Assembly (NCBI GenBank): GCA_017418445.1
Contig: JAFONM010000015.1
Span: forward strand, 1-41,831
Source of the DNA: Kiritimatiellia bacterium
GTDB taxonomy: Bacteria; Verrucomicrobiota; Kiritimatiellia; RFP12; UBA1067
DNA: 41,831 nt
Direction of reading: 5' to 3'
Shown: piece by piece, positions 1-41,831 of the stretch
Layout of the letters: each line of letters begins with the position of its first letter
Numbering within the stretch: position 1 is the stretch's first letter
Made by a program: the position numbers and the translations under genes
Notes under the pieces: model-generated
What the model saw: the letters and a program-made list of their open reading frames with translations, nothing else
Told to the model about the DNA's origin: nothing
Database searches by the model: none

Positions 1-155
1 GGGGTGCCCGCGAACTGCGGGTCGGGCGAGCAGGTCGGGACAAGACCCCGGATCCCGCCTATGTCAGCAATTGGGTTCAACTGTTCGCAATCGCACCCGC
101 TGATTGACCCGAGGCGGGTCAAAATGATATAATACCATCTACTTAACTTCCAAGT
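1..155. other. Left-edge segment with no recognised gene
   Basis: I recognise no gene here. One plus-strand frame is open from the window edge to a stop at 130-132, but its product resembles nothing I know and its codons lack the C/G third-position bias of the real genes nearby. A short GC-rich hairpin (arms 7-11 and 17-21) and other small stems are present, but the signature motifs of RNase P RNA, tmRNA or SRP RNA are not. The right part holds the promoter of the tRNA gene. Confidence 0.4.
104..133 (+). promoter_or_regulatory. Promoter of tRNA-Arg and probably nadE
   Basis: A -35 TTGACC at 104-109 is followed after 18 bases by TATAAT at 128-133, with TGA just before it giving an extended -10. 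The tRNA begins 22 bases after the -10. The -35 sits inside a perfect inverted repeat (TTGACCC at 104-110, GGGTCAA at 116-122). The -10 is nearly symmetrical, because the other strand reads TGGTATTAT at 137-129. Confidence 0.75.
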
Positions 156-232
156 GGGATCGTAGCTCAACTGGACAGAGCGACGGTTTCCTAAACCGTA
201 GGTTCCGGGTTCGATTCCCGGCGGTCCCACCA
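156..232 (+). tRNA. tRNA-Arg, anticodon CCT
   Basis: The cloverleaf folds completely. The acceptor stem pairs GGGATCG (156-162) with CGGTCCC, the D stem is GCTC/GAGC, and the anticodon stem is ACGGT/ACCGT with loop TTCCTAA, giving anticodon CCT. The T stem is CCGGG/CCCGG. The discriminator is A and CCA is encoded at 230-232. It reads AGG, a codon used often for arginine in the genes of this window. Only 18 bases separate the CCA end from the nadE start codon, so the two are probably made as one transcript and separated by tRNA 3' processing. Confidence 0.97.
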
Positions 233-250
233 GTTTCCTAAGCGCGAGAA

Positions 251-2164
251 ATGAACGACTTCATCAGAGTTGCGGCGGCCGTGCCGCGTGTGAGGCCTGC
301 GGACGTCGCCGGGAATGTCGCCAGCATCCTCAGACTGCTGGGAGAATCCGCCAGGAAGGGTGTCGATCTCGTCGTGTTCCCGGAGCTCGCGATCACGGGT
401 TACACCTGCGGCGATCTTTTCTACCGTCCCGATCTTCTAGAGAACAGTCTCGCCGGTCTCAGGAAGCTCGCGAAGGCTTCCGCGAAGCCCGGCTGCCCGG
501 CGTTCGCGGTGGGACTCCCCGTCCGCGTCTCGGGACGCATCTTCAACTGCGCGGCCTTCGTCGCCGGCGGCAGGGTTGTCGGATTCGTCCCGAAGACGTA
601 TCTGCCCACGACGCACGAATTCTACGAGGCGCGCTGGTTCGCGAGCGCTCTCGACGCGACCGAATGCGAGATTGACGGAATCCCGTTCGGCAACGACCTC
701 GCGTTCACGCTGCTGAACGGCGCCGTCGTCGGCATCGAGCTCTGCGAGGACATGTGGTCCGCGAACCCGCCTTCGACGACACTCGCGCTCGGCGGGGCGA
801 ACGTGATCCTCAACCTCAGCGCCTCGAACGAGCTTGTCGGCAAGACCGAATACCGCCGCTCGCTCGTGGCCGGACAGTCCGCCCGCTGCATTGCGGCATA
901 CGTCTACGCAGGCGCCGGAGTCGGCGAGTCGACGACCGACCTCGTGTTCGGCGGACACACGCTCGTCGCCGAGAACGGAACGCTTCTCGCGGAAGGCGAG
1001 AGGTTCGTCCGCGGCGAGACGCTGACGATCGCCGACGTGGACGTCTCCTATCTCGATTTCGAGCGCAGCGGCAACTATGCCTTCAGGGTCGCGGCGGCGA
1101 ATGCGGATCCCGTTCGCGTCGCAGAGGCGCCGGTGCGCGCCGCAAAGCCGCGTGCTGTCCTGATGCGCGCGGTCGATCCGCATCCGTTCGTTCCCGACGA
1201 GGAGGCGGACCGCGACGCACGCTGCGAGGAGATTCTCGCGATTCAGTCGACGGGACTCGCGACGAGGCTCGAGGCGATCGGATGCAGGAACGTCGTCCTC
1301 GGACTTTCCGGCGGACTCGACTCCGCGCTCGCGCTGCTCGTCTGCATCGAGGCTTTCGACAGACTCGGACTCGACAGGAAGGGCATCCACGTCTTCACCA
1401 TGCCCGGCTTCGGAACCTCGGAGCGCACCAGGGGCAACGCCGAGCTTCTCGCGGAGGGCTTCGGGATTCCGCTCGAGACGATCGACATCGCCGAGACGAC
1501 GCGCCGTCACCTCGCGGACATCGGTCGCGACGAGTCCGTCCACGACATCACCTACGAAAACGCACAGGCGCGCGGCCGTACGTACATCCTCATGGACGAG
1601 GCGAACAAGCACGACGCGATCGTCGTCGGGACCGGCGACCTCTCCGAGCTCGCGCTCGGATGGTGCACGTTCAACGGCGACCACATGTCCATGTACGGCG
1701 TCAACGCGGGCGTTCCCAAGACGCTCGTAAGGTACATCGTCAAACGGTACGCGACGAGCGGATGCAGGTCGTCCAGGGGCGCCGCTAAGATCGCGAAGGC
1801 TCTCCTGGACATCCTCGCGACGCCCGTCTCGCCGGAACTCCTGCCCGCCGGGAAGGACGGCAGGATCTCGCAGAGGACCGAGGACAAGGTCGGTCCCTAC
1901 GAGCTCCACGACTTCTTCCTGTACCATTTCGTCAGGCGCGGCGCGTCGAAGGAGAAGATGTCCCTGCTGGCTTCAATCGCCTTCAGGGGAGTCTATTCGA
2001 AAACCGTCGTCGACAAGTGGCTCGACGTCTTCCTCCGCCGCTTCAGCACGCAGCAGTTCAAGCGCAACTCGATGCCGGACGGGCCCAAGGTCGGCAGTCT
2101 CAACCTTTCGCCGCGCGGAGACTGGAGAATGCCCAGCGACGCGAAGCCGTCCTCCGTCAAGTGA
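251..2164 (+). CDS. nadE: Glutamine-dependent NAD+ synthetase
   Basis: This enzyme makes NAD+ from deamido-NAD+, ATP and glutamine in the last step of NAD synthesis, in the cytoplasm. The N-terminal half (about residues 5-270) is a nitrilase-type glutaminase with the catalytic triad Glu45 (FPELAITGY), Lys115 (PKTYLPT) and Cys165 (ELCEDMW). The C-terminal half is the ATP-pyrophosphatase synthetase domain, with the P-loop SGGLDS at 353-358 and the later motif GTGDLSELALGW. At 637 residues it fits the two-domain bacterial family. The ATG at 251 is 18 bases after the tRNA-Arg CCA end, with only a weak ribosome binding site. The helicase gene follows after 3 bases, so nadE probably leads a four-gene unit. 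Confidence 0.96.
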   Translation: MNDFIRVAAAVPRVRPADVAGNVASILRLLGESARKGVDLVVFPELAITGYTCGDLFYRPDLLENSLAGLRKLAKASAKPGCPAFAVGLPVRVSGRIFNCAAFVAGGRVVGFVPKTYLPTTHEFYEARWFASALDATECEIDGIPFGNDLAFTLLNGAVVGIELCEDMWSANPPSTTLALGGANVILNLSASNELVGKTEYRRSLVAGQSARCIAAYVYAGAGVGESTTDLVFGGHTLVAENGTLLAEGERFVRGETLTIADVDVSYLDFERSGNYAFRVAAANADPVRVAEAPVRAAKPRAVLMRAVDPHPFVPDEEADRDARCEEILAIQSTGLATRLEAIGCRNVVLGLSGGLDSALALLVCIEAFDRLGLDRKGIHVFTMPGFGTSERTRGNAELLAEGFGIPLETIDIAETTRRHLADIGRDESVHDITYENAQARGRTYILMDEANKHDAIVVGTGDLSELALGWCTFNGDHMSMYGVNAGVPKTLVRYIVKRYATSGCRSSRGAAKIAKALLDILATPVSPELLPAGKDGRISQRTEDKVGPYELHDFFLYHFVRRGASKEKMSLLASIAFRGVYSKTVVDKWLDVFLRRFSTQQFKRNSMPDGPKVGSLNLSPRGDWRMPSDAKPSSVK

Positions 2165-2167
2165 CCG

Positions 2168-4279
2168 ATGACCGACTTCTCACAGCTGCTCAACCCAGAA
2201 CAGTGCGCTGCCGCGACAGCAGGTGACGGCCCGTTGCTCGTCCTTGCAGCGGCCGGGACCGGCAAGACGCGCACGCTCGTCCACCGCGTCGCGTACCTCG
2301 TCGAGCAGGGTGTTCCGGCGGAGCGGATACTTCTCCTCACGTTCACGAACCGCGCCGCGCGCGAAATGCGCGAAAGGGCGGCGAAGGTCGTCGGACCCGA
2401 AGTCGCATCGATATGGTCCGGGACGTTCCACTCGATCTGCGCGAGGCTTCTCCGCCGGTACGGATCGTTCATCGGATACAGGCCGGACTTCAGCATCATC
2501 GACGAGGACGACCAGAAGAAGCTGATGGGCGAGCTCATCAAGGCGTCCGTCGCGAATCCGAAGGACTTCGTCAAGAAGGAAGTCGTCCTCAAGATGATAA
2601 GCGAGGCCGCGAACGAGGGCCGGAGCGTCGAGTCCATCGCGCAGCGCTGGCAGACGAAGGCCGCGGGATTCGAGCCGGGGGACATCGCCGCCCTCGCGGA
2701 AAAGTACGCGAAGCGCAAGGGCGAGCTAGGCGTCATGGACTTCGACGACCTGCTGGTCAACGGACTGCGGCTCCTCAAGGAGGCGGACCGGATACGCGAG
2801 CTCCTGCAGGAGCACTTTCTGCACATCCTGGTCGACGAATACCAGGACACGAACGGACTCCAGGCCGAGTTCACGGACATCCTGGCCGCGAAGCACCGCA
2901 ACATCATGGCGGTCGGAGACGACTTCCAGTGCATCTACACGTGGCGCGGCGCGAAGATAGAGAACATCATGGAGTTTCCGAACCGCTGGCCCGGCTGCAG
3001 GATCGTCAAGCTCGAGCGGAACTACAGGTCTCTTTCCGGAATCCTCGACGTCGCGAACGTCGTCATGCGAGATGCGCCGAACCAGTTCGAGAAGCAGCTG
3101 AAGCCGACGCGCACCGGCGGCGTGGGACTCCGTCCCGAAATCGTGAAGGTCTTCGACGGAAGGGCGCAGGCGAACGAGATATACAGGCTAGTCACGGAGG
3201 CGAGGTCCAACGGATACAGGTGGCGCGACATCGCGGTCCTCTACAGGAGCCACTTCCAGTCCATCGAGATACAGATGCTCCTCGCGCGAATGCGCGTCCC
3301 GCACCACATCACGTCCGGTCTCGGCGTATTCGAGCGCGTCCACGTCAAGGACGTCCTGGCCTATCTGCGTCTTCTCGTCAAACCCACCGACGAACTCTCC
3401 TTCATCAGGTTCGCGACTCTCCTCCCGGGAGTAGGCGAGACGGGCGCCCGCAGGTACTGGGCAGGGCTCGGCGGCAGCTTCGCTCCGCAGAGCCCGGCCA
3501 GCAGGTCCGTCCTCAGGGGCATGCTCGCGAAGCGCGCGATCCCGCAGTACGACCTCGTCGTCAAGGCGTTCGAGCGCGCGGGCGAGCATCTCGAGGCGGA
3601 GGAGACCGGCGAACTCATTACGGACTTCACGGACTTCTTCTACGAGGACCGTCTCAGGGAGGAGCTGGAGGAGGTTGACGCCGAGGACAGGCTCAACGAC
3701 CTCAAGGAACTCGCGGCGCAGATCGCGGGTGCCGAGAACGGACTCGCGGGATTCCTCAACGACGTGGCGCTGATGACGAACCTCGACGCGCGCAGGAACG
3801 ATCCCGAAGCGGACGCGATGACGCTTTCGACGATCCACCAGGCAAAGGGCATGGAATGGCCCGTCGTCCTGATACCGTGGTGCAGCGATGGTCTGTTCCC
3901 GTCCGCCAAGTCCGCCGAGGACGGACGCATCGACGAGGAGCGTCGCCTGTTCTACGTCGCGACGACGCGCGCCAGGGATGTTCTTGCGTACTTCACGCCG
4001 ATCATGCGCCAGATGTCCGATGGCGGAATATACCCGATCGAGCAGTCCGAATTCATCAAGGAGATTCCGCCCGAACTCGCGGAGCGCCGCAACGTACAGG
4101 CGGCGTACGGAGAATACGGCGGCTACTCGCGTCCTGGCTATGGTGGCGGAAGCTACGGCGGCGGGTACGGCGGAGGTCGCGGATACGGCGGCGGCGGCTA
4201 TGGCGGCGGGTACGGCGGAGGTCGCGGATACGGCGGCGGGAGGCCGAAGCCCGTAATCAAGAAGACGTGGCGGCGCTGA
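2168..4279 (+). CDS. UvrD/PcrA-type superfamily 1 DNA helicase with Gly/Tyr-rich tail
   Basis: This is an ATP-dependent 3'-5' DNA helicase of the UvrD/PcrA/Rep group, expected to act in repair or replication restart. Visible motifs in order are the Q-motif region (NPEQCAA), Walker A AGTGKT (29-34), motif Ia (TFTNRAAREM), Walker B DEYQD (223-227), motif III (GDDFQCIYTWRGA), motif IV (ERNYRS), motif V (STIHQAKGMEWP) and motif VI (EERRLFYVATTRAR). The length of 703 residues is normal. The end is not: from about residue 648 the chain becomes a low-complexity run of Gly, Tyr and Arg (GGGYGGGRGYGGG units), closing with a basic tail KKTWRR. UvrD and PcrA usually carry a small Tudor-like domain there. 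It sits between nadE (3-base gap) and the kinase gene (1-base gap). Assignment to uvrD, pcrA or rep is not certain. Confidence 0.93.
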   Translation: MTDFSQLLNPEQCAAATAGDGPLLVLAAAGTGKTRTLVHRVAYLVEQGVPAERILLLTFTNRAAREMRERAAKVVGPEVASIWSGTFHSICARLLRRYGSFIGYRPDFSIIDEDDQKKLMGELIKASVANPKDFVKKEVVLKMISEAANEGRSVESIAQRWQTKAAGFEPGDIAALAEKYAKRKGELGVMDFDDLLVNGLRLLKEADRIRELLQEHFLHILVDEYQDTNGLQAEFTDILAAKHRNIMAVGDDFQCIYTWRGAKIENIMEFPNRWPGCRIVKLERNYRSLSGILDVANVVMRDAPNQFEKQLKPTRTGGVGLRPEIVKVFDGRAQANEIYRLVTEARSNGYRWRDIAVLYRSHFQSIEIQMLLARMRVPHHITSGLGVFERVHVKDVLAYLRLLVKPTDELSFIRFATLLPGVGETGARRYWAGLGGSFAPQSPASRSVLRGMLAKRAIPQYDLVVKAFERAGEHLEAEETGELITDFTDFFYEDRLREELEEVDAEDRLNDLKELAAQIAGAENGLAGFLNDVALMTNLDARRNDPEADAMTLSTIHQAKGMEWPVVLIPWCSDGLFPSAKSAEDGRIDEERRLFYVATTRARDVLAYFTPIMRQMSDGGIYPIEQSEFIKEIPPELAERRNVQAAYGEYGGYSRPGYGGGSYGGGYGGGRGYGGGGYGGGYGGGRGYGGGRPKPVIKKTWRR
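4157..4239 (+). repeat. Two identical 38-bp units, 45-bp period, in the helicase tail
   Basis: Positions 4157-4194 and 4202-4239 are identical over 38 bases, offset by exactly 45 bases (15 codons). Gain or loss of a unit would therefore keep the reading frame. The repeat encodes the GGGYGGGRGYGGG pattern. Exact DNA identity, not just protein similarity, suggests recent duplication by slippage or recombination. Confidence 0.9.
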
Positions 4280-4280
4280 G

Positions 4281-5708
4281 ATGGACCTCTCGATCGAGAA
4301 CCTGCTGGCGAAGCGCGAGGTCCGCAAGGCATACGGCGGCGGACGTCTTCCGCTTGGCACGGTCGTGGGGGACTGGAAGGTCGCCGCGTTCGTGGGTGCC
4401 GGAGGATCTGCCGAGGTCTATCGCGTCACCGGGACGAAGATGGACGCGGAGGCCGCCCTCAAGCTTCTCGTCAACGGCAAGCCCGAGTACCGCGAGCGTT
4501 TCATGCGCGAGATGGAGGTTATGGGTTCGCTTTCCGTTTCGTCGATTCCGCGCTTCCTCGGTTCGGGAACGTACGACGGCAGTCCCTGGTACGTGATGGA
4601 ATATCTGCAGCCCGTTCTTTTCCCAGTGGAGAATCCCAGGGACTTCGCGGTAGATCTCGCATTGGCCGTCGACGAACTGCATGACTCCGGCTACGTCCAT
4701 TGCGATCTCAAGCCGACCAACATACTCGCGAGAAAGAACGGGGAGCTGGTCCTCGCGGACCTTGGACTCGTCACGAAGATCGGCGAGAAGGGGCGGCACG
4801 GCGTCGGCACCAAGGGCTACGCGGCGCCCGAGCAGCTCATCGACGGCACGGCATCCGTCAGGAGCGACGTGTTCTCGATAGGGAAGATCCTCAAGTCCGC
4901 GGCCGGCGGACGCCTGCCGCACCGCCTCCGCACGGTCGTCCGGAAGGCTACGCACGAGGATCCTGAGGAACGCTACGCCGACGCCGTGGAGCTCGCGAAC
5001 GCCGTCGTCGGGAGCCGCTGGGGACGTATTCTCCCTTACGTCGCCGCCGCTTTAGTCCTTGCCGTCGCCGTTAGATTCGCTGTTTCCTGGCTCGCTCCCG
5101 AACGGCCCGACCCGAACGCCGACTGCGAGAAATTCGTCAAACTCGTCGAGGAGAGGATGGCCGAACAGTCGAAGCCCAGGACGTTCGCCGAGATCCTCGC
5201 GCTCGCGGAGTCCGGCGACTCGAAGGCGCAGGCGGACGTCGCGGAACGCTACTACTACGGCAGGGGAGTCGAGACGAACAAGGCGGAGGCCGTGCGCTGG
5301 TACGCCCATGCCGCCGAGGCGGGGCATCTCGGGGCGAAGGATTCGCTGGGGCTCTGCTACCTGTACGGCTACGGCTGCGGGAGGGATCCCGTGAAGGCGG
5401 CGAAGTTCTTCACCGAGGCCGCCGAGGAGGAGCATCCGAGCGCCATGAACAACCTCGCCTTCTGCTACAGGAACGGAATCGGCGTGGAGCGCGACGAGCA
5501 CAAGGCGTTCGTGTGGGCGAAGATGGCGGCGGACAAGGGACACGCGCCGTCCGAGACGATGGTGGCGGAATGCTATCTGGAGGGGCGCGGAGTGGAGAAG
5601 GACGTCGAGTCGGCGATGATCTGGCTCAGGCGTGCCGCGCGAAAGGGCAATGCAAGGGCGAAGATGCTGTTGAAGGCGCATGAATCGGATTCTGTTCGAG
5701 AAGAGTGA
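4281..5708 (+). CDS. Membrane Ser/Thr protein kinase with Sel1-like repeats
   Basis: This is a Hanks-type protein kinase tethered to the membrane. The compact kinase domain (about 31-245) shows the glycine loop GAGGSAEVY, the ATP-anchoring Lys61 (ALKLL), catalytic Asp142 in HCDLKPTN, the metal-binding Asp160 in ADLG, and AAPE. It departs from the usual HRD and DFG motifs: HCD lacks the Arg (a non-RD kinase) and DLG replaces DFG. The key catalytic Asp and Lys residues are kept, so activity is plausible. One hydrophobic helix (about 250-270) follows, then about four Sel1-like repeats (about 310-455; YYYGRGVETNKAEAV type) that probably bind a protein partner. Whether the repeats are periplasmic depends on topology. 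Its 3' end overlaps rsmE by 29 bases. The target is unknown. Confidence 0.92.
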   Translation: MDLSIENLLAKREVRKAYGGGRLPLGTVVGDWKVAAFVGAGGSAEVYRVTGTKMDAEAALKLLVNGKPEYRERFMREMEVMGSLSVSSIPRFLGSGTYDGSPWYVMEYLQPVLFPVENPRDFAVDLALAVDELHDSGYVHCDLKPTNILARKNGELVLADLGLVTKIGEKGRHGVGTKGYAAPEQLIDGTASVRSDVFSIGKILKSAAGGRLPHRLRTVVRKATHEDPEERYADAVELANAVVGSRWGRILPYVAAALVLAVAVRFAVSWLAPERPDPNADCEKFVKLVEERMAEQSKPRTFAEILALAESGDSKAQADVAERYYYGRGVETNKAEAVRWYAHAAEAGHLGAKDSLGLCYLYGYGCGRDPVKAAKFFTEAAEEEHPSAMNNLAFCYRNGIGVERDEHKAFVWAKMAADKGHAPSETMVAECYLEGRGVEKDVESAMIWLRRAARKGNARAKMLLKAHESDSVREE

Positions 5709-6411
5709 GATCGTCGACGGACTCGCGACGTTCGGCGGAGAGAGGGCGGAGCACGTCCTCTCGTTCCTGCACGGCGAGGTCGGTCAGGCGCTCAAGACGG
5801 GCGAGGTGGACGGTCCGATCGGGACCTCCGTCATCGAGCGCATCGACGGACGCACGGTCACGGTGAGGGTCAGCCACGGCGAGCCGTCGCTCGCGCCGTG
5901 GTGCGACCTCGTGCTCGCGCCTCCGCGTCCGAGGGCGATGAAGCGACTCATGCCGCAGCTCGCGACGCTCGGAGCGGGGAGGATCTTCCTCGTCGGAGCG
6001 AAGAAGGTCGAGAAGGACTTCTGGGGCGCGACGCTTCTCAACGAGTCCGAGTACCGTCCGCTCTTCCTCGCGGGATTGATGCAGGCGGGGACGACGGCGA
6101 TGCCTGTCGTCGAGACCAGGAGGAACTTCAGGAAGTTCGTGAACGAGGAGCTCGACGCGCTGTTCCCGGGCTCGCACCGCGTCGTCGCTCATCCATACGG
6201 AGAGGGCGGTCCGCGGCAAAAATCGGAAATGCCGCGCGGAAGGCTGCTCCTCGCCGTCGGACCGGAGGGCGGGTGGACGGACGAGGAGGTCGAACTTCTC
6301 GAATCGAAGGGATTCGAGCGCATATCCCTCGGTCCGCGGATACTGAAGACGGAGACGGCGGTCGTCGGACTCCTCGTCATGCTGGGCGCAAGAAACGAAA
6401 AAATGGTATAA
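5680..6411 (+). CDS. rsmE: 16S rRNA (uracil1498-N3)-methyltransferase RsmE
   Basis: This enzyme methylates U1498 of 16S rRNA using S-adenosylmethionine and belongs to the SPOUT (knotted) class. The C-terminal knot motifs are clear: LAVGPEGGWTDEEVE and LGPRILKTETAVV. The 243-residue length is normal. The ATG at 5680 lies inside the end of the kinase gene (29-base overlap), and the N-terminus MNRILFEK fits the family's short start. The last codons (ATG GTA TAA, 6403-6411) coincide with the -10 element of the next promoter. Confidence 0.94.
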   Translation: MNRILFEKSEIVDGLATFGGERAEHVLSFLHGEVGQALKTGEVDGPIGTSVIERIDGRTVTVRVSHGEPSLAPWCDLVLAPPRPRAMKRLMPQLATLGAGRIFLVGAKKVEKDFWGATLLNESEYRPLFLAGLMQAGTTAMPVVETRRNFRKFVNEELDALFPGSHRVVAHPYGEGGPRQKSEMPRGRLLLAVGPEGGWTDEEVELLESKGFERISLGPRILKTETAVVGLLVMLGARNEKMV

Positions 6412-6412
6412 T
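6404..6412 (+). promoter_or_regulatory. Extended -10 promoter of fucO, overlapping the rsmE stop
   Basis: TGG at 6404-6406 plus TATAAT at 6407-6412, with an A-rich stretch just upstream and no recognisable -35 at the usual distance. The rsmE stop codon TAA (6409-6411) is part of the hexamer. A leader of about 40 bases and a good ribosome binding site AAAGGAG (6446-6452) precede the fucO ATG. Confidence 0.75.
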
Positions 6413-6461
6413 AGGGCAAATCAACCAAGTGGAGAACAACTCCACAAAGGAGCAAACAGAA

Positions 6462-7610
6462 ATGGTAAACAGGATAATTCTGAACGAAACCTCGTATCAC
6501 GGCGCCGGAGCGGTCAATGCGATCACGGCCGAACTCGCCGCTCGCGGACTCAAGAAGCCGATCGTGTTCTCCGATCCCGACCTCGTCAAGTTCGGCGTCA
6601 CGAAGAAGGTGACGGATATCCTCGACAAGGCGAAGGTCAAGTACGCCCTCTACACCGACATCAAGCCGAATCCCACAATCGCCAACGTCAAGAACGGCGT
6701 CAAGGCGTTCAGGAAGGCGAAGGCCGACATGATCATCGCGATCGGCGGCGGATCCTCCATGGACACCGCGAAGGCCGTCGGCATCATCATGGCGAACCCG
6801 AAGTTCGCGGACGTCCGTTCGCTCGAGGGCGTCGCCCCGACGAAGAATCCGTCGAAGCCGATCTTCGCCGTCCCGACGACCGCCGGCACCGCGGCCGAGG
6901 TGACGATCAACTACGTCATCACCGACGTCGAGAAGAAGAGGAAGTTCGTCTGCGTCGATCCGCACGACATCCCGGTCGTGGCCTTTGTCGATCCCGTCAT
7001 GATGTCCACGATGCCCAGGAGCCTGACGGCGTTCACGGGAATGGACGCTCTCACCCACGCGATCGAGGGGCTCATCACGAAGGGCGCCTGCGCGATGACC
7101 GACATGATGCACCTCGAGGCCATCAGGCTCATCTCGCTCTCGCTCCGCGACGCCGTCGCCAACAAGCCTTCGGGCCGCGAGGGCATGGCGCTCGGGCAGT
7201 ACATCGCCGGAATGGGCTTCTCCAACGTCGGTCTCGGCATAGACCACTCGATGGCGCACGGACTCTCCGCGCTCTACGACATGCCGCACGGCAAGGCCTG
7301 CGCGATCCTTCTCCCGACCGCGATGAAGTTCAACGCCCCCAAGACGGGCGACAAGTACCGCAAGATCGCGATCGCGATGGGCGTGAAGGGAGCCGAGAAG
7401 ATGCCCCTCGCCAAGGTCCGCAAGGCCGCGATCGCCGCGGTCGAGAAGCTCTCGAAGGACGTCGGAATTCCGCCGAGCCTCAAGGGAGTCCTGAAGAAGG
7501 AGGACGTGAACTTCCTCGCGAAGTCCGCGTACGCCGACGCGTGCCGTCCGGGCAATCCGCGCGACTGCGACGTCAAGACGATCGAGAAGCTCTACCTCTC
7601 GCTCATCTGA
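6462..7610 (+). CDS. fucO: Iron-type alcohol dehydrogenase, lactaldehyde reductase (FucO) type
   Basis: This is a group III metal-dependent NAD(P)-linked alcohol dehydrogenase. The closest match I recognise is FucO, which reduces L-lactaldehyde to 1,2-propanediol during anaerobic fucose or rhamnose breakdown. NAD-binding GGGSSMDTAK is at about 95-104. The metal ligands align with FucO: Asp195, His199 (FTGMDALTHA), His262 (DHSMAHG) and His276 (DMPHGKA). At 382 residues it matches family length. The ATG at 6462 is chosen because AAAGGAG lies 9 bases upstream and the TGGTATAAT promoter precedes it. Its stop overlaps the end of the opposite-strand sugar transferase gene by 19 bases. Substrate could instead be another aldehyde or 1,3-propanediol; no fucose or rhamnose pathway genes are nearby. 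Confidence 0.85.
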   Translation: MVNRIILNETSYHGAGAVNAITAELAARGLKKPIVFSDPDLVKFGVTKKVTDILDKAKVKYALYTDIKPNPTIANVKNGVKAFRKAKADMIIAIGGGSSMDTAKAVGIIMANPKFADVRSLEGVAPTKNPSKPIFAVPTTAGTAAEVTINYVITDVEKKRKFVCVDPHDIPVVAFVDPVMMSTMPRSLTAFTGMDALTHAIEGLITKGACAMTDMMHLEAIRLISLSLRDAVANKPSGREGMALGQYIAGMGFSNVGLGIDHSMAHGLSALYDMPHGKACAILLPTAMKFNAPKTGDKYRKIAIAMGVKGAEKMPLAKVRKAAIAAVEKLSKDVGIPPSLKGVLKKEDVNFLAKSAYADACRPGNPRDCDVKTIEKLYLSLI

Positions 7611-8173
7611 CCCCGGAATTCCTCCATGGTCTCGGTCTTCGATGCGTTCACTCCCGAACGCGCGAAGACCGCGATCATTGTAAGGAACAGTATCTTCGCG
7701 TCGAGGAGCAACGACCTGCGGTCCACGTACCACACGTCGAGCTCGAACTTGCGCTCCCACGAAATGGCGTTCCGTCCGTTGACCTGAGCCCAGCCCGTTA
7801 TGCCCGGGCGGACCTCGTGTCGGCGCGCCTGGAACGTCGAATAGCGCGGGAGATAGCGGACGGGAAGGGGACGCGGACCGACGAGCGACATGTCGCCCGT
7901 CACCACCTGGAAGAGCTGCGGCAGTTCGTCAAGCGAGGCTGCGCGAAGGAACCGTCCGAGCTTCGTCGTCCGTTCCGCGTCGGTCCCTTCGCCGGGACGC
8001 ATCGTCCTGAACTTCCATAGCCTGAAAATCCGCCCGCCCAGTCCGGCGCGCTCCTGCGAGAAGAAGATCGGCCGTCCGTCGCATATCGCGACGGCGATCG
8101 CAACCGTCGCCATGGCCGTCAGCCAGAGCGGCGCGGTCAGGATGACAATCAGAGTCTCGACGAAGCGTTTCAC
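7592..8173 (-). CDS. Small monotopic phosphoglycosyl transferase (PglC/WcaJ C-terminal type)
   Basis: This enzyme transfers a sugar phosphate from a UDP-sugar to undecaprenyl phosphate, the first membrane step in making a surface polysaccharide or glycan. An N-terminal hydrophobic hairpin (about 5-30) is followed by the family core: FFSQERAGLGG, WKFRTM, the catalytic Asp-Glu in SLDELPQ, GDMSLVGPRP and RPGITGWAQVNGRN. At 193 residues it is the minimal PglC-size form, without the extra N-terminal helices of WcaJ. The start is a GTG at 8173-8171. The -10 of its own promoter ends only 8 bases upstream, so the mRNA is probably nearly leaderless. It lies downstream of hrpA on the same strand. The sugar cannot be told from sequence. 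Confidence 0.92.
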   Translation of the reverse strand: MKRFVETLIVILTAPLWLTAMATVAIAVAICDGRPIFFSQERAGLGGRIFRLWKFRTMRPGEGTDAERTTKLGRFLRAASLDELPQLFQVVTGDMSLVGPRPLPVRYLPRYSTFQARRHEVRPGITGWAQVNGRNAISWERKFELDVWYVDRRSLLLDAKILFLTMIAVFARSGVNASKTETMEEFRGQMSER

Positions 8174-8181
8174 CGTCTTTA

Positions 8182-8190
8182 ATTATACCA
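8182..8190 (-). promoter_or_regulatory. Extended -10 promoter of the phosphoglycosyl transferase gene
   Basis: Read on the minus strand, TGG (8190-8188) and TATAAT (8187-8182) lie in the 21-base gap between the hrpA stop and the GTG start. The hexamer ends 8 bases before the start codon, so transcription should begin within a few bases of it. No -35 is evident. Confidence 0.75.
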
Positions 8191-8194
8191 CATT

Positions 8195-11100
8195 TCAGCC
8201 GCCCGTCGCCTTCAGCCAGAGCGTCGAGAGCGTGACGGGGCTCGCCTTGGCGCGCGTACCGACCTCCTGGGCGAAGAGGGAGATGCGGTATTCCTCGACG
8301 AGCCACCTGTATTCGACGAGCGCGGCGCGGTCCGCCACCTTGGCGGACTTCGAGGAGATCAGCTCCACGTACTGCGTCCAGTACGGTTCGATCCTCGCGT
8401 CCTTGGCGCGGTCGCTCGAAGGACTCACCCGTGCGCGGTCTATGCGGATCTTCAGCGCTTTCAGGTAGCGCGGATAGTCCGCCAGCCTCTCGTACGGGAC
8501 GAGCCTCACCCATCCCGGGAAGGTCAGGTATGCGAGCTGCGTCTCGATCGAATCGTATATGTCCTGGGCGAGTGATTCCGCGGACCGGAGAAGTTCCTGT
8601 ATCGCAGTCTCTATCGCCTTGACGTCCGACTGCAGCCTCTGCCTCAGCGACGATATTCCGCGGCGCGTCGCCGCGATGCGCTTCTCGAGATCGTCTTCGG
8701 AAAGAATCGGCGGTCTGCCCCTGAGCGCCGCCTCGCGTATCGCGACGAGCGTCGCGTCGTCCTGCTGCCTGTTCGGATACAGCGTCCCGGCGATGATGCC
8801 TGTGACCTCGCCTTCGTGCGCGAGCGCGGCGACGCGCGAGTCCACGTGCAGCTGCTGGCGCTTCCCGAGTCCGCCGCCCCGCACGAACTTCCCGTAGTCC
8901 GGCGTCTCGGTGACTTCCGCCTTCTCGAGCGCTTCGTCCAGGTCGCGGGAGACGGCGAGAGTCCTGCCGCTCTCGTCGTCGCGGATTGCGAAGCGGACCC
9001 TGAGGTGCGGCGGCAGTGCGATCCTGTCGAATGCGTCGACGGGGATGTGGATTCCGAAGCGCTTCTCTATCGTGAGCCTCATTGCCTCCTCGAGAGATTC
9101 GCTGCGTCCCATGAGGAGAGGAAGTATCACGGCGACCGTATCCGATATAGGCGCGAGTACGCGGCGGAGCGCGGACGGAAGGGAGTTGAGGAGAAAGCTC
9201 ACCTTCTCCGGAAGCGCGCCTGGGACGAGCCAGTCCGCGCGCCACAGCTTCAGCGCCGGCGCGTCCGACTTTCTCACGGACGCGGTTATTCCGTCCGTGT
9301 CGGGGTCGTCGGGTGCGTGTCTATAGTACAGCGATATCTTCGCGTTCGCGAGACGGATGGACGGCGGGAAGGCGTCCGACGTCGGGGACGTGGAAGGGAG
9401 CCATTCGGAGCGCTTCAGCCTGAAGCGGGAGAGTTCGCTCTGCGATGCGGCGTAGAGCCACTTGTTCAGGTCGCCCGCCGAGACGATGTCCGGCGGAATC
9501 GCAGCGTCGAAGTGCGCGGCGAGGCGGTCCGTGTCGAAGAGCTCCGGCCTTCTAAGCCTGTCTGCGAGCTTCTGGAGTTCCGCCACCAGCCGGAGGTTTT
9601 CGCGGAGTTCCCTGTTCTTGCCCTTGATCTCGCCCATGACGAGGGCGTGGCGGATGAAGATTTCGCGGGACTTCGCGGGATCTATCCTGCTGAAGTCGCG
9701 GCGACGGGCGGGGACGATGACGAGTCCGTAGAGGGTCACCTGCTCCGTCGCGCGGACGAAGCCGGCCTCGGCGTCCCAGAACGGATCGCGGTAGCTGCGC
9801 TTTACGAGGTTGCCGGCGACGGACTCTATCCACGACGGATCCACCACCGCGGCGTTTCTCGCGAAAAGCCGCGAAGTGTCCACGAGTTCGCCGGCCATTA
9901 TCCATTCCGGGTGAACCTTCTTCTCCTTCGCGAGGACGGAGCCCGGATGGATGGCGAACCGGAGTCCGTACGCGCCGCGGTATTCGGGCCTTTCGGGATC
10001 GATGTGTCCGAGCCGCGCGAGGAGTCCGCTCATCAGCGCCCTGTGGAGGGAGTCGGGAGACCCGTCCCCGCCGAAGTAGAGCTTGAGTCGCCTGCAGAGG
10101 TCCGTGAGCTGGCGGACCACGTCGCGCCATTCGCGCATCTTCGGATACGAGAGGTAGGACTTCTTGGCGAGCTTCCTGAGCTGGGACTGCGAGAGCGTCT
10201 TCGATTCCTCGTCCCACCATTTCCACAGCTTGAGCGTTCCGAGGAAATCCGAGCCCCTGACCCTGAACTTCGCGTGCGCCTGGTCCGCCTTTTCGCGTTC
10301 GTCGACCGGACGGCGGCGCGGATCGTCGCAGCTCATGGCGGCGACCGCCGGAATCGCCGCGTCGAGGGATCCGTTTTCCGAGGCCGCGAGAAGCATCCGC
10401 GCGAGGCGGGGCTGTATTGGGAGGCGCGCGAGGGCGCGTCCGATCTTGGTGAGCGCGGTGTTGTGGGATTCGTCGTGCCGGATCGCGCCGAGTTCGACGA
10501 GCTCACGAAGTCCCTCGCGGATCATAGAGGGTTTCGGCGGTTCGACGAACGGGAAGTCCTCGATGTCGCCGAGCCTCAGGTCGAGCATCGTCAGGATGAC
10601 GCCGGCGAGGGAAGACCGCAGGATTTCGGGCGGTGTGTATTCGTCGCGCCTTTCGAAGTCGCCTTCCGAGAAGAGACGGATGCAGGTGCCGGGTCCGAGT
10701 CGTCCGCACCGTCCCGCGCGCTGGCGGGCGGACGCCTTCGAGACGGGTTCGATCTGGAGGCGCTGGACCTGCGTCCTGTGCACATAGCGCGAGATGCGGG
10801 CGAGTCCCGAGTCTATGACGGCGCGGATTCCGGGGATGGTGACGGAAGTCTCGGCGACGTTCGTCGCGAGGATCACGCGGCGGCGCGGGGAAGGCTCGAA
10901 GGCGCGCCGCTGTTCGCCTGACGGCAGGGACGCGAGAAGGGGGATTATGTCGTCCCTGGCGAACTCCGGGACGCGCGCGAGGTGGTCCGCGGTCTCGCGT
11001 ATGTCGCGCTCGCCCGGGAGGAAGACGAGGGTGTCGTGGTCCGCGGGGAGCGTCTTCAGCGCGGAGCCTACGGCGTGAGGGAGGTCGACGTCGAAGTCCT

Positions 11101-11722
11101 CGTCCCCGGAATCATCGTGGAATGCGTATCTCGTCTCGATGGGGAAGAGTCGTCCGGGGACGTTGATCGCGGGGGCGTCGTCGAAGAACCTGGAGAAGAG
11201 CCCGGTGTCGAGGGTCGCGGACGAGACGACGACCTTGAGGTCGCGGCGGCGAGAGAGGATGCGCTTGAGGATTCCGAGGAGGAAGTCCACGTTCAGCGTC
11301 CGCTCGTGGGCCTCGTCGACGATTATCGTGTCGTATTTCCCGAGGAGAGGATCGCTGCGCGTCTCGGCGAGGAGGACGCCGTCAGTCATGAACTTGACGC
11401 GGGTCCGGTCCGAGACCTCCTTCGCGAAGCGGTGCTGGTAGCCGATCGTCCCGCCGGCCGATTCGCCGAGTTCCTTCGCGACGCGTTCCGCGACGGTGAC
11501 GGCGGCGAGGCGTCGCGGCTGGGTGCAGGCTATGAGGCGCCCGCCGGCGCCGCGTCCGAGCTCCATCGCCATCTTGGGAATCTGCGTCGTCTTGCCGGAG
11601 CCGGTGTCGCCGCAGACGATGACGACAGGGTGCCTGCGCATGAGCGACATTATCTCGTCCCTGTGGACGGATATCGGCAGCTCCTCGGGGTAGCTGAACT
11701 TCGCCTGCGCCTCGTCGTTCAT
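8195..11722 (-). CDS. hrpA: ATP-dependent RNA helicase HrpA
   Basis: This is a DEAH-box RNA helicase of the HrpA family, which in Escherichia coli acts in mRNA processing and rescue of stalled ribosomes. Motifs in order are Walker A GDTGSGKT (38-45), motif Ia (TQPRRLAAV), DEAH (136-139), SAT (168-170), motif V (ATNVAETSVTIPG) and motif VI (QRAGRCGR). The very long C-terminal part after the helicase core is the HrpA-specific extension (DUF3418 region), containing phrases such as PEYRGAYGLRFAIHPGS and GWVRLVPYERLADYPRYL. At 1175 residues it is slightly shorter than E. coli HrpA. The ATG at 11722 starts 8 bases after its -10 and no Shine-Dalgarno sequence can fit, so a leaderless mRNA is likely. 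It is divergent from the phosphofructokinase gene. Confidence 0.95.
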   Translation of the reverse strand: MNDEAQAKFSYPEELPISVHRDEIMSLMRRHPVVIVCGDTGSGKTTQIPKMAMELGRGAGGRLIACTQPRRLAAVTVAERVAKELGESAGGTIGYQHRFAKEVSDRTRVKFMTDGVLLAETRSDPLLGKYDTIIVDEAHERTLNVDFLLGILKRILSRRRDLKVVVSSATLDTGLFSRFFDDAPAINVPGRLFPIETRYAFHDDSGDEDFDVDLPHAVGSALKTLPADHDTLVFLPGERDIRETADHLARVPEFARDDIIPLLASLPSGEQRRAFEPSPRRRVILATNVAETSVTIPGIRAVIDSGLARISRYVHRTQVQRLQIEPVSKASARQRAGRCGRLGPGTCIRLFSEGDFERRDEYTPPEILRSSLAGVILTMLDLRLGDIEDFPFVEPPKPSMIREGLRELVELGAIRHDESHNTALTKIGRALARLPIQPRLARMLLAASENGSLDAAIPAVAAMSCDDPRRRPVDEREKADQAHAKFRVRGSDFLGTLKLWKWWDEESKTLSQSQLRKLAKKSYLSYPKMREWRDVVRQLTDLCRRLKLYFGGDGSPDSLHRALMSGLLARLGHIDPERPEYRGAYGLRFAIHPGSVLAKEKKVHPEWIMAGELVDTSRLFARNAAVVDPSWIESVAGNLVKRSYRDPFWDAEAGFVRATEQVTLYGLVIVPARRRDFSRIDPAKSREIFIRHALVMGEIKGKNRELRENLRLVAELQKLADRLRRPELFDTDRLAAHFDAAIPPDIVSAGDLNKWLYAASQSELSRFRLKRSEWLPSTSPTSDAFPPSIRLANAKISLYYRHAPDDPDTDGITASVRKSDAPALKLWRADWLVPGALPEKVSFLLNSLPSALRRVLAPISDTVAVILPLLMGRSESLEEAMRLTIEKRFGIHIPVDAFDRIALPPHLRVRFAIRDDESGRTLAVSRDLDEALEKAEVTETPDYGKFVRGGGLGKRQQLHVDSRVAALAHEGEVTGIIAGTLYPNRQQDDATLVAIREAALRGRPPILSEDDLEKRIAATRRGISSLRQRLQSDVKAIETAIQELLRSAESLAQDIYDSIETQLAYLTFPGWVRLVPYERLADYPRYLKALKIRIDRARVSPSSDRAKDARIEPYWTQYVELISSKSAKVADRAALVEYRWLVEEYRISLFAQEVGTRAKASPVTLSTLWLKATGG

Positions 11723-11730
11723 TTTCGTGG

Positions 11731-11739
11731 ATTATACCA
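11731..11739 (-). promoter_or_regulatory. Extended -10 promoter of hrpA
   Basis: Minus-strand TGG (11739-11737) followed by TATAAT (11736-11731). Eight bases (CCACGAAA) separate the hexamer from the hrpA ATG, which predicts a start of transcription at or next to the start codon. No -35 is recognisable. Confidence 0.75.
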
Positions 11740-11790
11740 TATTCCGTCTCCGGGCATCTCATCCTTCCGTCCCATAGCGCGACAAAAATA

Positions 11791-11799
11791 TGGTAAAAT
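11791..11799 (+). promoter_or_regulatory. Extended -10 promoter of the phosphofructokinase gene
   Basis: TGG (11791-11793) plus TAAAAT (11794-11799), preceded by an A-rich run. It is divergent from the hrpA promoter in the 152-base spacer. The leader of roughly 68 bases ends with AAAGGG (11861-11866) 8 bases before the ATG at 11875. An ATG directly after the -10 (11800) is in frame but is at or upstream of the likely transcription start, so it is not the real start. Confidence 0.7.
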
Positions 11800-11874
11800 A
11801 TGCGTCACATCCACGTGGAAAGAAAGGGCGGGGCGCGAAGGGCGTCCGGCCTGCGAACTGAAAGGGTTGAACTG

Positions 11875-13059
11875 ATGAAGAAGATGAACATGGTGATCGC
11901 GCAGTCCGGCGGTCCGTCGATGGTGATCAACGAGTCCCTCGTCGGGGCGGTCCTCGAGGCGCGCAAGAGCGCGAAGATCGGAAAGATCCTGGGCGCGAGG
12001 CACGGAATACTCGGCATTCTCGGCAACGACTACGTCGACCTCAGGAAGGTGTCCGTCAAGAAGCTCGAAGCGATCGCAGAGACTCCTTCGTCCGCCCTCG
12101 GCAGCTGCCGCAGGAAACCGGACGCCGCGGACTGCAGGGCCATCTTCGAGGAGTTCCGCAGGCTCAACGTCGGCTACTTCTTCTACATCGGCGGCAACGA
12201 CTCCGCGGACGCCGCTCGCATCGTCGCGGAGGAGGCGGAGAAGGACGGATATCCTCTCGTCGTCTACCACATTCCGAAGACGATCGACAACGACCTCAGG
12301 AGCTGCGACCACACGCCGGGGTTCGGTTCGGCCGCGCGCTTCGTCGCGAGCGCGATCCGCGGCGACGATCTCGACAACCGCGCGCTCCTCGGCGTCAAGA
12401 TCGACGTCATCATGGGGCGCGACGCGGGCTTCCTCACGGCGGCCTCGGCTCTCGCGCGCCAACGTCCGGACGACGGTCCGCACCTCATCTACCTTCCGGA
12501 GGTTCCTTTCAGCGAGGCGAAGTTCATCAGGGAAGTGAAGGCCGTCATGAAGAGGCTAGGTCGCTGCGTGTGCGCGGTCTCGGAGGGAATACGCGGCGCT
12601 GACGGCGTGCCGATCGGCGCGAAGCTCGGCTCCGGAGAGAAGGATTCGCACGGCAACGTGCAGATGTCCGGCACGGGAGCCCTTGGTGACGCGCTCGCCA
12701 GAATCCTCAAGGAAAAGGCGAAAGTGAAGAGGGTTCGTGCCGACACGTTCGGCTACCTGCAGCGTTCCTTCCCGGGGATCGCCTCCAGGGTCGACCAGGC
12801 CGAGGGACGCGCTGCCGGCGCGGCCGCGGTGAAGGCGGCCCTCAAGGGCGCGCTCACGAAGGGCACGATCGCGATCGTCCGCGCGGCAGGCAGGAAGTAC
12901 AAGGTCGCCTATGCGCCAGTCCCGGTCCAGAACGCCGCCAGGTTCACCCGCTCGGTCCCGAAGGAGTTCATCGCGAAGAACGGACACGACGTGACGGCGA
13001 AGTTCGTCGAGTACGCGAAGCCGATCGTCGGCGAGCTTCCCGTGTGCGAGATATTCTGA
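11875..13059 (+). CDS. pfp: Pyrophosphate-dependent 6-phosphofructokinase
   Basis: This enzyme phosphorylates fructose 6-phosphate using pyrophosphate, a reversible glycolytic step that saves ATP in many anaerobes. The N-terminal nucleotide-fold start IAQSGGPSMVIN and the catalytic PKTIDND (134-140) and MGRDAGF are visible. Two positions that set the phosphate donor are of the PPi type: the motif is GGNDS (106-110), with Asp109 where ATP enzymes have Gly, and Lys135 precedes TID where ATP enzymes have Gly. The first of those two residues is Asn, where GGDD is more usual. It is 394 residues long from the ATG at 11875, chosen for its ribosome binding site and because upstream in-frame codons overlap the promoter. 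A membrane protein gene follows after 24 bases. Confidence 0.92.
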   Translation: MKKMNMVIAQSGGPSMVINESLVGAVLEARKSAKIGKILGARHGILGILGNDYVDLRKVSVKKLEAIAETPSSALGSCRRKPDAADCRAIFEEFRRLNVGYFFYIGGNDSADAARIVAEEAEKDGYPLVVYHIPKTIDNDLRSCDHTPGFGSAARFVASAIRGDDLDNRALLGVKIDVIMGRDAGFLTAASALARQRPDDGPHLIYLPEVPFSEAKFIREVKAVMKRLGRCVCAVSEGIRGADGVPIGAKLGSGEKDSHGNVQMSGTGALGDALARILKEKAKVKRVRADTFGYLQRSFPGIASRVDQAEGRAAGAAAVKAALKGALTKGTIAIVRAAGRKYKVAYAPVPVQNAARFTRSVPKEFIAKNGHDVTAKFVEYAKPIVGELPVCEIF

Positions 13060-13083
13060 CGAAGTCAAAGTGAGGGTTTCGAG

Positions 13084-14184
13084 ATGATAGAGTTCACGCC
13101 GAACCAGCGCAAGACCATCGCCGTAGGCCTCACGGTCGCGGCGCTGGCCGTCGTCCTCTCGTTCGTGGTCCTCGCCGGATGGCTGGGGCTCAAGGTCCTG
13201 GCCTTCCTCGCGCCGGCGATCGCGCCCGTCGTCCTGGCATTCTTCCTCGCGCTGTTCTTCAGGCCGTTCTACGAACTTCTGCTCAAGTACGAGAAGAATC
13301 CTACGCTTGCCGTGGCGTCGCTCCTGGCGCTCGTCCTCGTGCCGCTCGGTGTCCTGATGTGGAACGTCGGAGCGATTCTCGTGGGGCAGGCGTCGAACCT
13401 CATCGCCCAGGCTCCTGATCTCCTCCGCCATGTCACGGCATGGTTCAGGGATACTTTCCCCGGCCTCGACTCGCTCCTTTCCCAGATGGGCGTATCCTAT
13501 GACGACCTCGGCGACTTCTACACGAAATACGGCACGACGGCGCTGAAGGCCGGCGGCAGCGTCCTCAGGCTGTTCTCCAACGTCATCACTGCGCTCGTCA
13601 CGATCATCCTCTTCCTCTTCTTCCTCACGTCTTCGAAGAAGGACCGGCACTTCGGGGACATCGTCCAGGAACTCGAGTTCCTCAACGCTCCTACGAAGGA
13701 CTTCGCCACGACCCAGATCAACGCGTTCGAGGACATCCTCGTCTCGTTCTTCCAGCGGCAGACCGTCATCTGCCTCATCGAAGGCGTCATGTACGGTACA
13801 GGATTCTGGCTCGTCGGGCTTCCGTACGGTTTTCTCATCGGATTTCTTCTCGGCGTCCTCAACCTCATCCCGCTCTTCGGCTCCGTGGTCTGTCTTCCTG
13901 TCGCGCTGCCGCTTGCGTACTTCACGCACGGAGGGTCTGCCGCTCGTCTCGTTCTCGTTCTTCTCGTGTGGGTCTCGGGACAGCTTCTCGACGGCTATTT
14001 GATAACCCCGCGCATCCAGGGCGACAAGACGGGCCTCGGCTATGCGGGCGTCATATTCAGCTTCTTCTTCTGGGGGACGATTCTCGGACCGATGCTCGGG
14101 ATGCTCCTTGCGATCCCGCTTTCCGCGTTCTGCATATCCTTCTGGCGTGCGCTCAAGTCCCGTTACATAAAACCGGTCATCTGA
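13084..14184 (+). CDS. AI-2E/PerM-family membrane transporter
   Basis: This is an integral membrane protein of the AI-2 exporter-like (AI-2E, PerM/YdiK) superfamily. Multiple hydrophobic helices are visible: two near the N-terminus, one at about 75-95, and a dense set from about 170 to 355. The family signatures lie in the C-terminal half: GVLNLIPLFGSV, GQLLDGYLITPRIQG, and GPMLGMLLAIPLSAF. At 366 residues the length is typical. Members move varied small molecules or ions, and the autoinducer-2 label comes from one member, so no substrate is assigned. The start ATG at 13084 follows a GAGGG-type ribosome binding site and lies 24 bases after the phosphofructokinase gene, probably in the same transcript. 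Confidence 0.9.
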   Translation: MIEFTPNQRKTIAVGLTVAALAVVLSFVVLAGWLGLKVLAFLAPAIAPVVLAFFLALFFRPFYELLLKYEKNPTLAVASLLALVLVPLGVLMWNVGAILVGQASNLIAQAPDLLRHVTAWFRDTFPGLDSLLSQMGVSYDDLGDFYTKYGTTALKAGGSVLRLFSNVITALVTIILFLFFLTSSKKDRHFGDIVQELEFLNAPTKDFATTQINAFEDILVSFFQRQTVICLIEGVMYGTGFWLVGLPYGFLIGFLLGVLNLIPLFGSVVCLPVALPLAYFTHGGSAARLVLVLLVWVSGQLLDGYLITPRIQGDKTGLGYAGVIFSFFFWGTILGPMLGMLLAIPLSAFCISFWRALKSRYIKPVI

Positions 14185-14188
14185 CCAC

Positions 14189-14217
14189 TTGCGGCGGCGC
14201 GCCGATTTTGGTAAAAT
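14189..14217 (+). promoter_or_regulatory. Promoter of the rpmH-rnpA-yidD-yidC unit
   Basis: TTGCGG at 14189-14194, a 17-base spacer, and TAAAAT at 14212-14217 preceded by TGG (extended -10). It starts just after the stop of the upstream membrane protein gene. The leader runs about 50 bases to rpmH, with AAAGGA at 14259-14264. Confidence 0.75.
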
Positions 14218-14274
14218 ATGCGCTCGTTTCAGGAAAAACTGGCATTTCTATAGAATCGAAAGGAACAAGACATC

Positions 14275-14412
14275 ATGAAGATGACATGGCAGCCGTCCAA
14301 GATCAAGCGGAAAAGGAAAATCGGTTATCGCGCCCGCAAGGCGACCAAGGGCGGACGCAAGGTCCTCGCGTCCCGTCGTGCGAAGGGCCGCAAGCGCCTG
14401 ACGCAGGTCTAA
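14275..14412 (+). CDS. rpmH: 50S ribosomal protein L34
   Basis: This small basic protein of the large ribosomal subunit is 45 residues long. It begins [15 protein letters not shown] and contains the hallmark [21 protein letters not shown], which matches L34 almost throughout. The ATG at 14275 aligns with the family N-terminus (MKRTYQPS in others), and AAAGGA lies 10 bases upstream. It heads the classic order rpmH-rnpA-yidD-yidC. The usual upstream neighbour dnaA is absent; an AI-2E family gene stands there instead, so this is probably not the replication origin. Confidence 0.97.
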
Positions 14413-14425
14413 GGACTCCTGCGAA

Positions 14426-14749
14426 ATGTCCACGCGACTCCCCGGCGCGAAGTACAAGACTGTCTTCGACCGGGGGCGTTCCGTAAAGGGACGTCTCCTG
14501 GTAGCGTGGCGTCTCGAATCTCCCGACGCCGACCCACGGGCCGGCGTCGTCGTTTCCAAGAAGAGCTTCCACGACGCCGTGGACCGCAATCGGGCCAAGC
14601 GCCTGATGCGCGAGGCGTTCAGGCTGCTCGTGAAGGACGGGACGGTCGGCGCGGGGACGGAATGGGTGTTCATAGCCCGCGCGGCGATCGGCGGCAGGAC
14701 GTGCCGTGACGTGATGGACGAGATGAAGGGACTGTGCGCCAGATACTGA
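14426..14749 (+). CDS. rnpA: Ribonuclease P protein component
   Basis: This is the protein subunit of RNase P, which helps the catalytic RNA remove 5' leaders from tRNA precursors. The family signature [13 protein letters not shown] (about 54-66) is intact and is preceded by [13 protein letters not shown]. At 107 residues it is of normal size. The ATG at 14426 lies 13 bases after rpmH, and the gene end overlaps the yidD start by 16 bases. Confidence 0.95.
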
Positions 14750-14985
14750 TACTTCTCGTCCGCGGCTACCAGGTGGCCCTTAGCCCTCTCTTCAGGGGCT
14801 GCTGCAGGTTCGAGCCGAGCTGCTCGAACTACATGATCGAGGCGCTGAAGGTGCATGGAGCGGTGAAGGGGACGTTGCTGGGCCTCTGGCGGCTCCTGAG
14901 GTGCCATCCGTTCGGGAAGTACGGATACGATCCGGTTCCGCCGCAGGGCAGATGGCGGTGGCGAGAAGACGAGATGACGGGCTGA
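14734..14985 (+). CDS. yidD: Membrane protein insertion efficiency factor YidD
   Basis: This small membrane-associated protein assists YidC-dependent membrane insertion. It is 83 residues long and shows the family core: [28 protein letters not shown] and [18 protein letters not shown]. The start is a GTG at 14734, inside the end of rnpA, with AAGGGA just upstream. The overlap implies coupled translation with rnpA. Confidence 0.95.
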
Positions 14986-15024
14986 CGCGCCCGGGAAGAG
15001 AAGATTGCAAGAAGGAAAACAGAG

Positions 15025-16818
15025 ATGAACAAGACAGAGAAACTTATTTCTGCACTGCTGGGTGTTGCGCTCGTGCTGTGCTTCATGTACGGCCCAATGC
15101 GCAAGGGAGCGCCGCAGCAGGACGCATCCGCCGAGACTGCTGCCGCGGCGACCGGTGAAACCGCCGCGGTCGAGGCAGCTGCGCCCGATGCGGCGGCTGC
15201 GACGAACCTTCAGGCCGTCGTCGACGCCGAGCCGGCTGTCGTCCCGGAAGTTGCGGTTCCATCGAAACCCGAAGAGATCGCAGTCCTCGAGAACGACTTC
15301 CTGAAGCTCGAGCTTTCCAGCTGGGGCGGCGTCGTCAAGAAGGCGACGTTCAAGAAGTTCGCCGTTGGACCCGGCGAGATATCCGAGGGGAATCCCGCGT
15401 TCTCCATGGACTATTCCGAGTCTCCGCTCGGCGCCATCGAGGGCGTGGAAGGCGCCGGACTCAACGCGTCGTTCGACGTTTCCGCCGCGACTCCGACATC
15501 CGTCGTCTTCTCCGCGGGCGGAGTCGTCCGCACCTATTCTCTCGCGGGAGACTATTCGCTCGAGCTTGCCGAGACCTTTGCCGACGGCAGCCGTCCGTCG
15601 GGCAGGAACGCGCTTTCGGTCGGAATGATGACGCGCGGCGACGGCAAGACCGACTTCGTCTCCATCGACAGCTGGCAGAGCGATCCGAAGGGCGGCGACG
15701 TCGTCCATCACGACGACGACGATACCGCCGTCAAGCCGCTCCTCGGCGGAATGGGCGGTGGCGGAGGATGTGGAGGATGCGCGCCCTCCAAGGTCCAGCC
15801 GGGAACGCCCGCCGTCAGCTCGGCGGCCGTCGCGGCGCCGCAGAGGTGGGTAGCCCTCAAGGACCGCTTCTTCGTTACGGCGCTCGCCGCCTGCACGCAG
15901 CCCAATGCCGGCTTCACGGCGTCCGTCCGCCGCGATACGACGACTGACTTCTACAAGCCCGTCTCCGTGGCGACGACAGTCGCCTTCGAGGGAGGCGTTG
16001 CGGAACGCACGGCCAAGTTCTACATCGGACCCAAGGAACAGTCGCGCCTCGCGGACCTCGGGATGCGCGACGTCATGGAATTCGGCATCTGGCGCTGGAT
16101 CTGCTATCCTATCGTGTGGCTGCTGAACGCATGCCATTCCGTGATTCCCAGCTACGGCGTGGCGATCATCTTGCTCACGATTCTCGTGCGCCTCGTATTC
16201 TGGCCATTGACGCGCAAGTCGACAGAGGGCATGAAGAAGATGCAGGAGATACAGCCGCTCATCAAGGAGATTCAGGCGAAGTACAAGGACAATCCGCAGC
16301 GGTTGCAGCAGGAGACCTTCGCGCTCTATCGTCAGAAGAAGGTGAATCCGATGAGCTCGTGCCTTCCGATGCTCATCCAGATTCCGGTCTTCATCGCGCT
16401 CTTCAACGTCCTCAGGTCCGCGGTCGAGCTCCGATACGCGAGCTTCCTCTGGATTCCCGATCTCTCCGAGCCGGAGCGCCTCCTCGCCGATGTCGCGCCG
16501 TTCAGCTCTGTCGGCGGACTCAACATCCTTCCGCTCCTCATGGCCGCGACGATGTATCTCCAGTCCAGGCTCACGCCTTCCGCCGGCGACCCGAAGCAGC
16601 AGCGCATGATGACTGTCTTCATGCCCATCATGATGCTCGTGATGTTCTACTCGTTCGCGTCGGCCCTGTCCCTCTACTGGACTCTCTCGCAGGTGATGTC
16701 CATCATCCAGATGTGGATGATCAGGCGCGACACCGAGAGGAGGCAGGCCGCGGCGGCCCCGGTCGAGGTCATCGATCCTCCGACGCCGACTCGCCAGCAG
16801 CGCCGCCACGGCGCGTAG
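15025..16818 (+). CDS. yidC: Membrane protein insertase YidC
   Basis: YidC inserts and folds proteins in the inner membrane, alone or with SecYEG. The Gram-negative layout is visible: an N-terminal anchor helix (about 6-23), an Ala-rich linker, a large periplasmic P1 domain (about 85-335), and the C-terminal five-helix insertase core. The core has the conserved Arg389 in LTILVRLVFWPLT, then the coiled-coil loop KMQEIQPLIKEIQAKYK, KVNPMSSCLPMLIQIPVFIALF and MPIMMLVMFYSFASALSLYW. At 597 residues it is a little longer than the E. coli protein. An unusual Gly/Cys patch (about 241-253, with CGGC) sits in the P1 domain beside an acidic DDDD stretch. Jag and mnmE, often next, are missing here. Confidence 0.95.
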   Translation: MNKTEKLISALLGVALVLCFMYGPMRKGAPQQDASAETAAAATGETAAVEAAAPDAAAATNLQAVVDAEPAVVPEVAVPSKPEEIAVLENDFLKLELSSWGGVVKKATFKKFAVGPGEISEGNPAFSMDYSESPLGAIEGVEGAGLNASFDVSAATPTSVVFSAGGVVRTYSLAGDYSLELAETFADGSRPSGRNALSVGMMTRGDGKTDFVSIDSWQSDPKGGDVVHHDDDDTAVKPLLGGMGGGGGCGGCAPSKVQPGTPAVSSAAVAAPQRWVALKDRFFVTALAACTQPNAGFTASVRRDTTTDFYKPVSVATTVAFEGGVAERTAKFYIGPKEQSRLADLGMRDVMEFGIWRWICYPIVWLLNACHSVIPSYGVAIILLTILVRLVFWPLTRKSTEGMKKMQEIQPLIKEIQAKYKDNPQRLQQETFALYRQKKVNPMSSCLPMLIQIPVFIALFNVLRSAVELRYASFLWIPDLSEPERLLADVAPFSSVGGLNILPLLMAATMYLQSRLTPSAGDPKQQRMMTVFMPIMMLVMFYSFASALSLYWTLSQVMSIIQMWMIRRDTERRQAAAAPVEVIDPPTPTRQQRRHGA

Positions 16819-16839
16819 GCCATCTAACGGACCCTGTAA

Positions 16840-18171
16840 ATGGAACGCTTCGAACTCGACGACGGGCTCAAGGACGAAATCCGCGCGGGGACGCTCGGCG
16901 AGGGATTCATCAAGCTCGTCCAGTCCGTCCGCCGCAACGGGAAGTCCTTCAAGATCGCCGTCCGTCCGGTCGAGATCGGCGGGGTCGCCAAGTTCCAGGC
17001 CGAGATGACGGACGACGGTCGCGTGCAGGTCAAGAACTTCGACGCGGACGGAATGTCCGCGGGGCTCGAGGAGATCATCGAGCAGAAGGGCGCCCGCGAT
17101 CTCCACCTCATGACGGCGAAGGGCGACCTCCACGTCCGCGTGACGAAGAAGGGCCACGTCCTTGTCTCGCGTTCCGCCGAGATGGACCGCGAGGTCTCGG
17201 TGAAGCCGCACGACCGCGTGAAGAACCTCCCGCTCGCGAGCTTCGACTCGGCGCCGCTCCTCCGCGTCACGGGAATCGCGGACGGCGAAGGGAAGATCCG
17301 CGCGTCGATGCGCGGCAAGTACGATCAGGTCAACGAATTCCTCAAGGTAGTCAAGGAGACCTTAGGGTCGTTTGGCGTCGGATTGGAGTCTGATGGAGTT
17401 TGTGCCGGTCATGACTCTGCGAAGGCCCTTTCTGACTCTGCGAAGACCCTAAAAGACTCTAATCGTCCGTTCACCGTCGTCGACTGCGGATGCGGCAAGG
17501 CGTATCTCACGCTCGCGCTCTATTTCTATCTTGCGCAGACGATAGGCTTCAGGAACGTGCGCGTCGTCGGCGTCGACAGACGCGACGACGTGATAGACTC
17601 CGCGAAGAAGATGGCGCGAAGCCTCGACGTCGCGGAGAAGGTTCTCTTCGTCAAGGCCGACCTCTCTTCCTTCTCGCTGAAGGACGTTGCGGGCGACGAC
17701 AGGGCGGACATGGTAGTCTCGCTTCACGCGTGCGACACGGCGACGGACGAGGCGATGGCGCGCGGCGTCGAATGGAAGGCGAAGTACATTCTTTCCGCTC
17801 CGTGCTGCCAGCACGAGCTCCAGAAGAGCCTCGCAAGCCTCGGCAAGGGAGGCGCCGGCGTCGCCGCGGCGAACGATTTCGCGGGACTCCTCCGCCAGTC
17901 CATTCTTCGCGAGAGGCTCTGCGACATACTTACGGACTCCTTCAGGGCGATGATCCTGAGAATCCTCGGATTCCGCACGCAGGTCATCGAGTTCGTCTCG
18001 AGCGAGGCGACGATGCGGAACGTCCTGATCAAGGCCGAGTGGGGCGTCAAGCCAGGACAGGCGGGCCCCGTCTCGGAATACCTCAACCTCCGCGACTACT
18101 GGAAGGTGACCCCCTGGCTCGAGACGCGACTCGGCAGGTTGCTGGAACGCCATCTGGCCAGGTTCGACTGA
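16840..18171 (+). CDS. SAM-dependent methyltransferase (Methyltransf_32/Trm13-like core)
   Basis: This is a class I S-adenosylmethionine methyltransferase of unknown target. The catalytic half (about 210-400) has motif I VVDCGCGKAYLTLALY, the acidic end of strand 2 (VGVDRRDDV), and the family-defining pair SLHACDTATDEA and SAPCCQHEL. These resemble the Methyltransf_32 group that includes the tRNA methylase Trm13, so an RNA substrate is possible but not shown. The N-terminal part (about 1-170) is a separate domain I do not recognise. Between them lies an odd linker encoded by a repeat with atypical codons (17362-17460). It lies 21 bases after yidC, and its stop shares one base with the epmA ATG (TGATG), so the two are probably translated in sequence. 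Confidence 0.85.
   Translation: MERFELDDGLKDEIRAGTLGEGFIKLVQSVRRNGKSFKIAVRPVEIGGVAKFQAEMTDDGRVQVKNFDADGMSAGLEEIIEQKGARDLHLMTAKGDLHVRVTKKGHVLVSRSAEMDREVSVKPHDRVKNLPLASFDSAPLLRVTGIADGEGKIRASMRGKYDQVNEFLKVVKETLGSFGVGLESDGVCAGHDSAKALSDSAKTLKDSNRPFTVVDCGCGKAYLTLALYFYLAQTIGFRNVRVVGVDRRDDVIDSAKKMARSLDVAEKVLFVKADLSSFSLKDVAGDDRADMVVSLHACDTATDEAMARGVEWKAKYILSAPCCQHELQKSLASLGKGGAGVAAANDFAGLLRQSILRERLCDILTDSFRAMILRILGFRTQVIEFVSSEATMRNVLIKAEWGVKPGQAGPVSEYLNLRDYWKVTPWLETRLGRLLERHLARFD
17362..17460 (+). repeat. Codon-atypical repeat insert in the methyltransferase linker
   Basis: An 18-base unit at 17412-17429 recurs at 17433-17450 with one mismatch, and its first six bases GACTCT recur again at 17455, giving an exact 21-base period (heptads DSAKALS, DSAKTLK, DSN). 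An 8-base inverted repeat flanks the region (TTAGGGTC at 17362-17369, GACCCTAA at 17445-17452). Codons here (TTA, CTA, AAA, TCT, TGT, AGT, AAT) are rare in the surrounding gene. Confidence 0.8.
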
Positions 18172-19040
18172 TGAATCTTGATTTCATATCAAGGCGAGCG
18201 GAGATCGTCAAGGGAATCCGCACGTTCTTCGACGGGCGCGGATTCCTGGAAGTCGAGACGCCGGTCAGGATCGCGGCTCCGGCGCCCGAATGCCACATCG
18301 ACTGTCCGCCAGTCGCCACCGGCGGATTCCTCCGCGCCTCGCCCGAGCTCCAGATGAAGAAGCTTCTTGCCGCCGGGCTCGGGAAGATATACCAGATCGG
18401 GCCGTGCTTCCGCGACGGCGAGAAGGGTTCGAGGCACAGTCCAGAGTTCACGATGATCGAGTGGTATCGACGCAACGCCGACTATCTCGACATTGCCCGC
18501 GACCTCGAATCCCTGCTTGCCGCTCTCGTCGCCAGCCACCGACCACCGATCATCCGCCTCTCGGTCCGGGACGCCTACCGGGACTATGCGGGGTGGGATC
18601 CGTGGACGGAATTCGACCAGGACAGGTTCGACTTCGACATGGCGACGACAATAGAGCCGAAGCTGAAGGAAATCGGCGGCGGAATCTTCCTGATGGACTA
18701 TCCCGTCCAGGCCGCCTCGCTGGCAAAGCTCCACACCCCGCCGGCCGCCGGCCGCCGGCCGCCAGCCACCTCCGCGCAGCGCTGGGAATTCTACTGGAAC
18801 GGAATGGAGCTCGCGAACTGCTTCACGGAGCTCTGCGACGAGGATGAGCAGCGCCGCCGTTTCGCCGTGTCGCGCGAGGAGCGCAAAGCGCTCGGCGAGG
18901 CGGATTATCCGCCCGACGAGGAGTTCTTCTCGTCGCTCGGCAGGATCGGTTCGGCCGCCGGAGTCGCTCTCGGAGTTGACCGGCTCGTGATGGTCCTGAC
19001 TGGTGCGGGCGACATATCGTCGGTCCGCGTCGGCGAATGA
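18171..19040 (+). CDS. epmA: EpmA/PoxA-type elongation factor P lysine ligase
   Basis: This is a class II lysyl-tRNA synthetase paralogue without the anticodon-binding domain. EpmA attaches (R)-beta-lysine to elongation factor P, which helps ribosomes through proline runs. Visible motifs are GFLEVETPV, the motif 2 region CFRDGEKGSRHSPEFTMIEWYR, a family-typical MELANCFTEL, and motif 3 GVALGVDRLVM. At 289 residues it is shorter than E. coli EpmA (325). The ATG at 18171 overlaps the methyltransferase stop by one base. A seven-base repeat (18741-18761) encodes a Pro/Ala/Arg loop before AQRWEFYW. Neither efp nor epmB is in this window. Some PVC-group organisms may use it with plain lysine, which cannot be judged here. 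Confidence 0.9.
   Translation: MNLDFISRRAEIVKGIRTFFDGRGFLEVETPVRIAAPAPECHIDCPPVATGGFLRASPELQMKKLLAAGLGKIYQIGPCFRDGEKGSRHSPEFTMIEWYRRNADYLDIARDLESLLAALVASHRPPIIRLSVRDAYRDYAGWDPWTEFDQDRFDFDMATTIEPKLKEIGGGIFLMDYPVQAASLAKLHTPPAAGRRPPATSAQRWEFYWNGMELANCFTELCDEDEQRRRFAVSREERKALGEADYPPDEEFFSSLGRIGSAAGVALGVDRLVMVLTGAGDISSVRVGE
18741..18761 (+). repeat. Heptanucleotide CCGGCCG x3 inside epmA
   Basis: Three perfect copies of CCGGCCG stand head to tail and continue partly on each side. The unit is not a multiple of three, so loss or gain of one copy would shift the epmA frame about two-thirds of the way through. It encodes PAAGRRP in a loop where the family is variable. Confidence 0.9.
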
Positions 19041-19069
19041 TTGACATCGGGGGGCGTTTGGTATAAAAT
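19041..19069 (+). promoter_or_regulatory. Promoter of the secreted metalloprotease gene
   Basis: A consensus -35 TTGACA (19041-19046) begins directly after the epmA stop. With a 17-base spacer the -10 is TAAAAT (19064-19069); the overlapping TGGTATAAA (19059-19067) matches the window's extended -10 pattern. The hexamer ends 7-9 bases before the ATG at 19077, so the mRNA should be nearly leaderless. Confidence 0.8.
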
Positions 19070-19076
19070 GTCCCCC

Positions 19077-21611
19077 ATGAAAATCAGAGGAACAGCTGCG
19101 ATTCTCGCCTCGCTCGGCGCGGCGTTTTCGCTTTTTGCCGCGCCAAAGAAGAATGAGCCGGCCGACGCGCATTCGGAACTTCAGGCGGGCGGCGTCCGCA
19201 GGATGACGGCCGCGTCCTACGGACCCGAGCGCACCACGCCCGTCAGGAAGGGCGAGTTCCATGTCGCGCTCGTGGTCATCGCGTTCCCGGACTGCGTCGC
19301 GCCGGAATCGGCGGACGCGGTCCTGAAGTCGCTTTCCAATCTCGAGGGAGGAACGGTCACAGACTACTTCAAGGACTATTCGCAGGGCATAACCTGGCCG
19401 GTTCTCGAGGTGTATCCGACGGTCTACATGGCGCCTGAGCCGCTCGGATACTACTGCAGGGGCGATCCGTTCAAGAATCCTCCGGGATTCGGGAACGACG
19501 GCGAGGCGCGCGCGCAGAAGCTCCGCGCGGACGCGACGCGCTTCGCCCAGTCGAAGGGGAAGGTCCCGAACAAGCCGGACTACATATGCTGCGTCTACTG
19601 CACGTCCCTCAACAAGGATCCGGACCTGATGGAGCGGCTCATCCGCAAGTACTACCGCAAGAAGCCGACTCCGGCCGAGCTCGCGCGCGGTGTCATAGAC
19701 TATCTCACGTGGTACGACCCCAAGGTCCACTGGGCGGATCCGCTTTGGCCGAATTCGATTCCGCAGGTCACCTACCCCGGGAACGGCAGGACGCTTGTCC
19801 ACGAGATAGGCCACATCCTCGGCGCGCCCGACTACTACCATGCGACCGAGGAGCACGACGGCGTGGAAGGGACTCCCGCGCTGCCGTGGAGCTACGGTCC
19901 GACGGGACCGGCCTACTGCCGCTACATCTACAACGCGTTCGTGCCCGCGGAGGCATATCCGAAGCTTACGGCGGCCTGCGACGTGAAGCTGAGCCCGCGC
20001 TCGTCCAGGTTCCCCGCGGCGGCGAAGAAGGACGCCGCGCCGGCCGTTCCGCCGCTCGGGGTGTTCGTTCCGTCCGCGCATCCCAACTACATTTTCTGCA
20101 TCGAATACTGCAAGGACGAAAAGCTGCCCGTGGGGAATCCGTCGGCTCGCGGACTCCTTGTCCACGTCGTGAACGTGACGATGACCTCGCCCATGATGGG
20201 TCCGCCGGACCTTTCGTACACCTATCGCTCAGGCGATCCCGATTTCAAGGGAATCGGAGAAGCCGGCAGGTATTTCCGTCCCGGGGACGTCTTCGACGAG
20301 AAGAGCGATCCGGCGGCGTTGCTGCCGAACTTCCTTCCGGCCGGAATCGCGATGTCGAACATAGTGGAGAACGCGGACGGGACGTGTTCGTTCCGGCTCG
20401 AGACGCCGCCCGTGAAGCTGACGAAGTCCGAACTCGACTTCGCGCTCCTTCCGCAGACGCGACTCGTGAAGCTCGACGGAGGGATGCCCACTTCGCTCCA
20501 TGCGACGATGGACGTACGCTACCGCGGGGAGCCGCTGCTGTCCGAATACGGATTCTGCTGGGGGACGAGGAAGAATCCGACCGAGAAGAGCGGGACGCTC
20601 TTTCCGCTCCATCACCGCGACAGGTACGACGCGCGAATCACCGGACTCGTCCCCGGAGTGAAGTACTTCATAAGGGCGTATGCGAGAAACGCGAACGGAA
20701 TCCGCTACAGTCCGGACGAGGCGGAGTTCACGCTGCGCGACGAGGACTCGAAGAAGCCGTTCAAGGGGACGCTCTTCTCCGAGTCCGACGCCCTGCTCTC
20801 GAACTGGTACTACCAGCGCTGGCACTTCGGAGTCAGCTCCGACAACTGCTACAATTCGGCGAACCCGATCTTCGCGCTGATGGCCATGGCGAACTACTAC
20901 AGGCTCGAGCCAGGCGCGCAGCCGTCGGACTTCAAGGCGGCAAAGTCCGGGAACAAGAGTCGCAGGAAGCCAATGGCGACGGCGCCCAGGGCGAAGAAGT
21001 CCGACGATGCGACGGCGATGGAGTACGTCCACTGCAATCCCTCCGAATCCCGCCCGAAGTTCCGCATGACGGAGACGGAGAAGCTCTATGTCGCGATGAA
21101 GAAGCTCGTCGTCGAGGCGGGGTTCGCCCAGCCTGACTTCGAATGGGATGGCTCCGGGAGCGGCGACGGCGATTCGAAGAAGCAGAAGAAGCCGTCCTCT
21201 CCGCGTGCGCCGGGAAAGAAGGGGGGGTCGGGCGGTTCGTCGTACGGCGACCACGGCGCGTGGGTCGCGAAGTGCGCTGCGGCGCTCAAGATCAAGAATC
21301 CGCAGGACGTCTTCTTCGCCTGCAGGACGGAGGATGAGATCAACAGGCTCGCGCCGAAGATCCGCGAGTGGATCCTGATGTCTCAGCCGGTCATGGTCGT
21401 CAGGCAGAATCGTCCGATGAGCGACGACGAGTCGGTCCGCTGGCCCCTGGACATCGCGATAATCGACGGTTTCGGCTTCGACGAAACGACCTACAACGTC
21501 GTGTTTCCGGGCGGGTCGGACCGTGGTCGGAAGGGGCTTTCGTCCGTCAAGACGCTTGGTGAAATCCTCGAGCGGACAAGCGATGCGATAGTCATGTTCT
21601 ACCGCCCCTAG
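19077..21611 (+). CDS. Secreted M6-like zinc metalloprotease with degenerate C39-like C-terminus
   Basis: This is an exported protease-like protein of 844 residues. A signal peptide (about 1-21, ending FAA) is followed by a zinc-peptidase domain with His242-Glu243-x-x-His246 and Asp252 (HEIGHILGAPDYYH), the pattern of family M6 (immune inhibitor A group). A fibronectin III-like region follows (ITGLVPGVKYFIRAYARNANG). The last part resembles a papain-like C39 fold (SANPIFALMAMANYY, then PLDIAIIDGFGFD). The usual Cys appears shifted or replaced (Cys591 lies a few residues early) and the usual His position reads Asp, so it may be inactive and used for binding. A Gly/Ser/Lys-rich low-complexity loop interrupts it. 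The start at 19077 is chosen because the promoter -10 covers everything upstream. The in-frame ATG at 19068 overlaps the -10. Confidence 0.75.
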   Translation: MKIRGTAAILASLGAAFSLFAAPKKNEPADAHSELQAGGVRRMTAASYGPERTTPVRKGEFHVALVVIAFPDCVAPESADAVLKSLSNLEGGTVTDYFKDYSQGITWPVLEVYPTVYMAPEPLGYYCRGDPFKNPPGFGNDGEARAQKLRADATRFAQSKGKVPNKPDYICCVYCTSLNKDPDLMERLIRKYYRKKPTPAELARGVIDYLTWYDPKVHWADPLWPNSIPQVTYPGNGRTLVHEIGHILGAPDYYHATEEHDGVEGTPALPWSYGPTGPAYCRYIYNAFVPAEAYPKLTAACDVKLSPRSSRFPAAAKKDAAPAVPPLGVFVPSAHPNYIFCIEYCKDEKLPVGNPSARGLLVHVVNVTMTSPMMGPPDLSYTYRSGDPDFKGIGEAGRYFRPGDVFDEKSDPAALLPNFLPAGIAMSNIVENADGTCSFRLETPPVKLTKSELDFALLPQTRLVKLDGGMPTSLHATMDVRYRGEPLLSEYGFCWGTRKNPTEKSGTLFPLHHRDRYDARITGLVPGVKYFIRAYARNANGIRYSPDEAEFTLRDEDSKKPFKGTLFSESDALLSNWYYQRWHFGVSSDNCYNSANPIFALMAMANYYRLEPGAQPSDFKAAKSGNKSRRKPMATAPRAKKSDDATAMEYVHCNPSESRPKFRMTETEKLYVAMKKLVVEAGFAQPDFEWDGSGSGDGDSKKQKKPSSPRAPGKKGGSGGSSYGDHGAWVAKCAAALKIKNPQDVFFACRTEDEINRLAPKIREWILMSQPVMVVRQNRPMSDDESVRWPLDIAIIDGFGFDETTYNVVFPGGSDRGRKGLSSVKTLGEILERTSDAIVMFYRP

Positions 21612-21631
21612 GAAAAGCGCGAATTTTACAC

Positions 21632-21660
21632 TTGCATTGAGTGGGAAAATGATGTATTAT
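21632..21660 (+). promoter_or_regulatory. Promoter of potABCD
   Basis: TTGCAT (21632-21637), a 17-base spacer, and TATTAT (21655-21660). It lies in the 78-base gap after the metalloprotease gene. The leader is about 22 bases and carries GGAG (21677-21680), 9 bases before the TTG start of potA. Confidence 0.7.
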
Positions 21661-21689
21661 TCGCGCTGCAAAATGCGGAGAAGAAAGAA

Positions 21690-22793
21690 TTGAGCAACGA
21701 ATTCCTCGTATTCGATCACGTGACGAAGCGTTTCGGCGCCCTGACTGCCGTCGACGACGTCTCCCTTTCCATCACCAAGGGCGAGTTCTTCTCGCTTCTC
21801 GGACCGTCCGGCTGCGGCAAGACGACGCTTCTCAGGATGCTTGGCGGATTCGAGCGTCCCGACTCGGGCAGGATATACCTCGAGGGCAAGGACATCACGG
21901 ATCTTCAGCCCAACGAGAGGCGCGTTCACACCGTCTTCCAGAACTACGCGCTCTTCCCGACGATGACGATCTGGGACAACATCGCGTTCTCGCTCAGGCT
22001 CGCGAAGATGCCCAAGGTCGAGATCGAGGAGAAGGTCGACTCGATACTCGAGATGATCCAGATGTCCGAGCATGCGTGGAAGTATCCGAACCAGCTCTCC
22101 GGCGGACAGAAGCAGCGCGTCGCCATCGCGCGCGCGCTCGTGGACCGTCCGCAGGTCCTCCTCCTCGACGAGCCTCTCGCGGCCCTCGACCTGAAACTTC
22201 GCCAGCACATGCTCATCGAGCTCGACACGATCCACGACCAGGTCGGCATCACGTTCATCTACGTCACGCACGACCAGGGCGAGGCGATGTCGCTTTCCGA
22301 CCGCATCGCCGTCCTCAACCGCGGCCACGTCGAGCAGCTCGACGTCCCGGCGAAGATCTACGAGGAGCCGTCGTCGCGCTTCGTCGCTTCGTTCATCGGC
22401 GACACGAACTTCTTCTCCGGCAGGATCACGTCCGTCGAAGGGGACTACTGCTTCATCGAGGTGGACGGCTTCCCGCAGATCAAGGCGTACAACGACAAGA
22501 AGCTCACCGTCGGGCAGACTCTCGACCTCTCCGTGAGACCTGAGAAGATCCGCGTCACCAAGACTCCTCCGCCGCCCGAGAAGGGCGCGTCGATCAACGT
22601 CTTCCCGTCCGTCGTCCGCGACATAGTCTACCAGGGCGTCTACACCAAGTACTGGCTCGACTCGGGCGAGCTCAAGATCTCCGCGCTCAAGCCGCACTCG
22701 CGATTCCTTCTCGACCAGGAAAGGGTCACATGGAACGACAGCGTGTTCGTCTGGTGGTATCCCGACGACGCCTACATGGTGGAGACGAAATGA
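21690..22793 (+). CDS. potA: Spermidine/putrescine ABC transporter, ATPase PotA
   Basis: PotA is the ATP-hydrolysing subunit that powers polyamine import on the inner face of the membrane. Walker A is GPSGCGKT (about 36-43), the ABC signature is LSGGQKQRVAIARAL, Walker B is VLLLDEPLAALD, and the H-loop is THDQGEAM. The C-terminal third is the TOBE-type regulatory domain of this group. At 367 residues it is of normal size. The start is a TTG at 21690 with GGAG 9 bases upstream, giving MSNEFLVFDHVTKRFG, which fits the family start. It overlaps potB by four bases (ATGA). Confidence 0.95.
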   Translation: MSNEFLVFDHVTKRFGALTAVDDVSLSITKGEFFSLLGPSGCGKTTLLRMLGGFERPDSGRIYLEGKDITDLQPNERRVHTVFQNYALFPTMTIWDNIAFSLRLAKMPKVEIEEKVDSILEMIQMSEHAWKYPNQLSGGQKQRVAIARALVDRPQVLLLDEPLAALDLKLRQHMLIELDTIHDQVGITFIYVTHDQGEAMSLSDRIAVLNRGHVEQLDVPAKIYEEPSSRFVASFIGDTNFFSGRITSVEGDYCFIEVDGFPQIKAYNDKKLTVGQTLDLSVRPEKIRVTKTPPPPEKGASINVFPSVVRDIVYQGVYTKYWLDSGELKISALKPHSRFLLDQERVTWNDSVFVWWYPDDAYMVETK

Positions 22794-23806
22794 GCGACTC
22801 GCCCATGCGCACCAGCCGCTCAGAGTGGGGGCTCACGACGCCGTCCTTCGTGTGGCTTCTCGTCTTCTTCGCGATACCGGCCGTCATAGTCTTTCTGTTC
22901 ACCTTCCACGCCCGCACGCCCGAGGGCGGCGTCGGCCCGTGGAGCTTCCAGACCTGGCGCGAGCTGGTGGATCCCGACTATCCCGCCATCGTCTGGAAGA
23001 CGCTCAGGGTGTCCTTCAAGGTGACGCTGTGGAGCATCCTGCTCGCGCTTCCGTGCGCATATGCGATAGCCCGCATGGAGAAGAGATGGCGGGCGATCGT
23101 CGCCGGGGCCATAATGCTCCCGTTCTGGACCAGCTTCGTCGTCCGCGTATTCGCGTGGAAGACGATGCTCCATCCCGACGGATGGCTGCAGACGTGCTAT
23201 CACGCCTACCTCCACTTCAAGATGTGGGTGTGCGCATGGTTCTCGGCGCCGCCTCCCGCGGTGTCGAATCCCGGCGGATGTCTGCTGGGGCTTTCCTACT
23301 GCCCGGTCGACAACGCAACGACCACTATCCTCGACTCGGAGGCGGCCGTCGTCCTTGTCTCCGTCTACACGTTTCTCCCGTTCGCGATCATGCCCATCTA
23401 CACTGCGGCCGAGAAATTCGACTTCTCGCTCATGGAGGCGGCCCGAGACCTCGGCGCGAAGAGCTTCTATGCGTTCAGGAAGATATTCATCCCGGGGATC
23501 CGCCAGGGCATCGTCTCCGCGGTCCTGATGGTGTTCATTCCGGCGATCGGCAGCTACGTCATTCCGCAGATGGTCGGCGGCACGAGCTGCATCCTGATAG
23601 GCAACAAGATATTCGACCGTGCGATGGCGAACAGGAACATTCCGCATGCGTCGGCGCTCTCCGTCCTGATGGCCGTCTCGGTGCTCGTCCCGATAGCGGT
23701 GGTGATCTGGTGGCGCGCGCGCCAGAACGCAAGGGACAGAAAGCGTCTGGAGGCTGAGACGACGCGCATGATGACGTCGGTCGCGACGGCGGGAGGGGTG
23801 GCATGA
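22790..23806 (+). CDS. potB: Spermidine/putrescine ABC transporter permease PotB
   Basis: This is one of the two membrane channel subunits of the polyamine importer. It has about six hydrophobic helices and the cytoplasmic EAA loop that docks on PotA (MEAARDLGAKSFYAFRKIFIPG). The ATG at 22790 overlaps the potA stop (ATGA) and leaves 338 residues. Compared with E. coli PotB (about 285) it has an extra stretch in the first periplasmic part (about 135-185, including CWF/PPP and Cys-rich segments). Its end overlaps potC by four bases. Confidence 0.94.
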   Translation: MSDSPMRTSRSEWGLTTPSFVWLLVFFAIPAVIVFLFTFHARTPEGGVGPWSFQTWRELVDPDYPAIVWKTLRVSFKVTLWSILLALPCAYAIARMEKRWRAIVAGAIMLPFWTSFVVRVFAWKTMLHPDGWLQTCYHAYLHFKMWVCAWFSAPPPAVSNPGGCLLGLSYCPVDNATTTILDSEAAVVLVSVYTFLPFAIMPIYTAAEKFDFSLMEAARDLGAKSFYAFRKIFIPGIRQGIVSAVLMVFIPAIGSYVIPQMVGGTSCILIGNKIFDRAMANRNIPHASALSVLMAVSVLVPIAVVIWWRARQNARDRKRLEAETTRMMTSVATAGGVA

Positions 23807-24633
23807 AGAAGTCCAAGATATCGCTCGTGATCCTCGGACTCGTCCTCGCGTTCCTCTACATTCCGATCGTGCTTGTCGTCGTGTACGGCTTCATTCCGAA
23901 CGGAATAACGATGAGCTTCTTCGACTCGAACGGCGCGTTCATCGGCTTCACCGCCAAGTGGTACGAGCGCATTTTCACCGGCGCGAGTTCCGTCCAGCCG
24001 CTCGTGGACAGCTTCTGGCTGTCGCTGACGATCGCCGGACTCGCCACTCTCGGTTCGTGCGTGCTTGGAACCACGGCGGCGCTCGCGCTGCATCGCTACA
24101 GGAGCCGCATCCAGACGATCCACCATGCGCTCGTCTACACTCCGCTCATCATGCCGGACATACTGATCGGCATCTCTCTCCTGATGCTCTTCGTCGCCGT
24201 CCGCGTGGACTGCGGATTCGCGACGATCCTCATAGCGCACATAACGTTCTGCGTCTCCTATGTCGTGATGACCCTCCTCGCGCGGCTGCAGGACTTCGAC
24301 GACAGGCTCGTCGAGGCGGCACGCGACCTCGGGGCGGGGCCCCTGTACACGTTCTTCCACGTTGAGCTGCCGATACTCATGCCGGGCATCGTGGCGGGCG
24401 GGCTCCTGGCGTTCACGCTGTCGATCGACGACGTCGTCATCACCAGCTTCGTCAACGGAGCGGGGACGAACACGTTCCCGACATACGTAAGCTCCATGAC
24501 GAAGCACTCCAGAAACCTCCCCGCCGTGTTCGCGCTCTCGACGCTCATGCTTGTGTTCACCTGCGCCCTGGTGGGCGTCGCGAAGCTTCTGACAAGAAGG
24601 CAACAGTCACTAAACACAAACAAGGGAAAATGA
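23803..24633 (+). CDS. potC: Spermidine/putrescine ABC transporter permease PotC
   Basis: This is the second permease of the polyamine importer, 276 residues, with about six hydrophobic helices. It starts MKKSKISLVILGLVLAFLYIPIVLVVVYGF, as PotC proteins do, and carries the EAA loop (VEAARDLGAGPLYTFFHVELP) followed by FTLSIDDVVITSF. The ATG overlaps the potB stop by four bases. The substrate-binding protein gene follows after one base. Confidence 0.95.
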   Translation: MKKSKISLVILGLVLAFLYIPIVLVVVYGFIPNGITMSFFDSNGAFIGFTAKWYERIFTGASSVQPLVDSFWLSLTIAGLATLGSCVLGTTAALALHRYRSRIQTIHHALVYTPLIMPDILIGISLLMLFVAVRVDCGFATILIAHITFCVSYVVMTLLARLQDFDDRLVEAARDLGAGPLYTFFHVELPILMPGIVAGGLLAFTLSIDDVVITSFVNGAGTNTFPTYVSSMTKHSRNLPAVFALSTLMLVFTCALVGVAKLLTRRQQSLNTNKGK

Positions 24634-24634
24634 C

Positions 24635-25768
24635 ATGAACAACAGAACATCGACAACCCGTATCGCAAGGACGGCCGCCGCCGCAATAGCAGTCTCCGCC
24701 GCGCTGCTCGCAGGATGCTCGGGCGGAAACAAGGACGAGGCGTCCGGAGGCGCCGCCAAAGGGGCCGAAACGGGCGAGCTCCACGTCTACACCTGGAGCG
24801 ACTACATGGCGACAGAGTTCATCGAGGCGTTCGAGGCGAAGTACGGCTGCAAGGTCGTCATCGACACCTACGACTCCAACGAGGCCATGTACGCGAAGCT
24901 CAAGGCGGGCGGCTCCGGATACGACGTCATCATTCCGAGCTCCTACATGATCGGCGCGATGGCGCGCGAGGGACTGATCGTCCCGCTCGACCACTCGAAG
25001 CTCCCCAACGTCAGGAAGAACTTCGACAAGTCGTTCGAGTCCCAGGTCCTCGACCCGACGTTCAAGTACAACGTCCCGTACGCGATCACCTACACCGGAC
25101 TCTGCGTCGACAAGACAAAGATCCCAGAGGGCGTCGACGTCGCCACCTGGAAGGTCCTCGAGAACGGCGCGTTCCGCGGCAAGGTCACGCTTCTCGACGA
25201 CTACCGCGAAGTCATCGGCGCCGGCCTCATGAGCCTCGGCTACTCGCTCAACTCCCAGAAGGCCGAGGAGATCGACGCCGCCGTCGCGGAGGTCCTCAAG
25301 TGGAAGAAGAACATCCGCAAGTTCGACGCCGAGAGCTACAAGACCGAGGTCCCGTCAGGCGCGACGTGGATCGGACACGGCTACTCGACCGACGTCCGCC
25401 AGGTCATCGACGGCGACGAGGAGGAGGACATGCCGCCCTGCCCGAACATCGAATTCGTCTTGCCCAGGGAGGGCTTCACGATCGCCTGCGACGAGATGGT
25501 CCTTTCGTCCAAGGCCCCGAATCCGGACCTCGCCTACAAGTTCATGGACTTCCTCTACGAGGGCGAGAACGCCAAGGTCAACATGGAGTACCTGCTCGGG
25601 CCCAATCCGGTCAAGCCTGCGATCGACGCGCTCGACCAGGAGTTCCGCGACAGCATCATCCCGCCTGCGGAGGCCATCAAGGCGGGACAGGTCCTCGGAC
25701 CCGTCGACGACGCCATGGCGATCTATCAGAAGGCCTGGGACAGGATCAAGGCCACGAGCGCCAACTGA
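24635..25768 (+). CDS. potD: Spermidine/putrescine-binding lipoprotein PotD
   Basis: This is the substrate-binding protein that delivers polyamines to PotBC. It begins with a signal peptide and lipobox LLAGC, so Cys28 should be lipidated and the protein anchored at the outer face of a membrane. The mature part shows typical PotD phrases: LHVYTWSDYMATEFIEAFEAKYG, YDVIIPSSYMIGAM and VPYAITYTGLCVD. At 377 residues it is slightly longer than the E. coli protein, which is soluble rather than lipidated. It is the last gene of the transporter unit. Which polyamine it binds cannot be read here. Confidence 0.95.
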   Translation: MNNRTSTTRIARTAAAAIAVSAALLAGCSGGNKDEASGGAAKGAETGELHVYTWSDYMATEFIEAFEAKYGCKVVIDTYDSNEAMYAKLKAGGSGYDVIIPSSYMIGAMAREGLIVPLDHSKLPNVRKNFDKSFESQVLDPTFKYNVPYAITYTGLCVDKTKIPEGVDVATWKVLENGAFRGKVTLLDDYREVIGAGLMSLGYSLNSQKAEEIDAAVAEVLKWKKNIRKFDAESYKTEVPSGATWIGHGYSTDVRQVIDGDEEEDMPPCPNIEFVLPREGFTIACDEMVLSSKAPNPDLAYKFMDFLYEGENAKVNMEYLLGPNPVKPAIDALDQEFRDSIIPPAEAIKAGQVLGPVDDAMAIYQKAWDRIKATSAN

Positions 25769-25775
25769 CGCTCTG

Positions 25776-25806
25776 TTCGCCGCGGGGTTCAGGGCCCCGC
25801 GGCGAA
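25776..25806. other. Perfect 12-bp stem-loop between potD and the TetR gene
   Basis: TTCGCCGCGGGG (25776-25787) pairs perfectly with CCCCGCGGCGAA (25795-25806) around a seven-base loop. No T-run follows on either strand, so it is not a canonical intrinsic terminator. It starts 8 bases after the potD stop and ends 17 bases before the TetR gene, so it could terminate inefficiently, stabilise the upstream mRNA end, or set the potD/regulator ratio. Confidence 0.75.
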
Positions 25807-25823
25807 AATCGCGGGAGCATCCC

Positions 25824-26465
25824 ATGAAGAAGCGCAAGGAACGGTGCGACGGACGCGAGACGCGCGAGGCGATTCTCGCCGCGGCGGAAAAGGAGTTCGC
25901 CGCGAAAGGGTACGGACTCGGCTCGATGCGCGCCATCTGCAAGAATGCACACGCGAATTCCGCCCTCGCCAACCGCTATTTCGGCTCCAAGGAGAATCTC
26001 TACCGCACCGTCGCAGAACGTCTCTTCGGAGACCTCGGCGCGCCCATGGCGAACCTGAAGGCAAAGGTCAGGGACGCGAAGACATGGCGCGCCGCGGTCG
26101 AGGAGTGGGTGGACGACTTCCTCTTCATGACGATTCCGACCGCCAGGGCGCAGAAACTCTGCGCCGGGCTTTTCAGGCAGGAAGTCGTGAATCCAACCAG
26201 GTTCCACGAGGAGTTCCAGCGCCGCTTCGGAAAGCCTGTCTACAACTCCCTGTCCGATCTTCTCGCGATGGCGGTCAAGGATGAAAAGGAACTCAAGCTG
26301 TGGTGCTCGTACGTATGGGCGCAGGTGACCGTCTACGCCCTGGCCGACAGGTCGTGGCACGGCAACTTCAGGTGCGGCGGAGCGGACGACGAATCCTGGC
26401 GCGACGAGGTCCGCCGCTTCGTCTGCCGTGTAATATTCCGCTCGCTCAGGTACGCGGGGGCCTAG
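25824..26465 (+). CDS. TetR/AcrR-family transcriptional regulator
   Basis: This is a DNA-binding regulator of 213 residues. The N-terminal helix-turn-helix (about 12-60) reads REAILAAAEKEFAAKGY, then MRAICKNAHANSALANRYFGSKENLY, the TetR pattern. The C-terminal ligand and dimer domain is not assigned; it contains LFRQEVVNPTRFHEEF, reminiscent of CecR-type members. The gene lies 55 bases after potD with no promoter in the gap, so it is probably read through the intervening stem-loop from the pot promoter. Control of potABCD is a reasonable guess from position only. The next gene has its own promoter. Confidence 0.9.
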   Translation: MKKRKERCDGRETREAILAAAEKEFAAKGYGLGSMRAICKNAHANSALANRYFGSKENLYRTVAERLFGDLGAPMANLKAKVRDAKTWRAAVEEWVDDFLFMTIPTARAQKLCAGLFRQEVVNPTRFHEEFQRRFGKPVYNSLSDLLAMAVKDEKELKLWCSYVWAQVTVYALADRSWHGNFRCGGADDESWRDEVRRFVCRVIFRSLRYAGA

Positions 26466-26507
26466 CCCCGTACGGCCGACGCATCATAGTCAAGGCGTGC
26501 CGAGTTA

Positions 26508-26516
26508 TGGTATAAT
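26508..26516 (+). promoter_or_regulatory. Extended -10 promoter of cysS
   Basis: TGG (26508-26510) plus TATAAT (26511-26516). Eight bases separate the hexamer from the first ATG of cysS at 26525, the same spacing as at hrpA and the sugar transferase gene. No -35 and no room for a Shine-Dalgarno sequence: a leaderless mRNA is predicted. Confidence 0.8.
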
Positions 26517-26524
26517 ATCGGGCC

Positions 26525-27883
26525 ATGATGAAGGTATACAACACCCTGACACGCCGCATTGAGGACCTCGTTCCGCTGAAGGACAACGAAATCCGCCTCT
26601 ACACCTGCGGTCCGACGGTCTACAACTACGCCCACATAGGTAATTTCCGAGCCTACACCTTCGAGGACATCCTTCGCCGCGTCGTCAAGTTCAACGGAAT
26701 GAAGATTCGCCAGGTGATGAACCTCACCGACGTCGACGACAAGACGATCAGGGGTGCGAATGCCGCCGGAATCGCCCTTGCCGACTACACGAAGACCTAC
26801 AAGGACGCCTTCTTCGAGGACCTGAGGAAGCTCAACGTCGAGCCGGCCGAGGTCTATCCCGCCGCGACGGACCACATCCCGGAGATGATCGCCCTGGTCA
26901 AGAAGCTGATGGACAGGGGAATAGCCTACCAGAGCGACGACAGGTCGGTCTACTTCAAGGTCCGCGAGTTCCCCGGCTACGGCAGGCTCGCGCACATCGA
27001 CTTCGACCACCAGCGCACCGGCGCTCGCTGCGCCTCGGACGAATACGACAAGGAGAACGTCGGCGACTTCGCGCTTTGGAAGGCGTGGGAGCCTTCGGAC
27101 GGACCGGTCGGCTGGGATTCCCCGTGGGGACGCGGACGCCCGGGCTGGCACATCGAGTGCTCGGCGATGTCCATGAAGTACCTCGGCGAGACGTTCGACC
27201 TCCACACCGGCGGAATCGACAACCTCTTCCCGCACCACGAGAACGAGATCGCCCAGGCCGAGGCCGCGACGGGCAGGGAGTTCGTCCGCACGTGGATGCA
27301 CTGCGCGCACCTGCGCGTCAACGGCGAGAAGATGTCCAAGTCTCTCGGCAACTTCTTCACCCTGCGCGACCTCATCGAGAAGGGGTGGAGCGGACGCGAG
27401 ATACGCTACGTGCTGATCAACGCCCACTACCGCACAGGGCTCAACTTCGCGTTCGACGCCCTCGAGGACGCGCGCAGGTCGCTTGCCCGCATCGACGCCT
27501 GCGTCGAGAAGGCGACGGACGGCGATACGCCGGACTGGGCGAAGAAGCGCCTCGACGACTTCGCCGCCGCGGTCAGCGACGACCTGAACATTCCCAAGGC
27601 CTTCGCCGCACTCTTCGAGCTCGTCCGCGAGACGAACGGAAAGGGAGGGGCGGGAGTGCTGCCTGTCTTCAAGCGGATGGACGAGGTCCTCGGCGTCATA
27701 TTCTTCGGCAACGAGAAGAAAGAGGTCGCCGTTCCGGCGGAGATCCAGGCGATGCTCGACCGGCGCGCGGAGGCGCGCAAGGCGAAGGACTGGGCGGAGT
27801 CCGACCGGCTCCGCGATGCGATCGCCGCGGCCGGCTGGCTTGTCAAGGACTCGAGGGACGGACAGTCCGTCACGAAGAAGTAA
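26525..27883 (+). CDS. cysS: Cysteinyl-tRNA synthetase
   Basis: This class I aminoacyl-tRNA synthetase charges tRNA-Cys. Visible are the zinc ligand Cys28 in YTCGPTVYNYAHIGN, the HIGH motif variant HIGN (37-40), WHIECSAMSMKYLG, the zinc-site HHENEIAQAEA, and KMSKS (269-273). At 452 residues it matches the family (about 460). Two ATG codons stand together at 26525 and 26528; the first is exactly eight bases after the -10, which supports a leaderless start MMKVYN. It is followed by rseP after 49 bases. Confidence 0.96.
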   Translation: MMKVYNTLTRRIEDLVPLKDNEIRLYTCGPTVYNYAHIGNFRAYTFEDILRRVVKFNGMKIRQVMNLTDVDDKTIRGANAAGIALADYTKTYKDAFFEDLRKLNVEPAEVYPAATDHIPEMIALVKKLMDRGIAYQSDDRSVYFKVREFPGYGRLAHIDFDHQRTGARCASDEYDKENVGDFALWKAWEPSDGPVGWDSPWGRGRPGWHIECSAMSMKYLGETFDLHTGGIDNLFPHHENEIAQAEAATGREFVRTWMHCAHLRVNGEKMSKSLGNFFTLRDLIEKGWSGREIRYVLINAHYRTGLNFAFDALEDARRSLARIDACVEKATDGDTPDWAKKRLDDFAAAVSDDLNIPKAFAALFELVRETNGKGGAGVLPVFKRMDEVLGVIFFGNEKKEVAVPAEIQAMLDRRAEARKAKDWAESDRLRDAIAAAGWLVKDSRDGQSVTKK

Positions 27884-27932
27884 CGATGCCGTCGGAATCC
27901 GCGAAAGGCGCATGAGGGAACGGGACTAACAC

Positions 27933-29105
27933 ATGTTTCAGGCACTGTCGACAACATGGTACATCGTACTGGGGATTCTGCTTTTCTCCCTTGCGATCGC
28001 CATCCACGAATTCGGACACTTCATCGTCGCGCTCAGGCTCGGACTCAAGGTCGAGCGCTTCTCGATAGGCTTCGGACCCGCAATCTGGAAGAAGACCTGG
28101 CACGGCGTCGAGTACAGGATAAGCTGGATTCCCCTTGGCGGATATGTCTCGATCCCCGACGTCGATCCCGAGGGAACGAAGGCGCTTGAAGGCGCAAAGG
28201 GCGAAGAAGGCGCCGCCCCGGGCGAGAAGATTCCGCCATGGAAGGAAATCCTGGTGGCTTTTGCCGGTCCGGCAATGAACATTGCGCTTGCCGTCGTTCT
28301 CGCGCTGGTCCTTTCCGTCGTTCCGTCCGCGAAATTCGGCGAGCTGCCGACTGTCGCCGGCACGGTGCTTCCCGGAGAGGCCGCGGACAAGGCGGGAATC
28401 GCGAAAGGCGACGTCATCGTTTCCGTCGGCGGACATCCGGTCAAGACATGGTACGACCTGATGACCGAGATTCAGTTCACGGGCGGCAAGGAGACGGAAT
28501 TCGTCGTCCATCGTCCTGTATCCTGCCCCGGCGCCGAGACGGTGTACGAGACGCTTTCCCTCCCCGTATCTCCGACAAGGGACAAGGTCACCGGAGCCTA
28601 CTACGCCGGAATCCTCAGCGTCTCCGGCAACGGCGCGAAGGTGTGGATGCCCGCGAGGAATCCGCTAAAGCAGCTTGCATGGGACGCCGGCGGAATCTTC
28701 CGCGTCCTCAAGGCGCTCGTCACTCCCAAGGAGGCGGCCGCCACGGGCAAGGCGCTCAGCGGACCTATCATGATCGCGCGCGGACTCTATACGACTCTCA
28801 AGAACGACGTGTGGGACGGCGTCGGGTTCCTGAGGTTCCTGAACGTCAACCTCGCCGTCATCAACCTCCTGCCGATTCCCGTCCTCGACGGCGGCCTCAT
28901 CATGTTCTCCCTCATAGCGCTGATTTTCCGCAGGCGCGTGCCGGAAAAGGTCGTTTCTGTCGTGACGACGGTCTTCATGTATCTTCTTCTGGGACTTATG
29001 GCAATCTTGATATTCAAGGATTCCATGCTCAGCTATCGTCTCTTCAGGAGCGACAGGGCCGCCGCGGCCAAGTCCGCCTCCGAGCAGACTTCGGACAGGC
29101 AGTGA
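27933..29105 (+). CDS. rseP: Site-2 protease RseP
   Basis: This intramembrane zinc metalloprotease cuts transmembrane anchors, such as anti-sigma factors and signal-peptide remnants. The active-site HEFGH (25-29) is in the first helix. A PDZ domain (about 125-200, AGIAKGDVIVSVGG) follows, then the third zinc ligand in NLLPIPVLDGG (Asp319). At 390 residues it is shorter than E. coli RseP (450), consistent with a single PDZ domain. It is 49 bases downstream of cysS without a visible promoter of its own, and its end faces hydE with a 21-base gap. The anti-sigma target is not in this window. Confidence 0.94.
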   Translation: MFQALSTTWYIVLGILLFSLAIAIHEFGHFIVALRLGLKVERFSIGFGPAIWKKTWHGVEYRISWIPLGGYVSIPDVDPEGTKALEGAKGEEGAAPGEKIPPWKEILVAFAGPAMNIALAVVLALVLSVVPSAKFGELPTVAGTVLPGEAADKAGIAKGDVIVSVGGHPVKTWYDLMTEIQFTGGKETEFVVHRPVSCPGAETVYETLSLPVSPTRDKVTGAYYAGILSVSGNGAKVWMPARNPLKQLAWDAGGIFRVLKALVTPKEAAATGKALSGPIMIARGLYTTLKNDVWDGVGFLRFLNVNLAVINLLPIPVLDGGLIMFSLIALIFRRRVPEKVVSVVTTVFMYLLLGLMAILIFKDSMLSYRLFRSDRAAAAKSASEQTSDRQ

Positions 29106-29126
29106 CGAAGCGGTGTCCGATCCCGT

Positions 29127-30254
29127 TCATTCGGGACGCCCCGTCCGGCTGAAGAAGTGCGCGGAGTCGCCGCGCTTCGAGTAGTTGATCTTTTCGCCGA
29201 TCGCCGCCAGGCGGCGCTCGAGGCAGAACCTGCACGCGAGCGAGTTCTCGTCGAGGCATGGCTTGCCGTCGTAAAGCTGGTACTTGCGGCGGTACGCCGT
29301 GTCCGTTATGTTCGGCATCATCACGTTCGCGCCGGCGAGGACTCCCTGCTCGCGTCCGTCGTCCGCAAGGGCCTGCAGCGCGGTCGTCGCGGCGATGTTG
29401 ACGTCGTGGAGGTGAAGCCGCGTCGCGGATATCATGTTGAGTCCGAGCCTTAGCCTGCGGCGGCGGTCCGCGTCCTTCGGCGTGCCGGTGTCCGCCGAAT
29501 CGGCGAGCGGCGTGTCGTGGTGGGGAATGAACGGCCCCATGCCGATCATGTCGACGTCCTTCCTCGCGAAGTACTCGATGTCGGACGCGAGGTCGTCCGT
29601 CGTCTGACCTGGAAGGGCGCTCATCACGCCGGTGCCGACCTGGTATCCGCATCGCCGCAGCGCGTCGAGGCATTCGTCTCGCCTCGCCCACGAATGATCC
29701 GCCGGATGGAGCTTCGCGTAGAGTTTCGGATTCGACGTCTCGATTCTCAGGAGGTAGCGCGACGCCCCCGCCGCCTTCCAGCGCGCGTAGACCGATTCCT
29801 CCTGCTCGCCGAGCGAGAGCGTTATGCCGAGCGGTCCGCCGGGAAGGGACTGTATGCGCCTCAGGCATTCCTCGATAAAGGACGTGTGCGCCTCGGACTC
29901 GATCTCCCCCGACTGCAGGACGAGCGATGCGTAGCGCTCCGCGATGTCGATCTTCGCGAGACGCACGACGTCGTCGACGGAAAGGCTGTATCGTTCAATA
30001 CAGGGGTTCGACTTGCGTATTCCGCAGTAGTGGCAGTCCTTGCTGCAGACGTTCCCCATCTCGATTATCCCGCGCATCGAGACGACCTTGCCGCAGTGAC
30101 GGACCTTCAGTTCGTACGCGGCATCGCGCATCGCCTTGACTTCGCCTTCGTCCGTCAGCGATACGAGCAACTTCAGGTCGTCGTGGGAAAGGGCGCGCGG
30201 CTCCGCCGTCGCACGCCGGAGGATTTCGTCGAGTCTAGTGGAATTATCCGCCAT
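29127..30254 (-). CDS. hydE: [FeFe]-hydrogenase maturase HydE (radical SAM)
   Basis: HydE is one of three enzymes (HydE, F, G) that build the active-site cluster of [FeFe]-hydrogenase. The radical SAM site is Cys70-x3-Cys74-x2-Cys77 (GNVCSKDCHYCGIR), preceded by RGIIEMG as in HydE. Family phrases LQSGE, ITLSLGE, LLRIETSNPKLYAKLHP and GVLAGANVMMPNITD are present. The C-terminal second-cluster motif C-x7-C-x2-C (Cys333, 341, 344) is intact. At 375 residues it is of typical length. The ATG at 30254 is chosen because it is 11 bases after a -10 element; a longer frame exists but would start upstream of that promoter. HydF, HydG and hydrogenase genes are not here. BioB- or PylB-like function is less likely. 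Confidence 0.9.
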   Translation of the reverse strand: MADNSTRLDEILRRATAEPRALSHDDLKLLVSLTDEGEVKAMRDAAYELKVRHCGKVVSMRGIIEMGNVCSKDCHYCGIRKSNPCIERYSLSVDDVVRLAKIDIAERYASLVLQSGEIESEAHTSFIEECLRRIQSLPGGPLGITLSLGEQEESVYARWKAAGASRYLLRIETSNPKLYAKLHPADHSWARRDECLDALRRCGYQVGTGVMSALPGQTTDDLASDIEYFARKDVDMIGMGPFIPHHDTPLADSADTGTPKDADRRRRLRLGLNMISATRLHLHDVNIAATTALQALADDGREQGVLAGANVMMPNITDTAYRRKYQLYDGKPCLDENSLACRFCLERRLAAIGEKINYSKRGDSAHFFSRTGRPE

Positions 30255-30265
30255 TTTGCCCGCGT

Positions 30266-30274
30266 ATTCTACCA
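30266..30274 (-). promoter_or_regulatory. Extended -10 promoter of hydE
   Basis: On the minus strand TGG (30274-30272) precedes TAGAAT (30271-30266), 11 bases before the hydE ATG at 30254. The expected leader is only about 4 bases. It diverges from the purE promoter. Confidence 0.65.
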
Positions 30275-30339
30275 TTTGGCGCGTCTGGGGGTCAAGGACG
30301 AGAAAGATGTCCTTTGCTTCCGTTTCCAGTCCGAAAATT

Positions 30340-30348
30340 TGGTATAAT
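30340..30348 (+). promoter_or_regulatory. Extended -10 promoter of the purE-uxs-asd-acn unit
   Basis: TGG (30340-30342) plus TATAAT (30343-30348), with an AAAA run upstream and no clear -35. The leader is about 21 bases and includes AAAGGAAGG (30363-30370), 6 bases before the purE ATG. Confidence 0.75.
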
Positions 30349-30376
30349 ATCAACTTTCCCGAAAGGAAGGCAGAAA

Positions 30377-30871
30377 ATGAGTGATGTAAAAGTCGGCATT
30401 GTGATGGGCAGCGATTCGGACTGGCCCCTCGTGAAGAAGGCGTGCGAGACGCTCGACAAGTTCGGCGTCGGCTACGAGACGAGGGTCATTTCAGCCCACC
30501 GCACGCCCGACGTCGCGCTCGACTACGCGAAGACCGCCGAGTCGCGCGGACTCAAGGTCGTCATAGCCGCCGCGGGTGGCGCCGCGCATCTCGGAGGCGT
30601 CCTCGCCGCCGGAACGGTCCTCCCCGTCATCGGGATTCCCGTCGCCGGCGGAGCCCTCAACGGACTCGACGCCCTCTATGCGACCGTGCAGATGCCCTCC
30701 GGCGTTCCCGTCGCGACGGTCGCATGCGGATCCGCGGGGCCGGTGAACGCCGCTCTCCTCGCCGTCCAGATCCTCGGCACTGCGGACGAAGGTCTCCGCG
30801 AGAAGTTCCATGCCCACAAGGATGAACTTCGCAGGAAGGTCGCGGCGGCCGACGACAGGATACACGAATGA
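30377..30871 (+). CDS. purE: N5-carboxyaminoimidazole ribonucleotide mutase PurE
   Basis: PurE converts N5-CAIR to CAIR in purine synthesis. The class I sequence is clear: [11 protein letters not shown] (7-17), ISAHRTPD with the catalytic His41, [10 protein letters not shown], and the conserved SGVPVATVA. It has 164 residues, the normal size. The ATG at 30377 follows AAAGGAAGG; an upstream in-frame ATG would overlap the promoter and is rejected. The partner purK is not adjacent. The gene end overlaps the next start by four bases (ATGA). Confidence 0.95.
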
Positions 30872-31839
30872 AAAAGGCTTTGGTAACGGGTGGCGCGGGC
30901 TTCCTCGGGAGCCATCTCTGCGCGAGGCTCCTCGACGACGGATACGAGGTGACGGCGCTCGACAACCTCTTCACGGGGACGAAGGAGAACATCTATCCGC
31001 TCTTCGAGAACCACCGCTTCTCGTTCGTCCTGCACGACGTCACCCAGCCCTACTGGGGACAGTTCGACGAAATATACAACCTCGCGTGCCCGGCGAGCCC
31101 GGTCCACTACCAGCACAATCCCGTCGAGACGCTCAAGAGCTCGGTGCTCGGGATGATGAACATGCTGGATCTCGCGCTCAAGACAAAGGCGAAGCTCCTT
31201 CACACGTCGACGAGCGAAATCTACGGCGACCCCCTCGTCCATCCGCAGGTCGAGACATACTGGGGCAACGTGAACTCGATCGGAGTCAGGAGCTGCTACG
31301 ACGAGGGCAAGCGCTGCGCGGAGACGCTTGCCGCGGACTACCGCCGCGAATACAACGTCGACGTGAGGATGGTCAGGATCTTCAACACGTACGGCCCCAA
31401 CATGCATCCGAAGGACGGACGCGTCATATCGAACTTCATCATGCAGGCGCTCGCCAACGAGGACATCACGCTCTTCGGCGACGGAATGCAGACGCGCTCT
31501 TTCCAGTATTGCACGGACCTCGTCAGGGCGATGCGGCGCTACATGTCGCTCGACCGCGCGAGGATCGACGCATTCTTCGCCGGCAAGAAGCTGGGGACGC
31601 CCGTGATAAACACCGGCAACCCCGGCGAATACACCATCAGGCAGCTCGCCGAGGAAGTCCTCCGCCTGATCCCGGAGTCGAAGTCCAGGCTCGTGTTCGC
31701 GCCGCTTCCGGCGGATGATCCGAAGCGTCGCAAGCCGGATATCACGCTCGCGAAGGAGCTCCTCGGCTGGGAGCCCGAGGTTCCGCTCGCGGAAGGTCTC
31801 GCCAGGACGATCGAATATTTCAAGGAAAGGTCAAAATGA
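30868..31839 (+). CDS. uxs: UDP-glucuronate decarboxylase (UDP-xylose synthase)
   Basis: This short-chain dehydrogenase-type enzyme turns UDP-glucuronate into UDP-xylose for glycan synthesis. The NAD-binding GGAGFLGSH (8-16) is followed by the diagnostic [24 protein letters not shown], and [19 protein letters not shown], with catalytic Tyr144 and Lys148. These match UXS proteins rather than generic epimerases. It is 323 residues long. It overlaps purE and asd by four bases on each side, so translation is coupled. Together with the phosphoglycosyl transferase at 7592 it points to xylose-containing surface glycans, though that link is inferred. Confidence 0.9.
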
Positions 31840-32846
31840 AACAGTACAACGTAGGTCTGGTAGGAGTCGGTGCGGTCGGCACCGAGATGATCAAGGTCCT
31901 CAGGGATCGCAAGTTCCCCTGCGGCAAGGTTCAGGTGTTCGCCAGCCGCGAGCGCGACGAGAAGATCCTTGGAGAGACGTACCACGTCCTCCAGGCGAAC
32001 GAGAAATCCTTCAATGGACTCGACATCGTCCTCTTCGCCGGCAAGACGGACGTCGCGATCCAGCTCAAGGACGCCGTCGTCAAGGCGGGCGCAAAGATGA
32101 TCGACAACTCCCGCGCGTTCCGTCAGGATCCTGACGTCCCGCTGGTAGTTCCGCAGGTGAACGCCGAGGACCTCGACTGGAACAAGGGCGTCATCGCGAA
32201 CCCGAACTGCACCACGGCCATCATGCTCGAGGCTGTCGCCCCGCTCCACAAGGCGAAGGGCCTGAGGCGACTTGTCGCTTCCACGTACCAGGCGGCGTCC
32301 GGCGCCGGAGCTCCCGGACTCGCGGAGCTGGAGGAGCAGATCAGGGACTACGCCGCGGGCAGGCCGCTCACCGTCAAGGCGTTCCAGCACCAGCTCCTCG
32401 GCAACGTCATTCCACACATCGACAAGTTCGACGAGACGAACTGGTACACGCTCGAGGAGCTCAAGATGAGGAACGAGGCGCGCAAGATGCTGCACCTCCC
32501 AGACCTCAGGCTCTCCTGCACGTCCGTCCGCATCCCGGTCGCGCGCGCGCACTCCGAGTCCCTCAACCTCGAGTTCGAGAACGAAATCACGCCCGAAGAG
32601 GTGCGCGAGATCCTCTCGAAGAGCGAGGGCGTGAGGGTCGTCGACGATCCGCTGAACGGCGCCTACCCGATGCCGCTCGACGCCACCGCGAAGTACGACG
32701 TCCTCGCCGGAAGGATCCGCCAGGACATCTCCCGCGACGACAAGAAGGGCATAGACATGTTCGTCTCCGGCGACCAGCTTCTCCGCGGCGCCGCGCTGAA
32801 CGCCGTCGAGATCGCCGAACAGCTCGTCAAGAGGGGCCTCGTCTAA
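31836..32846 (+). CDS. asd: Aspartate-semialdehyde dehydrogenase
   Basis: This enzyme reduces aspartyl phosphate to aspartate semialdehyde, the branch point to lysine, diaminopimelate, threonine and methionine. The N-terminal NADP fold [12 protein letters not shown], the active-site Cys125 in NPNCTTAIM, the substrate region [11 protein letters not shown], and [13 protein letters not shown] (the family His-containing motif) are visible. At 336 residues it is typical. It overlaps uxs by four bases and is followed by aconitase after 22 bases. Confidence 0.96.
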
Positions 32847-32868
32847 CATTTCTGCGGAGGGAGTTGCG

Positions 32869-34785
32869 ATGAACGTCGCCTGGAAGATATTGTCCCGTCA
32901 CGTCGTCGAGGGGGATCCCGCGAAGGATCCCGAGCTCGGAATCCACATCGACCAGACGCTCACCCAGGACGCCACCGGAACGATGGCGTACCTGCAGTTC
33001 GAGTCGATGGGGGTTCCTCGCGTCAAGACGGACGTCTCCGTGTCCTACGTGGACCACAACACCGTCCAGATCGGATACGAGAACGCTGACGACCACGACT
33101 TCCTCCAGTCCATCGCCAGGAAGTACGGCATCGTCTACTCGAAGTGCGGCAACGGCATCTGCCACCAGCTCCATCTCGAGCGCTACGGCAAGCCGGGGAC
33201 GACGCTCCTCGGATCCGATTCCCACACGCCTACGGGCGGCGGAATCGGGCAGATCGCGATCGGCGCCGGCGGAATCGACATCGCCGTCGCGATGGCCGGC
33301 GGACCGTTCCACATCCCGACCCCCAAGGTCCGTGCGATCGTCCTCAGGAACAGGCTCCGCAGGGGCGTCAGCGCGAAGGACGTAATCCTCACAGTCCTCG
33401 GGAAATACGGGACGAAGGGCAACGTCGGCTGGATATTCGAATATACCGGGCCGGGCGTGAAGACGCTCGACGTCCCGTCGCGCGCGACCATCGCGAACAT
33501 GGGCGCCGAGCTCGGCGTCACGACGAGCGTGTTCCCGTCCGACGCGGTGACGCGCCGGTTCCTCGCCGCCCAGGGACGCGCAGGGGACTTCGTGGAGATA
33601 CTTCCCGATCGCGACGCCAGGTACGACGATACGTTCGAGGTCGACCTCGCGAAAGTCGTCCCGATGATGGCGGCTCCGCATTCGCCGGGCAACGTCGTCA
33701 CGGTCAGGTCCAGGAAGGGGCTCAAGGTCAACCAGATCATGATCGGCTCCTGCACGAACTCGTCCTATCGCGACATCAGGACCGTCGCCCTGTACTTCAA
33801 GGGCAGGCACGTCGCGGACGACGTCGAGGTCGGCATCGCGTGCGGATCGCGCCAGGTCGTGAACATGCTCGCGAAGGACGGATCTCTCGCGATACTCGAG
33901 TCCGCGGGATGCCGCATCCTCGAGAACGCGTGCGGATTCTGCATCGGCGCGCACATGTCGCCGCGCACCGGGGCCGTGTCGCTGAGGACGAACAACAGGA
34001 ATTTCGAGGGAAGGAGCGGAACGAAGTCCGCCCAGGTCTATCTCGTCTCCCCGGAGACGGCCGCCGCAAGCGCGCTCACCGGCAAGGTGGAGCTCCCGAC
34101 GGAAAGGCCCGTCGCCGCCGTCCCCGCGCCGAAGAAGTTCCCCGTCGACGACGCGATGTTCCTCTATCGCAGCACGAAGGGCAGGGGCGTCAGAGGTGCG
34201 AAGATCGTGAGAGGCCCGAACATCGCGACAGTCCCGAAGGGCAGGCCGCTCGACGCCGATGTCCGCGCGGTCTGCGCGATCAAGGTCGGCGACAAGATCA
34301 CGACGGACCACATCATGCCCGCCGGCGCGCGTCTCAAGTACCGCTCGAACATTCCCGAATACGCGAAGTACGTCTTCGAGCCGTGCGATCCGACCTTCCA
34401 CGACCGCTGCCTCGCCAACGTGGAGAAGGGGCTCGCCAACGCGATCGTGGCCGGAGAGAGCTACGGACAGGGAAGCTCGCGCGAACACGCGGCCCTCTGC
34501 CCGATGTATCTCGGCGTGAAGGCCGTCGTCGCGAAGTCGATCGAGCGCATCCATCGCGCGAACCTCATCAACTTCGGAATCGTCCCGTTCACTTTCGAGA
34601 ATCCCGCGGACTGCGAAAAGATCGCCCAGGGCGACACGCTCGAGTTCAGGGGAATCCGCGCCGCCGTCGAGGGCGACGGAAGGCTCGTCGTGAAGACCGC
34701 GAAGGGCGACGTCGCATTGAAGACGACGCTCTCCGACCGCGAGAAGCACGTCGTCCTTTCGGGCGGACTCCTCGCGAGCCTGTGA
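32869..34785 (+). CDS. Aconitate hydratase, short (Aquifex-type) form
   Basis: This [4Fe-4S] enzyme interconverts citrate and isocitrate. The cluster ligands are visible: Cys295 in IGSCTNSS and Cys355, Cys358 in NACGFCIG. Also present are GSDSHTPTGGGIGQ, the catalytic-site GQGSSREHAA and the late swivelling domain (KITTDHIMPAGARLKYRSN). At 638 residues it is the compact bacterial form rather than AcnA or AcnB of about 870-900 residues. A homoaconitase or isopropylmalate isomerase role cannot be fully excluded, but those are usually split or shorter. A 43-base gap with a weak hairpin separates it from argF. Confidence 0.9.
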   Translation: MNVAWKILSRHVVEGDPAKDPELGIHIDQTLTQDATGTMAYLQFESMGVPRVKTDVSVSYVDHNTVQIGYENADDHDFLQSIARKYGIVYSKCGNGICHQLHLERYGKPGTTLLGSDSHTPTGGGIGQIAIGAGGIDIAVAMAGGPFHIPTPKVRAIVLRNRLRRGVSAKDVILTVLGKYGTKGNVGWIFEYTGPGVKTLDVPSRATIANMGAELGVTTSVFPSDAVTRRFLAAQGRAGDFVEILPDRDARYDDTFEVDLAKVVPMMAAPHSPGNVVTVRSRKGLKVNQIMIGSCTNSSYRDIRTVALYFKGRHVADDVEVGIACGSRQVVNMLAKDGSLAILESAGCRILENACGFCIGAHMSPRTGAVSLRTNNRNFEGRSGTKSAQVYLVSPETAAASALTGKVELPTERPVAAVPAPKKFPVDDAMFLYRSTKGRGVRGAKIVRGPNIATVPKGRPLDADVRAVCAIKVGDKITTDHIMPAGARLKYRSNIPEYAKYVFEPCDPTFHDRCLANVEKGLANAIVAGESYGQGSSREHAALCPMYLGVKAVVAKSIERIHRANLINFGIVPFTFENPADCEKIAQGDTLEFRGIRAAVEGDGRLVVKTAKGDVALKTTLSDREKHVVLSGGLLASL

Positions 34786-34828
34786 CCGTCCCGAAGCCCG
34801 GGATGAAAGAGTTTTAAGGAGAACAAAA

Positions 34829-35833
34829 ATGCTGACCTGGATGGATTCGTTGAAGGGACGCTCGATGATGCGTCTTGCTTCATTCACAGACGAGGAAATG
34901 CTGAACCTCATCGATCTCGCCGCGCAGCTCAAGGCGCGCCGCGCCGCGGGAGTCCGCGGGAACCTCCTTCACCGCAAGAACGTCGCCCTGATCTTCGAGA
35001 AGAGCTCCACGAGGACGCGCAACTCCACGCTTGTCGCAATCCGCGACGAGGGCGGCAACGGCGAATACCTGACTCGCCCCGACATCCACTTCGGCAAGAA
35101 GGAGTCCGTCAAGGACACCGCCCGCGTGCTCGGCAGGATATACGACGGCATCCTCTTCCGCGGATTCCGCCAGCAGGACTGCGAGGACCTCGCGAAATAC
35201 TCGGGCGTCCCGGTGTGGAACGGGCTCACCGACGACTACCATCCTACGCAGATCTTCGCGGACCTCCTCACGGTGCGCGAGACTTTCGGCTCCCTCGGGG
35301 ACGTCACTATCGCCTATGTCGGCGACGGACGCAACAACGTCGCGAACTCCCTCATGATGGGATGCGCCAAGTGCGGCGTCCGCTACGTGTGCTGCACGCC
35401 CAGGGAACTCTGGCCGGACGAGAAGGTCCTCGCCGAGGCCGAGGAGGTCGCGAAGCGGAACGGCGTCGACATCCGCGTCTTCGACGATCCCGTTAAGGGC
35501 GTGAAGGGCGCGAACGTCCTCTACACGGACGTCTGGGTCTCCATGGGAGAAGAGGACAAGACCGCCGCGAGGATCAGGCTCCTGCGGCCGTATCAGATCA
35601 ACATGGACCTCATGCGCGCGACCGGCAACATCGACGGCAGGCTGATGTTCCTCCACTGCCTCCCCGCGTTCCACGACAACAAGACCGAGGTCACGAAGGA
35701 CTGCGGAGCGCTGGAGGTGACGGACGAGGTCTTCGAATCGAAGTATTCCAAGGTCTTCGACGAGTCCGAGAACCGCATGCACACGATAAAGGCTCTTCTC
35801 GTCTCCGCGCTCTGCGACCGCAAGGGAATCTGA
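34829..35833 (+). CDS. argF: Ornithine carbamoyltransferase with altered carbamoyl-phosphate loop
   Basis: This enzyme makes citrulline from ornithine and carbamoyl phosphate in arginine synthesis. The phosphate-binding STRTR (60-64) and the ornithine-type HCLPAFHD (276-283) are present, as are HFGKKESVKDTARVLGR and VWNGLTDDYHPTQIFADLLT. The residues after STRTR are unusual: most ornithine enzymes read CAFE, here it is NSTL (65-68), although the reading frame is intact and alignment resumes at once (VAIRDEGGNGEYL). At 334 residues it is of normal length. A strong TAAGGAG (34815-34821) lies 7 bases before the ATG. A catabolic (arcB) role is possible. The peptidase gene follows after one base. 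Confidence 0.88.
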   Translation: MLTWMDSLKGRSMMRLASFTDEEMLNLIDLAAQLKARRAAGVRGNLLHRKNVALIFEKSSTRTRNSTLVAIRDEGGNGEYLTRPDIHFGKKESVKDTARVLGRIYDGILFRGFRQQDCEDLAKYSGVPVWNGLTDDYHPTQIFADLLTVRETFGSLGDVTIAYVGDGRNNVANSLMMGCAKCGVRYVCCTPRELWPDEKVLAEAEEVAKRNGVDIRVFDDPVKGVKGANVLYTDVWVSMGEEDKTAARIRLLRPYQINMDLMRATGNIDGRLMFLHCLPAFHDNKTEVTKDCGALEVTDEVFESKYSKVFDESENRMHTIKALLVSALCDRKGI

Positions 35834-35834
35834 C

Positions 35835-37709
35835 ATGGAGAACTTTCCGAAGTGGTCCGAGTTCACGCCCGAGTTCGCGGCCTGCGAACTCGAGCGGCTT
35901 CTTGCGTCCTCTGAAACGACGGTCGCCGCGATAGAGTCGTCCGGTCCGGCCGGCTTCGAGGACCTCGTATGGCGTCTCGACGACGCGACGCGCGACTTGA
36001 TGCGAGTCTGGGGCGGGGTCTCCCACATGACCGCCGTGATGAACTCCGACGCCTGGCGCAAGGTCGAGAACGACTTCCAGGAGCGAATCGTCCTCTTCGG
36101 ACTCAGGGTCGAGCAGTCCAGGCCGATCTATGACGCCGCCAAGGCGCTCCTCGAAGGGAACTCGAAGGATTGCGCGGACGGCGTCCGCAGGCGCATCCTC
36201 GAGAAGATGGTCCAGTCCGCGGAACTCGCCGGCGTCGCGCTCGACGGCGCGGCCAGGGAGCGCTTCAACGCGATCCAGGCGCGGCTCTCGTGCCTCGCCA
36301 CCGATTTCTCGAACTCCGTGATCGACGCGACCAAGGCCTACAGGTACGAGAAGGACGGCAAGACCTACACGATCGACGACGCGAACTACATTGAGACGAT
36401 GAAGCACTGCGCCGACCGCGACGTCCGCGAGCGTCTTCTGCGTGCGAGGACTACCCGCGCCCCCGAGAACGCGAAGCGCATCGACGAGATACTCGTCCTT
36501 CGCAGGGAGCTCGCGCACATCCTCGGCTTCGACAACTACGCCGATCTCTCCCTCGCCACCAAGTGCGCGCCGTCCGTCGCCGCAGTAGAGGCGATGACGG
36601 ACGAACTCGACGTCGCGACTGCGGACAGGTTCACGGAGGAGAACGAGGAGCTCGCCGAACTCGCGAAACCCACCGTGGACAAGCTCGAGCCGTGGGACGT
36701 CTCGTTCTTCGCCGAGAAGCTTCGCGAGAAGAAATACGCGTACTCCGAGGAGGAGCTCAAGAGGCATTGCGAGCTTTCTGACGTCCTCGCCGGGCTCTTC
36801 AGGATCAGCGGATTCCTCTTCGGAATCGAGGTCGAGGAGATCGTCGGCGACGCGAAGCCCCAGGTCTGGCATCCCGACGTCCGTTTCTTCGCCGTCCGCG
36901 AGAACGGCAGGGTCGTCGCGCACTTCTACGTCGACCCGTACGTGCGGCTCGGACTTAAGCAGGGCGGCGCGTGGATGAACGAATTCAGGAATCGCAACGA
37001 CCGCCTCGGCACCACGCCGCTCGCCGTCCTCGTGCTCAACTGCAAGGCCCCGGACGAGAACGGCAAGTCGTATCTTCCATATCGCGAGGTCGAGACCCTC
37101 TTCCACGAGTTCGGACACTCCCTGCAGTGCATGCTCACGAAGATCGGCGAGGAGGACGCCGCGGGAATCAACCTCGTCGAGTGGGACGCCGTGGAAGTCG
37201 CCTCGCAGTTCATGGAGAACTGGTGCCTGGACGACAGGACGGGAATAGAGGTCCCCGCCGACCTCAAGGCGAAGGTCCGCGCGGCTAAGAACTTTCGCGC
37301 CGCGGCGGCGTGCCGTCGCCAGCTTTCGTTCGGCAAGACGGACATGGAGCTGCACGTTGCGGACAGGGTCGATTCTCCGAACGACCTGAAGAACTCCATC
37401 TTCGGGCATTTCGGGACGCCCATCATACCCGGCGACGGATTCCTCAACACCTTCGGGCACATCTTCGCGGGCGGCTATGCCGCGGGATACTACGGCTACA
37501 AGTGGAGCGAGGTGATGAGCGCGGACTGCTACGGCGCGTTCGAGGAGGCGGGCCTCGGCGACGACGAGGCCGTGAAGAAGGTCGGCCGCTCCTACCGCGA
37601 CACAATCCTCGCGCTGGGCGGAAGCGAATCCGCCTACGACGTTTTCGTCCGCTTCCGCGGACGCAAACCGACATCCGCCGCGCTTCTGCGGCAGCAGGGA
37701 CTCGCATGA
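35835..37709 (+). CDS. prlC: Oligopeptidase A-type M3 metallopeptidase
   Basis: This cytoplasmic zinc peptidase degrades short peptides, including cleaved signal peptides. The zinc site is HEFGH (424-428, in LFHEFGHSLQCMLT), and the third ligand lies in the family stretch NLVEWDAVEVASQFMENW. The C-terminal GHIFAGGYAAGYYGYKWSEVMSAD is also typical of oligopeptidase A and Dcp. At 624 residues it is somewhat shorter than E. coli PrlC (680). It starts one base after argF and overlaps tyrA by four bases (ATGA). Confidence 0.93.
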   Translation: MENFPKWSEFTPEFAACELERLLASSETTVAAIESSGPAGFEDLVWRLDDATRDLMRVWGGVSHMTAVMNSDAWRKVENDFQERIVLFGLRVEQSRPIYDAAKALLEGNSKDCADGVRRRILEKMVQSAELAGVALDGAARERFNAIQARLSCLATDFSNSVIDATKAYRYEKDGKTYTIDDANYIETMKHCADRDVRERLLRARTTRAPENAKRIDEILVLRRELAHILGFDNYADLSLATKCAPSVAAVEAMTDELDVATADRFTEENEELAELAKPTVDKLEPWDVSFFAEKLREKKYAYSEEELKRHCELSDVLAGLFRISGFLFGIEVEEIVGDAKPQVWHPDVRFFAVRENGRVVAHFYVDPYVRLGLKQGGAWMNEFRNRNDRLGTTPLAVLVLNCKAPDENGKSYLPYREVETLFHEFGHSLQCMLTKIGEEDAAGINLVEWDAVEVASQFMENWCLDDRTGIEVPADLKAKVRAAKNFRAAAACRRQLSFGKTDMELHVADRVDSPNDLKNSIFGHFGTPIIPGDGFLNTFGHIFAGGYAAGYYGYKWSEVMSADCYGAFEEAGLGDDEAVKKVGRSYRDTILALGGSESAYDVFVRFRGRKPTSAALLRQQGLA

Positions 37710-38506
37710 CAAAAGTCGCAGTAATCGGACGCGGCCTCATAGGAGGCTCGATAGAGAAGTCCGCCAGGCGGGCGGGACACGAGGCGGTCGTCTTCCGCGG
37801 ACGCGGTCCGACGCCCGACCTCTCATCCTTCGACATCGTCTTTCTGGCGGCTCCCCCGGCGGCGATATGCGCGCTTGCTGACGCGATAGACGCGAAGGGG
37901 TCCCTGAGGGACGGCGCGGTCGTCGTGGACATCGCCGGCGTAAAGCGTCCGATATACGACCACATGCGTAAGTTCGTGGGCACGCGCAGGTGGTTCTTCG
38001 TCCCGGGACATCCGATGGCCGGCAGGGAGAAGCCCGGCTACGAGAATTCCTGCGAGAATCTTTTCGACGGCGCTTCGATGATAATCACGCCGTTCCCCGA
38101 GACGCCCGAGAGCGTTCTCTCCGGACTCGAGCCGTTCTTCAGGTCGCTCGGATTCTCGATGGTCGTGCGGACCGATCCCGACCATCACGACGGAATGATC
38201 GCCTTCACGAGCCAGCTCTGCCATCTGATTTCATCCGCCTATGTCCGCGAGCCTCTCGTCAGGGACCATGTCGGATACTCCGCGGGGAGCTTCCGCGACA
38301 TGGCGCGCGTCGGCGCGCCTGATCCGGACACGTGGACTGAACTCTTCTTCGCCAATCGCGAGTCGCTGCTGCCCGTCCTCGGGCGCTATGTGGAAAGGAT
38401 GGAGGATTTCCGCGATGCGCTCGAGCAGAACGATCGCGTGCGCATGCACCGCGCCCTCGAAGAGAGCGTGGAGGCCAAGGCCACATTCGGAAAGGGGCTG
38501 AAATGA
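37706..38506 (+). CDS. tyrA: Prephenate dehydrogenase
   Basis: TyrA oxidatively decarboxylates prephenate to 4-hydroxyphenylpyruvate on the way to tyrosine. The dinucleotide-binding start VIGRGLIGGSIEKS and the active-site region FFVPGHPMAGREKPGYENS are the family hallmarks, followed by the helical dimerisation domain (SQLCHLISSAY, SAGSFRDMARVG). At 266 residues it is a stand-alone dehydrogenase without a chorismate mutase or ACT domain. The ATG at 37706 overlaps prlC by four bases, and the stop overlaps the aroC-aroB start by four bases, so it belongs functionally and translationally with the shikimate genes that follow. Cyclohexadienyl (arogenate) activity is also possible. Confidence 0.92.
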   Translation: MTKVAVIGRGLIGGSIEKSARRAGHEAVVFRGRGPTPDLSSFDIVFLAAPPAAICALADAIDAKGSLRDGAVVVDIAGVKRPIYDHMRKFVGTRRWFFVPGHPMAGREKPGYENSCENLFDGASMIITPFPETPESVLSGLEPFFRSLGFSMVVRTDPDHHDGMIAFTSQLCHLISSAYVREPLVRDHVGYSAGSFRDMARVGAPDPDTWTELFFANRESLLPVLGRYVERMEDFRDALEQNDRVRMHRALEESVEAKATFGKGLK

Positions 38507-40395
38507 TCCTGGGACGCCGTCTTAAACTTGCAATCTTCGGCGAATCGCATGCCCCGCAAATCGGCATGCGCCTTGAGGGACTGCCCGCCGGATTCACCTT
38601 CGACAAGAAGGAGCTCCAGGCTTTCGTCGACCGCCGCGCACCCGGCAAGGACAAGTACTCCACCGCGCGCCGCGAACCTGACAAGGTCGAATTCGTCCGC
38701 GAGGAGGACGGACTCGTCGAGGCCATGATCCGCAACGTCGATACGCGGAGCGGGGACTACGAGAAGACGGTGCCGCGTCCCGGACATGCGGACTTCCCCT
38801 GCTATTTCATCTCCGGACGAATCCCGCCGGGCGGCGGAGCGCACTCCGGACGCATGACGGCGCCCATGTGCATTGCCGGCGGAATCTGCCTGCAGCTTCT
38901 CGCCAAGCAGGGCATCAAGGTGTCCGCCAGGCTCGTACGCTGCGGCGGACAGCCTCCGTCCAAGGCGAAGCGCGTGATATCCGCCGCGCGTGCGGAAGGG
39001 GACTCCGTCGGCGGAGTCGTCGAGTGCACGGTCGAGGGACTCCCTGCAGGCGTCGGCGGACCGATGTTCGACGGACTCGACGGCGCCGTCTCCCAGGCCA
39101 TCTTCGGCATCCCCGGAGTGAAGGGCATCGAGTTCGGCGAGGGATTCCATGCCGCCGACCTGAAGGGCAGCGAGAACAACGACGCCTTTGCCGTGGAGAA
39201 AGGACGTGTCGTCACCAAGACCAACCGCCATGGCGGAGTCCTCGGCGGATTCTCAAGCGGAATGCCGCTCGTCTTCCGCGTCGCCTTCAAGCCGACCCCG
39301 TCCATCTACAAGCCGCAGCAGAGCGTAGACCTCAGGACGATGAAGCCTGTCACGCTGCAGATCCGCGGACGTCACGATCCGTGCATCGCGCTCAGGGCGA
39401 TTCCCGTCGTCGAGGCCATGGCTGGATTCGCCGTTCTTGATTCCGTCCTCTGTTCGTGCGCCTGCGGTTTCTCCGGCTCGACGGCAGTCGTCGACGGAAC
39501 TTCGTGCCTTGCAAAGCTTCCGCACATCGTCATCGACGGCAATGTCGCGAAGCTGTATCCTTCGCTGGCAAGGAAGGCGATCCTCGTCATTCCTTCCGGC
39601 GAGAAGCACAAGTCAATCCAGACCGTGATGAAAATCTGGAAGGCCTTCGCGAAGGCGGGGCTGACGCGGAAGGACCGCGTCACGGCGATCGGCGGCGGCG
39701 TGACGAACGATCTCGTCGGTTTCGCCGCCGCCACGTGGATGCGCGGAATAGAATGGTATTCCGTGCCCACCACGCTTCTTTCGATGGTGGACGCTTCGTT
39801 CGGCGGCAAGACAGGGTTCGATCTTCCCGAGGGAAAGAACCTCGCGGGCGCTTTCCATTCCCCCAGGACGATATACCTCTGCAGAAGGTTTCTCCGCACG
39901 CTTCCCGCAAAGGAACTCGCATGCGGACGAGCCGAGATGATCAAGCACGAAGTGATAGGCGCCCTCCCGCACGAGTCCGATCCTTCCGGGATTCCTTCGA
40001 TGGACGAGCTTCTTGCCAACAGGCGGGTCAAGTGCGACATCGTCGCCAAGGATCCGTACGAGCGGACCGGCGAGCGCGCGAAGCTCAATCTCGGGCACAC
40101 CATCGCCCACGCCGTCGAGAAGAAGAGCAACTACAGGATATCCCACGGCGAGGCAGTGGCCATCGGCACCGTAGAGGAGGCGCGCCTCGCGGAAAGGACG
40201 GGACTCGCCCCCGCAGGCCTGGCGGACGAGCTGGCCAGGCGATTCGCGGCCGCAGGTCTCCCGACCAGGTATCCGAAGGGCATGGACTTCGAATCCCTCA
40301 AACCGCTCATGAAGCACGACAAGAAGAACGAGAGCGGCAAGATCGTCTTCGCGCTGCCGTGCGGCTGGGGCGATGTCAGGATCGTGAAACTTTGA
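38503..40395 (+). CDS. aroCB: Fused chorismate synthase and 3-dehydroquinate synthase (AroC-AroB)
   Basis: One 630-residue frame encodes two shikimate-pathway enzymes. Residues 1 to about 312 are chorismate synthase: FGESHAPQIG with His16, PRPGHADF, GGGAHSGRMTAP with His114, HGGVLGGFSSGMPLVFR, and RHDPCIALRAIPVVEAM with Asp292. After a short linker, about 332-630 is 3-dehydroquinate synthase: PSGEKHKS, AIGGGVTNDLVGFAAATWMRG (GGG 397-399), PTTLLSMVDASFGGKTG, and zinc ligands Glu478 (GRAEMIKHE), His532 (NLGHTIAHAVE) and His548 (SHGEAVAIG). Both halves are shorter than usual, mostly at the join: AroC lacks its last helix region and AroB most of its first strands. No stop or frameshift is visible between them. 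The ATG overlaps tyrA (ATGA), and the stop overlaps the next start (TTGA). Confidence 0.93.
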   Translation: MILGRRLKLAIFGESHAPQIGMRLEGLPAGFTFDKKELQAFVDRRAPGKDKYSTARREPDKVEFVREEDGLVEAMIRNVDTRSGDYEKTVPRPGHADFPCYFISGRIPPGGGAHSGRMTAPMCIAGGICLQLLAKQGIKVSARLVRCGGQPPSKAKRVISAARAEGDSVGGVVECTVEGLPAGVGGPMFDGLDGAVSQAIFGIPGVKGIEFGEGFHAADLKGSENNDAFAVEKGRVVTKTNRHGGVLGGFSSGMPLVFRVAFKPTPSIYKPQQSVDLRTMKPVTLQIRGRHDPCIALRAIPVVEAMAGFAVLDSVLCSCACGFSGSTAVVDGTSCLAKLPHIVIDGNVAKLYPSLARKAILVIPSGEKHKSIQTVMKIWKAFAKAGLTRKDRVTAIGGGVTNDLVGFAAATWMRGIEWYSVPTTLLSMVDASFGGKTGFDLPEGKNLAGAFHSPRTIYLCRRFLRTLPAKELACGRAEMIKHEVIGALPHESDPSGIPSMDELLANRRVKCDIVAKDPYERTGERAKLNLGHTIAHAVEKKSNYRISHGEAVAIGTVEEARLAERTGLAPAGLADELARRFAAAGLPTRYPKGMDFESLKPLMKHDKKNESGKIVFALPCGWGDVRIVKL

Positions 40396-41831
40396 GGACG
40401 CTTTACCTATACGGTCCGCCGGCAAGCGGAAAATCCTGGTGGGCGAACAAGATCGCCGTCGAGACGGGACTTGCCGCCGTCGACCTGGACGCGGAGATCG
40501 TCCGTCGCGCCGGCCGCTCGATTCCCGACATCTTCGCGACCGACGGAGAGAAGGCGTTCCGCGACATGGAAAGCGCGGCACTCATGTCCGTCGACGCTCC
40601 GATCGTCGCGCTTGGCGGCGGGACTCTTCTTCGGGACGGGAATCGCGAGTTCGCGGAGGAAAACGGTTTCGTCGCGGTGATCGATGCGGACGAAGAGGAA
40701 ATCGCGCGCAGGATCGAGGCGGCGAAGGGGACTCGTCCGCTCGGCAACAGGCTCGCGGAGCGCCGTCCGCACTATGCGTCTTTCAAGCACCATGTCGCCC
40801 AGGGGGACGAAATCCTCATGCCCGGACTTCTCCGCGGCAGGGTGACGCCGCCTGTCTCGAAGTCTCATCTCCACCGACTCCTCATCGCGTGGTTCCTGAG
40901 CGGGAAGCGAGTCGAGGATTTCGACGTTCCCGAGAACCCGGGCGCGGACATCGAGGCGACGCTCCGCTGCCTCGAGGCGCTGGAGTCCGCAAACCGCGGC
41001 GGAGAGGCGACGCTGGACTGCGGTGAGTCCGGTTCGACGCTTAGGTTCCTTGCGCCCGTTGCCGCATCCCTGGGCGTGAAGGCCGACTTCGTCCGCCGCG
41101 GCAGGCTGGCGGATCGCCCGATGATAGAGTACGACGGCCTGAAGTCCGGCGTCCACGAACTTCGCGGAGACGTCTCCTCGCAGTTCGTCACGGGACTTCT
41201 CTTCGCGCTTCCGACTCTTGACGGAGATTCCATGATTCGCTTCACGACTCCGCTCCAGTCGCGCGGATACGTGGACATGACGCTCGACGTGGTGCGCGGC
41301 TTCGGCATCGTGGTCGACGAGACTGAGACTGGATTCGCGATTCCGGGCGGACAGCGCTTCACTGCCGCCGGATCCCTCTCTCCCGAGCGGGACTGGAGCG
41401 GAGCCGCGTTCTGGTATGCGGCGAACGCGCTCGGGTCGCATGTCGAGATCGAAGGACTTTCCGAGAAGTCGAGCCAGCCGGATCGTGTCGTCGCCGAGCT
41501 CATCGGGCAGATAAAGTCCGGCGGGACGATAGATGTCTCGGGCTGCCCCGACAACTATCCGGCGCTCGCGGTCGTCGCGCATTCGCTAGGTACGGGCGCG
41601 AAGTTCACGGGGACCGAGCGTCTCCGCCTGAAGGAGTCCGACAGGCTCGCCGCGATGGAGGACGTCTTCGCGTCCCCGAACGACATCGACGCCAGGAACG
41701 ACCACCGTATCGCGATGGCCGCGGCGATTCTTGCAACCGCCGCGGACGCGCCGACGATAATCCATTCGCCCGGATGCGTCCGCAAGTCGTATCCGTCCTT
41801 CTGGTCGGACTTCCACCGTCTTCAGGGGAAC
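40392..41831 (+). CDS. aroKA: Fused shikimate kinase and EPSP synthase (AroK-AroA), cut by the window end
   Basis: A TTG start at 40392 overlaps the aroC-aroB stop (TTGA) and opens a frame of 480 codons to the window edge with no stop. Residues 1 to about 137 are shikimate kinase: P-loop GPPASGKS (8-15), Asp31 and Asp33, FRDMES with Arg57, ALGGGTLL, and Arg115 in RPLG. From about 141 the chain is EPSP synthase: PPVSKSHLHR (154-162), GESGSTLRFLAP, RGDVSSQFVTGLL, CPDNYPALAVV, LRLKESDRLAAM and DHRIAMAAAI. The visible end KSYPSFWSDFHRL is normally near the C-terminus of AroA, so only a few residues are missing. The kinase half is compact (AroK is about 170), with a shortened lid. The two halves catalyse consecutive steps (5 and 6). 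Confidence 0.92.
   Translation, partial: MRTLYLYGPPASGKSWWANKIAVETGLAAVDLDAEIVRRAGRSIPDIFATDGEKAFRDMESAALMSVDAPIVALGGGTLLRDGNREFAEENGFVAVIDADEEEIARRIEAAKGTRPLGNRLAERRPHYASFKHHVAQGDEILMPGLLRGRVTPPVSKSHLHRLLIAWFLSGKRVEDFDVPENPGADIEATLRCLEALESANRGGEATLDCGESGSTLRFLAPVAASLGVKADFVRRGRLADRPMIEYDGLKSGVHELRGDVSSQFVTGLLFALPTLDGDSMIRFTTPLQSRGYVDMTLDVVRGFGIVVDETETGFAIPGGQRFTAAGSLSPERDWSGAAFWYAANALGSHVEIEGLSEKSSQPDRVVAELIGQIKSGGTIDVSGCPDNYPALAVVAHSLGTGAKFTGTERLRLKESDRLAAMEDVFASPNDIDARNDHRIAMAAAILATAADAPTIIHSPGCVRKSYPSFWSDFHRLQGN

Follow-up and report, generated by a model that had tools for sequence, protein, structure and literature searches.

A Tudor-less UvrD-type helicase of Kiritimatiellia with a Gly/Tyr/Arg-rich C-terminal tail and a conserved tip: a possible recruitment arm

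The window, that is, the whole 41,831-nucleotide stretch of DNA analysed here, is a complete contig of a 1.39-Mb (1,386,563-base), 65%-complete MAG of a Kiritimatiellia bacterium. A helicase gene lies near its start, and the following features of this gene were delineated, each with the evidence given in brackets:

2168..4279, + strand: gene for a Tudor-less UvrD/PcrA/Rep-type SF1A helicase of 703 aa (ORF; Pfam; NCBIfam pcrA)
2168..4087, + strand: helicase core, residues 1-640 (AlphaFold2; Foldseek)
4112..4276, + strand: C-terminal arm predicted to be disordered, residues 649-703, made up of a Gly/Tyr/Arg-rich spacer and the tip (pLDDT; composition; relatives)
4145..4239, + strand: tandem repeat of 45-bp period encoding most of the spacer (TRF)
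4259..4276, + strand: C-terminal tip K-K-T-W-R-R, residues 698-703 (relatives' endings; codons; pN/pS)

The helicase gene is followed at 4281-5708 (+), 1 base past its stop codon, by a gene for a Ser/Thr protein kinase with Sel1 repeats. Kinase matches were found in 9 of 80 related loci and lay directly downstream of the helicase in about five of them (L072, L073, L125, L148 and L149). A conserved operon behind the tail was considered and rejected, as nadE was present in 0/80 loci, rsmE in 3/80 and an iron-dependent dehydrogenase in 2/80, besides the 9/80 for the kinase.

The assignment to the UvrD-type helicases, made in the original prediction from the sequence alone, was confirmed by Pfam, the NCBIfam profile, phmmer against the PDB and Foldseek. 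The ORF matched PF00580 (E 2e-77) and PF13361 (E 4e-48), both over the cut-off, and Pfam, phmmer and Foldseek together placed in it an SF1A core with the UvrD N- and C-terminal domains. The top PDB match was PcrA (E 1.7e-107), and the nearest solved relatives were PcrA, UvrD and Rep. A model of the protein was built with AlphaFold2 from 56 aligned relatives, with a mean pLDDT of 85.7 over the whole helicase; its top Foldseek matches were PcrA (1qhg, 1pjr) and UvrD (3lfu), and on structure comparison the core was about 30-34% identical to PcrA and UvrD. Scores stayed far below the NCBIfam equivalog cut-offs of pcrA (TIGR01073; 454.9 of 911.2 bits), uvrD (TIGR01075; 390.9 of 1144.45 bits) and rep (TIGR01074; 416.6 of 951.45 bits). 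The named relatives of the helicase were from MAGs of Kiritimatiellae/Kiritimatiellia and other Verrucomicrobia or Lentisphaerae, many of them from ruminant or other animal gut.

The match to the pcrA profile was confined to profile positions 4-640 of 725, and no folded domain was predicted past residue 648; the window helicase thus lacks the C-terminal Tudor domain, unlike PcrA and UvrD as described in the available text of PMC8318588. The ORF ends in ...EYGGYSRPGYGGGSYGGGYGGGRGYGGGGYGGGYGGGRGYGGGRPKPVIKKTWRR. Residues 649-703 (55 aa) comprise 27 Gly (49%), 9 Tyr and 6 Arg, and have pLDDT below 50, so that the tail is predicted to be disordered. A Gly/Arg/aromatic-rich disordered region such as is seen in RGG/GYR tails is therefore present at these residues; RGG tripeptides are absent from the translated window tail and occur in some relatives. 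Among 6,043 six-frame ORFs of at least 60 aa, taken from 833,306 bases of the 1,386,563-base MAG, the helicase ORF had the highest C-terminal glycine density. The Gly/Tyr/Arg low-complexity tail that had been predicted is hence real by composition, by predicted disorder and by the occurrence of comparable tails in the genus. The claim that it is built by an exact 45-bp DNA repeat was borne out for the period (TRF at 4145-4239: 45 bp, 2.1 copies, 94% matches, score 169) and slightly overstated for the exactness, since no exact repeat is longer than 38 bp (4157-4194 and 4202-4239). An assembly artefact was ruled out because comparable tails are found in many independent MAGs of the genus. Elsewhere in the window, at 18738-18767, a tandem repeat of the 7-bp unit CCGCCGG is present in 4.3 copies.

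The helicase was searched for in related genomes and matched in 57 of 58; among same-genus genomes it was present in 32 of 34, the other two giving no match (G020) or a distant paralog only (G008). Class-wide, 254 of 288 genomes contained a match at E 1e-100 or better; the C-termini inspected came from a part of these genomes, mainly in family f1 and in the order. Helicase pieces short of residue 600 and identical duplicates were excluded, and 128 distinct C-termini were kept. Those truncated at a contig end were then set aside, and the complete ones gave a set of 77 tails, restricted to extensions of at least 15 aa and to family f1 with the unlabelled sequences close to it.

Each of the 47 complete, distinct C-termini with the genus label g1 carried an extension of 16-81 aa, and close relatives without the tail, whose existence would have counted against the original prediction, were thus not found among them; in 5 of the 77 tails, spacer Gly was nonetheless below 10%. 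Extensions of 33-75 residues were present in genera g14 (n=11), g16 (2), g19 (2) and g23 (2). Over the tails, extension length ranged from 16 to 81 aa (median 49), the spacer averaged 32% Gly, 13% Tyr, 12% Arg and 11% Ser over the 77 tails, and net charge was about +6 in the mean (range 0 to +10). Some tails were only 16-23 aa long and Gly-poor, yet retained W with Arg. The predicted in-frame length variation was also observed: between close pairs whose cores are 94-98% identical in DNA, tails differed by, for example, 3, 9, 18, 27 or 45 bases, and all listed differences between close relatives were multiples of three, with L201 cut by a contig end and L143 frameshifted. The latter (L143/L230) is a single MAG with a frameshift within the spacer, due to mutation or assembly error, in which the expected KTTWRR tip lies in another frame. 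In another same-genus MAG (L033, on G027:C64) the helicase gene is broken into two ORFs near residues 402-424. An acidic run of at least four Asp precedes the Gly/Tyr/Arg spacer at nine loci of g14, g19 or nearby lineages (L121, L123, L154, L155, L156, L157, L161, L164 and L165).

In other members of the order this helicase ends about 6 residues past the core and has neither Tudor domain nor tail. It stops 5-8 residues past the core in 14 C-termini from nine other f1 genera and in families f3 (n=6), f5 (3) and f6 (5). The tails of family f4 are rich in Gly, Trp and Arg and lack the W-R tip, and the single f2 sequence is interrupted by an internal stop. The original prediction, that the tail replaces the Tudor-like domain, is therefore upheld as to the missing domain and not as to the replacement: a Tudor-less, tail-less helicase in f3, f5, f6 and nine f1 genera implies that the absence of the Tudor domain is earlier or independent. 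In a FastTree tree of the core, the tailed f1 genera and f4 formed one clade (support 97), to which the tail was restricted, with two changes of the tail/no-tail state in all; long branches in this tree make any reading of tail history provisional. On that provisional reading, the Tudor-less helicase without a tail would be the wider form onto which the tail was added, and a single gain, though not proven, is the simplest count. The same tree splits GTDB family f1, its tailed genera grouping with f4 and its tail-less genera with f5, which may reflect transfer, hidden paralogy or a long-branch effect.

The endings of the tails were much less variable than the spacers. A W-[RK]-[RHK] ending was found in 62 of the 77 distinct tails and an R/D-(x)-W ending in 11 more; the other four include L143, frameshifted in the spacer, and L078, apparently truncated or frameshifted. 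The commonest endings were KTTWRR (20), RTTWRR (8) and KKTWRR (5). Across the 62 tails six different codons were used for the Arg at position -2 and three for the stop, and as these tails were selected for W-[RK]-[RHK], the invariance of W and R in this codon table is partly by construction. The synonymous variation of the tip's Arg codons indicates that the protein, and not recently shared DNA, is conserved. Over 15 close pairs, pN/pS was 0.07 for the tip, 0.14 for the core and 0.19 for the spacer, the last value being sensitive to how the repeats are aligned; it was 0.55 when seven equal-length pairs were forced into gapless alignment, in which divergent pairs were probably out of register. 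Judged from these comparisons, the tip, which the original prediction overlooked, is the best-conserved part of the tail, and the spacer turns over. Such a W-R-R/H tip points to a specific partner besides generic nucleic-acid binding or self-association. Other proteins of the genus sharing the terminal motif were also considered and not found: in 58 genus genomes, a DNA pattern for the K-T/K-T-W-R-R ending, which misses tips such as W-R-H, gave 32 matches in 26 genomes, and in the 30 that were translated every motif-ending ORF above 100 aa was the tailed helicase. On sequence grounds this lone bearer would argue neither for nor against a shared docking site.

According to the available text of PMC8318588, the Tudor domain of Bacillus PcrA binds the motif [VIL]-D-x-x-T-G-E-[VIL]-[VILT] in RpoB and UvrB. 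The motif was absent from the region searched in all 30 UvrB loci (19 from the genus) and from 24 of 26 RpoB loci, including all 14 from the genus, three of which were partial; the two RpoB loci with the motif both belong to family f2. A Tudor-bearing paralog of the helicase, ending in ...PGDRVRHAVFG.G..., occurs in some members of the order (L056-L060 and L062) and in only 3 of 58 genus genomes, there with 58% identity to L059. With the paralog rare and the motif missing from UvrB and RpoB of the genus, the Tudor docking route is probably not available there. The absence of the motif by itself does not discriminate, since it was also absent in genomes that have the Tudor paralog (G037, G046 and G008).

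A search of the same genome for a tail of this kind on an RRM-type protein, as had been proposed, was successful. The RRM protein of the window genome (L245) has a related Gly/Arg/Tyr tail, ending in RRGGFGGGRGGYGDRGPRRETRW; it was among 42 six-frame ORFs over the Gly threshold in the 833,306 bases of the MAG, most of them apparently shadow frames. RRM proteins were present in 20 of 21 genomes tested. The survey covered 30 loci, one of which (L263) yielded no ORF; 19 of the 29 RRM ORFs had a tail rich in Gly, Arg or both that ends in Trp (R-W in 16 of these), nine were a tail-less paralog and one was cut by a contig end. The Gly/Arg tail of the RRM proteins is shorter than that of the helicase and is also found in families whose helicase is tail-less. 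Another Gly-rich C-terminus, without Tyr (GGGAGGGRGGAGAG...), belongs to a 656-residue ORF at L274:12446-14416 (+). In the SSB proteins of the genus (L339-L349) the linker is short and poor in Gly, and the tip is acidic, for example SDPDDIPF.

Several known proteins resemble the tailed helicase in part. In human DHX9, a helicase, a C-terminal Gly/Arg/Tyr-rich tail is linked to nucleic-acid binding; DHX9 is an SF2 DEAH-box RNA helicase without homology to the present protein, whose tail in the window, unlike that of DHX9, lacks the RGG tripeptide. By analogy, the nearest precedent is the C-terminal arm of E. coli Rep, whose last 33 residues, in the account given in the available text of PMC2807033, are disordered, have no conserved counterpart in UvrD and bind DnaB with an apparent KD below 100 nM. 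Both proteins combine an SF1A core with a C-terminal arm that is disordered and takes the position of a folded end domain or Tudor domain. The Rep arm is not described as Gly/Tyr/Arg-rich in that text, whereas the window arm consists of a variable spacer and a W-R-R/H tip. E. coli SSB, another DNA-handling protein, likewise combines a Gly-rich disordered linker with a short conserved terminal peptide, but its tip is acidic (MDFDDDIPF), while that of the helicase is basic-aromatic (PMC12143593, available text). As far as the available text of PMC9333190 describes it, the cyanobacterial RRM protein Rbp1 also has a Gly-rich C-terminal tail on a bacterial nucleic-acid-binding protein, although the protein concerned is not a helicase; and the C-terminus of Mycobacterium tuberculosis Ku, a different protein again, is described as a multi-purpose arm binding DNA and LigD (PMC9638933, available text). 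Within the open-licence PMC literature, as represented by titles and abstract openings, no report of a UvrD with a glycine-rich or low-complexity tail was found, and searches of the open-licence PMC literature returned no report of glycine-rich proteins in Kiritimatiellota or of RRM proteins of Bacteroides. Disordered partner-binding helicase arms are known already, as are bacterial RRM proteins with Gly-rich tails; what is new is the combination on a UvrD-type helicase with a W-R tip.

The reading we favour, in which we place about even confidence, is that the tail serves as a disordered arm for recruitment, consisting of a Gly/Tyr/Arg spacer and an aromatic-basic tip, on a Tudor-less UvrD/Rep-type helicase. 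The positively charged spacer, altered in length by in-frame gain and loss of repeats, would project the tip; the tip ([K/R]-T-T-W-R-[R/H], or R-x-W in some lineages) would dock onto one partner protein, for which the replisome helicase, SSB or RNA polymerase are candidates. A fast-changing disordered spacer with a slow-changing terminal motif is, as far as sequence comparison goes, the pattern of a tethered docking peptide. The spacer would probably also make weak multivalent contacts with ssDNA, RNA or like tails and so raise the local concentration; an extra nucleic-acid contact or condensation of this kind is plausible by analogy, given the positive charge and the Tyr/Arg content. The arm would be dispensable for basic function, since tail-less members of the order retain the helicase.

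It is possible, though we consider it the less probable course, that the tail is mainly nucleic-acid-binding or self-associating, the Arg and Tyr of the spacer contacting ssDNA, RNA or R-loops and driving condensates, with W-R-R as another sticker. The spacer composition of the 77 tails, their net positive charge and the similar tail on the RRM protein of the same genomes all agree with this, as does the Gly-rich linker of E. coli SSB, where aromatic and cationic residues drive condensation according to the available text of PMC12143593. Taken by itself, however, such a role gives no account of the far stronger conservation of the short terminal motif, nor of the 16-23 aa Gly-poor tails that keep W with Arg. 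The RRM protein invites a further idea, which we regard as distinctly doubtful, that it and the helicase share one address, a Gly/Arg/Tyr-rich disordered tail with a Trp-Arg tip that is read by one scaffold or co-condenses, and that a single RNA-DNA body would thereby gather an R-loop-removing helicase together with an RNA-binding protein, in place of Tudor-RNA polymerase docking.

The GC-rich repeats, the in-frame length changes in close relatives, the 38-bp exact repeat and the MAG frameshifted inside the spacer are what would be expected if the spacer were the product of neutral slippage of repeats at a C-terminus that tolerates it, with selection on the tip only or on nothing. We consider this unlikely: four close gapless pairs differed by 19 synonymous against 7 nonsynonymous changes in 194 spacer codons, unlike neutral sequence, and the Gly/Tyr/Arg/Ser bias is maintained across genera. 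That the tip codons are conserved because they contain a ribosome-binding site for the gene downstream, as the kinase ORF 1 base past the helicase stop might suggest, is very improbable indeed, for the tip persists where the kinase is missing or not directly downstream and its codons vary synonymously.

Through their C-termini, UvrD, PcrA and Rep are recruited in different ways to transcription, to repair or to the fork. With its rare Tudor paralog and its tailed Tudor-less helicase, the present lineage allows one to ask in a natural setting whether a disordered spacer and a six-residue motif suffice to rebuild recruitment. The recruitment arm proposed here would also bring to a DNA-repair helicase the kind of Gly/Tyr/Arg tail known from bacterial RRM proteins.
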